Assembly (NCBI GenBank): GCA_029550925.1
Contig: JAKPGL010000210.1
Location: 1-46,013 of the forward strand
Direction of reading: 5' to 3'
DNA from: Planctomycetota bacterium
Lineage (GTDB): Bacteria > Planctomycetota > Planctomycetia > Pirellulales > Thermoguttaceae
DNA length: 46,013 nt
In this document: one piece after another, positions 1 to 46,013 of the stretch
How the letters are laid out: every line of letters starts with the position of its first letter
How positions within the stretch are numbered: position 1 is the stretch's first letter
Position numbers and translations under genes: made by a program
The notes under the pieces: generated by a model
Database searches by the model: none
What the model saw: the letters and a program-made list of their open reading frames with translations, nothing else
Told to the model about the DNA's origin: nothing

Positions 1-93
1 AGCCTTTTGCCCCCTCACCCGGCCTGCTTCGCAGGCCGGCCTCTCGACGGCCAGGGGAGAGGCGAATCTTCTCCACTCGGCTGAAATGTTATT
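1..93. repeat. Right end of an inverted-repeat element, cut by the window edge
   Basis: Bases 73-91 (CCACTCGGCTGAAATGTTA) are a variant of the right terminal repeat seen intact at 10146-10164 and 19031-19049. Inside it, bases 41-58 share the block CTCTCGACGGCCAGGGGA with the copy at 42811-43007. A GC-rich hairpin (GGCCTGC/GCAGGCC) lies at about 21-38. The left end is outside the window, so no target duplication can be checked. Assignment to the family rests on sequence similarity only. Confidence 0.6.
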
Positions 94-348
94 TTTCTAA
101 ACATCTTAGGTTTCTCGTCGCCTTTAGGCCCTGCAACATCCACGTTGGGTAAAAATCACCATTTTTATATAGCGGTTCCTCTCTCCACCACGTTGTGCAA
201 CCGGTGGGTTCGGCTTGCAGGGAGCTTCCCGGCAACAGAGCATCTGAGTATACCTCATGCCTCTTGGGTCTTTGTTGTTTTGGTGGGAATGATAAATTTC
301 TATGTTCCAAAATCCTTCATTCTGATTTTAAAAAATCTTCTCAGATGC

Positions 349-378
349 TTGACTGTGGATGCGTGGAGTGATTATATT
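349..378 (+). promoter_or_regulatory. Sigma-70 type promoter for the LamG/PEP-CTERM gene
   Basis: TTGACT at 349-354 and TATATT at 373-378 are separated by 18 bases. This would start transcription near 385 and give a leader of about 160 bases before the ATG at 547. The -10 lies in a 15-base direct repeat (ATTATATTAAAAGAA at 371-385 and 389-403), so a second -10-like copy sits 18 bases downstream. The call is by motif only. Confidence 0.5.
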
Positions 379-403
379 AAAAGAAGTAATTATATTAAAA
401 GAA
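371..403. repeat. Two-copy 15-bp direct repeat, 18-bp period
   Basis: ATTATATTAAAAGAA occurs at 371-385 and again at 389-403 in an AT-rich stretch that contrasts with the GC-rich surroundings. It duplicates the probable -10 region of the promoter upstream of the PEP-CTERM gene. The remainder of 94-546 shows no gene I would support; a 103-codon open frame there has no recognisable content. Confidence 0.6.
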
Positions 404-546
404 CAGGGAATGTCTTTTTGTTTTCCTCAAGTTTTTCTGGAGCTTCGGCCCCTTAGAACTCTAAGTTGGGTACAAAAGTACAAGTGATGAGAAAGGTTGA
501 GAAAGCTCTTTGCGGTGATCAGTGTTTATCTTCCGGGAGGTGTACC

Positions 547-2040
547 ATGAAGAACCATTGGCTTGCATTGGGAATGGTGGTGGGGATGATGCTGGGGGGC
601 GTTTGCCAGGCGCAGGCGGGATTGATCGCCTATTGGCGGTTTGAGTCGGGGGCCTTTACGGTGGATAGCTCCGGCAACGGCAATGCGCTGACCAATAACC
701 ATGCTACCCAAAGCACGGATACGCCGCCTCATGTAGGCGGAAGCGGCAGCGCCTATTTCGACGGCACCGGCACCAGCGCCTTCATGCAGACCTCCGGTAA
801 CCTGAATCTCAGCCCCTACAAAAACATCGCCATCAGTTGGTGGCAAAAGGTGGATACAACCAACACGGTCCTCGTATGGGAACATTCGGCCAATTACAAT
901 AGCTATGACGGCGGGTTGAATTGCACCGTGAACGAATCGGGTTATACCCCAGCCTATGTCTGCCTGCGAAAGGCCACATCGCCGGCCGGTTATACGATGG
1001 ATACCTTCCCTTACACGAGCAATACTTGGGAACATATTACGGCGGTGATCAACCTGGGACTGCCGTCGGGAAATACCCATGAAGTGGTCAAGGTCTATCG
1101 GAACGGCGTTTTGGTAAGCAGCGACAAACTGACCACCTTGAATATACCTTCCGCCCTCCGGAACGACGTTTTGTATTTGGGGGCTCGTAGTGGAGCCACC
1201 AGTGGCCTCTTTAAAGGTTGGCTCGACGAAATGAAGATCGAGACCGTTTCGGATTATGTGAACCTGGTGGCCAATAAAACCGGTCTGGTCGGCTACTGGC
1301 GTCTGGGCGAAGGGAGCGGTACGACCGCCTGGGAAGTGCTGGGGCTAACGGGTAACGGTACTTATGTTAATGTTGCCTCGGGCGACTACGCCAAACCTGG
1401 CGCCATCCGATTCGATCCCGATACGGCCGTCCGGTTCAACGGAACTAACTCCTATGTCAACGCTGGCAATGATCCGGACCTAAACGGCAATTGGAGTGGA
1501 CTTACCGTCGCTGCCTGGGTGTATCCTGATGCTCTAAACGGCGTAAGGCTCATTGCGGGCAAATGGGCTCAAACCATTGCTCATGACCATTTCGGACTGT
1601 TCTTAAGCAACGGCAAACTACTATTCGCCGTGGCTAACGGCGCACAGGCTGAAAATGGATTTTCGTCCACTAGCTCTTTGGTAGCCAACCAATGGCAATT
1701 TGTGGTCGGCACGTGGGATGCCACCACCAATCAGTACAGCCTCTACATCAACGGAGTGCTGGATAGCACTGGCACCAGAAGTGCCACCGGCTTGAATACC
1801 AGTTCGGGCGCCCCGCTGGGTATCGGCGCTCAGATCAGCAACACAGGCAGTGTGTCTCGTTACTTCAGTGGTTTGATCGACGAAGTGGCCATTTACAATC
1901 GGGCGCTTTCTGCCCAGGAGATCTTCCAGCTTTATGCCCTGGCCACGGTGCCGGAACCGAGCACCTGGGCGCTAGCTGGCCTGGGACTGATGAGCCTGAT
2001 TGCCTTGGCCCTGCGCCGGCGACGGACTCCCGTAACCTAG
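547..2040 (+). CDS. Secreted LamG-domain protein with PEP-CTERM sorting signal
   Basis: A 497-residue exported protein. The ATG at 547 is preceded by GGGAGG about six bases upstream and opens a typical signal peptide (Lys-2, a hydrophobic stretch, and cleavage near AQA-G around residues 19-20). An in-frame start at 466 would put 27 polar residues before the signal and is rejected. Two concanavalin-like LamG/pentraxin jelly-roll domains follow, roughly residues 20-230 and 250-465; both open with the pattern 'YWRxxEG/LGEG' and end with 'GxxDEMKI' and 'GLIDEVAIYNRALS'. The C-terminus carries VPEPSTWALAGLGL, a hydrophobic helix and an Arg-rich tail, the standard PEP-CTERM signal recognised by exosortase. 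Such proteins are usually surface or extracellular-matrix carbohydrate-binding proteins; the ligand here is unknown. No exosortase gene lies in the window. Confidence 0.9.
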   Translation: MKNHWLALGMVVGMMLGGVCQAQAGLIAYWRFESGAFTVDSSGNGNALTNNHATQSTDTPPHVGGSGSAYFDGTGTSAFMQTSGNLNLSPYKNIAISWWQKVDTTNTVLVWEHSANYNSYDGGLNCTVNESGYTPAYVCLRKATSPAGYTMDTFPYTSNTWEHITAVINLGLPSGNTHEVVKVYRNGVLVSSDKLTTLNIPSALRNDVLYLGARSGATSGLFKGWLDEMKIETVSDYVNLVANKTGLVGYWRLGEGSGTTAWEVLGLTGNGTYVNVASGDYAKPGAIRFDPDTAVRFNGTNSYVNAGNDPDLNGNWSGLTVAAWVYPDALNGVRLIAGKWAQTIAHDHFGLFLSNGKLLFAVANGAQAENGFSSTSSLVANQWQFVVGTWDATTNQYSLYINGVLDSTGTRSATGLNTSSGAPLGIGAQISNTGSVSRYFSGLIDEVAIYNRALSAQEIFQLYALATVPEPSTWALAGLGLMSLIALALRRRRTPVT

Positions 2041-2176
2041 CCTGTCAGGGCTAGCCCGTAACCGGCTGGCCCGTACCCCGTACCCTAGCCTGTCTAGGCG
2101 GACCCCTAACTGGCAGGTCCGTACCCTAGCCTGTTTAGGCTGGGGGGCTAGCTGGCAGATTACCGGCTAACAGGCG
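2030..2176. repeat. Cluster of degenerate repeat units with short hairpins after the PEP-CTERM gene
   Basis: Units resembling CCGTAACCTAGCCTGTCTAGG recur at about 2030-2053, 2070-2099 and 2120-2141, with partial ones between. Each full unit contains a small hairpin such as GCCT-GTCT-AGGC (2088-2099) or AGCCT-GTTT-AGGCT (2128-2141). The first unit supplies the final codons and TAG stop of the upstream gene (GTAACC TAG). Related units lie inverted at 10184-10309. Confidence 0.65.
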
Positions 2177-2331
2177 GTGCTCTACGTAGCGGTGTTTCAA
2201 GGACGACTGAACTGCCGCTTACATGCTTGCACGAGAATGATAAATAAGTCCCTGGTTGATCCCAAGATGGGGGAAGGGATTTACTTTTCAAAGGACCTCT
2301 TCGAAAACCTATTGTTCAAAGGAGTCTGCCG

Positions 2332-3303
2332 ATGCGAAGGAGGACGGGAGGCGGCTTCACGCTCGTGGAGCTGTTGGTGGTCATTACGATCATTGGGATT
2401 TTGATTGCGCTATTGTTGCCGGCGGTGCAGGCGGCCCGGGAGGCGGCCCGACGCGCCCAGTGCCTGAACAACCTCAAACAGATCGGCCTGGCCCTGCACA
2501 TGCACCATGAGCAGAAAGGCTGTTTCCCGCCCGGCTGGTTCTGGCCGCAATCGGACAGAGGCAACGCCGACGGCGCCGAAGCCACCTGGATTACCTATCT
2601 ATTGCCGTACATTGAGCAGACTGCCCTGGCGGCCCAGATCGACTGGACGAAAAGTTTCGGCCATGCGGGCTACAACTCCCTTGGCAACCCGAATCTTCTG
2701 ATCACTCGCCAAACGTTGCCGATCTTTCAATGTCCCTCCGGCCCCAAAGCCAGACCGATCCGTACCGAGGATGTTGCTGAGGCGTATGCCCGCGGAAGCT
2801 ACGCTGCCAATAATGGTCTGGGCCCCATGAAGGAATTCAATCTGGCCAACGCCATACCGACAACCCGTCCCCAGCAAGACGCCGGCGTCTTTTATATGAA
2901 TAGCAATATGATCGCAGAGCAGGTCCGCGACGGTCTGAGCAACACGATGTTCGTCAGCGAAATCCGCCTGGTGATGGGGAACGACTTCCGCGGCGCACTG
3001 CACTACCCCGAAGGACCTTTTTTCCACTACAATTACACGCCGAATAGCCTCGTGCCGGACGGACTCCGCACTTACCTTTGCGACAATCAACCGGAGGCGC
3101 CCTGCACGGGGACCTATAACGCCTGGAACCAGCGTCGGATGACGATAACGGCTCGCAGTTACCATCCGGGCGGGGTCCATGTGCTTTTGGGCGACGGCAG
3201 CGCACAATTCATCCAGCAGGGCGTTGCGCTAAATATCTGGCAAGCCCTGGGCACGCCCCGGGCCATCCCAGGCGAACAACCCGTCAGCCCCGGCACATTT
3301 TAA
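2332..3303 (+). CDS. DUF1559 family protein with type IV pilin-like N-terminus
   Basis: A 323-residue protein starting at an ATG with AAAGGAG eight bases upstream. Residues 7-31 form the prepilin pattern: short basic leader, GFTLVELLVV with Gly before Phe and Glu at +5, then a hydrophobic helix. Next come the conserved AREAARRAQCLNNLKQIGLA segment and the DUF1559 body. The C-terminal H-x9-DG motif is present (HPGGVHVLLGDGS). This family is massively expanded in planctomycetes. The N-terminus predicts processing by a prepilin peptidase and assembly in or secretion across the membrane, but the biological role is not established. It is followed by a small lipoprotein gene, a pairing common in these bacteria. 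Confidence 0.93.
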   Translation: MRRRTGGGFTLVELLVVITIIGILIALLLPAVQAAREAARRAQCLNNLKQIGLALHMHHEQKGCFPPGWFWPQSDRGNADGAEATWITYLLPYIEQTALAAQIDWTKSFGHAGYNSLGNPNLLITRQTLPIFQCPSGPKARPIRTEDVAEAYARGSYAANNGLGPMKEFNLANAIPTTRPQQDAGVFYMNSNMIAEQVRDGLSNTMFVSEIRLVMGNDFRGALHYPEGPFFHYNYTPNSLVPDGLRTYLCDNQPEAPCTGTYNAWNQRRMTITARSYHPGGVHVLLGDGSAQFIQQGVALNIWQALGTPRAIPGEQPVSPGTF

Positions 3304-3411
3304 CAGGGCCCCCTGAGAGGGACACCACGGCCCACCTGTGCATCCAGCCTACAAGAGGAGAAGACAAAATCCGGGGCATCCTCTCTCAGCGAGGAAGTCG
3401 CCCTCTCTTGG

Positions 3412-3437
3412 CATCCCCGCGCAAGCGGGAATCTAGA
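3412..3437. repeat. Solo dRS3-like palindromic repeat
   Basis: The palindrome CCCGCGCAAGCGGG followed by AATCTAGA matches the internal repeats of the elements at 9975-10166 and 21624-21861 (ATCCCGCGAAAGCGGGAATC and variants). It lies in the gap between the DUF1559 gene and the lipoprotein gene, in the upstream in-frame extension of the latter. This supports starting the lipoprotein downstream of it. Confidence 0.6.
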
Positions 3438-3473
3438 AATAGATACAGCTTTACTCTTTCAGGAGACGAATGC

Positions 3474-3938
3474 ATGGCAGGATTCAAAATGGAGGCTTAC
3501 CTTTTTTCAGCGGGAAAATGGCATACGTGGGCAGCGGGGCTATGGTTGGTGGGGCTGGTTCTGGTTTGCGGTTGCGGAAGCGGGCTGGTAACCGTCGAAG
3601 GCCAGGTTACCTGGGAAGGCAAACCCGTTGAAGAGGGCAACATTGTCTTTGAACCGGCCGACGGTCAAGGGCCTAGCGCCGGCGGGAAGATCCAAAACGG
3701 TCAGTATCGGCTGGCAGGCCCCTCGGCCCTTCAGCCGGGCGACAAGATCGTCCGCATTACTGCCACCCGCAAGACCGGCAAAAAGGTGGAAGCTGGCCCG
3801 CCGGTGGCGCCGCCCGGCACCCTGGTCGATGAGATCGAAAGTTTCATCCCCGCCGAGTACAACGCCCAAAGCAAACTCCGCTGCACCATCCCACCCGGAA
3901 GATCCCACCGCCAAGACTTCGCCCTGCCGCTAAAGTAA
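3474..3938 (+). CDS. Small carboxypeptidase-regulatory/transthyretin-like lipoprotein
   Basis: A 154-residue protein. The ATG at 3474 has AGGAG eight bases upstream. Earlier in-frame codons from 3408 lie in a repeat and are rejected. A hydrophobic segment at residues 18-33 runs into a lipobox-like VCG-C34, so the mature protein should be lipid-anchored, probably in an outer or cell-surface membrane. The rest is a short beta-rich domain (LVTVEGQVTWEGKPVEEGNIVFEP, then QNGQYRL) typical of the planctomycete lipoproteins encoded next to DUF1559 genes. No enzymatic motif is visible. It probably shares a transcript with the preceding gene, though the gap is 170 bases. Confidence 0.82.
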   Translation: MAGFKMEAYLFSAGKWHTWAAGLWLVGLVLVCGCGSGLVTVEGQVTWEGKPVEEGNIVFEPADGQGPSAGGKIQNGQYRLAGPSALQPGDKIVRITATRKTGKKVEAGPPVAPPGTLVDEIESFIPAEYNAQSKLRCTIPPGRSHRQDFALPLK

Positions 3939-4092
3939 AATAGCAGCAGACCAGTCCAAGGCTGTTTCCAGTCCAAGACTGTGTTGAGTGCTGCGTCAGG
4001 CGTTTGAGTGCCGCGCCTAGCGAAAGTCCAAAAGTATCCTTTCGCCCAGGCCGTGGACTTTTGTATTCTCTTGAATTGGGAGGAACTGACCA

Positions 4093-5697
4093 ATGGCAAA
4101 TTGCCCCGGCAAACATCCACTGGGGGAACACGGTGTTTTGGCTTTGGATACCCGGCGGAACTATCTCCACCACCAGAACGGTTTTGGAGGGAAAGATTTC
4201 CCCCCAGATAGTTCTGGTGCTTTTGCCTTTTTGGGGCGCCACGCGCAGGGGCAGGAGAAATTGTCCCGGCGGCAGTGGTTGGCCATAGCCGGCGGGGCGA
4301 TGGGCGGATTAGCGGGGGCGGTAGGCGGACTGAGCGGGTTGCCAGGCGGAGTGGCGACCCTGTGGGCAGAAGAAGGGAGACAGCCGGCTTCTGCCAATCG
4401 GCTGCACGTCGGCCAGGCAATCCGAGACATTACGCCGCCCCTGGGGATCGAAATGGCCGGGTTCCATCGTCCGCCCGGTAAAGAGCGCCGTATCCAAGGG
4501 ATTCGCCAACCGGCCGAAGCACGTGCCTTGGTGCTCCGGATGGGGCAAACAGCGACGGCAATTGTCTCGTTGGATTTGCTGGCCGTCTCGGCCGATTGGA
4601 GCGCCCAGACCGCCCAGGCTGTAGAAAAGGCCACAGGGATACCGGCGGCCCAAGTTCGGCTTTGCGCCACCCACAGCCATTCCATGCCCACGCTGCGATT
4701 CTGTCGGCAATGGGGAGCGGTAAGCCCGGAATACGGAGAGCAAGTGCGGAAAGCGACGATCGAGGCGGTGCGGGCAGCCATGGAGGATTTGGCCCCCGCC
4801 CAGTTGGAAGTCGGACGGGCAACGGTGGTGGGCGGCAACTTCAACCGCACCACCAAACAGTGGAAAACCGATGCGGAGTTCGGCAAAGATTCCACCGACG
4901 CCCATCGCTGGCTGGACACGATGCTCCATGTGCTCCGATTCCGGCGGGAAGGCAAACCGGAATTGGTCTGGTACCACTTTTCGAGCCATCCGGTCTGTTA
5001 CCGGGATGAACAGGCGGGGCCGGATTGGCCGGGGCTGGTGGCCCAATGGGCTAAGGCGGACGGCCTGCCGACGGTCTCCTACCTGCAAGGCCATGCCGGT
5101 GATGTGAACCCCGGAGATGGACAAAAGTGGATCGGCGACCCGGAACCTTCGGCCAAAGCGGTCTATGAAGGACTAAAAAAGGCCCTCGCAGCGGCCCAAC
5201 CCACGCCGGTGGACCGCATGGAAGTCAAAACCCAATTGGTCCCGTTGCCGCTGGATATCGAACTGCTGCAGAAATGGATCGAGCAGTATCGGGCTAAACC
5301 AGAAGAATGCAATAAAGGGCACTGGGTGGACGGACCGTTTGCCGCCGACTGGTTCCAGGGGGCCGCCAAATGGGACCTGAAACAAACGACGCTTCCGGTC
5401 CGGCTTTCCGTCCTGGCATTAGGCCGGGAAGTCGCTCTGGCCTTCCATCCTGCGGAACTTTATAGCTACTACGGGTTGGCCATCCGGCGGGACTCGCCGT
5501 TCCGATACAGCCTGGTGGTAGGGTATGCGGACGATTGCATCGGCTATTTGCCGGACCCGAAGGGATACCAAGCGGGAGAATATGCGGCGATTGTGGTACC
5601 GAAGATTTTGGACCTGCCGCCGTTTCGACCGGACACGGCCGGGGTGCTGGCCCAGGAAGCAGTGAAAATGCTCCAGGCGGTGAATAAAGGGGAATAA
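4093..5697 (+). CDS. Neutral/alkaline ceramidase-like Tat-exported hydrolase
   Basis: 534 residues if read from the ATG at 4093 (GGGAGG nine bases upstream). The body from about residue 98 matches the N-terminal domain of neutral/alkaline non-lysosomal ceramidases, with likely zinc-site segments ATHSHSMPT and FSSHPVCY. A twin-arginine signal, LSRRQWLAIAGGAMGGLAGA, begins at residue 57, which is unusually deep. An in-frame TTG at 4261 would start exactly at this signal (M-SRRQW) but has its AGGAG only three bases away. The stretch 4158-4230 also contains competing hairpins and a T-run, so it may be an untranslated leader. The family and export are confident, the start is not. Planctomycetes encode many such proteins; the real substrate need not be ceramide. 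Confidence 0.85.
   Translation: MANCPGKHPLGEHGVLALDTRRNYLHHQNGFGGKDFPPDSSGAFAFLGRHAQGQEKLSRRQWLAIAGGAMGGLAGAVGGLSGLPGGVATLWAEEGRQPASANRLHVGQAIRDITPPLGIEMAGFHRPPGKERRIQGIRQPAEARALVLRMGQTATAIVSLDLLAVSADWSAQTAQAVEKATGIPAAQVRLCATHSHSMPTLRFCRQWGAVSPEYGEQVRKATIEAVRAAMEDLAPAQLEVGRATVVGGNFNRTTKQWKTDAEFGKDSTDAHRWLDTMLHVLRFRREGKPELVWYHFSSHPVCYRDEQAGPDWPGLVAQWAKADGLPTVSYLQGHAGDVNPGDGQKWIGDPEPSAKAVYEGLKKALAAAQPTPVDRMEVKTQLVPLPLDIELLQKWIEQYRAKPEECNKGHWVDGPFAADWFQGAAKWDLKQTTLPVRLSVLALGREVALAFHPAELYSYYGLAIRRDSPFRYSLVVGYADDCIGYLPDPKGYQAGEYAAIVVPKILDLPPFRPDTAGVLAQEAVKMLQAVNKGE
4158..4230 (+). promoter_or_regulatory. Candidate terminator/antiterminator leader at the start of the ceramidase-like gene
   Basis: Two mutually exclusive 9-bp pairings share bases 4211-4214: GAACTATCT (4158-4166) with AGATAGTTC (4206-4214), and CACCAGAAC (4171-4179) with GTTCTGGTG (4211-4219). 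The second is followed by CTTTTGCCTTTTT, like an intrinsic terminator. An inner GGGAAA/TTTCCC hairpin spans 4189-4202. The geometry resembles attenuation; the ligand or trigger, if any, is unknown. Confidence 0.4.
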
Positions 5698-5787
5698 GGG
5701 GGAAAAGAGTACCACTCGTTGGGGGTATTGGGCCTGCTCCTTGAAAGCTCCTCCCTTTCGGGGCTGTTCGGAACGAAGAGCTATCGT

Positions 5788-5834
5788 CGCCGCAACTCTT
5801 CTTAAAATAAGAAGATGCGGCGATTTTTGTTTCT
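5788..5834 (+). terminator. Strong intrinsic terminator
   Basis: CGCCGCA (5788-5794) pairs with TGCGGCG (5816-5822), and TCTTCTTA (5797-5804) pairs with TAAGAAGA (5808-5815). This is a near-continuous 15-bp stem with an AAA loop and one two-base bulge, followed by ATTTTTGTTTCTT. It ends the ceramidase-like transcript 90 bases after the stop and separates it from the rpsA promoter. Confidence 0.88.
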
Positions 5835-5985
5835 TGCAATGGGGTAAAATCTTTGAGGTTTAGAAAACAGTCAAAATAGGCAAAGGGGATAGGCAGAGGG
5901 TGCTCTCGGGACACCGATACCGAGGGGATCGCTTCGATAAGCTACTGAGGAGATAAAATTTTAAGGAAAAATGCCGCAAGCTACA

Positions 5986-6014
5986 TTGTCCGAGGGGGTC
6001 GCAGCGGTTATACT
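5986..6014 (+). promoter_or_regulatory. Sigma-70 type promoter for rpsA
   Basis: TTGTCC at 5986-5991 and TATACT at 6009-6014 are spaced by 17 bases. Transcription would begin near 6021, leaving a leader of about 85 bases. The rest of 5698-6106 holds only the terminator at 5788-5834 and no supported gene. Confidence 0.6.
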
Positions 6015-6106
6015 AACGGAATTGCCCAGACCTTGGGAGACGCCCGTCGAAGGGAGGGCGTCGGGTCGAGGGAGGATGGTTTTTTTACAAAAGATGTTTG
6101 TTTTTT

Positions 6107-7936
6107 ATGGTCAATCGGAACCTGATTCGGGAACTGGAACCTAGCCAGGAGGAGTTGGAACGAGAACTTCAAGAGGCGTTTTCTGGCGCCTCGCCGGAAG
6201 AAATCGAATGGGGCGGAGCGGACCTGAAGCCTAATGATATTATCCAAGGGCGCGTGCTCCGGGTCGAAGGCGATCAGGTGATTATCGATGTCGGGTATAA
6301 AAGCGAGGGCGTGGCGCCTCTGAGCGACTGGGGGCCGGATGAATCGCCGCCGCAACCGGGTCAGGTTCTACGAGTGCTGGTAGAAGATATCGAGGAATTG
6401 TATTTCCCCTGGCTCGACGCCGGAGCAGGAATGATCCTGCTATCGAAGCGGAAAGCCGAGAAGATCGACAATTGGCGGAAGGTGATGGAGTCGGTCCATG
6501 AAGGGGACGTGGTTACGGGATTGGTTACCAGAAAAATTAAAGGGGGGCTTTTGGTCGATATTGGGGTGAATGTGTTTTTGCCGGCCAGTCAGGTGGATAT
6601 CCGTCGGCCAGCCGATATTGGGGACTTTATTGGCCGATATGTGCAGTGCGAGGTGCTGAAAATTGACGAGGCGCGGCGGAATATCGTGGTGAGTCGGCGG
6701 GCGTTGATCGAAAAAGAACGGATTGACAAGAAAGAACAACTTCTCAGCGACCTCCAAGTGGGCCAACGGCGCAAAGGGATTGTGAAAAACATTGCGGATT
6801 TCGGCGCCTTTGTCGATTTGGGCGGAATCGACGGCCTGTTGCACATTACGGATATGAGCTGGGGACGCGTCAACCATCCGTCCGAGGTAGTTACGCTGGA
6901 GCAAGAAATCGAAGTGGTGGTGTTGCAAATCGACCGGGAGAAAGAAAAGATCGCCCTCGGCCTGAAGCAGAAACAACCCAGCCCTTGGGAAAATATCGAG
7001 GAGCGTTATCCGGTGGGCAGTCTGCACAAGGGCGAAGTCGTCAGTGTGATGAGTTACGGGGTATTTGTGAAACTGGAAGAAGGCATCGAGGGTCTCGTCC
7101 ACATCAGCGAAATGTCCTGGACCAAGCGGATCAATCATCCCAGCGAATTGGTCCAGGTGGGCGATATGATCGATGTGGTCATTTTAGGCGTCAATAAAGA
7201 AAAACAGGAAATCTCCCTAGGCATGAAACAAACCCAGGAAAATCCCTGGGACCATGTGCAAGAGCGGTATCCGCCGGGCAGTATTGTGAGAGGGATTGTG
7301 CGGAATCTGCTCAATTACGGGGCATTTATCGAGCTGGAAGAAGGGGTCGATGGTCTGTTGCACGTTACGGACATGTCCTGGACTCGTAAAATCAGCCATC
7401 CGAACGAAGTCCTCCAGCGAGGTCAGGAGGTAACCTGCCGGGTGCTTTCGGTGGATCAGGAGCGACGGCGGATTGCCCTGGGATTGAAACAACTGACCGA
7501 AGACCCCTGGGTGCGGGAGATTCCGGAAAAATATCAGCCCGGGCAGATTGTTACCGGTACGGTGACCAAGATCACCAATTTCGGCGTCTTTGTAAGCCTG
7601 GAAGACGGGTTGGAAGGCTTGCTCCATATTTCGGAATTGGCCGATCATAAAGTCGATGACCCCGAAGAGATCGTCAAAGTCGGCGACCAGATCGAGGTGA
7701 AAATCCTGCGGGTGGACCCGGACGATCGAAAAATCGGTCTTTCTCGAAAGCGGGTGGAATGGGCCCAAGAGGAACGAGCCGCGGAGGAATCTGCCCAAAG
7801 CGAGTCCGAGTCCGAAAGCAAACCGACTCCCCCTCCTCGAGAACTCAAAGGCGGTGTGGGTTCCAGCTCGGGTCCGCTTATCCAGCCATTCCCGACCCTC
7901 CAATCCGAAGAAAAACCCGAAGAGCCTACCGAGTAG
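6107..7936 (+). CDS. rpsA: 30S ribosomal protein S1
   Basis: A 609-residue protein with six S1 (OB-fold) RNA-binding repeats beginning near residues 42, 133, 218, 303, 390 and 478. The later repeats show the canonical GxVxxxxxFGxFVxLxxGxxGLLHxSxxSW pattern. S1 binds mRNA leaders on the small subunit and helps initiation. The last ~60 residues are a Ser/Glu/Pro-rich tail. The start is taken at ATG 6107, since no good Shine-Dalgarno sequence precedes it; rpsA genes often lack one. An in-frame TTG at 6098 is the alternative. The gene has its own promoter upstream, and its TAG stop is the first arm of a short hairpin (7934-7947). Confidence 0.95.
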   Translation: MVNRNLIRELEPSQEELERELQEAFSGASPEEIEWGGADLKPNDIIQGRVLRVEGDQVIIDVGYKSEGVAPLSDWGPDESPPQPGQVLRVLVEDIEELYFPWLDAGAGMILLSKRKAEKIDNWRKVMESVHEGDVVTGLVTRKIKGGLLVDIGVNVFLPASQVDIRRPADIGDFIGRYVQCEVLKIDEARRNIVVSRRALIEKERIDKKEQLLSDLQVGQRRKGIVKNIADFGAFVDLGGIDGLLHITDMSWGRVNHPSEVVTLEQEIEVVVLQIDREKEKIALGLKQKQPSPWENIEERYPVGSLHKGEVVSVMSYGVFVKLEEGIEGLVHISEMSWTKRINHPSELVQVGDMIDVVILGVNKEKQEISLGMKQTQENPWDHVQERYPPGSIVRGIVRNLLNYGAFIELEEGVDGLLHVTDMSWTRKISHPNEVLQRGQEVTCRVLSVDQERRRIALGLKQLTEDPWVREIPEKYQPGQIVTGTVTKITNFGVFVSLEDGLEGLLHISELADHKVDDPEEIVKVGDQIEVKILRVDPDDRKIGLSRKRVEWAQEERAAEESAQSESESESKPTPPPRELKGGVGSSSGPLIQPFPTLQSEEKPEEPTE

Positions 7937-7947
7937 CCTTGTAGGCT
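7934..7947. repeat. Short hairpin overlapping the rpsA stop codon
   Basis: TAGCCTTGTAGGCT: the TAG is the rpsA stop codon, and AGCCT (7935-7939) pairs with AGGCT (7943-7947) around TGT. It is related to the hairpins after the genes ending at 2040 and 10307. Confidence 0.5.
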
Positions 7948-8211
7948 TTGGGGGCTTTGTCCTCTCTGTCATCCTCTAGCCGTCTTCGACGAGGTAGGAT
8001 GGTGTTGCTGCGGGGGCTGCGGGGAAAATCTGTACTGGTGCGCTGGCGGCCCGCAGTCTAGCCAGGCAACGCTCTGCTTCCCTGTTGGGCTAGATTCTGC
8101 GATCGCCCGGAACGGCTCGGCCGATGGTAAGGAAACATCTATTTCTATCCGGGCGAAATCGTTTTTTTGTCGTTGCCGGGTAAGCGGCCGCCCAGAATGG
8201 TCGCCTTTTGC

Positions 8212-8248
8212 CTGGCCGTCGAGAGTCCGGCGGAGTCTCGACGGCCAG
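8212..8248. repeat. 13-bp perfect inverted repeat
   Basis: CTGGCCGTCGAGA and its exact reverse complement TCTCGACGGCCAG are separated by 11 bases. The right arm plus GGG recurs in the elements at the window start (41-56) and at 42947-42963. There is no T-run, so a terminator role is unlikely. Confidence 0.7.
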
Positions 8249-8898
8249 GGCGAGGGCTGGAATGGTAGGTAAGGCGATTGGCCCTCTAGGGCGAGGAGGG
8301 GAGGCCGGGTGAGATACCGTCACGGAGTTACGGGATCGCCGTAGCCTGGCTCTCTGGCATGTGCAATTCACGGGCGGGGGCGTCCGTGCTCTTTGGATTC
8401 CCGGAAGCGTCAGGGTTTGGCTCAGGCCGGCCGATCCGACGGGGGAGATTGTTCCAAAATCATCGATTGTATGGATTAGGCAGATGGGAAGATTTAGGCC
8501 GGAGAGGCCCGAGAAAACATTGGTTCCCAAAAGAGGAGTTGTTGGGAATGCAATTAGTTCGTGCGGATGGGTTGGTTCGAAAAAATACCTTTTAGAGGGT
8601 GCTTATTCGGTATCGTCTATATCATGGATACATTCACCCCAAAAAGTCGCCCCTCAGCTTCGTTGCAGAATTGGCTGCTTAGCCGTCGATAGTTTGCTCT
8701 GGGCAAGACGAAATTTTGTACTACTACAGCCGACCGAAGGAGTTGCTAGTTTTTATCCCGAGGGGGCCATAGGGCGTCCTTCCCGCCAAAACGGCAGTCC
8801 AGAAGTTCCGCCCTTGGCCGCCGCAACGAGAGGCCGTCCGAGTCCCCGCCCGCCAGAGCGAGGGTGGACGCGGAGGACAGAGGCCCTCGTAGGGAACG

Positions 8899-8913
8899 CC
8901 GTCTGTTAGACGG
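8899..8913. repeat. Short hairpin CCGTCT-GTT-AGACGG
   Basis: A perfect 6-bp stem around GTT. It belongs to the family of short hairpins that share the central CT-GTT(T)-AG and differ in the outer stem (see 10239-10258 and 24455-24471). Confidence 0.55.
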
Positions 8914-9074
8914 TAAGGATGTCGGTGAACCGGCATTCGAAGCGGTCTGACAGACAGGGTTGCAACACAGCCGCCGCTTGCGTCGGAATGACAGGAGCGG
9001 CGGATAGTTTCCTTTGGCGGAAGGGTTACGGATTTTTAAGGAATACACCTTTGCAGAGCTACTATCCTATACCG

Positions 9075-9917
9075 ATGCTGGGCAAGAGCAAGTCGCGGCG
9101 TCGATCGGCCGCAGCCGTGCAATCTCCTTTGGAGACGTATCTGCGCGAGATCAACGAAACGCCGCTATTGACGCCGGAAGAAGAGCAGGAGTTGGCGCTG
9201 GCCATCGGGCGTGGAGACCCGCTGGCGCGGGACCGGATGGTTCGGGCCAATTTGCGTCTGGTCGTGAATATCGCCCGTAGTTATACCGGCAAAGGGTTGA
9301 GCCTCCAAGACCTTATTGAAGAGGGCAATTTGGGGCTTTTGCGGGCGGTCGAAGGGTTCGACCCGGCGATGGGGACCCGGTTTTCCACCTACGCCAGTTA
9401 TTGGATCAAACAGTCGATCAAGCGGGCGTTGATCAATTGCGGCAAGACGATTCGCATTCCCGCCTACATGGTGGAGCTCCTGTCGAAATGGCGGCGGGCT
9501 AGTACCCGGTTGGCCGAGGAATTGGGCCGAACCCCTACCCCCGAAGAAGTGGCCCGGGTCCTTGGATTGCCTCGAAAAAAGCTGGCCATCATCAAAAAGG
9601 CCATCAAAATCTACAATCTCACCCCTCACGCCGATCAACCAGACAACGGATGGTCCCTGGGCGAAATCTTGATGGACGAGGACACCGGTACGCCCGATGA
9701 AGACCTCGTCAAGCAGGATAATCTGGTCCATATCATGGAACAGTTGGACAACATGGACCCGCGGGAGGCCACCGTACTGCGGATGCGGTTCGGCCTGGAC
9801 GATAACCAACCGAAAACCTTGAAAGAAATCGGCGAGGCCCTGGGACTGACGCGGGAACGGGTCCGACAGATCGAAACCGAAGCGCTGCAACGCCTGGCCG
9901 AAAGCCTGAATAAATAA
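9075..9917 (+). CDS. RNA polymerase sigma-70 family factor (RpoD/group 1-2 type)
   Basis: A 280-residue sigma factor. Region 1.2 is ETYLREINETPLLTPEEEQELA and region 2 is NLRLVVNIARSYTGKGLSLQDLIEEGNLGLLRAVEGFD. Region 2.4 is TRFSTYASYWIKQSIKRAL, region 3 follows, and region 4 holds the helix-turn-helix LKEIGEALGLTRERVRQIETEAL. Region 1.1 is absent, so it is a short group 1/2 or RpoD-like factor for housekeeping-type promoters. The ATG at 9075 has no Shine-Dalgarno sequence; an in-frame TTG at 9051 with AAGGA eight bases upstream would add eight residues and is a real alternative. The upstream in-frame extension to 8919 is repeat-derived and rejected. Confidence 0.93.
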   Translation: MLGKSKSRRRSAAAVQSPLETYLREINETPLLTPEEEQELALAIGRGDPLARDRMVRANLRLVVNIARSYTGKGLSLQDLIEEGNLGLLRAVEGFDPAMGTRFSTYASYWIKQSIKRALINCGKTIRIPAYMVELLSKWRRASTRLAEELGRTPTPEEVARVLGLPRKKLAIIKKAIKIYNLTPHADQPDNGWSLGEILMDEDTGTPDEDLVKQDNLVHIMEQLDNMDPREATVLRMRFGLDDNQPKTLKEIGEALGLTRERVRQIETEALQRLAESLNK

Positions 9918-9966
9918 TTCCCTCGGCACTCGCCGGGGATATGCACTCCAATTTGTCCAAAACGAG

Positions 9967-10174
9967 CCAGATGGTAACATTTTAGCCGAATGCAAAGGAG
10001 GCTTATTTTAGGGCGAAATTCGCCAGAATTGTCATCCCGCGAAAGCGGGAATCTGGACTTCTTGCAGCCTCTACTTGGGCAGAATAACAATGTAGTCGCC
10101 TCATAGTATCCTGGATTTCCGCTTGCGCGGGAATGACAAGGTACTGCATTCGGCTAAAATGTTAGACCAGATGG
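9967..10174. mobile_element. MITE-like element (copy A) with perfect terminal inverted repeats and target duplication
   Basis: The 19-bp ends TAACATTTTAGCCGAATGC (9975-9993) and GCATTCGGCTAAAATGTTA (10146-10164) are perfect inverted copies. The 8-mer CCAGATGG sits directly left (9967-9974) and again two bases beyond the right end (10167-10174), as expected for a target-site duplication. Inside are two inverted dRS3-like palindromes (10031-10053 and 10112-10137) around a core of about 60 bases. That core is inverted relative to the copies at 18866 and 21624. It has no coding capacity, so it would need a transposase from elsewhere. Confidence 0.8.
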
Positions 10175-10183
10175 AATTCACGG

Positions 10184-10309
10184 CGGCTCAGGCTAGACAT
10201 ACGTTACGTACGTTCGCTGTTTAGCGGGCGTCTTGTAGCGCCGCCTGTTTAGGCGGCGACGCTCAGCCTGGACAGGCTAAGTTACGGATAGCTCAGGCTA
10301 GACAGCCTA
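10184..10309. repeat. Cluster of short hairpin repeats at the 3' end of rsmA
   Basis: Hairpins CGCT-GTTT-AGCG (10215-10226), CGCCGCCT-GTTT-AGGCGGCG (10239-10258), AGCCT-GGAC-AGGCT (10265-10278) and AGGCT-AGAC-AGCCT (10295-10308) are interspersed with the word AAGTTACG. Read on the minus strand the unit is CGTAACTTAGGCTGTCTAGC, closely matching the units at 2030-2141. The last unit supplies the final codons and TAG stop of rsmA (GTA ACT TAG). Confidence 0.65.
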
Positions 10310-11212
10310 AGTTACGTGGCGGCGGATTGTCTCGGACAGTTGGAGCATTTGCTGAGGGCTGAGCGCCTCGGCCCGTTCTTGGCCGGTAAGGCCCAGCTCG
10401 GCTAGGACGGCATCCACGTCGGCCTTATCCAATCTGCCCTTCACCGCGCCGAGCAATTCCGACCGCAACAATTTGCGCCGATGTTGGAAAAGGTCCCGGA
10501 CAAACTGATGGAAGAAATCTCGATCCGGGATCTGCGCCCGTTTGGCTTCATCGGGACGGATTCGCAAAATGGCCGACGACACCTTCGGCCTGGGCCAAAA
10601 GACCTCCGGCGGCATCACCCGCACGAGTTCCACCGTGCACTGCGTCTGGACCCAGATGCTCAGGGCGCCGTAGTCTTTGGTGCTCGGCTTGGCGGTGATC
10701 CGGTCGGCCAATTCTTTCTGAATGGTAACGGTCATCAGTTGCGGCGGCCTGTCCAGAGTCAACAGGTTCGACAGGAGCGGCGTAGCGATCTGATACGGCA
10801 GGTTGGCCGCCAGTTTCCATCGCCGATTTGGCTTTTGGGCCAGATGTTTTTCCACCTCGGCCAGCATCTGCGGGTTCAATTGGCTTTTGCGGGCCAAGGC
10901 GTCCATCTGGAGCATGACTACGTTGGGGAATTGGACCAAGTGTTCGCAGGCCAAGCGATACAGGTCTTCATCGATCTCCACGGTAACGACCACCGCCGCC
11001 CGCTCCGCCAGCATAGCCGTTAGCGATCCTGCCCCTGTGCCCACCTCCAGGACCACATCGTCGGGGCCCAACTCGGCCGAATCGGCAATCAAACGGACCA
11101 GATTCAAGTCGATCAAAAAGTTTTGCCCCAACTTTTTATGCAGATCAATGCCTGCCTCGGCAAACCGCTGCCGGAGAAACGAAAGCGTCTGACGCTGTTC
11201 TGATCCTGTCAT
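10307..11212 (-). CDS. rsmA: 16S rRNA (adenine1518-N6/adenine1519-N6)-dimethyltransferase
   Basis: A 301-residue KsgA/RsmA enzyme that dimethylates two adjacent adenines in the 3' hairpin of 16S rRNA using S-adenosylmethionine. The motifs are KKLGQNFLID near the N-terminus, the SAM-binding VLEVGTGAGSLT, the acidic VEIDEDLY, and the catalytic NLPYQIATPLL (family NLPYxIxTP). A C-terminal helical domain completes the usual length. The start is ATG 11212, which has AAGGAG ten bases upstream. A longer frame from 11314 would overlap mgtE and add 34 residues with no family counterpart. It is the last gene of the minus-strand run, 83 bases after mgtE. Confidence 0.95.
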   Translation of the reverse strand: MTGSEQRQTLSFLRQRFAEAGIDLHKKLGQNFLIDLNLVRLIADSAELGPDDVVLEVGTGAGSLTAMLAERAAVVVTVEIDEDLYRLACEHLVQFPNVVMLQMDALARKSQLNPQMLAEVEKHLAQKPNRRWKLAANLPYQIATPLLSNLLTLDRPPQLMTVTIQKELADRITAKPSTKDYGALSIWVQTQCTVELVRVMPPEVFWPRPKVSSAILRIRPDEAKRAQIPDRDFFHQFVRDLFQHRRKLLRSELLGAVKGRLDKADVDAVLAELGLTGQERAEALSPQQMLQLSETIRRHVT

Positions 11213-11295
11213 GGCGTCCAAGCTCCTTGATGGATTAGGCCCCATTTGAGACAGATGGCCTTCTCCCCATGCGCTAAGACCGTCCGAAACGGAGT

Positions 11296-12672
11296 TCATC
11301 CCAGCGGCAGCCACAAATGGGCGATATTGAAGTAAAGGACAATCCCGGTTACGTCAACAAACGTGGCCACAAACGGACTGGAGGCAAAACCCGGATCGAA
11401 TCCAAGCCGTTTGAAAATCAGCGGCAACATCGACCCGACCAGGGTACCCCACAAACAGATAGCGGCCACACTCTGAGCGATGACAAAGGCCAAGACCCAA
11501 TGGTTCACGGAACCGAGCACACTTTGGGGCGTCGCTGCCGCCCGCAAAAAGCCGATCGCCCCTAAGGTGCATCCTAAAGCAACGCCCATCAGCAGTTCGT
11601 GTCGGAAGACCCGCCACCAATCCCGAGTCTGCACCTGTCCGACAGCCAACGCTCGGGTAACCAGGGTGGCGGCCTGAGAGCCGGAGTTGCCGCCGGTCGA
11701 AATGCATAGAGGTACAAAAAGGGCCAGGGCCACTACCGCTTGAATGGCGGCCTCGAAATGCGCCAGGGCGGTGAAGGTGAACAGCTCGGCCACAAAGAGC
11801 ATACAAAGCCAACCGGCCCGTTTACGCCAAACTGTTATAAAAGGCATTTCGAGAAAGTTATCCACCATCGGAGTAATACCAGCCATCCGGTGGGCGTCTT
11901 CGGTGGCCTCTTCCATGAAGGTATCGATCACGTCGTCGTGGGTGATGATACCCAACAGATGCCGCTCTTCATCCACGACCGGAATGGCCAGCAAGTCGAA
12001 GTCGGCCACTTTGCGCGCCACTTCTTCTTGGTCTTCGGTTACCAGCACGGTGATCAGTTCGGTCTCCATAATTTCCCGTACGGGCAGATCCGGTTTCGCC
12101 AGGGCGGATACCAGCGCCCTGGCCGACACTACGCCGACCAGGTGCTCTTGTTCATCGACGACATAGATATAGTAAATGGTTTCTAGTTGTTCGGCTTGTC
12201 GGGTGATTTCGTCGAGGGCTTGGCGCACGCTGACCGACTCGAGGAGTTTTGCGTAGTTGGTGGTCATTCGGGCGCCGGCGGTGTTTTCCGGATAGGCGGT
12301 CAGACGTAAAATATCCCGCCGATCTTCTGGGGCGACTAAGGGCAACAGTTCGGACATGACCGCCGGATCGACTTCTTTAAGGATGTCGGCCCGGTCGTCG
12401 GGCGCCAGCAGACCTATAAGTTCCGCCGCTTCTTTTCGGTCGATCGTTTCGATAATGGTTTTCTGTTTTTCGCGATCCAGATAGGTGAAAATCTCCATCC
12501 GCCGATGCGGATCCGTATGTTGCAGAATGGCCCAAGATTCCTGAGGATCGAGACCTTCCATGAATTCGGCGGTACGGGCCGGGTGCAGGGCGGTGCAAAA
12601 TTCCTCCATCTCAGCCGTATTATTCTCCGCCAACATCTCGCGCAATTCAGGCAGATATAGGGTGTTCGTCAT
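11296..12672 (-). CDS. mgtE: Magnesium transporter MgtE
   Basis: 458 residues. The N-terminal superhelical MgtE_N domain (about 1-120, with repeated 'ELLPLVAPEDRRDIL' type units) is followed by a tandem CBS pair (about 120-250, including 'HDDVIDTFMEEATEDAHRMAG'). Five membrane helices end with the conserved pore segments NSGSQAATLVTRALA and PFVATFVDVTGI. The CBS and N domains gate this Mg2+ channel by sensing cytoplasmic magnesium. ATG 12672 has GGGAG eight bases upstream; the 11 extra residues of a longer frame are not expected. No M-box riboswitch was recognised in the 150-base upstream gap. Confidence 0.95.
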   Translation of the reverse strand: MTNTLYLPELREMLAENNTAEMEEFCTALHPARTAEFMEGLDPQESWAILQHTDPHRRMEIFTYLDREKQKTIIETIDRKEAAELIGLLAPDDRADILKEVDPAVMSELLPLVAPEDRRDILRLTAYPENTAGARMTTNYAKLLESVSVRQALDEITRQAEQLETIYYIYVVDEQEHLVGVVSARALVSALAKPDLPVREIMETELITVLVTEDQEEVARKVADFDLLAIPVVDEERHLLGIITHDDVIDTFMEEATEDAHRMAGITPMVDNFLEMPFITVWRKRAGWLCMLFVAELFTFTALAHFEAAIQAVVALALFVPLCISTGGNSGSQAATLVTRALAVGQVQTRDWWRVFRHELLMGVALGCTLGAIGFLRAAATPQSVLGSVNHWVLAFVIAQSVAAICLWGTLVGSMLPLIFKRLGFDPGFASSPFVATFVDVTGIVLYFNIAHLWLPLG

Positions 12673-12825
12673 GGTCGGTCTCCCGGGAGAATTGGGATAG
12701 AACAACGAGGCCTTTCAGGATCGGCAAACCTGGACTAAAGGGTTGAGGATAAGGAAAACCGCTGATTTCGAGAAGGGGGACGGTTTGTCAAATGGCCCAA
12801 AAGACGGATGAACCGAGAGAAGCCT

Positions 12826-13617
12826 TTAAGGGGACGCTTCCAAAAGCCGAGGGTGAATGCCTCCTTCGGCCCGCACGATTTGCCAGGAGGCTTTCTGCTC
12901 CCGATCCAGCAAGTATCGCTTCATATCCACTCCGACAAAGAAAGTGGTCCTTTGCCCTCGAAGCGGAAAACTCACTGCATAGACCAGAAGCACTTCGTCG
13001 GTGTTATCTTGCCGGCGCTGGGCTTCGGTTCCGACATAGTGGATATCGGCTTTGTCGCCCAAGGCCAACAAGGTGCGAACCAGGTGAGGGCCTTGCGATT
13101 GCAACGGCCGCGGCTGGCCGTTGCCTACATATTCCCACAAAAGGGCGTGCTGCCGCGGGTTTTGCCGATAATACGCCAGGAGGGCCTCCTCACGATCGAA
13201 CGGCTGACGGGACTTCGGATGAAGGGTCAGTTGATAGGCCTTATGGGGTTGTCCGGTGCGGAGTAGATCAAACCACGTTTCGGCAACTTCCTTGGCTTCC
13301 TGCCGCACCAGATGCCGCATAGTCAACCAATGGGCCGGCGCCGCTGCCGCCCAGAACCACGAAAGCACCAACCCCGCCCAGGCCGCCTTCCGTCCCAGGA
13401 GGTTCTCATTCCGCGCCAAGGCGATGAAAGCCGCCGCACTGCTTGCCAGTCCCAGCAGAGGAAGTCCATAAAGCCATTCTTCATACAAGGCCGTAAACGA
13501 CAAAAGGCCCAAAATCAGCCCGGCAATGGCCCACGGACAAGGCCGCCGATACTGAACCAACGCCGCCTCTTGGGCGTCGCTAGAAAGATATGCGAGCGGG
13601 GATTCCGGTTCCGTCAT
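12826..13617 (-). CDS. Membrane protein of unknown function
   Basis: 263 residues. Residues 28-115 hold about three hydrophobic segments in an arrangement like DUF4190 proteins (CPWAIAGLILGLLSF, GLPLLGLASSAAAFIAL, AAWAGLVLSWFWAAAAP). After this comes a soluble domain of about 145 residues starting with RQEAKEVAETWFDLLRTGQPHKAYQLT, which resembles the NTF2-like or 'tail' domains that follow a membrane anchor. No catalytic motif is recognised. The gene lies 30 bases after the CvpA-like gene and is probably co-transcribed with it. The function is unknown. Confidence 0.8.
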   Translation of the reverse strand: MTEPESPLAYLSSDAQEAALVQYRRPCPWAIAGLILGLLSFTALYEEWLYGLPLLGLASSAAAFIALARNENLLGRKAAWAGLVLSWFWAAAAPAHWLTMRHLVRQEAKEVAETWFDLLRTGQPHKAYQLTLHPKSRQPFDREEALLAYYRQNPRQHALLWEYVGNGQPRPLQSQGPHLVRTLLALGDKADIHYVGTEAQRRQDNTDEVLLVYAVSFPLRGQRTTFFVGVDMKRYLLDREQKASWQIVRAEGGIHPRLLEASP

Positions 13618-13647
13618 AGGAAAACCTACCTCTTCGGAAACGAAGGG

Positions 13648-14490
13648 TCATCGCGGAATGACGTCGGACTCCATCACCCGAGGGGTTCCATGCTGTTCGA
13701 CGTACTGCTCCAACCAACGGCGTCGGGCCGCATATTTCGGTACGAAATCTCCTTGCCGATCAAAAACCGCCAGATATTTTTCGGATTCCTTTTCTGCGGC
13801 GCCGTATCGGCCCAGTTCATCGTCCGCCAAGGTGCGGCAGAAAGGACCCAGGGACATTTTCTGCACAAAACCGGCCCATTGGAGATCGGGGGCGAGGAAA
13901 AAGAAGTTACTTTCTCCGGGTTGAAAACCGCCGCCCATAAATCGCTCGGCCAAAGGCGCCGTGTGGAACGTAAACATGGTAAAGCACACCATCACATAAC
14001 CAACCCACAGACCAAAAAAGGCCCCGCCGATCTGATCCACAATTTTCCGAAACCGCAACTTCACCCGGGAGATAAAATCGGTCAACAGCCGGAATACAAT
14101 CAAAAATATACAGAAAAGCCCCCAGAGACACAAAAAGTCCCAGAAAAACGTAAACGTAGGTTCCTGCTCTTCGGCGAAACGGGCCAACGGCTCCCAAAAA
14201 TTGACGGCCAACAGGGCGGCAAAAACCACATTCACTAGCCGAATCGCATTGCTCCACAACCCTTCCGGATAAAGCGTCCCCGCACAAGCCGCCAAAATCG
14301 CCAACATCAATAGCGGCAGCAACACCGCATACCCGCTTTTTTCTCCTGCTCCCGCCGACTGCGGCACGACCAAGCTGCCGCCGTTACTGGCCAGCAACCC
14401 CAAGCTGCTTTGCGCATGGACCGTCAGTTCGGTCGCGAACCATATCAACCCTGCCAGACCAATCGCAATCCCTAACGCTGCTCGTTTCAT
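13648..14490 (-). CDS. CvpA-like integral membrane protein
   Basis: 280 residues from ATG 14490 (AGAAGG nine bases upstream); a longer frame from 14565 has poorer initiation context. A signal or anchor helix at 6-27 is followed by a loop and four further hydrophobic segments between about 50 and 190. The middle part (NAIRLVNVVFAALLAVNF... FRKIVDQIGGAFFGLWVGYVM) matches the CvpA/colicin V production fold: helix, small-residue helix, then an Asp-x-x-GG turn before the last helix. The C-terminal ~90 residues are soluble. It is encoded directly after the PilB-like gene and may belong to the same transcript. The function is inferred only at family level. Confidence 0.72.
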   Translation of the reverse strand: MKRAALGIAIGLAGLIWFATELTVHAQSSLGLLASNGGSLVVPQSAGAGEKSGYAVLLPLLMLAILAACAGTLYPEGLWSNAIRLVNVVFAALLAVNFWEPLARFAEEQEPTFTFFWDFLCLWGLFCIFLIVFRLLTDFISRVKLRFRKIVDQIGGAFFGLWVGYVMVCFTMFTFHTAPLAERFMGGGFQPGESNFFFLAPDLQWAGFVQKMSLGPFCRTLADDELGRYGAAEKESEKYLAVFDRQGDFVPKYAARRRWLEQYVEQHGTPRVMESDVIPR

Positions 14491-14574
14491 ACGAAAAAAC
14501 CTTCTGTCTGGTTCAGAAAACGCTCGAAAGATTTTTCCTATTTCTTTCGTCTTTTTCTTTCCCATTGGGCCATC

Positions 14575-16350
14575 TTATAGTTTCATCACTCGGGAGAGTT
14601 CCTGTAGAGAAGTAACGCCTTTAGCGACCAACAGGAGCCCCTCCTCTTGCATAGTGCGCATGCCTGCCTTTTGGGCGGCTTTGCGCAATAGGTCCAGTTT
14701 CGGCGCTGCCGTCAGCACTTTCCGAATTGTATCGTCGATGGTCCACCATTCGAAAAGTCCCGTCAGCCCGTAATAGCCGATGCCGCCGCACTGTTCGCAC
14801 GGCTCGATGGTCGGTTGTTCCGGCGTGGGCTGCGGCGGACGATAAAACGTCAACGCCTTTCCCGCTGGGAACCCGAGCTGTTGGAGCACCTGCGGCGTGG
14901 GCTGATACGCCTGCTTGCACTTGTCGCACAGTTTGCGGATGAGCCGCTGGTTCAACACACCATTGACATAGGCGGCAAATTCCGCCTGCGGCGCCTTCAA
15001 GGCCAACACCCGCAGAAGCGCCTCCGCACACTCCTTCGCCCGGATCGTACTGACCGCGCCCAGTTGGTCCTCCTTTTCCATCTGTGCACAAAGCATTTTG
15101 ATCGTTTCGCCGTTGACCAAATCCCGGATCACGATCACATTCGGATATAGTCGAAAGACTTTCTGCAAGATGCTTGCCGGCGTTTCGCCCTTGGATGAGT
15201 CGTAGGTATGGACCGGGATATTTTCGATCTCGTCGTACCGATGCTGCACATCTTCAACCGCCAAAAACTCCCGAAGAAAACGGTCCTGATTTCTCAGCAG
15301 TACATCGGTCGTCGTTCGAAGCCCGCCGCCCGGCATGGCCGACAAAAGCACCAGCCCCTTCGGTCGGTTCATCGCCTCTTGGATGGCTTCCTGGATTTTG
15401 TCCCGCACGCCCAGCTCGGCCAGGGTCTTGAAACGGACGCCCTTGGTGGTCAGTTGCAAGACCACCCGTTCGCCGGTGGGCGTACCCTGGCTGAGAAATA
15501 CGCCGGGATAAAGCTGCTCCTTGTATCTGGCCTGGAATTGGCCTTCCTGCTTGCTCTGGCGATCCGCAGGATTCAGGCCGCAGAGGATTTTCAGGGCTTC
15601 CAGGGCGGGGTCGCCGTCTTCTCGGCTGATCGCTTCCGCCGGGTGCCACACCGTGTCAATCTGATGTTTGACGCCTACGCCCTGCTGGGTGTAATCCAGC
15701 AGTATGGACGTAGCCCGGCGATCCAGGGCCTCGGCCAAGATGCGGCGGGCGATATTGAAACCGGGTTTCTGACGGGCGGCAATCATCCGCGCTTGATCGA
15801 CTTGCGGACTCGGGCCGCCCCGAGCCTCCAGCAAAAGCGGCGGACCTTTCTCGTAGGCCGCTTTCCTCTCCGCCTCCACTTTCACCCCAACCATCCGCAA
15901 ACGCTGCGCAAACCAGTACCGCAAATGCTCCGGCGTCAGCACCCGCTCATCCGACGGAACACGGGCGTTCCGATGCAGAATATATGCGGTAAGCGGTCCT
16001 ACATAAGCCGCCAGCAGCAACCCAAACGCCAACCAGAAATACGGAATCCCCAACCATACCAACACCATCGCCGCCAAAAAGCTTCCAAAGACAATCGGAT
16101 TCCATAGAAAATAGTCCAACTTCTTCTCTTGCAGGTCTCGGTTGACCCAGTCGGTCGTGGCCACCCAGCAGAGAAACAACAGCCAGCAGGCAGCCAGTTT
16201 GGGCCAACTCAGATAATATCCCGGCCCAGACCATCCCCGCTGAAACGTATATTCCGGCATGGCCGACTGGGCGCAGACCGGCCCCGCCCATAAAAGCACG
16301 AAAATCCCTACTCCCATCCAACCGATCCACCTTGTCCGATTGCGTCGCAT
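14575..16350 (-). CDS. Membrane-anchored, degenerate PilB/GspE-family ATPase-like protein
   Basis: 591 residues. A signal or anchor helix (10-28) and three more hydrophobic segments (about 50-125) precede a PilB/GspE-like body. The family's Asp-box region is altered (RRATSILLDYT where ASDIHxEP is usual). The Walker A loop near residue 340 reads PGGGLRTTT instead of PTGSGKTTT, losing the nucleotide-binding Lys. The Walker B region reads PNVIVIRDLVNGET instead of PDxxxVGEIRDxET. The His-box (TLHTN) is replaced by STIRAK. The C-terminal zinc motif is kept: CDKC near 475 and CEQC near 517. It is therefore probably a non-hydrolysing structural or regulatory paralogue. It lies next to an intact pilT. 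Confidence 0.85.
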   Translation of the reverse strand: MRRNRTRWIGWMGVGIFVLLWAGPVCAQSAMPEYTFQRGWSGPGYYLSWPKLAACWLLFLCWVATTDWVNRDLQEKKLDYFLWNPIVFGSFLAAMVLVWLGIPYFWLAFGLLLAAYVGPLTAYILHRNARVPSDERVLTPEHLRYWFAQRLRMVGVKVEAERKAAYEKGPPLLLEARGGPSPQVDQARMIAARQKPGFNIARRILAEALDRRATSILLDYTQQGVGVKHQIDTVWHPAEAISREDGDPALEALKILCGLNPADRQSKQEGQFQARYKEQLYPGVFLSQGTPTGERVVLQLTTKGVRFKTLAELGVRDKIQEAIQEAMNRPKGLVLLSAMPGGGLRTTTDVLLRNQDRFLREFLAVEDVQHRYDEIENIPVHTYDSSKGETPASILQKVFRLYPNVIVIRDLVNGETIKMLCAQMEKEDQLGAVSTIRAKECAEALLRVLALKAPQAEFAAYVNGVLNQRLIRKLCDKCKQAYQPTPQVLQQLGFPAGKALTFYRPPQPTPEQPTIEPCEQCGGIGYYGLTGLFEWWTIDDTIRKVLTAAPKLDLLRKAAQKAGMRTMQEEGLLLVAKGVTSLQELSRVMKL

Positions 16351-16639
16351 GGATGAACTCTCGCCAAATCGTCGTGTTGGGAAGGGCTTCGGACGCCAGC
16401 CCGAAGTCCACCCTAACCCTGGGACAGTGATTCTCCTGTTGGAAAAAATAGCCGTTTTACAAACTCCAAGGAAAAAATCCGGCAGAGCAGCGTCCGCTGC
16501 CCGCTTCGGAAAACCATCGTTTTACAATGGAAAACGATCTCCCTCAAGAACCTCCTCACAACGAACGGGATAAATGCATCTTGGGGAACGGGATATTGTT
16601 GGACCGGTTGGGAGGAGATTCCGGAGATTCTACCAGAGA

Positions 16640-17812
16640 TTACAAAATCCCCGGTTCTTTGACCTCGATGCCTTTCAGGGCCATCTTGAGGGCTTCAGGA
16701 TTCGGCGCCACTTCGATGGCCACCTGCCGATCCACCAATTCCCGCTCCACTAAGTCTTTCAAACTCATGGTGAAATCTTGCATTCCTTCTTTGGCGCCGA
16801 TGCGGATGGCGTCGGCCAGTTTCTCGTCTTGGGATTCCAGGATCAGTTTTTTGATCATCGGAGTAAAGATCATGATTTCCACGGTCGGTACCCGCTGGAC
16901 GCCCGGTTTGATCGAGGGCAGCAGTTTCTGGGCGATGATGGCTTTCATGTTGAAGGCCAAGGCGCTGCGGATGGCCTGATGCATCGCCTCCGGGAATAGG
17001 TCGAGGATACGACCGATGGTGCTCGGCGCGCTGGAGGCGTGGATCGTACCAAAGACCAAGTGGCCTGTTTCCGCCGCCTGAATGGCCGTCTCAAACGTCT
17101 CCCGGTCCCGCATTTCGCCCACCAGCATCACGTCCGGGTCCTCACGCACCGCGTGTTTCATGCCGATCATAAAGTCCTTGACATCCTGCCCGATCTCCCG
17201 TTGGTTGATGATGCACTTGTCTTCGGTGAACGTAAACTCGATCGGGTCTTCCAGCGTCAAGATATGGCCTCGGTAGTTATGGTTGATCCAATCAAGCATC
17301 GAGGCGATCGTGGTGCTTTTCCCCGACCCGGTTACCCCAGCCAGCAGGATCATCCCCTGATCATATTTGCAAAGTTCTTCCAACACCGGGGGCAGATGCA
17401 AGTCGGCGAAATTAGGAATCCAGTTATTCACCCTTCGGGCCACCAGCCCCACCTGCCCCATCTGCTGGAACACGTTCACCCGGAACCGCCACGTCTTGCC
17501 GTCCACTTCGATCGTATGGGCGAAGTCCACCCCGCCGTCTTCGTTGAAAATCCGCCATCGCCGCTCTCGAAGCCGAGGATCCACCTCCAGCATCGGAAAG
17601 ATCAACCGCTGCATTTCCTCGGCGTCGATGGGACCGCGGTTCAAGGGCCGAAGCGAGCCGGCCACCCGCACATGCGGCGGCCGACCTACCTTCAAGTGCA
17701 AATCGCTCCCCTCCAACTTCACCACCGCCCGAAACAGCTTGTCGATCTCCAATTCCTTCAGCTTGCCGAAAGAATACTGATGATTCTTTTCCTCTTCTAC
17801 ATTCGTTGCCAT
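16640..17812 (-). CDS. pilT: Twitching-motility/pilus-retraction ATPase PilT
   Basis: A 390-residue hexameric ATPase that powers type IV pilus retraction. Residues 33-110 form the PAS-like N-terminal domain (GSDLHLKVGRPPHVRV). Walker A GVTGSGKSTT lies near 163. Next come the Asp box ILTLEDPIEF, Walker B VREDPDVMLVGEMRD and the His box GHLVFGTIHA. The C-terminal region continues into the retraction helices. All catalytic residues seen are intact, unlike in the neighbouring PilB-like protein. The start has AAAGGAGG ten bases upstream. A 290-base gap separates it from the PilB-like gene, so a separate promoter is possible there. Confidence 0.95.
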   Translation of the reverse strand: MATNVEEEKNHQYSFGKLKELEIDKLFRAVVKLEGSDLHLKVGRPPHVRVAGSLRPLNRGPIDAEEMQRLIFPMLEVDPRLRERRWRIFNEDGGVDFAHTIEVDGKTWRFRVNVFQQMGQVGLVARRVNNWIPNFADLHLPPVLEELCKYDQGMILLAGVTGSGKSTTIASMLDWINHNYRGHILTLEDPIEFTFTEDKCIINQREIGQDVKDFMIGMKHAVREDPDVMLVGEMRDRETFETAIQAAETGHLVFGTIHASSAPSTIGRILDLFPEAMHQAIRSALAFNMKAIIAQKLLPSIKPGVQRVPTVEIMIFTPMIKKLILESQDEKLADAIRIGAKEGMQDFTMSLKDLVERELVDRQVAIEVAPNPEALKMALKGIEVKEPGIL

Positions 17813-17952
17813 GGCAAAACCGCCTCCTTTGTTCCAAAATCCTGCTGTTACCTGGAAAAAAACTTCCCCGATCTGGTTTTGATCTTTTACCGGTTACGTT
17901 CCTCTTGTCGGGCCGACCCGCCGCAAAAACGCCCCTCGGCCCTTCCGATTTG

Positions 17953-18720
17953 CTACAAACGGACCGGAATGCCCCGGGAGTGCATGTATTGTTTGACTTC
18001 CCGGATGGTGTATTGTCGGAAGTGGAACATCCCGGCGGCCAAAACGGCGTCGGCCCCGCCCTGCAAAATGGCCTCTGCCAGGTGTTCCGGTCGGCCTGCC
18101 CCGCCGCTAGCAATCACCGGAATCCGCACCGTCTCCCTTACCGCCCGGGTCATCTCTAAATCATATCCATTTTGCGTTCCATCGGCATCCATGCTGGTCA
18201 GAAGGATTTCCCCAGCGCCCAGACGCTCCACCTCTCGGGCCCAGGCCGTCGCCTCCAGCCCGGTGGGCGTCCGACCGCCGTGGATGTGTACCTCCCACAT
18301 CGTTCGACCGTTTCGTCGGACCCGTTTCGGGTCGATAGCCACCACAATACATTGGCTGCCAAACCGCCGGGCCGCCTGCCGGACAAATTCCGGGTCCTTG
18401 CAGGCCGCCGAATTGATCGACACCTTATCGCACCCGGCCCGCAGGAGTTCCCGAATATCCTCCAAAGTGCGTATGCCGCCCCCCACCGTAAGCGGCATAA
18501 AACAGACCTCTGCCGTCCGCCGCACCACATCTAGCAGTATCTCTCGGCCCTCGTGGCTGGCCGTGATGTCTAAAAACACCAGTTCGTCCGCCCCCTCGGC
18601 CTCGTACCGGGCAGCCACCTCCACCGGGTCGCCCGCATCCCGAAGATCGACAAACCGAGTGCCTTTCACCACCCGGCCCTGATCCACATCCAGACAAGGA
18701 ATCACCCGCTTGGCCAACAT
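17953..18720 (-). CDS. hisF: Imidazole glycerol phosphate synthase, cyclase subunit
   Basis: A 255-residue (beta-alpha)8 barrel. It converts PRFAR plus ammonia (supplied by HisH) into imidazole glycerol phosphate and AICAR in histidine synthesis. Catalytic Asp is in [15 protein letters not shown] near residue 11, and the second is in VVAIDPKR. The phosphate-binding segments [27 protein letters not shown] and ASGGAG are all present. Start ATG 18720 gives the family length; a 17-residue upstream extension does not match. Other his genes are not in the window. A good promoter precedes it, and pilT follows 140 bases downstream. Confidence 0.96.
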
Positions 18721-18783
18721 CAAACTATCCGCCCATGATTCCGACAAAGGAGTGCCCGCCCCTAGAACCACCCTAAACTATCT

Positions 18784-18812
18784 ACTGTACTCTGCCAAAA
18801 CGACTAGGTCAA
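18784..18812 (-). promoter_or_regulatory. Sigma-70 type promoter upstream of hisF
   Basis: On the minus strand TTGACC (18812-18807) and TACAGT (18789-18784) are spaced by 17 bases, about 65 bases before the hisF start. It could drive hisF and possibly the genes behind it. Confidence 0.5.
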
Positions 18813-18857
18813 CCGATCCGGAACCTGAGTTATCCCGGGTTTAAGATGGAGAATAAT

Positions 18858-19059
18858 TTCAGGGGTAATTATTCAGCCGGGTGCAGAAGTGCCGAGATTT
18901 TTCCGACAGAAATGTCACTGTCGCTTCAGCGGCAGTCCAGGGTCCTATGAGGCGGCTACGTTGTTATTCCTCCCAAGTAGAGGCTGCAAGAAGCCTAGAT
19001 CGGGCGCTCACGCGGCAGCGACAAAGTACTGCATTCGGCTAAAATGTTACCTTCAGGGT
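18858..19059. mobile_element. MITE-like element (copy B)
   Basis: The right end GCATTCGGCTAAAATGTTA (19031-19049) is identical to copy A. The left end TAATTATTCAGCCGGGTGC (18866-18884) matches it at 13 of 19 positions. The target duplication is TTCAGGGG on the left (18858-18865) and TTCAGGGT on the right (19052-19059), again offset two bases from the right repeat. The interior carries the same core as copy C (GGCGGCTACGTTGTTATTCC) between imperfect palindromes. It lies between the hisF promoter and the Gfo/Idh gene. Confidence 0.75.
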
Positions 19060-19173
19060 AAGGGTAGATTGACATTCCTTGCAATGTCAAATATGCTGAG
19101 GTTGCTTCGTTTTGACTGCTTCTCCCCACCTCCCTGCCATTTGGGGACTTCACCGTAAGCACAGGAGAGTCCC

Positions 19174-20562
19174 ATGAAAACCCCACGACGCCTTTTTCTG
19201 CAATCGTCCGCTGCGGCGGCCGCCGCGATGATCGTTCCTCGACACGTACTGGGCGGCCCGAAGTTCGTTCCGCCGAGCGAAAAGGTCCTCATTGCGCTGG
19301 TCGGCGCCGGCGGGCAAGGCCGAACCAACGTGCGTGCCTTGTTTCAAGAACCCGACGCCCAGGTCATCGCCGTGGCCGACCCGATCGAAGCCTTCAGTCT
19401 CGAGGCGTTCTACTACAAGGGGCAGGGCGGACGCAAACCGGTCCGGGCGGAAATCGAGAAGCATTACGGCGAGAAGACCCCCAATTTCCGCTGCGCCGAG
19501 TATGAAGACTTCCGCGTGATGCTCGACAAGGAGAAGGCCGTCGATGCCGTGCTTTGCGCCACGCCCGACCATTTGCACGCCTACGTCTCGGTGCTCTCGA
19601 TGCGCGCCGGCAAGCACGTCTATTGCGAGAAGCCGCTCACGCACAACGTGTGGGAGGCCCGTCTTGTGGCGCGCGTGGCCAAGGAGACCGGTGTAGCAAC
19701 CCAGATGGGCAACTCCGGGCATTCACGCGAGGGTATCCGGCAAACCTGTGAGTGGATCTGGGACGGTGCGATCGGGCCGGTGCGCGAGGTCCACGCCTGG
19801 GTGGGGGCCACCCGATGGAACAAACACCTCACCGGTCGGCCCACCGACTCGCCGCCTATGCCGCCGGGCGTCAACTGGGACCTCTGGATCGGTCCTCGCC
19901 AGCCCCGCCCGTACCATCCCGCCTACACGCCTGTTACTTGGCGCGACTTCTGGGACTTTGGCGGGGGCGGGTTGGCCGACTTCGGCTGCCACGACCTCGA
20001 CGCCCCCTTTTGGGCCTTGGACCTTGCCGAGCCGAAGACGATCGAAGCCCGACCTGCCGGCAACATGAACGACGAAATCGCTCCACACGGCGAGGTCTGT
20101 TATTACCAGTTCGGCCCGCGGGGCGACAAACCGGCGGTCCGTGTTATTTGGTACGATGGGGGCCTCAAGCCGCCGTGTCCCGATGAGATGGGATCACGCC
20201 CGTTGCCCGACCGCGGTGTGCTCTTTGTCGGCGATAAGGGGATGCTCCTGGCCGAGGGCGCCGGCGGCGCTCCCCGTCTGGTACCCTTTGAAAAGACCCG
20301 CGAGTATAAAAAGCCCGCTCCGTCGCTCCCCCGTTCCAAGGGCCATCACCGCGACTGGCTTGATGCGTGCAAGGGCGGTCCAGCGGCCAGCGCGAACTTC
20401 GACTATGGCGCCCGGCTGACCGAACTGGCGTTGTTGGGCGTCGCTTCGTTGCGCACGGGCAAAAAGCTCGTCTGGGACGCTGCAAACATGAAAGCCATAG
20501 GCGAACCTGAGGTGGATGCCATTCTCCGCGGCACGTACCGCAAAGGATGGGAGCTTACGTAA
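19174..20562 (+). CDS. Tat-exported Gfo/Idh/MocA family oxidoreductase
   Basis: 462 residues. A twin-arginine signal (KTPRRLFLQSSAAAAAAMIVP) ends near residue 27. A Rossmann fold follows: LVGAGGQGRTNVRAL for NAD(P) binding, with the conserved CEKPLTHNVWEA at about 155. The C-terminal Gfo/Idh domain follows and includes GGLADFGCHDLDAPFWAL. It probably oxidises or reduces a sugar or inositol derivative in the periplasm-like compartment; the substrate is unknown. AGGAG lies seven bases before the ATG. Its reading frame uses more CGC, GCG and CTC codons than the neighbours, and it sits between two copies of the same MITE, which hints at separate acquisition but does not prove it. Confidence 0.93.
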   Translation: MKTPRRLFLQSSAAAAAAMIVPRHVLGGPKFVPPSEKVLIALVGAGGQGRTNVRALFQEPDAQVIAVADPIEAFSLEAFYYKGQGGRKPVRAEIEKHYGEKTPNFRCAEYEDFRVMLDKEKAVDAVLCATPDHLHAYVSVLSMRAGKHVYCEKPLTHNVWEARLVARVAKETGVATQMGNSGHSREGIRQTCEWIWDGAIGPVREVHAWVGATRWNKHLTGRPTDSPPMPPGVNWDLWIGPRQPRPYHPAYTPVTWRDFWDFGGGGLADFGCHDLDAPFWALDLAEPKTIEARPAGNMNDEIAPHGEVCYYQFGPRGDKPAVRVIWYDGGLKPPCPDEMGSRPLPDRGVLFVGDKGMLLAEGAGGAPRLVPFEKTREYKKPAPSLPRSKGHHRDWLDACKGGPAASANFDYGARLTELALLGVASLRTGKKLVWDAANMKAIGEPEVDAILRGTYRKGWELT

Positions 20563-20628
20563 AGACGCCGCCGACCCGGTTGATGCCGCAAAGGCCTTGG
20601 CGCACAACGAGACTTTTGACTATGGCGG

Positions 20629-21105
20629 TTAGTTCGGGGGAGGATTCCGGTCGGTTCTTCCTTCCGGGGGCAAGGGCGTCCTATCTGCATCGGTTCCCCC
20701 GGATTTTTCGGCGCCGGGAGTTTCTGGTTTTTCACAACTCGTTGCTTCTAAAGAAGTTGCGTCTTCCAGTTCGATGCTTTCCAGGATCAAGTCTTGGCCT
20801 CCCTCCAGGCGAATCTCAGGACTTCCACAGTAGGGGCAGGCCAACACCAGTTCTTCCACAGGGCTGCACCGGGCGCAGGTCTGACAGACACACTGAGCAG
20901 CGGGTTCCTCGATTTCCAATTCTGCGTCGGCCAAAGGAGTGCCCGGCCTGGTCATCTCGAAAGCGAATCGAAAGGCCTCGACCGCCACGCCGGAAAATCG
21001 TCCGATCTGCAAGCGGAGTTTTACCACCCGGCCCTGGCAACCAGCAGCCTCCACCTGCTTCTGTACCTCTTCGATCAATGCTTGCACGATCGACAGTTCG
21101 TGCAT
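20629..21105 (-). CDS. hypA: Hydrogenase nickel-insertion protein HypA-like
   Basis: 158 residues. The N-terminal MHELSIVQALIEEV has the invariant Met-His-Glu nickel-binding start. The zinc site has Cys-x2-Cys at 77-80 and CPYC at 90-93. HypA delivers nickel to [NiFe]-hydrogenase together with HypB. The last ~50 residues are a Pro/Glu/Asp-rich tail beyond the usual ~115-residue length. The gene starts nine bases after the maturation endopeptidase gene, so the two are surely co-transcribed. It converges on the Gfo/Idh gene. No hydrogenase subunit gene is in the window. Confidence 0.92.
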   Translation of the reverse strand: MHELSIVQALIEEVQKQVEAAGCQGRVVKLRLQIGRFSGVAVEAFRFAFEMTRPGTPLADAELEIEEPAAQCVCQTCARCSPVEELVLACPYCGSPEIRLEGGQDLILESIELEDATSLEATSCEKPETPGAEKSGGTDADRTPLPPEGRTDRNPPPN

Positions 21106-21114
21106 TGGGGGGTC

Positions 21115-21597
21115 CTATGGAGATTTCGTCGCATCTATCGGCTGGGAAAGTTTTTCCAATACCGCAGCTACGGCTTTAGGAATGGCCTCGGCCACGGCCG
21201 GCGTACACTGTTCGGAAAAGGTCTGTACATCCTTCGCTTCGATCCCTAGAATCCAGACAGCCTCATCGGGGGGCAGAGCGGCCCCTGCATGTCGGCCCAC
21301 TGCCAAGGCTGTGGCCAAGTTCACATCGTGCGACGAGGCCGTATGCTGGGTCGGAAACTCCTCCAGCGTCAACCACCGCAGGCTGCCCGGCGGCAATCCG
21401 GTAACCATCGCATCGATCAGAATCACCCGGTCATAGCCGATCATCCGTTCCATCAACCGCAAACCGCCCCAATACTCCTCTTCGACCACAATCTCTGGCC
21501 GATCGGCCAACCGGCCCGCCAATACGGCCGCTACCCGCAGCCCTACGCTGTCGTCTCCCACCAACGGGTTCCCTAATCCCAAGATCAACGTCTTCAT
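21115..21597 (-). CDS. Hydrogenase maturation endopeptidase (HyaD/HycI/HoxW family)
   Basis: 160 residues. The family start TLILGLGNPLVGDDSVGLRV carries the metal-binding acidic residue at 16 (Asp, as in HoxW types). A second acidic site is ILIDAMVTG near 62, and a His-rich loop HTASSHDVNL lies near 105. These enzymes cleave the C-terminus of the hydrogenase large subunit after nickel insertion. GGAAG precedes the ATG at a short distance. Directly upstream is MITE copy C, so its promoter may lie in or near that element. The target hydrogenase must be encoded elsewhere. Confidence 0.88.
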   Translation of the reverse strand: MKTLILGLGNPLVGDDSVGLRVAAVLAGRLADRPEIVVEEEYWGGLRLMERMIGYDRVILIDAMVTGLPPGSLRWLTLEEFPTQHTASSHDVNLATALAVGRHAGAALPPDEAVWILGIEAKDVQTFSEQCTPAVAEAIPKAVAAVLEKLSQPIDATKSP

Positions 21598-21623
21598 GGT
21601 CTTCCAGGCGGCTGCAAAATTCG

Positions 21624-21861
21624 TAACATTTTAGCCGAATGCCGAGGAGGCTGATTTTATGGCGGAAATTGCCCGGAATTGTCACTGCCGCTCTAGCGGG
21701 AATCCAGGGTCCTGTGACGCGGCTACGTTGTGATTCCTCCCAAGTAGCGGCTGCAAGAAGCCTAGATTGGGTACCTGCGCGGGAATGACATAATTTGCCG
21801 GAAAAATCTCGAGGTTTGCTAAGAAAATCCCGGCTCTTCTGCACTCGGCTGCATAATTACC
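21624..21861. mobile_element. MITE-like element (copy C)
   Basis: The left end TAACATTTTAGCCGAATGC (21624-21642) is identical to copy A. The right end GCACTCGGCTGCATAATTA (21841-21859) is diverged. It is about 236 bp, longer than A and B because of an additional segment at about 21790-21840, whose reverse complement resembles the left part of copy B and the fragment at 26870-26945. The core and dRS3-like palindromes are as in B. No clear target duplication was found, so it may be rearranged. Confidence 0.65.
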
Positions 21862-22273
21862 CAAAAAAGACTATTTTGGCCCGTGGAAGCGTTTTGGGAA
21901 AGATGGGTCGGCCCATACTCCAAAAGGGCAATCGTCCTCGCCGCGGGCCATTTCTCCCTAGGATGACGTATCTTCTCCCCCCCCATTCCTAGCGGTATTG
22001 TTGCCAAAATAACTCTCTCCTTTTAAGACCGGCAGTTCTGATCGGACGGCTTCTGCCGAGCTGCTGCCGGTACCCAGGCAAAAGCAATGCTCTAAGTAAT
22101 TATTTAACAAGAGCTTAGGAAAACGGCTTTTTTTCTTTTTCGATGGCGGAAAATCTTTACCTATCTATTACACAACTAATACTTAGCCGGAACACCCCCC
22201 AAGCCGAAAACAGGTACAATCTCAATAGTTATGTAGCAAACAAGGTTTTGTATTTTTTACAGAAAGCCCCCTC
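21862..22273 (+). other. Long leader region of the radical SAM gene with a structured segment
   Basis: About 410 bases without a gene. At 22029-22070 CCGGCAG pairs with CTGCCGG and encloses a smaller CGG...CCG hairpin; an AT-rich stretch with T-runs (22128-22140) follows. The segment could be a structured mRNA leader or a terminator. I could not match it to a known riboswitch; no cobalamin-box pattern was recognised although the next gene has a B12-binding-type domain. TACAAT at 22215-22220 is a possible -10 without a convincing -35. Confidence 0.3.
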
Positions 22274-24184
22274 ATGATTCGTCCCAATGTGAATTTGCCC
22301 CAAGTTTCCAGTTCCGAGGCCCAACAGCCGGTCCATCCGTTGGGCCGAGAGGCGAAAGTGCTTCTGACGAGTGTGTTTGGCCCGTATGGCCAGGATGACG
22401 AGTACGGCAGTCGGCGTCTGAACCCGATGGAACTGTATCAAAATCAGGTTACCAGAGAGCAGGGGCCGTTTTCCCTGCGAATGTTCCACCGCAGTTGGGG
22501 GCTGATGATGATTCAGGCGAATATCGAGGCCCCTTGCACGCTCTTGGACTTTCCAACGCTGGATCGGTTTATCGAAGAGATTCGCACCCACCAGTACGAT
22601 ATTGTCGGCATTAGTTCGATCATTCCGAACCTGTTGAAGGTGCGGAAGATGTGCGAGCTAGTCCGGCAGTATTTGCCGGGGGCCAAGATCGTGGTGGGCG
22701 GGCATATTGCCAACATTCCCGATCTGGCCCAGCGGATCGACGCCGACTATATCGTCCGGGGCGACGGGATCCGATGGTTCCGACTGTATCTGGGCGAGGA
22801 CGTAGAGCGTCCGATTCGGCACCCGGAGATACTTTCCGGCTACGGCACCCGCAATATGGGGATCACCGTCAAAGAGAAGCCGGGCGATGTGGCCGCCACG
22901 TTGATCCCGTCGGTCGGGTGCCCGTTTGGGTGTAATTTTTGTTCCACCTCGGCCATGTTTGGCGGCAAGGGGAAATTTGTCAATTTCTACGAAACCGGCG
23001 ACGAGTTATTCGACATCATGGACCAGTTGGCCCGCTCCATGCAGGTCCGATCGTTTTTCGTCATGGATGAGAACTTCCTGTTGCACCGACGGCGGGCGTT
23101 GCGGCTCCTGGAGCTGATGGAACGCCATAATAAGCCGTGGAGTATCAATGTCTTTAGTTCGGCCAATGTGCTCCGAAGTTATACGATCGACCAACTGGTG
23201 CGCCTGGGCGTTTCCTGGGTTTGGATGGGCCTGGAAGGCGAAAACAGCCAGTACGCCAAGTTGCACGGCATTGATACGTTCGACCTGGTCCGCACGTTAC
23301 AGTCTCATGGGATCAAAGTGTTGGGTTCGACCATTTTGGGGCTGGAAAACCATACGCCCGACAACATCGACGCGGCGATCGACTATGCCATCCGGCACGA
23401 TACCGATTTTCATCAGTTCATGCTCTATACTCCGATTCCGGGCACTCCGCTGTATCGGCAGTTGGCCGCCGAGGGTCGGCTCAAACCGGAAGGCTCGTAC
23501 CACATCGGTGACGTACACGGGCAATACATTTTGAACTATTACCATCCCCATATTCCGCCCGGCATGGAGGTGGAGATCGTCCGGCGGGCGTTTGCCCGGC
23601 ATTACCAGACGAATGGGCCAAGCATCGCACGGATCGTACGGACCATGCTATCCGGTTGGCGACGGTATAAGGATTGTCCGGACCAGCGGGTGCGGGACCG
23701 CGTCCGATGGGAATGCCGAGAACTGGGTACGACCTATGTGGCTGTGGCGGCGGCCTGCTATCGGTATTTTGCCGACCAACCCCATTTGCGGGCCAAAATG
23801 GCCGACCTGTTGCACGAGCTTTACAGCGAGTTTGGCTGGAAGGCCCGATTCTATGCGGCTGTGGGCGGACGGTATCTCAGTTGGACGGTCCGTCGGGAAG
23901 AAAAACGATTGGCTGCCGGGTGGACCTACGAACCGCCCACCTTCTACACCTGCAATGAGCCGGCGTTGGAGGAGTTCCGCACAGGAGCAGCACCGGAACT
24001 GGCCCGGTGGGTTCAGCCCCGTACCGCCAGGCCCAGCCAACCAGTCGGGTTCCCCGAAGAACTCCTGCCAAGGGGCCAAGAGTCTGCCCCGCATCTGCCT
24101 AGCCCGGTCGAAGAACTCTTGGCCGGCCCGGCTTCGCCGAAAACCAAAACCCCCAGCAAACCTAAGGTTCCGGTCTCTATCTAA
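22274..24184 (+). CDS. B12-binding-domain radical SAM protein of unknown substrate
   Basis: 636 residues. Residues 28-200 look like the cobalamin-binding-type Rossmann domain (DIVGISSIIPNLLKVRKM, AKIVVGGHIANIP, ADYIVRGDG). The radical SAM barrel follows, with the cluster motif CPFGCNFC near 216-223 and the downstream elements FFVMDENFLLHRRRA, WVWMGLEGENSQYAKLHG and IKVLGSTILGLENHT. The region after about 440 is helical and lineage-specific and ends in a Pro-rich, low-complexity tail. Such proteins do difficult methylations or rearrangements using a 4Fe-4S cluster; this one has no partner gene to suggest a substrate. The canonical DxHxxG signature of cobalamin domains is not evident, so B12 may not be bound. 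The start has a weak AGAAAG. Confidence 0.88.
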   Translation: MIRPNVNLPQVSSSEAQQPVHPLGREAKVLLTSVFGPYGQDDEYGSRRLNPMELYQNQVTREQGPFSLRMFHRSWGLMMIQANIEAPCTLLDFPTLDRFIEEIRTHQYDIVGISSIIPNLLKVRKMCELVRQYLPGAKIVVGGHIANIPDLAQRIDADYIVRGDGIRWFRLYLGEDVERPIRHPEILSGYGTRNMGITVKEKPGDVAATLIPSVGCPFGCNFCSTSAMFGGKGKFVNFYETGDELFDIMDQLARSMQVRSFFVMDENFLLHRRRALRLLELMERHNKPWSINVFSSANVLRSYTIDQLVRLGVSWVWMGLEGENSQYAKLHGIDTFDLVRTLQSHGIKVLGSTILGLENHTPDNIDAAIDYAIRHDTDFHQFMLYTPIPGTPLYRQLAAEGRLKPEGSYHIGDVHGQYILNYYHPHIPPGMEVEIVRRAFARHYQTNGPSIARIVRTMLSGWRRYKDCPDQRVRDRVRWECRELGTTYVAVAAACYRYFADQPHLRAKMADLLHELYSEFGWKARFYAAVGGRYLSWTVRREEKRLAAGWTYEPPTFYTCNEPALEEFRTGAAPELARWVQPRTARPSQPVGFPEELLPRGQESAPHLPSPVEELLAGPASPKTKTPSKPKVPVSI

Positions 24185-24196
24185 GAGATGCTTGCC

Positions 24197-24230
24197 ATAG
24201 GGGAATAGGGCGATTCCCATTTCCCTATTT
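24197..24230 (+). terminator. Probable terminator after the radical SAM gene
   Basis: ATAGGGGAAT (24197-24206) pairs with ATTTCCCTAT (24219-24228) with one G-T pair, followed by a short T-run. It lies 13 bases after the stop codon. Confidence 0.5.
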
Positions 24231-24642
24231 TCACCATCTGCGGAAACATCCGGGCCGATAGGATTCCGTCCCCGGTTCCAGGACTTTCTTGTACCTGTCC
24301 TATGGAATCCCCCCTGCTGGGTAAGTAGAATAAGAGTTTAACTCGGATAGGGGGACCGGGATATTTTTGGAGAACCAGGGCCGATGAATTTTCTCTCTGG
24401 TTCTGCCTGTGGATGGAAAAACCATGGGCGTAGAAGAGCATACTGGATTGGAACCCAGTCTGTTAGACTGGCTTGATCGCCGGGGGACCGGAAATCTCCG
24501 GAAATCTTATAGTCTGACAGACGGTGTTCCATCCAAGGGCCCGCCGAGTTTTTAGTCGCCCAGACGGTTTTGGGACGACTCTCTGACAATCCTTCCTTCC
24601 TTTCCTTCAATCCTTTCCCTGCCAAAAGGAGGAAAATGCATC
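24231..24642. other. Intergenic region before the DUF1080 gene
   Basis: No gene seen. It contains a short hairpin CCAGTCT-GTT-AGACTGG (24455-24471) of the GTT-loop family, a CCGGA-AATC-TCCGG hairpin (24490-24503), a partial GTCTGACAGAC (24516-24526), and the word AATCCCCCCTGCTGGG (24306-24321) shared with the promoter spacer at 45149-45164. No convincing promoter was identified. Confidence 0.4.
24455..24471. repeat. Short hairpin CCAGTCT-GTT-AGACTGG
   Basis: A perfect 7-bp stem around GTT, of the same design as 8899-8913 and 10239-10258 but with a different outer stem. A near copy (CCAGTC-CGTTC-GACTGG) lies at 34967-34983. Confidence 0.6.
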
Positions 24643-25422
24643 ATGGGACGAATCGCTGGAACGGCTCTGTGGAGTGTTTTTATAGGGGCGGGGTGGCTTT
24701 TGGTGGTCGGTGCGGCCATGACGCTGGCAGCCGACTCGGACGCTTGGCTGGATTTAATGCCGCCCGGCAAAGAGTTGGACGCCTGGGAAAGCCCTAACGG
24801 GTGGATCGTGGCCGGCGACGCCCAGTTGGATACTAAGGTCAAGACAGGCCGAAAACTTCAGGCCCTGCCCGGGCACGGAGTGGTCATCAGCTCCTTGGAA
24901 GGGTTGGCTATGGAACGAAACCTGCGTTCCAAACAACAATTCACCGATTTGGAGGTCCACGTGGAGTTTCTCATCCCCAAGGGTTCCAATGCGGGGGTGA
25001 AGTTACAGGGCTTGTATGAGATTCAGATTTTGGACAGTTTCGGCAAAAAGCAGGTTACTGGCGACGATTGCGGCGGCGTCTATCCCCGCGCAGAGCTTAC
25101 TCCTCGGTATCATACGATCGACGAGGGAGTGCCGCCCCGGGTGAATGCGGCCAAAGCCCCCGGCCAGTGGCAGACGCTGGATATTGTGTTTCGTGCGCCC
25201 CGGTTCGATCCCCACGGGAAAAAGGTAGAAAACGCCCGGTTTCTGAAAGTGGTGCTTAACGGCCAGGTGATCCATGAAAATGTAGAACTTCGCTGGCCGA
25301 CCGGGTATGCCTGGCGCGTGGAAAAAGAAAAACCCGAGGGCCCCCTGTTTTTACAGGGGGATCACGGTCCGGTGGCCTACCGGAATGTGCGGGTCCACCC
25401 GTTGCAAGCGTCGGCCCAGTAA
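24643..25422 (+). CDS. Secreted DUF1080 (3-keto-disaccharide hydrolase-like) protein
   Basis: 259 residues with a signal peptide (hydrophobic 8-28, cleavage near TLAA-D). One DUF1080 concanavalin-like domain covers most of the rest: NGWIVAGDAQL near the start, QFTDLEVHVEFLIPKGSNAGVKLQGLYEIQILDS in the middle, and FLQGDHGPVAYRNVRVHPL at the end. Members of this very common planctomycete family include 3-ketoglycoside hydrolases that act on oxidised sugars made by Gfo/Idh enzymes; the activity of this one is inferred. AAAGGAGG lies ten bases before the ATG. Confidence 0.92.
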   Translation: MGRIAGTALWSVFIGAGWLLVVGAAMTLAADSDAWLDLMPPGKELDAWESPNGWIVAGDAQLDTKVKTGRKLQALPGHGVVISSLEGLAMERNLRSKQQFTDLEVHVEFLIPKGSNAGVKLQGLYEIQILDSFGKKQVTGDDCGGVYPRAELTPRYHTIDEGVPPRVNAAKAPGQWQTLDIVFRAPRFDPHGKKVENARFLKVVLNGQVIHENVELRWPTGYAWRVEKEKPEGPLFLQGDHGPVAYRNVRVHPLQASAQ

Positions 25423-25547
25423 CGCCCCCACGAGGCAATTAACCCCACCTGAGTAGGGGGCCTATCGGCCAGCATACTCTCGAAACCTTGGCTTTGAGAG
25501 GCCACTTCTGACGGCAAGAGCCGGTGGGGATATAGGCCAGGATGCCT

Positions 25548-25575
25548 TTGCGCCGTGAGATAGAAGATTTATAAT
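25548..25575 (+). promoter_or_regulatory. Promoter of tRNA-Arg
   Basis: TTGCGC (25548-25553) and TATAAT (25570-25575) are spaced by 16 bases. This places the start about 30 bases before the mature tRNA. Confidence 0.55.
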
Positions 25576-25613
25576 ACATACCTTGTCGAAGCCCACGAGG
25601 ACGGTAGCGACAT

Positions 25614-25687
<74 letters not shown>

Positions 25688-25806
25688 CTGGGGTTGGCTC
25701 TTCATCCTGCAAATCTGGCAGGCCAAGCGATCCGACAAGATAACATCCAATACACTCGAAGACTGCGCTGAGCACGTCGCAGCACGCCTCACCCCAAGGC
25801 AGCCCT

Positions 25807-26856
25807 TCAGCATTTTCTCCCCATCAGAATTTTTTCCATGGTTTGGATAAAGCGATCTACGTCGGCGTCGGAGACATCCAAGTGGGTTACCATGCGGATT
25901 TTGCCTTCGGCCGTGGGCAGGACCAGGATGCCCTGTTGGCGGAGGGCGTCGGCCAGTTGCTGCGGCGTACCCCAACGGGGTGAAATCCGGAAAAAGACCA
26001 TGTTGGTTTCTGGCCGGGACGGGTCCAGTTCCACCAGATCAAACCGCCGGAGTCCTTCGGCCAGTCGCTGGGCGTTGGCATGGTCCTCGGCTAGGCGCTG
26101 GATATGGTGGTCCAGGGCGTAGAGGGCGGCGGCAGCCAGGATGCCGGCCTGTCGCATGCCGCCGCCTAGGACTTTGCGGTGGCGATGGGCCTGTTGGATG
26201 AGGTCTTTCGGCCCGGCCAGTGCACTGCCCACTGGCGCGCCCAACCCTTTGCTGAAGCAAACGGTAACCGTATCAAAATGTTTCGCCCACTCGGCCGGCT
26301 GGATGCCGGTGGCCACCGCGGCGTTCCACAGCCGGGCGCCGTCCAGATGGCGGCGCAGGCCGTGCTGGCCGGCCCAGTGGCAGATGGCTTCGACAATCGG
26401 GTAGGGCTGGATCGTGCCGCCGCCCCGGTTATGCGTGTTCTCCAGAGTGATCAGGCGGGTTTGGACAAAATGGGCGTTCGGCGGCCGGATCAGACCTTCA
26501 AGTTGTTCCACCACGATCACGCCGTTTCGACCTTCCACCGGCCGGGCCGCCACACCAGCAATCTGGGCGTAGCCAGCCTGTTCGTAATGAAACAAATGAC
26601 AGTGGGCCTCGCAGATCATCTCATCGCCCGGTCGGCAATGGGTACGGATGGCCACCAGATTGGCCATAGTGCCCGACGGCGTAAAAAGAGCCGCCTCTTT
26701 ACCCAGTAGTTCTGCCACCCGCGATTGCAGCCGGTTGACCGTCGGATCGTCGCCGAAGACATCGTCGCCGACCTCGGCCTCGGCCATGGCGCGGCGCATG
26801 GCCGCCGTTGGCCGGGTTACCGTATCGCTGCGAAAATCAATCCCCCGATCCCCCAT
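25807..26856 (-). CDS. Low-specificity threonine aldolase
   Basis: A 349-residue PLP-dependent enzyme of fold type I. It splits threonine or allo-threonine into glycine and acetaldehyde. Family motifs: [68 protein letters not shown] and the Schiff-base lysine in [16 protein letters not shown]. The start ATG 26856 has AAGGAGG eight bases upstream; upstream in-frame codons from 26940 lie in a repeat and are rejected. It converges on tRNA-Arg. Confidence 0.95.
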
Positions 26857-26869
26857 GAAACCGTCCTCC

Positions 26870-26945
26870 TTTTTGGTAATTATTCCGCCAAGTATCGAAG
26901 CGCCAGGATTTTCTCGGCAAAACCGGGATCTTTCCGGCAAAAAGT
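26870..26945. repeat. MITE-like fragment abutting the threonine aldolase start
   Basis: TAATTATTCCGCCAAGTAT with the following bases to GATCTTTCCGGCAAAAAG resembles the left end of copy B and the reverse complement of the right part of copy C. It begins within a few bases of the ribosome-binding site of the aldolase gene and may form its promoter region. The other end is not recognisable. Confidence 0.45.
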
Positions 26946-26987
26946 TTGTGCGTCCGAACTCAGGGGCCTATGCTTGGAGGCCTATTC

Positions 26988-29144
26988 TTAGGGTTTCGAC
27001 GCGGGAGCGGTCGGTTTGGGCGAGAAGTAGATTTCCAGGATTCGGCCCAGGATTTGGAAGCCCCGGTGGTTGGCATGCACCGGGTCCCGCATGAACCAAC
27101 CCCGGCACTTGTCGGAGGCTCGAATATACTCGCCCCAGGGAGCGGTCATATCCAGGAATTCTACCTTTTCTTCCTGGGCCATCCGATACAAACGCGTCCG
27201 ATAGTCCTGGCCAGCCGGGTCAAACTGGGGCGTCCAGTTCCGGCCGGTTTTCGGGTCCATTTGGGCGCCGAAGACCGGCGTGATCACCAGGAACTCCGTC
27301 TCCGGCAATTTGGCCCGGACCTGGTGGATGACCTCCCGGATCGATTCCACGTCGTCCCGCTGGCTGATGCCGCCGATCATGAGCAGGTCCGGCTTGTGGC
27401 GCAGAACGTAGGACTCCACTCGATTTTCTTCCTTGTACCACCAACAGCCGGTGCTGCCCCGGACGGAGACGATTTTCGTGATTTTACATTTCGGATAGAG
27501 CCGCTGGAGCAAAAGCTCATACTGGGAGGAGGCTGTGTCGTTGACGATACTATCGCCGAGCATGACGATACGAAGCTCCGGGCCTTGCTGGAGTTTTTGG
27601 ATAGTGTGGGGAATATATTTCCAGCGATCCGCCGCTGGGGTGTATCGGACCGGCTCCATTCCGGCATAAATGGCGTCGATCCGCTCCAGGGGACTTAAAC
27701 CGTGGTAAGGGTCTTCCACTTCGGGCCGACCATCCACCAGAAAATAGCCGATGCGGGCGGTTCGGTCCTGGCTGCCGGCAGGCGTGTCGGCAGCCACCCG
27801 GAGTTTCAGTTCATGGACCGGTTTCGGGTCCAGGCCGTCGGCCACAAGGGCCGCCTGCGGCCGAAACTGGCCGCCATGTTCGGGTCGAAACCACCGGAGC
27901 AGTTTCCACCCGCCGCCGTCCAACTGGTACTCCAGGTCGCCGCTATCCGGCCCCAGGACGCCGAAAATCCCCACGAAACTTCCGTAGAAGCGGAAAGTTA
28001 CGCTGTGCCCCGGCTGATCGGCGGTCAAAAGATGCCGAAATCGGCCTACCGCACTGGTATAGTGGAACTCATCGACTGGATTTTCCTGGCCCATGCGCCA
28101 GCCGGGTTCCACGGCGGCCGTTTCGTAGGACACAAGCCGGGCCTTCTCCATCGGCTGGCTGCTCAGCGGCGCCGGCAACGGATGGCGGCGTTTTTCTCCC
28201 GCTTGCTGGGCCGACTGTTTCAGCTCTTCCAAGAGTGGCCGGAATGCCTCCAGGAAGAGCTGCTGGGCTTTTTCTGTAGGGAAGAGTCCATCCTGGCTAT
28301 ATTCTTCCGGTTTGAGGGCGCCGGCGGCGATTCGGTCGGCGACCAATTGGGCGACGTTGACGCTGGGAATGCCATAATGCTCAGCCACCCGCTCGTGCCA
28401 GGCGATGCTGGGAGGCAGGGCTGGCTTTCCAGCGGGTTGGCCGGTGGCGGCCGAACCGGGCGAAGAGCCGCCGGATTTCTCGGCCCCTGCTGCCTGAGAG
28501 GCCTTCCGAGAAAAGCCATAGACAAACACTATGTCCGCATAAGGATGGGCGGATCGGATTTGCCGGACAATGCCCTCCATAGCGGCCACCACCCGGGTTT
28601 CGGGCACTTCGGCGTCGTCCACGGCGAACTCCACCACCGCCAAAGCCAACGGCATATAATGCTGGACCACGTCGGTCTGGGTTCGGCAAGCACCCAGCGT
28701 ACTATCGCTTCGGGCCAAGCCGTGGTTGAATACGCCGAACGATCCGCCTGGGATGGCCCGACGGATTTCGGCGGCCCAAAGGCCGGGCCAGGCGTTTTTC
28801 TCCTGTTCAGGGCGGAGCGGTTTGGCGGCCGATCCGCCCAAAAACACAATGCGGGCAGCGTGGCCGGTACCTGCTTTGGCCTGCTCTTGAGCTTCCCGGA
28901 CGATCTGGGCCAGGTTGGGCAGGCCGGAACGTTTTTGGATATACGAAGTCGATTCCGTTTTGCTTATCTCAGCGGCCTTGGACCAACGGACGTCCGTTCC
29001 CATGATTGTCGATAGGATTCCCCAACCAATCAGCCCGATCCAAAAGCGCGGAAGTCTGTTTCTGGAAGGATTTCCTGTCTGGAACTTCTTTCGAGACGTT
29101 GAAAAACTTCCCACGGACCAAGCATTACAGAAAGACGTTTTCAT
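26988..29144 (-). CDS. Secreted protein with two SGNH/GDSL hydrolase domains, the first degenerate
   Basis: 718 residues. A signal or anchor helix lies at about 31-48. Domain 1 (about 95-320) has block I as RIVFLGGSAAKPL, a block II-like NHGLARSDS, and the C-terminal block as DGLFPTEKAQ, where the family has DGxHPT: the catalytic His is Phe. A beta-rich middle (about 330-500) looks like a carbohydrate-binding-type module. Domain 2 (about 530-700) is intact: IVMLGDSIVND with the nucleophilic Ser, LMIGGISQRD, and RDPVHANHRG with Asp and His. It probably deacylates a polysaccharide outside the cell; the substrate is unknown. AGGAG lies nine bases before the ATG. Confidence 0.85.
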   Translation of the reverse strand: MKTSFCNAWSVGSFSTSRKKFQTGNPSRNRLPRFWIGLIGWGILSTIMGTDVRWSKAAEISKTESTSYIQKRSGLPNLAQIVREAQEQAKAGTGHAARIVFLGGSAAKPLRPEQEKNAWPGLWAAEIRRAIPGGSFGVFNHGLARSDSTLGACRTQTDVVQHYMPLALAVVEFAVDDAEVPETRVVAAMEGIVRQIRSAHPYADIVFVYGFSRKASQAAGAEKSGGSSPGSAATGQPAGKPALPPSIAWHERVAEHYGIPSVNVAQLVADRIAAGALKPEEYSQDGLFPTEKAQQLFLEAFRPLLEELKQSAQQAGEKRRHPLPAPLSSQPMEKARLVSYETAAVEPGWRMGQENPVDEFHYTSAVGRFRHLLTADQPGHSVTFRFYGSFVGIFGVLGPDSGDLEYQLDGGGWKLLRWFRPEHGGQFRPQAALVADGLDPKPVHELKLRVAADTPAGSQDRTARIGYFLVDGRPEVEDPYHGLSPLERIDAIYAGMEPVRYTPAADRWKYIPHTIQKLQQGPELRIVMLGDSIVNDTASSQYELLLQRLYPKCKITKIVSVRGSTGCWWYKEENRVESYVLRHKPDLLMIGGISQRDDVESIREVIHQVRAKLPETEFLVITPVFGAQMDPKTGRNWTPQFDPAGQDYRTRLYRMAQEEKVEFLDMTAPWGEYIRASDKCRGWFMRDPVHANHRGFQILGRILEIYFSPKPTAPASKP

Positions 29145-29490
29145 AGCAACAGGCTCCTGGAGGTTGAAAACGGATGGAACAACAGCCTAGGAAAGGACTC
29201 GTAAGTTCGGTGGGACCTGGAGGATTTCCCTTCCGGGTAAAACGCCAACATCGTCCGTCGGCGGCGGGACTTGTCTTCAGCATAACGCCTGGCATGTCGG
29301 TTTCCAAGAGGCGTGAGGAAGATTTCTCGCGGGAGGAGATTTCACAAGGCGTGGGCCTCTGGAGGTTTCTCCATTTTGCGAAAGTATTACAATTACGATA
29401 TGTTGGACTAGGCCGAACCGGTCGTTTTCCCGCCGGTTTTCGGATGAGTTAGGCGTTTCATTTACAGGTTGAGTTTGTTCCTGATTGGCC
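29145..29490. other. Divergent intergenic region, nothing recognised
   Basis: 346 bases between the divergent SGNH-hydrolase and aminotransferase genes. It should contain promoters for both. An AT-richer patch at 29376-29405 (TTGCGA, TACAAT, ATATG) is the best candidate, but spacing is poor. No RNA gene, repeat or terminator was identified. Confidence 0.35.
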
Positions 29491-30831
29491 ATGGAACTTG
29501 AAGAACCTTTCTTGTCCGCGTATGGGCGGGCTTCGAGCGAACCGGCGCCGGTCAACCGGATGATGGCCCAATTTGCGGCCGATTTCCGCGACGAGGTCGA
29601 TATCAACCTGGGCGTCGGCTATGTGAACGAAAAGACCATCCCTCGCGAATGGATTCGCCAGGCTTTGGACGAAGTGTTGGCCAATCCGCAAAAACATCGG
29701 GTAGCCCTCAATTATGGGGGGCCGGTTGGCTCGCCCAACCTGATCCGTTCGATCCGCCGCTTCTTGCTGGCGCATCGAATCGGCGGGCTTACCGAACCGA
29801 TACTTCAGCGTCGTCGGATCATCATCGGTCCCAACGGCGCCAGCAGTCTGCTGGCGGCCCTTGCCCAGGTGTTGCCGCCCGGACTGGTCATCACGACCGA
29901 TCCCATTTATTACATCTACTGCGATTTTCTGGAGCGGATGGGGTTCGAACTCTGTGCGGTTCCAGAAGACGCCGAGGGGCTCGATACGGAGCGATTGCAG
30001 GAGCAGTTAGCCCGGCTTGGCCCCCGACAGGCCGACATCCGGTTTTTCTATTTGGTAACGGTAAACAACCCCACCGGCGCCATTCTTTCCACGCGACGTC
30101 GGCGGCAGATCGTGGAGATTGCCAGTCGGCTTTCCCGCCAATTGGGCCGAAAAGTGCCGGTGGTGTTCGACTTGGCGTATGAACTGTTGATCCACGATCC
30201 GGCGATCGAGCCGCCGCTTTCGGGCCTGGTGTTCGACGACGCGGGGATTGTCTATGAGATCGGCACGCTGTCGAAAATCCTCGCGCCGGCGCTTCGGATC
30301 GGATATTTGGTTGGGCCGGACGGTCCCATGCTTCGGGCTATTGTACAAAAAACCAGCGACGCCGGTTTTAGCGCCCCGTTGGTTACTCAGGAGATGGCCA
30401 GCGTGCTGTTGGATCGCCATGCGGCGGAGCAGCTCGAAACGGTTCGGGCCGGTTACCGGCGGAAGGCGCAGAAGACGCGCCAGTGGATACAGGATCGGTT
30501 GGGCGATTGGCTCATTGGCTGCACCGGCGGCCAGGCGGGGTTTTACTTCTATCTTACGTTCCGACAGATAGAAACGCATGAAGACTCCCCGTTTTTCCGT
30601 TTTCTGGCCCGCACAACTGGCCAGCCAGCGATCGATGGCCCTCCGGAGGCGAAAAAGCCGCGAGTGGTGTATATTCCCGGCCAATTTTGTGTGCATCGGC
30701 GGGGGGAATTGGTCGAACAGGGGCGGCGGCAACTGCGTCTCTCCTACGGCTTTGAAGAGTTGGAACGGATCGACGAGGCCCTGGCCCTCATGGCCGAGGC
30801 GGCCGCCTATGCAGAAAAACAGCAGGGGTAA
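29491..30831 (+). CDS. Class I/II PLP-dependent aminotransferase
   Basis: A 446-residue fold-type I aminotransferase. Landmarks: [20 protein letters not shown] (substrate and phosphate region), [25 protein letters not shown], the NNPTGAILS motif, FDLAYELL, and the PLP lysine in [18 protein letters not shown]. The Arg that binds the substrate carboxylate is in RLSYGF near the end. The family covers aromatic, aspartate and aminoadipate enzymes, and substrate specificity cannot be called. ATG 29491 is chosen over TTG 29485; neither has a good Shine-Dalgarno sequence. It is monocistronic, as the next gene is convergent. Confidence 0.88.
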
Positions 30832-30894
30832 CTTTTCTGCCCCATGCGTTTCCGCACCCTCGGACTGGCGTCCGAGACTCCAGGTCTCCGCACC

Positions 30895-33800
30895 CTATAG
30901 CCAGCGTTGGAGTTGTCGCTGGAGTTCTTCGTAGCTCAGACGCACGGGGGGTAGTGATAGGGGCTGGTCGAAGGTTTCTAGTTCTTGGCGATGCGGGGTT
31001 TGCAGGGATTGAAGTTCTTCATGGAGAGATTGGAGCCAATCGGGCGGTTCCCAGCCGACGCCGGAAGGCTGGTCGGCCAGGGTGAGGAGTTCTCTTTTGA
31101 GTTGGGCGAGGTGTTTGGAAGGTTTTCCAGCCCGGATTTCTTCCCACACCTGGCGAATCAACGCTTGGAGGCCATTGACGAGAAACGGGCCTCGGAAGCG
31201 TTCGGCCAGATGATCGCCGACGGTGGCAAGCCGCATTCCATAGATTTGGCAAAGTTCTTCGAAGCGTTTGAGATGTTCTTGAGCGATTGGCTCGGTGTGC
31301 TCCAGAACGGCGTTCTCCCACCACTGGGCCACCACCCAGCGCCCTTGACGAACCAACACCTCGTGGATGGTACAGAACGGGCGCAAGGTCCATTCGACCC
31401 GTTGATGGGCGGCTAAAAGCCGAACAAAGTCCAACAGACTGTAGAGCATGTCGCCTCGGTCGGATTGGGTGGTGGTGCTATTGTAGTCGATGTATTGGCT
31501 GTAATGTTCCAGGACGATTTCCAGGATGAGTTCCAAACTGTGGACGGCTTGCTGGCGTTGGTCGGAGCTGCGGAAGGTTTCCAGCAGTCGAAGGCGACCA
31601 TCTTCTTCCGTTTCTTCCAGGGCTTCCAGATAGCGATCGACTCCTTGGAGCAGAATGGCCCGAAGATTGCCGTAGGTCATAAACTCCTGGGTAAACCAAT
31701 CGGCCCCGAACTGCTGGACGAACTGTTGGATTTGGCGGAATACTTTCGGGTCATTGAGCGATTCGGCCGGAGAGAGTTGGATGGCCCGGCTATGTTGGAT
31801 CCACCAGTTCATCAGCGGACGCGCTATCGTATCGAGGGTATTCAGAAGGCTTTCCTCTCGTTTGGCTTCGGACGTAAAGGAGTCTTTGCCGAAGGACCAA
31901 GTTTCCGAGGAAGCAACAACGCATTCGACAATGGCTTCTAACGCGGTCAGGAAAAAGTGGTCGAATTCGGTGATCGAGCCGCGACCTACAGGATGCCGGG
32001 CTTCCATTTCCGGAACCAGCGAAATCAATTCCAGAGTCAGGTCGATCTGTCCCAACCGGGGCAACAGAGAGGCCAATCTCCGGAGGAACCGAAGGATCTT
32101 TTGGGCCTTCAAAATACGGGCTGGGCGTCCGCCGCGGGCAATGGGAATATAGAGGAGCGGTTCCGGCAACAAAGCCAGCGCCAATTTGCTCCAGCAGGCG
32201 GCCAAGCGATCGGTGTCCTGGCGGAAGGCGGCCCGGAGCAACTGGATGGCTTCTTTTTCCCAATCGGCAAGAGCGGACGGCAATTGGGGCGCACTAAGCG
32301 AGGCCAAAAGAAACCATTGAGCCTCGGCCAATTCGACGGCCGCTGTCAGCAGCCGATCCACCAGATTGTCCTTGATTTCCCGACGCCGATCATATTCCGT
32401 CAGGGAATCCCAACTAGCCCGCGGCGCCGGGATTTCATACCGAACCAGGTCCCGCAGAAGCTCCTGGAGGCTGTTTTGGAACTGATGGAGCCGATGAAGC
32501 CAGCCGACGATGACTTCCTCTTTCTCCGACTCGTCCAACGAGGCCGGACAGGAACAAGCGGCATATTTCCACAACCAACCCATCGTGTTCCAGAAGGCGA
32601 CGTGTTTGAGAATCTGTTCGCCTTCGGCGACCAGTTCAAAGTCGGTCTCCGAACTGGACCATTCCAACATGTTTCCTTCAAAGCCGTCTTCCGCGCTGTC
32701 CCGATACGTTACCCCTTCATAAGCGGCGGCGAAAAGGTCCTCGGCGTCCGAATCCGTTTCCCAGGATTCCTCTCCGGCGTGTTCTTCGGTTTCCTCGGGA
32801 GATGGGCGATCGGACCGGGCCAACGGCCAACGATAGGGTTCTGCCAGCGGGCCGGCGTTGGCCTCCAGATAATCCAGGAATTTTCGGGCCGTCTTCCACC
32901 GCTCCTCGACGGGAATTTCCTCGGTATGCCACAGGCGATACACCCATCGCATGGCCAAGACATGGAAGGAATATTCTCCGTCGATCAGTGGGAGATGATC
33001 GGCTTGGCTGAGCCAGTGGACCAACAGCGCCATGGCCGCCGCCAGGTCCTTGTGCTCTAACAGCGTCTCCACCACCAGGGCATAGGCTTTGGCGGTGTGA
33101 AACTGACCGAGCTGGTCTCGCCAAAAACCGACATTGCCGGCCGCAGAACCGGCCCCGTACCAGGCCCGGAGCACTTCGGCGACTTGGTCCGCCGAGAACC
33201 AGGCCTCTCGGCCGGAAAAACTTCGCACATCGGAGACCTCGGTCGTGGCGAATTGGTCCCACCAATCGGCCAACCGGGCCAACCAATCCAAGACCGAGCG
33301 GCGTAGATCGTCCTGGCCCGCAGCGGCCGCCTCTTTGGCGATTTGGGCGCCCAGATCAAACAACCGATTCATCAGCGCGATCAGTTCGTCGGCCCGATAG
33401 TCCCGGATACTGTTTTCCACCGCATGAAAGAGAGGAAATTGGGCGGCAAATCCGAGGATATTCCACGGATCGATCAGCGCCCCGCATTGGATGGCCCGAT
33501 GGAGAAGACCTTCCAATTCGGGAAGCAGGCGAGCGGCTTGTTCGAGTTGGCCTTGACGGACGGCTAAATGGGCGGACGTCAGATGGCACTGAAGTTCGCA
33601 TTTCATTCGGGCTGCTACGCCGGGAATGATCTGCATCTGCTGGCGGGCGGCTTGGAAATCTCCCAGAGCGGCCAGAAGATGGGCTGCCCCAACATGCTGC
33701 AACTGCAAGGCCCGCTGGCGGGATAATTGCTGATTTAAGTGTTGCCTAGCCCCGGCAAATGGCTGTTTTCGTTCTTCAGCCTCCCGACGCAGCCGACGAC

Positions 33801-34905
33801 CGTGCTTGCCCTCCAACCGACCCAACCAATACTGGTAAAATCGATCCCGATACCCGGCGATCCGAGGCAACAAGGTCATCAGGTTGACCGAGGAATCATG
33901 ACTGCTGGGACGGCGTCCGGTCATGCCAGAACCCATCAACATGGTGCCGGCCAAGATGGCCCCCGCTTCCCAAAGATATTCTTCCCGTTGAGAGGGTTTG
34001 GCCTCGTTCAGACGGCTCCAAATGGCCCCCAAGGTGGTGTGCTGGACCACATACCGGCGGTATCGGCCTTCTTGGTCCAAATGGTGCAAATCCCAGGTCC
34101 CAAATTGATAGTTCGGACGCCGGTTGACCGGATGGTCGAAGTCATAAGGCCGCGGGTCCATCGCCAACTCGTCCAATAGCTCCAAATCGAAACCGGCTTC
34201 TTCCAGAATGGCAGGATCGGTCTGCCGAAGAATCTCCAACGCCTTTTCCACCAGATCGCGGTATTTCCCATAGGCTACGCCAGCCCCGGCGATATAAAGC
34301 GGAATCGGACAGACCCACTCATGGGCGTACGGCTGCATCTGTTGGCCGCTGCGTAAAATCGCCACCGGCCGATATCCAATAAAATCGTTCAGCCGCTTCA
34401 AAACCCCCGGCACGATCCGCTCCGTCTGTTCCCAGGGCGGGCCTTCGGTCAAAACCGCCTCGCAGACCCGACCGATAAACAACGGCTGAAACAACATCTC
34501 GTCTGTCTGATGAAACAGCAAATCTTCATGCCACCGACGATACGCTGGTAACACCTCGTCAAAGACCAGATGAAGCACCGCAGCCGCTTGCCCCACGTCG
34601 TCAAACGCCTCCCATCGCTCCGAAAGCTGAGGAAGCTCCGCTTGCAACCATCGACCCAGACGCAGCCACGTAGGCGACTCGGCCTCAGACTCCTGAAGAA
34701 GTCCCTTTCGACCGGATCGGGATTTGGAGGCCCTTGAGCCTTGGGGCTGCGCACGCATCTGGCCCGTGGAAGCATCCATCCAGCCGAACAGCTCGTTGAA
34801 ACTATGTAAAAACTTCGGGTCCCGCACGCCGGACGAAAAATTGAGATACCCCACCACTTCCTGAAGATTTTTCAGAATAGGTGGAGAAAGCATTTCCCAA
34901 TCCAT
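30895..34905 (-). CDS. Very large protein of unknown function (1336 residues)
   Basis: Start ATG 34905 has GAGG eight bases upstream; 51 further upstream codons are unlikely. There is no signal peptide and no clear membrane helix, so it is probably cytoplasmic. It is almost entirely predicted helix, with many Leu/Ala/Trp/Glu-rich segments like solenoid (TPR/HEAT) proteins. Clear repeats are confined to a stretch near 430-540 (LQLQHVGAAHLLAALGDFQAARQQM... LTSAHLAVRQGQLEQAARLL), which reads as TPR-like. An acidic linker near 765-840 (EETEEHAGEESWETDSDAEDL) divides it into halves. I recognise no catalytic motif. It is a scaffold candidate by composition only. Confidence 0.85.
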   Translation of the reverse strand: MDWEMLSPPILKNLQEVVGYLNFSSGVRDPKFLHSFNELFGWMDASTGQMRAQPQGSRASKSRSGRKGLLQESEAESPTWLRLGRWLQAELPQLSERWEAFDDVGQAAAVLHLVFDEVLPAYRRWHEDLLFHQTDEMLFQPLFIGRVCEAVLTEGPPWEQTERIVPGVLKRLNDFIGYRPVAILRSGQQMQPYAHEWVCPIPLYIAGAGVAYGKYRDLVEKALEILRQTDPAILEEAGFDLELLDELAMDPRPYDFDHPVNRRPNYQFGTWDLHHLDQEGRYRRYVVQHTTLGAIWSRLNEAKPSQREEYLWEAGAILAGTMLMGSGMTGRRPSSHDSSVNLMTLLPRIAGYRDRFYQYWLGRLEGKHGRRLRREAEERKQPFAGARQHLNQQLSRQRALQLQHVGAAHLLAALGDFQAARQQMQIIPGVAARMKCELQCHLTSAHLAVRQGQLEQAARLLPELEGLLHRAIQCGALIDPWNILGFAAQFPLFHAVENSIRDYRADELIALMNRLFDLGAQIAKEAAAAGQDDLRRSVLDWLARLADWWDQFATTEVSDVRSFSGREAWFSADQVAEVLRAWYGAGSAAGNVGFWRDQLGQFHTAKAYALVVETLLEHKDLAAAMALLVHWLSQADHLPLIDGEYSFHVLAMRWVYRLWHTEEIPVEERWKTARKFLDYLEANAGPLAEPYRWPLARSDRPSPEETEEHAGEESWETDSDAEDLFAAAYEGVTYRDSAEDGFEGNMLEWSSSETDFELVAEGEQILKHVAFWNTMGWLWKYAACSCPASLDESEKEEVIVGWLHRLHQFQNSLQELLRDLVRYEIPAPRASWDSLTEYDRRREIKDNLVDRLLTAAVELAEAQWFLLASLSAPQLPSALADWEKEAIQLLRAAFRQDTDRLAACWSKLALALLPEPLLYIPIARGGRPARILKAQKILRFLRRLASLLPRLGQIDLTLELISLVPEMEARHPVGRGSITEFDHFFLTALEAIVECVVASSETWSFGKDSFTSEAKREESLLNTLDTIARPLMNWWIQHSRAIQLSPAESLNDPKVFRQIQQFVQQFGADWFTQEFMTYGNLRAILLQGVDRYLEALEETEEDGRLRLLETFRSSDQRQQAVHSLELILEIVLEHYSQYIDYNSTTTQSDRGDMLYSLLDFVRLLAAHQRVEWTLRPFCTIHEVLVRQGRWVVAQWWENAVLEHTEPIAQEHLKRFEELCQIYGMRLATVGDHLAERFRGPFLVNGLQALIRQVWEEIRAGKPSKHLAQLKRELLTLADQPSGVGWEPPDWLQSLHEELQSLQTPHRQELETFDQPLSLPPVRLSYEELQRQLQRWL

Positions 34906-35675
34906 AGTCTTTTCCTCATGGCCAAAACACTCAAAATCCTTGCCGGGCGAGATCCTGTGGGGGAGCCCAGTCCGTTCGACTGGCTTGCATACCCCGGCCC
35001 CCCCACGCCCGTCTATCAGGCGGCGGCACTTCCAGGGGAGGGGGGGAAGGCATATCACCTTTTAGAGGGTCCTGGCAAAATACCCCTCCAAAATTATTTC
35101 GGAGCCGACCTTACTTTCCGAAGCCCCTCCAGAAGTCTGGATGATAACCCATTGTTCTCGTTCACTCTACCGAATTGCCGTGGATTAGGAAACCGGGTCC
35201 TTGGGTATTCCTGAATCTCTATCCCTTCCGCCCAATGCAAATCACCTCTGTGCGCTGTGGGAGATTGCGACCTGGTCCAACGGCGGAAATGTCCCAAAGA
35301 GAACCCCCTTTATTGGGGAACGAAAAGGGCCTCCAGCCCCCTCTTTAGGTGCATTTCACTCCGCTATTTATAGGTATGCTTTCCTACTACTCTGTCAGAC
35401 TACCGAAGACTAGCAAAAGGAAAGTTGTGATTCTGTTGGCTGGATTCCGGGGTATCTCCCTGGACAACAATTCCTTTGAGTAGGCCCATATAAAAACAAA
35501 ACAGTATCCCTGCAGGGGCGGTGTCCGAAGGGGAAAAGCTTGAGGCTAGAAAGGTTTCTACATGATTTTCTTTGGCGATCATGGTATCATAAAGAATATG
35601 TTCTAGGAGAAGACTTTCTTAGAAACTAGATTAGGTAACCACTAATCGGAGGGACTTTTCGCACAAGGGGAACCT
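34906..35675. other. 770-bp divergent intergenic region
   Basis: No gene I can support. Contents: a hairpin CCAGTC-CGTTC-GACTGG at 34967-34983, an imperfect inverted repeat TCTAG...CTAGA with inner AGAA/TTCT at 35602-35630, and AT-rich segments near 35580-35600 (TATCAT, AATATG) likely to include the promoter of the PQQ gene. It must also hold the promoter of the 1336-residue protein on the minus strand. No RNA gene was recognised. Confidence 0.35.
34967..34983. repeat. Short hairpin CCAGTC-CGTTC-GACTGG
   Basis: A perfect 6-bp stem around CGTTC. It is a variant of the hairpin at 24455-24471 with paired changes next to the loop. Confidence 0.5.
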
Positions 35676-37274
35676 ATGACGCCAAAAACGCAAAAGAGCT
35701 TACTTACCCAAGTGGTACTCCTGGGACTTGGCGTGCTGGGGGTTTGGACCCAGACGCCGCCTCTGGCCGCTGCGGACCGGGAACAGTTGTGGTCGGCTGC
35801 GGAAGCCCAACGCCACGGCTTGGTTCGGGCCTGGTTTGGCCAGGTCCAGATGGACCCTGCGCGGAGCCGAGTTCAGGATCTCTGCTTGTATGAAGACATC
35901 TTCTTGGTTCAAACCGATCGGGCGATCCTCCACGCCTTCGAGGCCGAAACGGGACGGACTCAATGGGCCGTGTTGGTCGGTTCGGCGACTCGGCCTTCCC
36001 TGCAGCCGGCCATCAACTCCCAGTTGGTGGCGATTGTAAACGGATCGACCCTTTTCCTGCTAAACCGGATCGACGGAAAAATTTTGTGGAAAACCCAATT
36101 GGACGGATTTCCCGGCGCAGGGCCGACTCTAGCAAATGACCGGGTCTATGTCCCCATGTTGGAGGGACTGATTTATTCTTACCATTTGCAACCGGCCAAA
36201 GACCCCCGGGAAGCTCTTGGCGAACTGCGCGCTTCGAGTCGAAAAAAGCAGAAAGAAAGCCCAGAAGAACGTCGGACTCGTATGGCCGAACTCCGTTTAA
36301 GCCAGGAAAAGGTCCGTCCTGTGGTGTGTCAGTCTTTGGGCCACACGATGACGCCGCTTCAAGTGGGCTTCGAGGACGCCCGCGAGCAGTTGGTTGTTTG
36401 GCCTTCTCATCTGGGATATTTGTTTATTGGGGTCTTCGATAAACTGGAAGAAAAGTTGACCATTCGGCATCGGCTTCAAACGGAAAAGGCTATCTCCGCA
36501 CCGCCCGCTTATTTGCCGCCCGATCCGAAAAAACGCGCCGAGGGCGGCGTCTTTTTCACGGCCAACCACGACGGCTATGTATGGGCCATCGCGGAAAAGT
36601 CGGGCAATATCCTGTGGAAGTTTGCTACCGGGCGAACTATCGAGCGATCGCCGACGCTGATCGATGAGCAGCTTTTCGTAACGACTCTGGACGGCGGCAT
36701 GTACTGTCTGGAAGCCTCAACCGGCAAACTGATCTGGTATGTTCCCGAAGTCGTGCAATTCGTCACCGCCAGCAAAGATCGCGTCTATGCTGTAGATAAG
36801 CTCTCCCGGATCCATGTGCTCGACCGGACCAAGGGGAATCGATTGGACGCTTTCTCCGTATTGGGCCAGATCCTGCTTACTAATACGGAAAACGATCGGA
36901 TTTACATGGCCACCCCGAGCGGGCTTGTCCAATGCCTCCATGAAATCGAACTGGCCCAACCCGTCGAACATGGCGCCGCCCGCAAACCGAAGCAACAGCG
37001 CCCCGCCATCATCCAGCAAGAGGCTTTCCCCAAAACAGAAGAAAAAGAACAACCCGCTCAACCGCCCGAAGAAAAACAACCCGTTCCCAAAGCAAAAGCA
37101 AAACCAAAAGCGGAACCAGAAGAAAAACCAGAAGAAAAACTAGAAAAGAAACCAGAAGAGAAACCTGCGGGGCCGGAAGCCCAACCAGAAGAACCCGCCG
37201 AAGAAAAACCAGAGGCAAACCAAGAAAAACCTCCCGCAAAAGAAAAGGAGGCTAATAATCCTTTCCAGTTTTAG
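35676..37274 (+). CDS. Exported PQQ-type beta-propeller repeat protein with charged C-terminal tail
   Basis: 532 residues. A signal peptide spans about 1-33 (hydrophobic 9-24, cleavage near PLAAA-D). PQQ-like blades follow, with recurring 'GxxxWxxxxG' units: AETGRTQWAVLVGS, RIDGKILWKTQLDG, EKSGNILWKFATGR, ASTGKLIWYVPE. This resembles BamB or quinoprotein-like propellers, but no quinone-binding or dehydrogenase residues are recognised, so a binding role is likelier. From about residue 440 the sequence is Pro/Glu/Lys-rich low complexity (PEEKP repeats), ending in NNPFQF. AGGGG precedes the ATG by six bases. trpC follows 129 bases downstream, possibly on the same transcript. Confidence 0.88.
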   Translation: MTPKTQKSLLTQVVLLGLGVLGVWTQTPPLAAADREQLWSAAEAQRHGLVRAWFGQVQMDPARSRVQDLCLYEDIFLVQTDRAILHAFEAETGRTQWAVLVGSATRPSLQPAINSQLVAIVNGSTLFLLNRIDGKILWKTQLDGFPGAGPTLANDRVYVPMLEGLIYSYHLQPAKDPREALGELRASSRKKQKESPEERRTRMAELRLSQEKVRPVVCQSLGHTMTPLQVGFEDAREQLVVWPSHLGYLFIGVFDKLEEKLTIRHRLQTEKAISAPPAYLPPDPKKRAEGGVFFTANHDGYVWAIAEKSGNILWKFATGRTIERSPTLIDEQLFVTTLDGGMYCLEASTGKLIWYVPEVVQFVTASKDRVYAVDKLSRIHVLDRTKGNRLDAFSVLGQILLTNTENDRIYMATPSGLVQCLHEIELAQPVEHGAARKPKQQRPAIIQQEAFPKTEEKEQPAQPPEEKQPVPKAKAKPKAEPEEKPEEKLEKKPEEKPAGPEAQPEEPAEEKPEANQEKPPAKEKEANNPFQF

Positions 37275-37403
37275 AAACCATCCTGAAACAATGGAATTTA
37301 CGGATGAAAAAGGCGGCGGCCTGAGAAGGTCGCCATGTATCGGGTTCCCCAAAAACACCCTCCTTGCAAGGGAATCTTTGACGCCAAAGGGTCTGAGGCA
37401 ACG

Positions 37404-38189
37404 ATGACGCTCGGCTTTCTGGAACGGATTGTCGCCGGCAAGAAGGAGGAAATCGCTCGGGCCGAAGCCATGACGCCGGAAAAGACCCTCCGGCGGCGGG
37501 CGGAAGCCGCCCCTGCCCCACGGGATTTTTTCGGCGCCCTGAGCGGCGGCCCAACGATCCGCTTGATTGCCGAGCTGAAAAAGCAAAGTCCTTCCAAAGG
37601 ACTTCTTCGAGCCGATTATCAACCCGAAGCAATCGCCCGAATCTACCAAGAGCATGACGCCGCCTGTCTGAGCGTATTGACCGATCCGGAGTTCTTCGGA
37701 GGTTCTCTGGAGGACCTGGAGCGGGTTCGGGCTACCGTCTCCCTGCCGATCCTTCGGAAGGATTTCATCCTCACGCCTTATCAAGTCCTGCAAGCCCGCG
37801 CCGCCGGGGCGGATGCCGTCCTGCTGATCGCCGAATGTCTGGACGACTCTCGCCTTGCCCAGCTCTATCGAGAAATCCTTGCCTGGGGTATGACGCCGCT
37901 AGTGGAACTCCATGATCCGGAGAACCTGCCTCGGGTGCTTCGGCTGGGCGGACGGCTGATCGGCGTCAACAATCGAAACCTGCATACGTTTCAGGTCGAT
38001 CTGGAGCAGGTCATTCGCCTCCGCTCCCAGATACCGGACGACTATGTGGTTGTGGCCGAGAGCGGCGTCCGCACCCGACAGGATGTGCTTCGGCTGCAAG
38101 AGGCGGGAGTGCAGGCCATGCTGGTCGGCGAAGCCTTGATGACCCAACAGGACATCGGCGCCGCGGTCGATCGCCTCCTGGGCCGATGA
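37404..38189 (+). CDS. trpC: Indole-3-glycerol phosphate synthase
   Basis: 261 residues of (beta-alpha)8 barrel. It closes the indole ring of CdRP in tryptophan synthesis. Catalytic and binding motifs: AELKKQSPSKGLL (Glu and Lys), LRKDFILTPYQV (Lys), LLIAECLDD (Glu), GVNNRNLHTFQVD (Asn), VVAESGVRTRQDV and VGEALM. ATG 37404 has GAGG five bases before it and gives the usual family length; an upstream frame from 37335 adds 23 residues without family match. No other trp gene is in the window. rnpB lies 150 bases downstream. Confidence 0.95.
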   Translation: MTLGFLERIVAGKKEEIARAEAMTPEKTLRRRAEAAPAPRDFFGALSGGPTIRLIAELKKQSPSKGLLRADYQPEAIARIYQEHDAACLSVLTDPEFFGGSLEDLERVRATVSLPILRKDFILTPYQVLQARAAGADAVLLIAECLDDSRLAQLYREILAWGMTPLVELHDPENLPRVLRLGGRLIGVNNRNLHTFQVDLEQVIRLRSQIPDDYVVVAESGVRTRQDVLRLQEAGVQAMLVGEALMTQQDIGAAVDRLLGR

Positions 38190-38340
38190 CCACTCGAAAG
38201 GCTGGACCTTTTGAAGGACTGGCCGACTCATAAGCGGTAGCCCCCCACTGGTCTTTCGGCCAGTGGAGAGGTGTGCGGGATTTTGAGGTTCTTGGGATTT
38301 TGTCTGTCGTTGCCCAACCTCCTGTTTGCGATAAAATGGA

Positions 38341-38879
38341 AAGAGAGGGGTGGACTGGATGGCCGCCGGCTGAGAGGGTCAACGGGAGCTTGCTCCAATG
38401 TCTCTCTTAGCGGGAGGAAAGTCCGGGCTCCGCAGGACATGGTGGTGGGTAACACCCACCGGCTTAGGGGCCGCTCAGGTTGCCCCAAGACCAGGGAAAG
38501 TGCCACAGAAACCACACCGCCAAAGCGGGCGCAAGCCCGCATGGTAAGGGTGAAATGGTGCGGTAAGAGCGCACCGCAGGTCGGGCGACCGACCTGGCAG
38601 GGCAAACCCCACCAGGAGCAAGGTCAAGCAGGGAGCAGCGGCGGTCCAGCCCCGCCTGGACTGCCCACGGGTTGGTCCGGCCCGTTATGACTCTCGGGTG
38701 GACCGCTTGAGGGGTCGAGCAATCGACCTCCTAGAGGAATGGCCATCCACCTCGACCTATTGTTGGGCCTTATGAGCCCGCATTTAGGGCCTTTGAGAGC
38801 CCTCTGGGCCAACTTGAGCCCGTCTTTTTGTCGAGGGGACAGAACCCGGCTTACAGGTCCACTCCTCTCTATTTTTTTG
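38341..38879 (+). ncRNA. rnpB: RNase P RNA (class A) with an enlarged P19 helix
   Basis: Catalytic RNA that removes 5' leaders from pre-tRNA. P1 pairs GAGAGGGGTGGAC (38343-38355) with GTCCACTCCTCTC near 38857-38869, followed by seven T residues. P2 pairs GGATGGCC (38357-38364) with GGCCATCC (38741-38748). The P4 core is GAGGAAAGTCCGGGCTCC near 38412 with ACAGAACCCGGCTTA at 38840-38854. CCACAGAAA, GGTAAGGGTGAAA, GGTAAGAGCGCACC and GGCAAACCCC are all present. Between P2 and P4, where E. coli has a short joining strand, about 85 bases form an arm closed by CTCGAC (38751-38756)/GTCGAG (38830-38835), here read as an enlarged P19. The length is about 530 bases. Confidence 0.95.
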
Positions 38880-38947
38880 CGCTGGGGGCAGACCGCCACG
38901 CCCCGGACAGGGGAGAGAACCTGTCGGCCATCTAGCTCGGCCTGTTT

Positions 38948-39403
38948 TCAGAAATCTTCGCCGTTGAGGACTGTTTGGCCTTCTGCCACTTTTTCCGTCT
39001 GTTCTTCGGGCGGAAATATCCGGGAATCGAGCAGTTGCAACAGTTTGGAGATGCAGTATTTATTGAGGCTGGTGTGATGTTCGTCGGCTTCGTGGTGGAG
39101 GGCGTCGTAAAGGCTTTTAGGAATCCGGACGGTAATCACTTTGGTTTCTTCGTCTCGAACCGGAGCCGCGCGTTTTCGTAGTTGGCTCAACATCCGCTGA
39201 ATTTCCACATATTCTTGGGTTTTTTGGAATTCGTGATACTGTTGAGGGATCGGAAACACTTGGCGGAGCAATCCCTTGACGCCGAAGATTTCCCGATAGA
39301 ATTCCACCCAATTGCCCACCTGACGGAATTTCTCATAAGCCAGGCGATAGATCTCTTGCAAATCTACCGAAACCGGCATCGGCAAGGAAGAAATGTTGCT
39401 CAT
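38948..39403 (-). CDS. Ribbon-helix-helix DNA-binding protein (HicB/Arc-like)
   Basis: 151 residues. The C-terminal half (about 88-125) has the RHH pattern: strand VITVRIPKSLYDALHHEADEHH, then SLNKYCISKLLQLL. This matches the C-terminal DNA-binding part of HicB-type antitoxins and related repressors. The N-terminal ~80 residues (YEKFRQVGNWVEFYREIFGVKGLLRQVFP) form a helical domain of unknown role. No toxin gene (HicA, RelE or MazF type) adjoins it, so it is more likely a stand-alone regulator. A 12-bp palindrome with repeated half-sites lies 120 bases upstream and could be its operator. GAAAGGA lies eight bases before the ATG. Confidence 0.8.
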   Translation of the reverse strand: MSNISSLPMPVSVDLQEIYRLAYEKFRQVGNWVEFYREIFGVKGLLRQVFPIPQQYHEFQKTQEYVEIQRMLSQLRKRAAPVRDEETKVITVRIPKSLYDALHHEADEHHTSLNKYCISKLLQLLDSRIFPPEEQTEKVAEGQTVLNGEDF

Positions 39404-39522
39404 TCGGAGGGTCCTTTCCGGAAAAAGCCAATACCAAGAACATCCAAGTTACGGGGAAAAACTTTTTCAGAGGCTTTGGACCGAACGTTGGTCTCACGCC
39501 TACTGCCGGAATTGTAGAAGAG

Positions 39523-39555
39523 AATGCTAGCATTGCTATAAGTGCAAGCATTATA
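39523..39555. promoter_or_regulatory. Palindromic operator candidate upstream of the RHH gene
   Basis: AATGCTAGCATT (39523-39534) is a perfect 12-bp palindrome. The downstream bases repeat the half-site as GCATT followed by TATAAG (39548-39556), and the word TATAAG also occurs at 39537-39542. On the minus strand TATAAT (39555-39550) could be the -10 of the RHH gene, though its -35 is poor. Short palindromes beside a -10 are typical of autoregulated RHH repressors. Confidence 0.4.
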
Positions 39556-39580
39556 AGAACTTACGTCCGATCACCTACCG

Positions 39581-39794
39581 TGCCCACCAAAGAAGCAACC
39601 GAAAGAAAAATTGCCCACTTTTCAGGCTTTTCCGAAAAGAGTCAAAATGACAACAGGTGGCCAATGCCCCCTCAAAAGTTGTATATGCCCAAAAAATAAT
39701 CATCCTTCCCCTTGTCTCATTTCCCAAAGTGTCCACTTTGCCCCCTGGGCGATGTGCGATCCGCTGCCTCCAGGTTGCGATTGATGCCCCCTGG
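39581..39794. repeat. Cluster of TGCCCMCT direct repeats
   Basis: Same-orientation words near 39581 (TGCCCACC), 39612 (TGCCCACT), 39665 (TGCCCCCT), 39686 (TGCCCAAA), 39739 (TGCCCCCTGG) and 39785 (TGCCCCCTGG), plus TGTCCACT at 39730. Two of the spacings are exactly 53 bases. They lie in the otherwise gene-free region before the formamidase-like gene. They could be binding sites or a degenerate repeat. Confidence 0.4.
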
Positions 39795-39911
39795 ATATTT
39801 CCTCCTGCCGGGTGATTTCCGATCGGCTTTTCGTCATAATCAAGGGGTCGTGTAAACTCGAAGTCCTGTCTCTTTGCTTTCCTTGGTACTCTTTTTTAAG
39901 GAGACCGGCCC

Positions 39912-41507
39912 ATGAAAAGCACTCCGAACCAGGCCGTATCCCGGCGTGAGTTTTTCCGAGACGCCGTAGGGGGCGTCGCCGCTTTTTCGGTGGTCTCGCT
40001 TTCCTTGGACGGAAATGTTTCCGCCAGTTTGGCCCAGGCTGCGCAAGCCGCTCCTTCGGCCTCCTCCCCTCAGCCCGCCGCCGTCCATCTGATCCAGCAA
40101 GAGAACCAAAAACCCGGGGCGCTGGACTGGCAATTGACCCGGGTCCGCTTGGACAAGGTCGGCGGATTCCGCACTCCCTGGATCGAAGGCTACTGCTCCA
40201 AGCAATCCGTGGCCGCTGGAGAGACCTTGGAGATCATGGTCAGCACCGATCCGCCGGAAAAGTTCAAAATCGAAATCTTTCGCACCGGGTATTACGGCGG
40301 CCGAGGCGCCCGATTGATGACGACTTTGGGCCCTTTTGACGGTAAGCCCCAACCAGTGCCCCCGGTCGGCCCACGCCGATTACGGGAATGCCGATGGACG
40401 CCGGCCTGTTCGCTCACTATTCCGCCCGACTGGCCCAGCGGCGTCTATCTAGGCCGACTGACCACCCTGCCCGGCAAAGACAAACCCTATTGGCAAAGCT
40501 ACATCGTCTTTGTGGTCCGGGACGCCCGCCCGGCCGACATCCTCCTGCAAGTAAGCGACAACACCTGGCAGGCCTATAACCGATGGCCGGACAGCTACTC
40601 CGTCTATACCGACCCGAAAGGCACCCAAGGCCCTTGGGCCGATGCGAGTTTCGATCGTCCCTACGGCAAATACGCCCAGATTTATGAAAATCCCCAGTCG
40701 ATCGGCTCGGGCGAATGGCTCTGTTTTGAATTTCCTCTGGCCTATTGGTTGGAGCAGCAGGGGTATGATGTTACCTACTGTTCCAACGCGGACATGATCA
40801 GTCCGGACCGAGGGCTCCGATGCAAGGTGTTCATCAGCAACGGCCACGACGAATATTGGGACATTCGGCAATGGGATAGCGTAGTGAAAATGCGGGACGC
40901 CGGGGTAACGCTTTTGTTTTTATCCGGCAATGCGGTCTGCTGGGTCAGCCCGCTGAAACCATCGACCGACGGCCGACCGGCGCGGATCATGTTCCGGGGC
41001 GGCCCGTACGGCGGCAACTACAAATATGCCGAAGATCGCCACAAACAGCATGGTCCGTTTCCTCACCGAGGACCGGACGAAGGCTATCTGATTGGCGCCC
41101 GCAATGTGGATCCGGTCAACGGCGGCGGCGATTGGGTTTGCACCATGCCGGAGCATTGGATTTTTGAAGGCACTGGCATGAAGCACGGCGACGCCATTCC
41201 GGGGCTGATCGGCTGGGAGTATCACGGCGATCCACCGAAGGATATTCCGGGCCTGGAGGTGGTGGCTGAAGGAACCGCCTGGCAGGGCGGAGATCGGCCG
41301 CAGCATTGGACGGCTACCATCTATCCTGGGCCGAAAGGCAATTTCGTCTTCAATGCCTCGACGATCTTTTGGTGCCAGGATTTAGCATCGCCGCCGGGGC
41401 ATTGGTTGCCCTGGTCCCATTGGAGTCGGCCGCACGGGCCTGACCCTCGGGTCCAACGGATCACCGCCAACCTGCTCCAACGTGCCTTGCGCCGCCAAGG
41501 GAGTTGA
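39912..41507 (+). CDS. Tat-exported N,N-dimethylformamidase beta-subunit-like protein
   Basis: 531 residues. A twin-arginine signal at 10-33 (VSRREFFRDAVGGVAAFSVVSL) is followed by an Ala/Pro-rich linker. The body matches the C-terminal domain of the large subunit of N,N-dimethylformamidase and related proteins: VSDNTWQAYNRWPDSYSVY, GQFEF-type strands, YDVTYCSNADMI, VFISNGHDEYWDIRQWDSV, FLSGNAVCWVSP and a C-terminal FNASTIFWCQDLA. The domain has a class I glutamine amidotransferase-like fold. The characterised enzyme hydrolyses dimethylformamide; many planctomycete paralogues probably act elsewhere. AAGGAG lies nine bases before the ATG. Its stop lies 120 bases before the convergent trxB stop. 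Confidence 0.88.
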   Translation: MKSTPNQAVSRREFFRDAVGGVAAFSVVSLSLDGNVSASLAQAAQAAPSASSPQPAAVHLIQQENQKPGALDWQLTRVRLDKVGGFRTPWIEGYCSKQSVAAGETLEIMVSTDPPEKFKIEIFRTGYYGGRGARLMTTLGPFDGKPQPVPPVGPRRLRECRWTPACSLTIPPDWPSGVYLGRLTTLPGKDKPYWQSYIVFVVRDARPADILLQVSDNTWQAYNRWPDSYSVYTDPKGTQGPWADASFDRPYGKYAQIYENPQSIGSGEWLCFEFPLAYWLEQQGYDVTYCSNADMISPDRGLRCKVFISNGHDEYWDIRQWDSVVKMRDAGVTLLFLSGNAVCWVSPLKPSTDGRPARIMFRGGPYGGNYKYAEDRHKQHGPFPHRGPDEGYLIGARNVDPVNGGGDWVCTMPEHWIFEGTGMKHGDAIPGLIGWEYHGDPPKDIPGLEVVAEGTAWQGGDRPQHWTATIYPGPKGNFVFNASTIFWCQDLASPPGHWLPWSHWSRPHGPDPRVQRITANLLQRALRRQGS

Positions 41508-41626
41508 ACGCCCTTTTCCGCTCGGACGAGCCGATCTTAGAGAGGTTTCCGGGGGATCATATCCGGGCTGCTTGCACGCCGGGAGGATAGATTCTTCCTC
41601 CATTCGGTCGAAATGTTCCCGTAATT

Positions 41627-42673
41627 TCAAATCCCTCGCGCGGCGAGCCAGCGTTCGGCGTCCAGGGCGGCCATGCAGCCGGTACCCGCCGCCGTAATGG
41701 CTTGCCGATAGTAGTCGTCGCACACATCGCCGGCGGCAAACACCCCTTCCACGCTGGTATAGGTCCGGAACGGCGTTGTCCAGCGGATGTATTTTTTCTC
41801 CGTGAGTTCCAATTGCCCTTCCAGAAAGCGGGTGTTGGGCGTATGGCCGATGGCCACAAAAAGGCCCGAGACATCTACTGTCTTTTCCGGCTCGCCCACG
41901 GTGCTTCGTAGTCGGAGGCCGGTTACCCCCTCTTGGTCGTTTCCGAGAACCTCTTCGACGACTCGGTTCCAAAGGACTTGGATTTTCGGATGTTCCAAGG
42001 CCCGGCGGGTCATCACTTTGGACGCCCGCAGTTGGTCCCGGCGATGCACCAGATAGACTGTGCCGGCAAACTTGGCCATATAGACGGCTTCTTCCACAGC
42101 CGCATCCCCGCCGCCCACCACGGCGACCGGACGATTGCGAAACCGCGGCAACGCCCCGTCGCAAACTGCGCAGGCGCTGACGCCCCGGTTTTTGAACCGC
42201 TGTTCCGATTCCAGCCCCAGCCAGTTCGCCCGTGCGCCGGTGGCCACGATCACCGCCATCGCCTCCCACTGGCTGTCGTCCGAAGCCCAAAGCCGGAAAG
42301 GATACGTCTGGAAATCCACCCGTACAATGTCTTCGGTGATGACGCGGGCGCCGAAGTTTTTAGCCTGTTGCCGCATCAGTTCCATCAGTTCCGGCCCGGT
42401 GATGCAATGACCGGTCTGCGGCGGCATATATTGCCGTTTCGCCGGGTCAATGGCCGAGTCCAAATACTCCTGCAACCGACCGGCCGGAAAACCGGGATAG
42501 TTTTCTACCTCGGTCGTCAGGGCCAATTGCCCCAGGGGCAACGTGCCGGCCAGCCGGTTTTCCTCGGTTTCCGCCCCTTCAAAGACCAAAGGCTGCAATT
42601 CCGCCCGGGCTGCGTAGATGGCCGACGTCCAGGCCGCCGGACCGCTGCCGATGATAATCACCTTTTCCGCCAC
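41627..42673 (-). CDS. trxB: Thioredoxin-disulfide reductase
   Basis: A 348-residue FAD/NADPH flavoprotein. The FAD site is [20 protein letters not shown], the redox CxxC is [11 protein letters not shown], the NADPH site is [17 protein letters not shown] with [10 protein letters not shown], and FAD closure is [24 protein letters not shown]. The CxxC is Cys-Ala-Val-Cys rather than the usual Cys-Ala-Thr-Cys. About 25 extra residues lie between [11 protein letters not shown] and TGPELMELM ([20 protein letters not shown]), longer than in E. coli TrxB. The start is GTG 42673, which has GGAG eight bases upstream; an extension from 42772 is rejected. Confidence 0.95.
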
Positions 42674-42802
42674 CGAATTTTCTCCACAAAAAGGCCGATT
42701 GGCATTTCCTAACCCGCTAAAGAAACTTATTATAGAACAGAACCGGTAGCAACCCAGGGGGCATACCGACATGGTTCCGCTGACCGGATGCGGGAGAATA
42801 AG

Positions 42803-43015
42803 AATCCCCGTAACAGTTTAGCCGAATGAAGAAAGCCGCCTCTCCCCTTGTGGGAGAGGCCTGTAGGGCGTAGGCACTGCCTACGCCGAAAGCCGGGTGA
42901 GGGAGTCAACAGGCGATTGCCCCCTCCCTTTTCCCCCTCACTCCACCCTCTCGACGGCCAGGGGAGAGGGATAAGGATAGGCCTACTGCATTCAGCTAAA
43001 ATGTACCAATCCCCC
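42803..43015. mobile_element. MITE-like element (copy D) with different interior
   Basis: The left end TAACAGTTTAGCCGAATGA (42811-42829) and right end GCATTCAGCTAAAATGTA (42988-43005) match copy A. The target duplication is AATCCCCG (42803-42810) and AATCCCCC (43008-43015), with the same two-base offset at the right end as in A and B. The interior lacks the dRS3-like core. Instead it has CCTCTCCC/GGGAGAGG (42838-42858), GGCGTAGGCA/TGCCTACGCC (42867-42887) and the CTCTCGACGGCCAGGGGA block shared with the window start. It lies between trxB and cstA. Confidence 0.72.
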
Positions 43016-43073
43016 TGTTTTCTCCTGTTCCACGGATCCTAGAGAGGAAGTTTCCCCGCGGGAGAATCGAACC

Positions 43074-45002
43074 ATGCTCCATAATGCAATGCTGATCGCT
43101 TTGGTGTCATTGGCGGCGCTGGTGGCGGCGTATTTTACGTATGGGCGATTTTTGGCCCGACGGATATTTCGCCTGGACCCGAATCGGGCTACCCCGTCGC
43201 ATACGTTGACGGACGGGATCGACTATGTGCCCACTCGGCCGCCGATCTTGTTTGGCCATCATTTCGCCTCGATTGCCGGCCTGGGGCCGATCCTGGGGCC
43301 TGCCTTGGCGGTCATTTGGGGCTGGTTGCCGGCCTTGTTGTGGGTGGTGCTAGGGTCGATCTTTATCGGGGCGGTGCATGACATGGGGGCCTTGTATGTG
43401 AGCCTCCATCACCAAGGCCGATCCATCGGCGAAGTGAGCCGACATGTGATCGGCCCGCGCGCCCGGCTGCTCGCCCTGCTGATCATCTTCTTCATGATGT
43501 CGGTGGCAATGGGCGCCTTTTGCAGCACGCTGGCCGACCTTTTCCTCAACTACAATCCCGACGCTATAGTGCCCACCTTCGGCCTGATGCTGGTGGCGAT
43601 CGGCGTGGGGTTGGCCGTCTATCAGTTTCGGGCGCCGTTGGGCCTGACCACGGCAGCGGCTTTGGTCGTCTTTGCCGGGCTGATCCTCTACGGCATCTAT
43701 ACCCCGGTGCTCAGCTACCGATGGTTTTGTTCGGTGCAAACGCGTCAGGTGGTAGATACAGCGATTCAAGAGGCGGAAAGCTCTGCAAAACCTCCCCAGG
43801 AATCTTCCGCGGAAAATACTCCTGTTCTGAGTCGTCCGTATGGAGCGGCGGCGGTGGCCAAGTATCTGGAGGCGACCGGCCAAAAAGAGGCCCTGGCCGA
43901 TCTGGGCAGCCTGAATGATCCCCAATCCGCCCTGGGTCGGGCCAATTACGCCTGGATTGCCAGTCTATTGGCTTATGCCTTTTTGGCGTCGGTGCTGCCG
44001 GTCTGGCTCCTGTTGCAACCCCGGGACTACATCAACAGTTTTCAGCTTTATTTCATGTTGGCGGCGCTATTTATCGGGCTGATGATCGCCGGTCTGGTGG
44101 GTTCGGAGGCCAATCGGGTCGAATGCGAACCAGTGCGCGGCGAGTTGCCCGACGCCTTGCCGTGGATCCCCTTCTTGTTTGTTACCGTAGCCTGCGGCGC
44201 GGTCAGCGGCTTCCATAGCCTGGTCTCCAGCGGCACCACCGTGAAACAACTGGACCGGGAAACCCACGCCCTGCCGATCGGCTACGGCGGCATGTTGACC
44301 GAGGCGGCCTTGGCCGTCCTGGTCATCGTTGCCTGTGTGGCGGGCAATACCAAAGACTGGGGCCCGGGCGGCATCTATGCCAGTTGGTCTGGTCTTCGGG
44401 GGGCAGGACTGGCAGGCCAATTGCACGCCATGTTCCACGGCGGCTCGATGTTCCTCGAGCACCTGGGCATTCCGCCCCGGGTAGGTCAGACCTTGCTGGC
44501 TGTTACTGTGGTTGCCTTTGCACTGACCACGCTGGATTCGGCCACCCGGCTTTTACGCTTCAATGTCGAAGAGCTGTGCCGGGCGGTTCGGCTAAACTGG
44601 TTGGCCAACCGGTATGTGGGTTCGGCCGTGGCTGTGGCGGGGATCGCCTTTTTCGCCCTGGTGCCGGCCGGGCAGACGCTCTGGCGGCTTTTCGGTACCG
44701 TCAACCAAATGCTGGCCGGGCTGGCCCTGCTGGTGGTCAGTGTGTTTTTATGGAAGTTGCGTCGGCCCGTCTGGTACACCCTGCTGCCGATGATCGCCAT
44801 GTTGATCGTCTCCACCTGGGCCATGCTCCTGAGCATCCCCGGTTTCTGGAAGGACACAAAACTCTCGCCGACTCAGCAATGGGCCTTGACTATCGTCTCC
44901 GGCGTTCTGATCGCCATGGCCGGTTGGCTGGTGGTCGAAGCCCTATTGGTGTTCGCCAAAGGCCGATCCACCGGCCAGGAAACCTCCGGTTCTTCCCGAT
45001 AG
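43074..45002 (+). CDS. cstA: Carbon starvation protein CstA family transporter
   Basis: 642 residues, with about 15-16 hydrophobic helices. This family takes up peptides or pyruvate and is usually induced when carbon is short. Signature segments: GRFLARRIFRLDPNRATPSHTLTDGIDYVPTRP near the N-terminus, FGHHFASIAGLGPILGPALAVIWGWLPALLWV, GAVHDMGALYVSLHHQGRSIGEV, and the central HSLVSSGTTVKQLDRETHALPIGYGGMLTE. The insert around residues 220-275 is hydrophilic and lineage-specific. GGGAG lies about nine bases before the ATG. The leader region is MITE copy D. No regulator such as a two-component pair adjoins it. Confidence 0.95.
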   Translation: MLHNAMLIALVSLAALVAAYFTYGRFLARRIFRLDPNRATPSHTLTDGIDYVPTRPPILFGHHFASIAGLGPILGPALAVIWGWLPALLWVVLGSIFIGAVHDMGALYVSLHHQGRSIGEVSRHVIGPRARLLALLIIFFMMSVAMGAFCSTLADLFLNYNPDAIVPTFGLMLVAIGVGLAVYQFRAPLGLTTAAALVVFAGLILYGIYTPVLSYRWFCSVQTRQVVDTAIQEAESSAKPPQESSAENTPVLSRPYGAAAVAKYLEATGQKEALADLGSLNDPQSALGRANYAWIASLLAYAFLASVLPVWLLLQPRDYINSFQLYFMLAALFIGLMIAGLVGSEANRVECEPVRGELPDALPWIPFLFVTVACGAVSGFHSLVSSGTTVKQLDRETHALPIGYGGMLTEAALAVLVIVACVAGNTKDWGPGGIYASWSGLRGAGLAGQLHAMFHGGSMFLEHLGIPPRVGQTLLAVTVVAFALTTLDSATRLLRFNVEELCRAVRLNWLANRYVGSAVAVAGIAFFALVPAGQTLWRLFGTVNQMLAGLALLVVSVFLWKLRRPVWYTLLPMIAMLIVSTWAMLLSIPGFWKDTKLSPTQQWALTIVSGVLIAMAGWLVVEALLVFAKGRSTGQETSGSSR

Positions 45003-45140
45003 CCAGGTTTCCTTTCGAGCTATATCCGCTGTCTGGCGGAGGCGACCCGGACGAGAATACAAAGGGGCGGCAACCCACCATTTCGAGGGAGAGGTAGCCT
45101 CTTCTTTTCTTCCCCAGCTTGTTTTTTTGACGCCCAAAGT

Positions 45141-45169
45141 TTGACAAAATCCCCCCTGCTGGGGATAAT
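45141..45169 (+). promoter_or_regulatory. Sigma-70 promoter of the 3'-edge gene
   Basis: Perfect TTGACA (45141-45146), a 17-base spacer and GATAAT (45164-45169). It is the best consensus match in the window. The spacer holds AATCCCCCCTGCTGGG, also present at 24306-24321. Confidence 0.65.
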
Positions 45170-45268
45170 CAAATTGGGAGAGCTTAGAAGACTCCCAAAA
45201 CTTTGGGAAGGGAAACCCCAGGTTTACTATATGTATGTAACCGCCTTTTTTCCGTAGAGGGCTGTGCC

Positions 45269-46013
45269 ATGTTCGCCGCGTCTCGATCCATTGCGTATAA
45301 GACCAGGAACCGCTCCGCACTCCTTCTGGTAGGATTCGGCCTGATCGGTCTTCTCCCGGCCCTGCCGGCCCAGGCCGCCCTGCTCACCTGGACCGGTGGA
45401 ACAAACGCCGACTGGAACAACACCGGGAATTGGAACCCGGCCCAAATACCGACTTTGACCGACGAGGCCACCTTCCCGGCCACCATCCCGCCGACAGGTC
45501 CTGTGATCAGCGTCCCTACCGGCGCCCAGATCAATAACCTAACCTTCAACAATTCCTACACCCTCCAGGGCGGTACGTTGTCCTTTGGAGAGACGCAACA
45601 AATCAATGTAGGCGCCGGCCTGACGGTGGAAATTTCTTCCAGTCTGCTTTCGGCCGGTGTAGGAGCCAATGCCTATCTAAAAAAAGTGGGAACAGGTACT
45701 CTTATCCTTTCGGGCGATAACACCGGCTATAACCGCTGGATGGATGTCACCGGTGGTGTGGTGCGGGTAACGGCCAACAATGCTGTACCTGGCGGCTACT
45801 TCCATGTCACCAATGCCAATGCCGTGGTGGAGCTGCTCGGCGGGGTTACCATTCCTTCTGGTAAAACGATCTATCTATCCGGCACAGCCACCACGGACAG
45901 CCCCTCCTTCCGGAGCGTAAGCGGCTCGAACATTTGGGGTGGCACTCTGGTGCTGCATAACGGCGATGGCGACCATGTGGTGGGCGTCGATGCCGGCAGC
46001 ACCTTGCGGATCA
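45269..46013 (+). CDS. Secreted protein with autotransporter-associated beta-strand repeat (partial, runs off the edge)
   Basis: The first 248 codons are open to the edge, with no stop. A signal peptide (basic N-region, hydrophobic 19-34, cleavage near AQA-A) is followed by TWTGGTNADWNNTGNWNP, the usual opening of planctomycete and verrucomicrobial PEP-CTERM or autotransporter-type proteins. At about 130-140 the segment KKVGTGTLILSGDNTGY is an autotransporter-associated beta-strand (PATR) repeat, typical of parallel beta-helix surface proteins. The C-terminus, which would tell PEP-CTERM from other anchoring, is missing. It has a strong promoter at 45141-45169 and a leader of about 100 bases. 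The ATG at 45269 is preceded by AGAGGG. Confidence 0.85.
   Translation, partial: MFAASRSIAYKTRNRSALLLVGFGLIGLLPALPAQAALLTWTGGTNADWNNTGNWNPAQIPTLTDEATFPATIPPTGPVISVPTGAQINNLTFNNSYTLQGGTLSFGETQQINVGAGLTVEISSSLLSAGVGANAYLKKVGTGTLILSGDNTGYNRWMDVTGGVVRVTANNAVPGGYFHVTNANAVVELLGGVTIPSGKTIYLSGTATTDSPSFRSVSGSNIWGGTLVLHNGDGDHVVGVDAGSTLRI

What the first reader, a model, noticed from the sequence alone, without database searches (positions are those of the whole stretch)
9967..10174. A MITE family with 19-20 bp inverted ends and matching target duplications
Copy A has perfect 19-bp terminal inverted repeats (TAACATTTTAGCCGAATGC) and identical flanking CCAGATGG. Copies B (18858-19059) and D (42803-43015) show flanking TTCAGGG(G/T) and AATCCCC(G/C). 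In all three the right duplicate starts exactly two bases beyond the repeat, a consistent geometry that argues for transposition. Further ends are at 73-91, 21624-21861 and 26870-26945, so the density is high (six in 46 kb). Interiors differ, dRS3-like palindromes in some and a GGCCAGGGGA block in others, so the shared ends appear to have mobilised different contents.
Basis: partly seen in the sequence, partly recalled or inferred. Interest (0 to 1): 0.75.

Follow-up and report, generated by a model that had tools for sequence, protein, structure and literature searches.

The report
IS66-driven mobile elements carrying palindromic repeats
These are short, gene-less jumping elements that an IS66-type transposase appears to spread through a probable planctomycete genome; the same ends enclose different, often hairpin-forming repeats in different genomes, which suggests how some orphan palindromic repeats can travel.

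Summary
In the window's own genome (4.9 Mb, probably a planctomycete) the end occurs 265 times at up to 2 mismatches; the reversed control occurs 0 times. In 1.58 Mb read here, 98 inward-facing pairs lie under 600 bp. The element is 5'-GTAAC...GTTAC-3' and makes an 8-bp target duplication: 30 of 97 perfect (0.34 expected), 44 of 97 within one mismatch (1.08 expected). The mobiliser is very probably an IS66-family transposase: the exact 20-bp end precedes an IS66 gene in the same genome, and all four IS66 loci found carry an end of this type. Copy D's site looks empty, by spacer length, in both congeners; four other testable sites gave no clear answer. Interiors are modular: two left ends, CGTC/dRS3-like palindromes, a core in either orientation. 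Pairs of these ends in seven other genomes (13 pairs, 7 with perfect duplications) enclose mostly different interiors, 9 of 13 significantly self-complementary. No convergent-gene bias was seen. New variant of a known kind; transposition itself is inferred.

The parts
9974..10165 (.). Copy A, class I element (192 bp): LE1 end, two CGTC/dRS3-like palindromes, core in the less common orientation, RE end
   Evidence: folds at -89.1 kcal/mol, z -8.91
9966..9973 (.). Left copy of the target duplication of A (GCCAGATG)
10166..10173 (.). Right copy of the target duplication of A (ACCAGATG)
18865..19050 (+). Copy B, class I element with the alternative left end LE2 (186 bp)
18857..18864 (.). Left copy of the target duplication of B (TTTCAGGG)
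19051..19058 (.). Right copy of the target duplication of B (CTTCAGGG)
21623..21860 (.). Hybrid element with LE1 on the left and LE2 on the right, no RE (238 bp); no recognisable duplication
42810..43006 (.). Copy D, class II element (197 bp) with CTCTCCCC-type palindromes, between divergent genes 41627-42772 (-) and 43074-45002 (+)
   Evidence: site looks empty in G001 and G002 by length; fold z -4.60
42802..42809 (.). Left copy of the target duplication of D (GAATCCCC)
   Evidence: read by eye
43007..43014 (.). Right copy of the target duplication of D (CAATCCCC), assuming one T lost from the end of the element
   Evidence: read by eye
1..92 (.). Right part of a class II-like element cut off by the contig start
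26876..26943 (+). Decayed solo LE2-type end without core or partner
   Evidence: read by eye; not found by the 4-mismatch scan

Best explanation
These are MITEs: non-coding elements, mostly 160-240 bp, that an IS66-family DDE transposase moves in trans by recognising their 20-bp ends (5'-GTAACATTTTAGCCGAATGC and the related 5'-GTAATTATTCAGCCGAGTGC), leaving 8-bp target duplications. Shown: the ends, their inward pairing, the 8-bp duplications, matching ends on the IS66 loci of the same genome, one site empty by length. Inferred: that this transposase does the moving; that ends are interchangeable (LE1-RE, LE2-RE and one LE1-LE2 hybrid have copies with perfect duplications); that contents do not matter to it. 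In this genome the contents are CGTC/dRS3-like palindromes around a core, or CTCTCCCC-type palindromes; in other genomes the same ends enclose other, often self-complementary sequences. Inverted cores and swapped ends are most simply explained by recombination or template switching at the palindromic arms (inference). The copies lie mostly between genes without preference for any gene arrangement, so I read them as selfish elements.
For: 265 ends at up to 2 mismatches, 0 reversed controls. 98 inward pairs against 12 outward and 11 same-direction neighbours under 600 bp; 30 of 97 perfect 8-bp duplications, 0.34 expected; 44 of 97 within one mismatch, 1.08 expected. PF03050 matches at C224, C232 and C4 and an internally deleted copy at C149; exact 20-bp end at C224 and C149, 3 mismatches at C232, 1 mismatch to the LE2 end at C4. 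The C224 gene can start at a GTG 89 bp from the outer edge of the end; the protein passes the NCBIfam IS66 cut-off, 196.5 against 180 bits. LE2 and the C4 IS66 end align over about 48 bp in 15 LE2 elements. GTAAC-type ends with an 8-bp duplication are reported for ISDge4, IS66 family, ISBst12 group (passages of PMC12898284). Copy D: spacer 318 bp here, 113 bp in G001; the difference of 205 is the 197-bp element plus 8; in G002 313 against 105. Perfect 8-bp duplications at 7 of 13 pairs in other genomes.
Against: No intact IS66 gene is assembled: C224 runs off its contig, C232 holds only a 3' part, C149 and C4 are internally deleted. 53 of 97 duplications differ at two or more bases. Empty sites: A (spacers 399 and 373), L082:9959, L082:11003 and L066:7808 gave no element-sized difference; B and 21623-21860 had no usable counterpart. 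The junction at D cannot be placed to the base. C232 and C224 flanks do not form a duplication, so they may be different copies.
Confidence: 0.9

Rival explanations
1. They are MITEs, but the active mobiliser is another transposase family with similar ends, and the IS66 copies are passengers or relics.
For: No intact IS66 copy is assembled; two of the four IS66 loci are internally deleted.
Against: All four IS66 loci found carry an end of this type; GTAA ends and 8-bp duplications are reported for IS66 elements (passages of PMC12898284 and PMC12888890; 8 bp also in the table of PMC3281130). Other transposase families of this genome were not searched for these ends.
Confidence: 0.06
2. The elements are kept as transcription terminators or RNA-processing hairpins of the host.
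For: Copies A and D fold strongly as RNA (z -8.91 and -4.60), and 48 of 97 interiors have z below -3 against 9 of 98 control spacers.
Against: No excess between convergent genes: 42 tandem, 34 divergent, 11 convergent against spacer lengths of 151, 81 and 34 kb (chi-square about 3.3 on 2 d.f., my arithmetic). Target duplications show insertion. Individual copies may still act this way.
Confidence: 0.03
3. The palindromes are REP elements moved by a tyrosine (RAYT) transposase, and the shared ends are incidental.
For: CGTC/dRS3-like palindromes also occur away from ends (12 of 79 in the sample) and in G017 without any end at one mismatch.
Against: No Y1_Tnp (PF01797) match in this genome at E 0.001, and the 8-bp duplications lie at the ends, not at the palindromes.
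Confidence: 0.02

Closest known systems
IS66 family, ISBst12 group (e.g. ISDge4)
   Same: GTAAC-type ends resembling GTGACTACTCAGCA/GTAACTGCTCAGCA, 8-bp duplication, one transposase gene (passages of PMC12898284)
   Different: The elements here have no gene; the donor IS in this genome is known only in pieces
IS66 elements with passenger genes (tIS66, e.g. ISPa75 with fosZ)
   Same: IS66 ends carrying foreign cargo (passages of PMC12888890)
   Different: There the cargo is a gene beside a transposase; here it is palindromic repeats without one
CGTC-1 repeats, called dRS3 in Neisseria
   Same: TGTC head, 8-bp stem starting AT/GC-type, 4-base loop, CC tail; several stem variants (section 6 of PMC3733652)
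   Different: Here pairs of units face tail to tail around a core inside a transposon-like element with target duplications; the paper finds mostly head-to-head dimers and no dedicated transposase
Other bacterial MITEs (e.g. MITEPsy1, MITEPsy3)
   Same: Short, gene-less, terminal repeats shared with an IS, up to about 100 copies (passages of PMC3189936 and PMC6053426)
   Different: Those are linked by their authors to IS5- or IS630-type elements, with a 4-bp duplication for MITEPsy1

Membership tests
MITE | Short element with terminal inverted repeats and target duplications | tested here: met
   98 pairs; 30 of 97 perfect and 44 of 97 within one mismatch over 8 bp
MITE | No coding capacity | tested here: met
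   87 of 92 classifiable copies wholly outside called genes, 5 overlap a called gene in part (home-made gene caller)
MITE | Ends shared with an autonomous element of the same genome | tested here: met
   Exact or near ends at four IS66 loci; none of the four is a complete copy
IS66 family (as mobiliser) | Ends starting 5'-GTAA and 8-bp duplication | tested here: met
   criterion from passages of PMC12898284, PMC12888890, PMC3281130 and recall
IS66 family (as mobiliser) | Transposase with DDE_Tnp_IS66 domain beside such an end | tested here: met
   the zf-IS66 match of the C224 protein is below its cut-off, that of the G067 relative above it
IS66 family (as mobiliser) | Demonstrated movement of the elements by this transposase | not testable with these tools
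   -
ISBst12 group | Single transposase gene, no tnpA/tnpB | tested here: inconclusive
   Only 69 bp between the end and a GTG start at C224 and under 80 bp between stop and end at C232, which leaves no room; but no complete copy was seen
CGTC-1/dRS3 palindromes (contents of class I) | TGTC head, 8-bp stem, 4-base loop, CC tail | tested here: met
   63 places fit the scaffold in the sample, 41 of them with fully paired variable stem bases: TTC/GAA 31, CTG/CAG 6, TCC/GGA 4
REP/RAYT system | Y1 tyrosine transposase in the genome | tested here: not met
   PF01797: 0 matches in this genome, found in 5 of 14 control genomes

The most novel reading that the evidence does not exclude
IS66-type ends repeatedly capture whichever palindromic repeat is common in a planctomycete genome and so act as a general DDE-transposase vehicle for repeats that lack a transposase of their own, CGTC/dRS3-like palindromes among them; palindromic contents may help by bringing the two ends together, and recombination at the palindromes keeps shuffling ends and cores. 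For: the same ends with perfect 8-bp duplications around unrelated interiors in L031, L033, G034 and G047; z below -3 in 9 of 13 such interiors and 48 of 97 here, against 9 of 98 control spacers; 44 of 79 palindromes of the sample inside elements covering 1.2% of it. Against: G017 has 156 palindromes and no end at one mismatch; the sample was chosen around ends; copies of the foreign interiors away from ends were few in the little DNA available (5 of 17 and 1 of 4 matches in G034, 1 of 2 in G047, 0 of 3 and 0 of 2 in L032-L033 and L031).
Probability: 0.35. Interest if true: 0.65.

Novelty: new variant of a known kind. Interest (0 to 1): 0.45.

Why it matters
MITEs tied to the IS66 family did not turn up in the paper searches made here, and a survey of palindromic repeats left open what moves CGTC (dRS3-like) palindromes (passages of PMC3733652). 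Here such palindromes sit inside elements with transposon ends and target duplications, in a genome with matching transposase genes, and the same ends hold other, often palindromic sequences in other genomes. That is a testable route for the spread of repeats without a tyrosine transposase, and a natural system for asking whether a transposase tolerates mixed ends and hairpin cargo.

Tried and rejected
Terminator role as main driver: no convergent bias. RAYT route: no Y1 gene. A 7-bp duplication or a two-base offset: the scan over lengths 4-12 and offsets 0-3 puts the optimum at 8 bp, one base outside the 19-mer; among the 14 one-mismatch duplications the mismatch position is spread, not fixed to the first base. 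Free mobility of the core: 72 of 75 core matches lie in pairs or near an end. Exact 19-mer in genome contigs: 5 loci, where about 2 are expected by chance (my arithmetic), so the solo hits L034 and L035 (a Bacteroidetes bin) may be chance; the pairs in L031 and L033 are not. Viral contigs: none. Empty sites other than D: not resolvable. A fuzzy-regex classification timed out and was redone by local alignment. Structure prediction and fold search were not used.

Full report
Observation. The window is contig C31 of a 4.9-Mb genome in 233 contigs; there the end occurs 135 + 130 times at up to 2 mismatches and the reversed control never. Four of the five named records with an exact match are planctomycete bins, one is a Bacteroidetes bin, so I take the genome to be a planctomycete, by inference.

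Boundaries. I read 1.58 Mb of this genome: 106 stretches, the window included, many chosen around listed ends, so not a random sample. There are 98 inward-facing pairs under 600 bp, against 12 outward and 11 same-direction neighbours. Among 97 usable pairs 93 have G before TAAC and 90 have C after GTTA, and the flanks then repeat over 8 bp: 30 of 97 perfect and 44 of 97 within one mismatch, against 0.34 and 1.08 when right flanks are dealt out anew; 53 of 97 differ at two or more bases. The targets are A/T-rich. One locus may be counted twice (L039 and L090 share a right flank, 39 of 40 bases).

Anatomy. 81 of 98 interiors form one cluster (class I), 11 another (class II), 6 stand alone. The commonest class I element is 196 bp: a left end LE1 or LE2, a CGTC/dRS3-like palindrome, a core, a second palindrome facing the other way, and a right end RE. 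By local alignment 58 of 81 have LE1, 15 LE2 and 8 neither; the core lies in one orientation in 50, in the other in 13, and is different or unassigned in 18. A 162-163-bp subfamily has another core. Elements with a left end on both sides exist (window 21623-21860, and L080:3462-3697, the latter with a perfect duplication). Duplications within one mismatch: LE1 31 of 58, LE2 6 of 15, neither 2 of 7, class II 4 of 11, others 1 of 6. Nearest-neighbour identity among 29 canonical LE1 copies has a median of 0.89 and a maximum of 0.93, so these are not very recent copies. Palindrome stems covary: TTC/GAA 31, CTG/CAG 6, TCC/GGA 4, and 22 not fully paired, of 63.

Mobiliser. The IS66 profile PF03050 has three matches in the genome (C224, C232, C4); a protein search adds an internally deleted copy at C149. 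C224 carries the exact 20-bp end, with a possible GTG start 89 bp from its outer edge, and an open IS66 frame that runs off the contig. C149 carries the exact end; C232 holds the 3' part of a gene and an end with 3 mismatches; C4 has an LE2-type end with 1 mismatch, which aligns with the LE2 elements over about 48 bp. The C224 protein passes the NCBIfam IS66 cut-off. So LE1/RE and LE2 trace to two IS66 lineages. Relatives of this protein were found in 11 of 119 genomes of the family including this one; copies in G067, G133, G099 and G066 (41-82% identical) have an end of this kind nearby at 4-6 mismatches of 20, while of four more distant ones (27-30% identical) three have none and one has a weak match (a lenient scan).

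Empty sites. In G001 the spacer between the matches flanking D is 113 bp against 318 here; the difference, 205, equals the 197-bp element plus 8. In G002 it is 105 against 313, a difference of 208. The spacer is too diverged to place the junction to the base. Four other sites with both flanks on one contig of a congener gave no such difference: A 399 against 373; L082:9959 526 against 173 and 521 against 355; L082:11003 412 against 379; L066:7808 761 against 211 and 736 against 476. B and 21623-21860 had no usable counterpart.

Distribution. At one mismatch the end is found in 6 of 60 genomes including this one, with 3 and 1 in the two congeners. The 196-bp consensus finds only partial pieces, 71-90% identical, in the congeners, but only 20 of their 149 and 125 candidates were scored, so diverged relatives there may be many; close copies are few. 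The palindrome is found at one mismatch in 7 of 60 genomes: 144 here, 99 and 73 in the congeners, 156 in G017 (which has no end at one mismatch), 1-2 in three others; G034 has ends and no palindrome. Ends and palindromes are therefore separable. In the sample 44 of 79 palindromes are inside pairs that cover 1.2% of the sequence, 23 more lie within 250 bp of an end and 12 are away. Of 21 matches to the class II interior of D, 7 lie away from ends.

Other genomes. At up to 5 mismatches of 20, 13 pairs were found in 20 loci from other genomes, all loci chosen for holding an end; 7 have perfect 8-bp duplications (L031 twice, L033, L116, L117, L119, L129) and 6 do not. By eye, the interiors in L031, L033, G034, G005 and G047 are unlike those of the window, and that of L123 (a congener) resembles class II. 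z is below -3 in 9 of 13, against 48 of 97 interiors here and 9 of 98 control spacers.

Function. 87 of 92 classifiable copies are wholly intergenic and 5 overlap a called gene in part; 42 tandem, 34 divergent, 11 convergent against spacer lengths of 151, 81 and 34 kb. I see no terminator-like bias and prefer a selfish reading.

Literature. Searches for IS66 with MITE or 'miniature inverted', ISBst12 with MITE, IS66 with 'non-autonomous' and for the end itself (one unrelated plant-virus paper) showed no report of this family or of IS66-derived MITEs in this open library. I saw listings, and passages of PMC3281130, PMC3189936, PMC12888890, PMC12898284, PMC2246112, PMC9208149, PMC9769881, PMC6053426, PMC5665950 and PMC6807381; of PMC3733652 passages and sections 6 and 7. 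The rest of the listed papers were not opened, and most subscription papers are not held, so this is weak evidence of novelty. PMC3733652 says that CGTC repeats apparently lack a dedicated transposase, and mentions REP dimers embedded in longer palindromes in two other species, the nearest precedent I saw.

Noticed in passing
L067:8887-9016, L096:1692-1821, L073:6993-7122, L075:18355-18484, L086:3008-3135 and others: A second short element family of about 130 bp with ends CTGGAGTTTTGCAAA: 64 ends at up to 3 mismatches in the 1.58-Mb sample against 1 for the reversed control, 23 inward pairs of 127-145 bp. Some lie inside ends or interiors of the IS66-type elements. By eye duplications of 6-7 bp.
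   Followed up: partly
window 38347-38869: The bacterial RNase P RNA match spans 523 bases for a model of 367 positions, so it holds about 150 bases of extra sequence.
   Followed up: no
window 2030-2140 and about 10186-10320: Clusters of another short repeat, CCGTA(A/C)CCTAGCCTGTC... and its reverse complement, one of them just right of copy A.
   Followed up: no
window 37072-37228: A 12-base repeat in the gene 35676-37274, 8 copies in register of a 52-base unit as listed.
   Followed up: no
   Followed up: no
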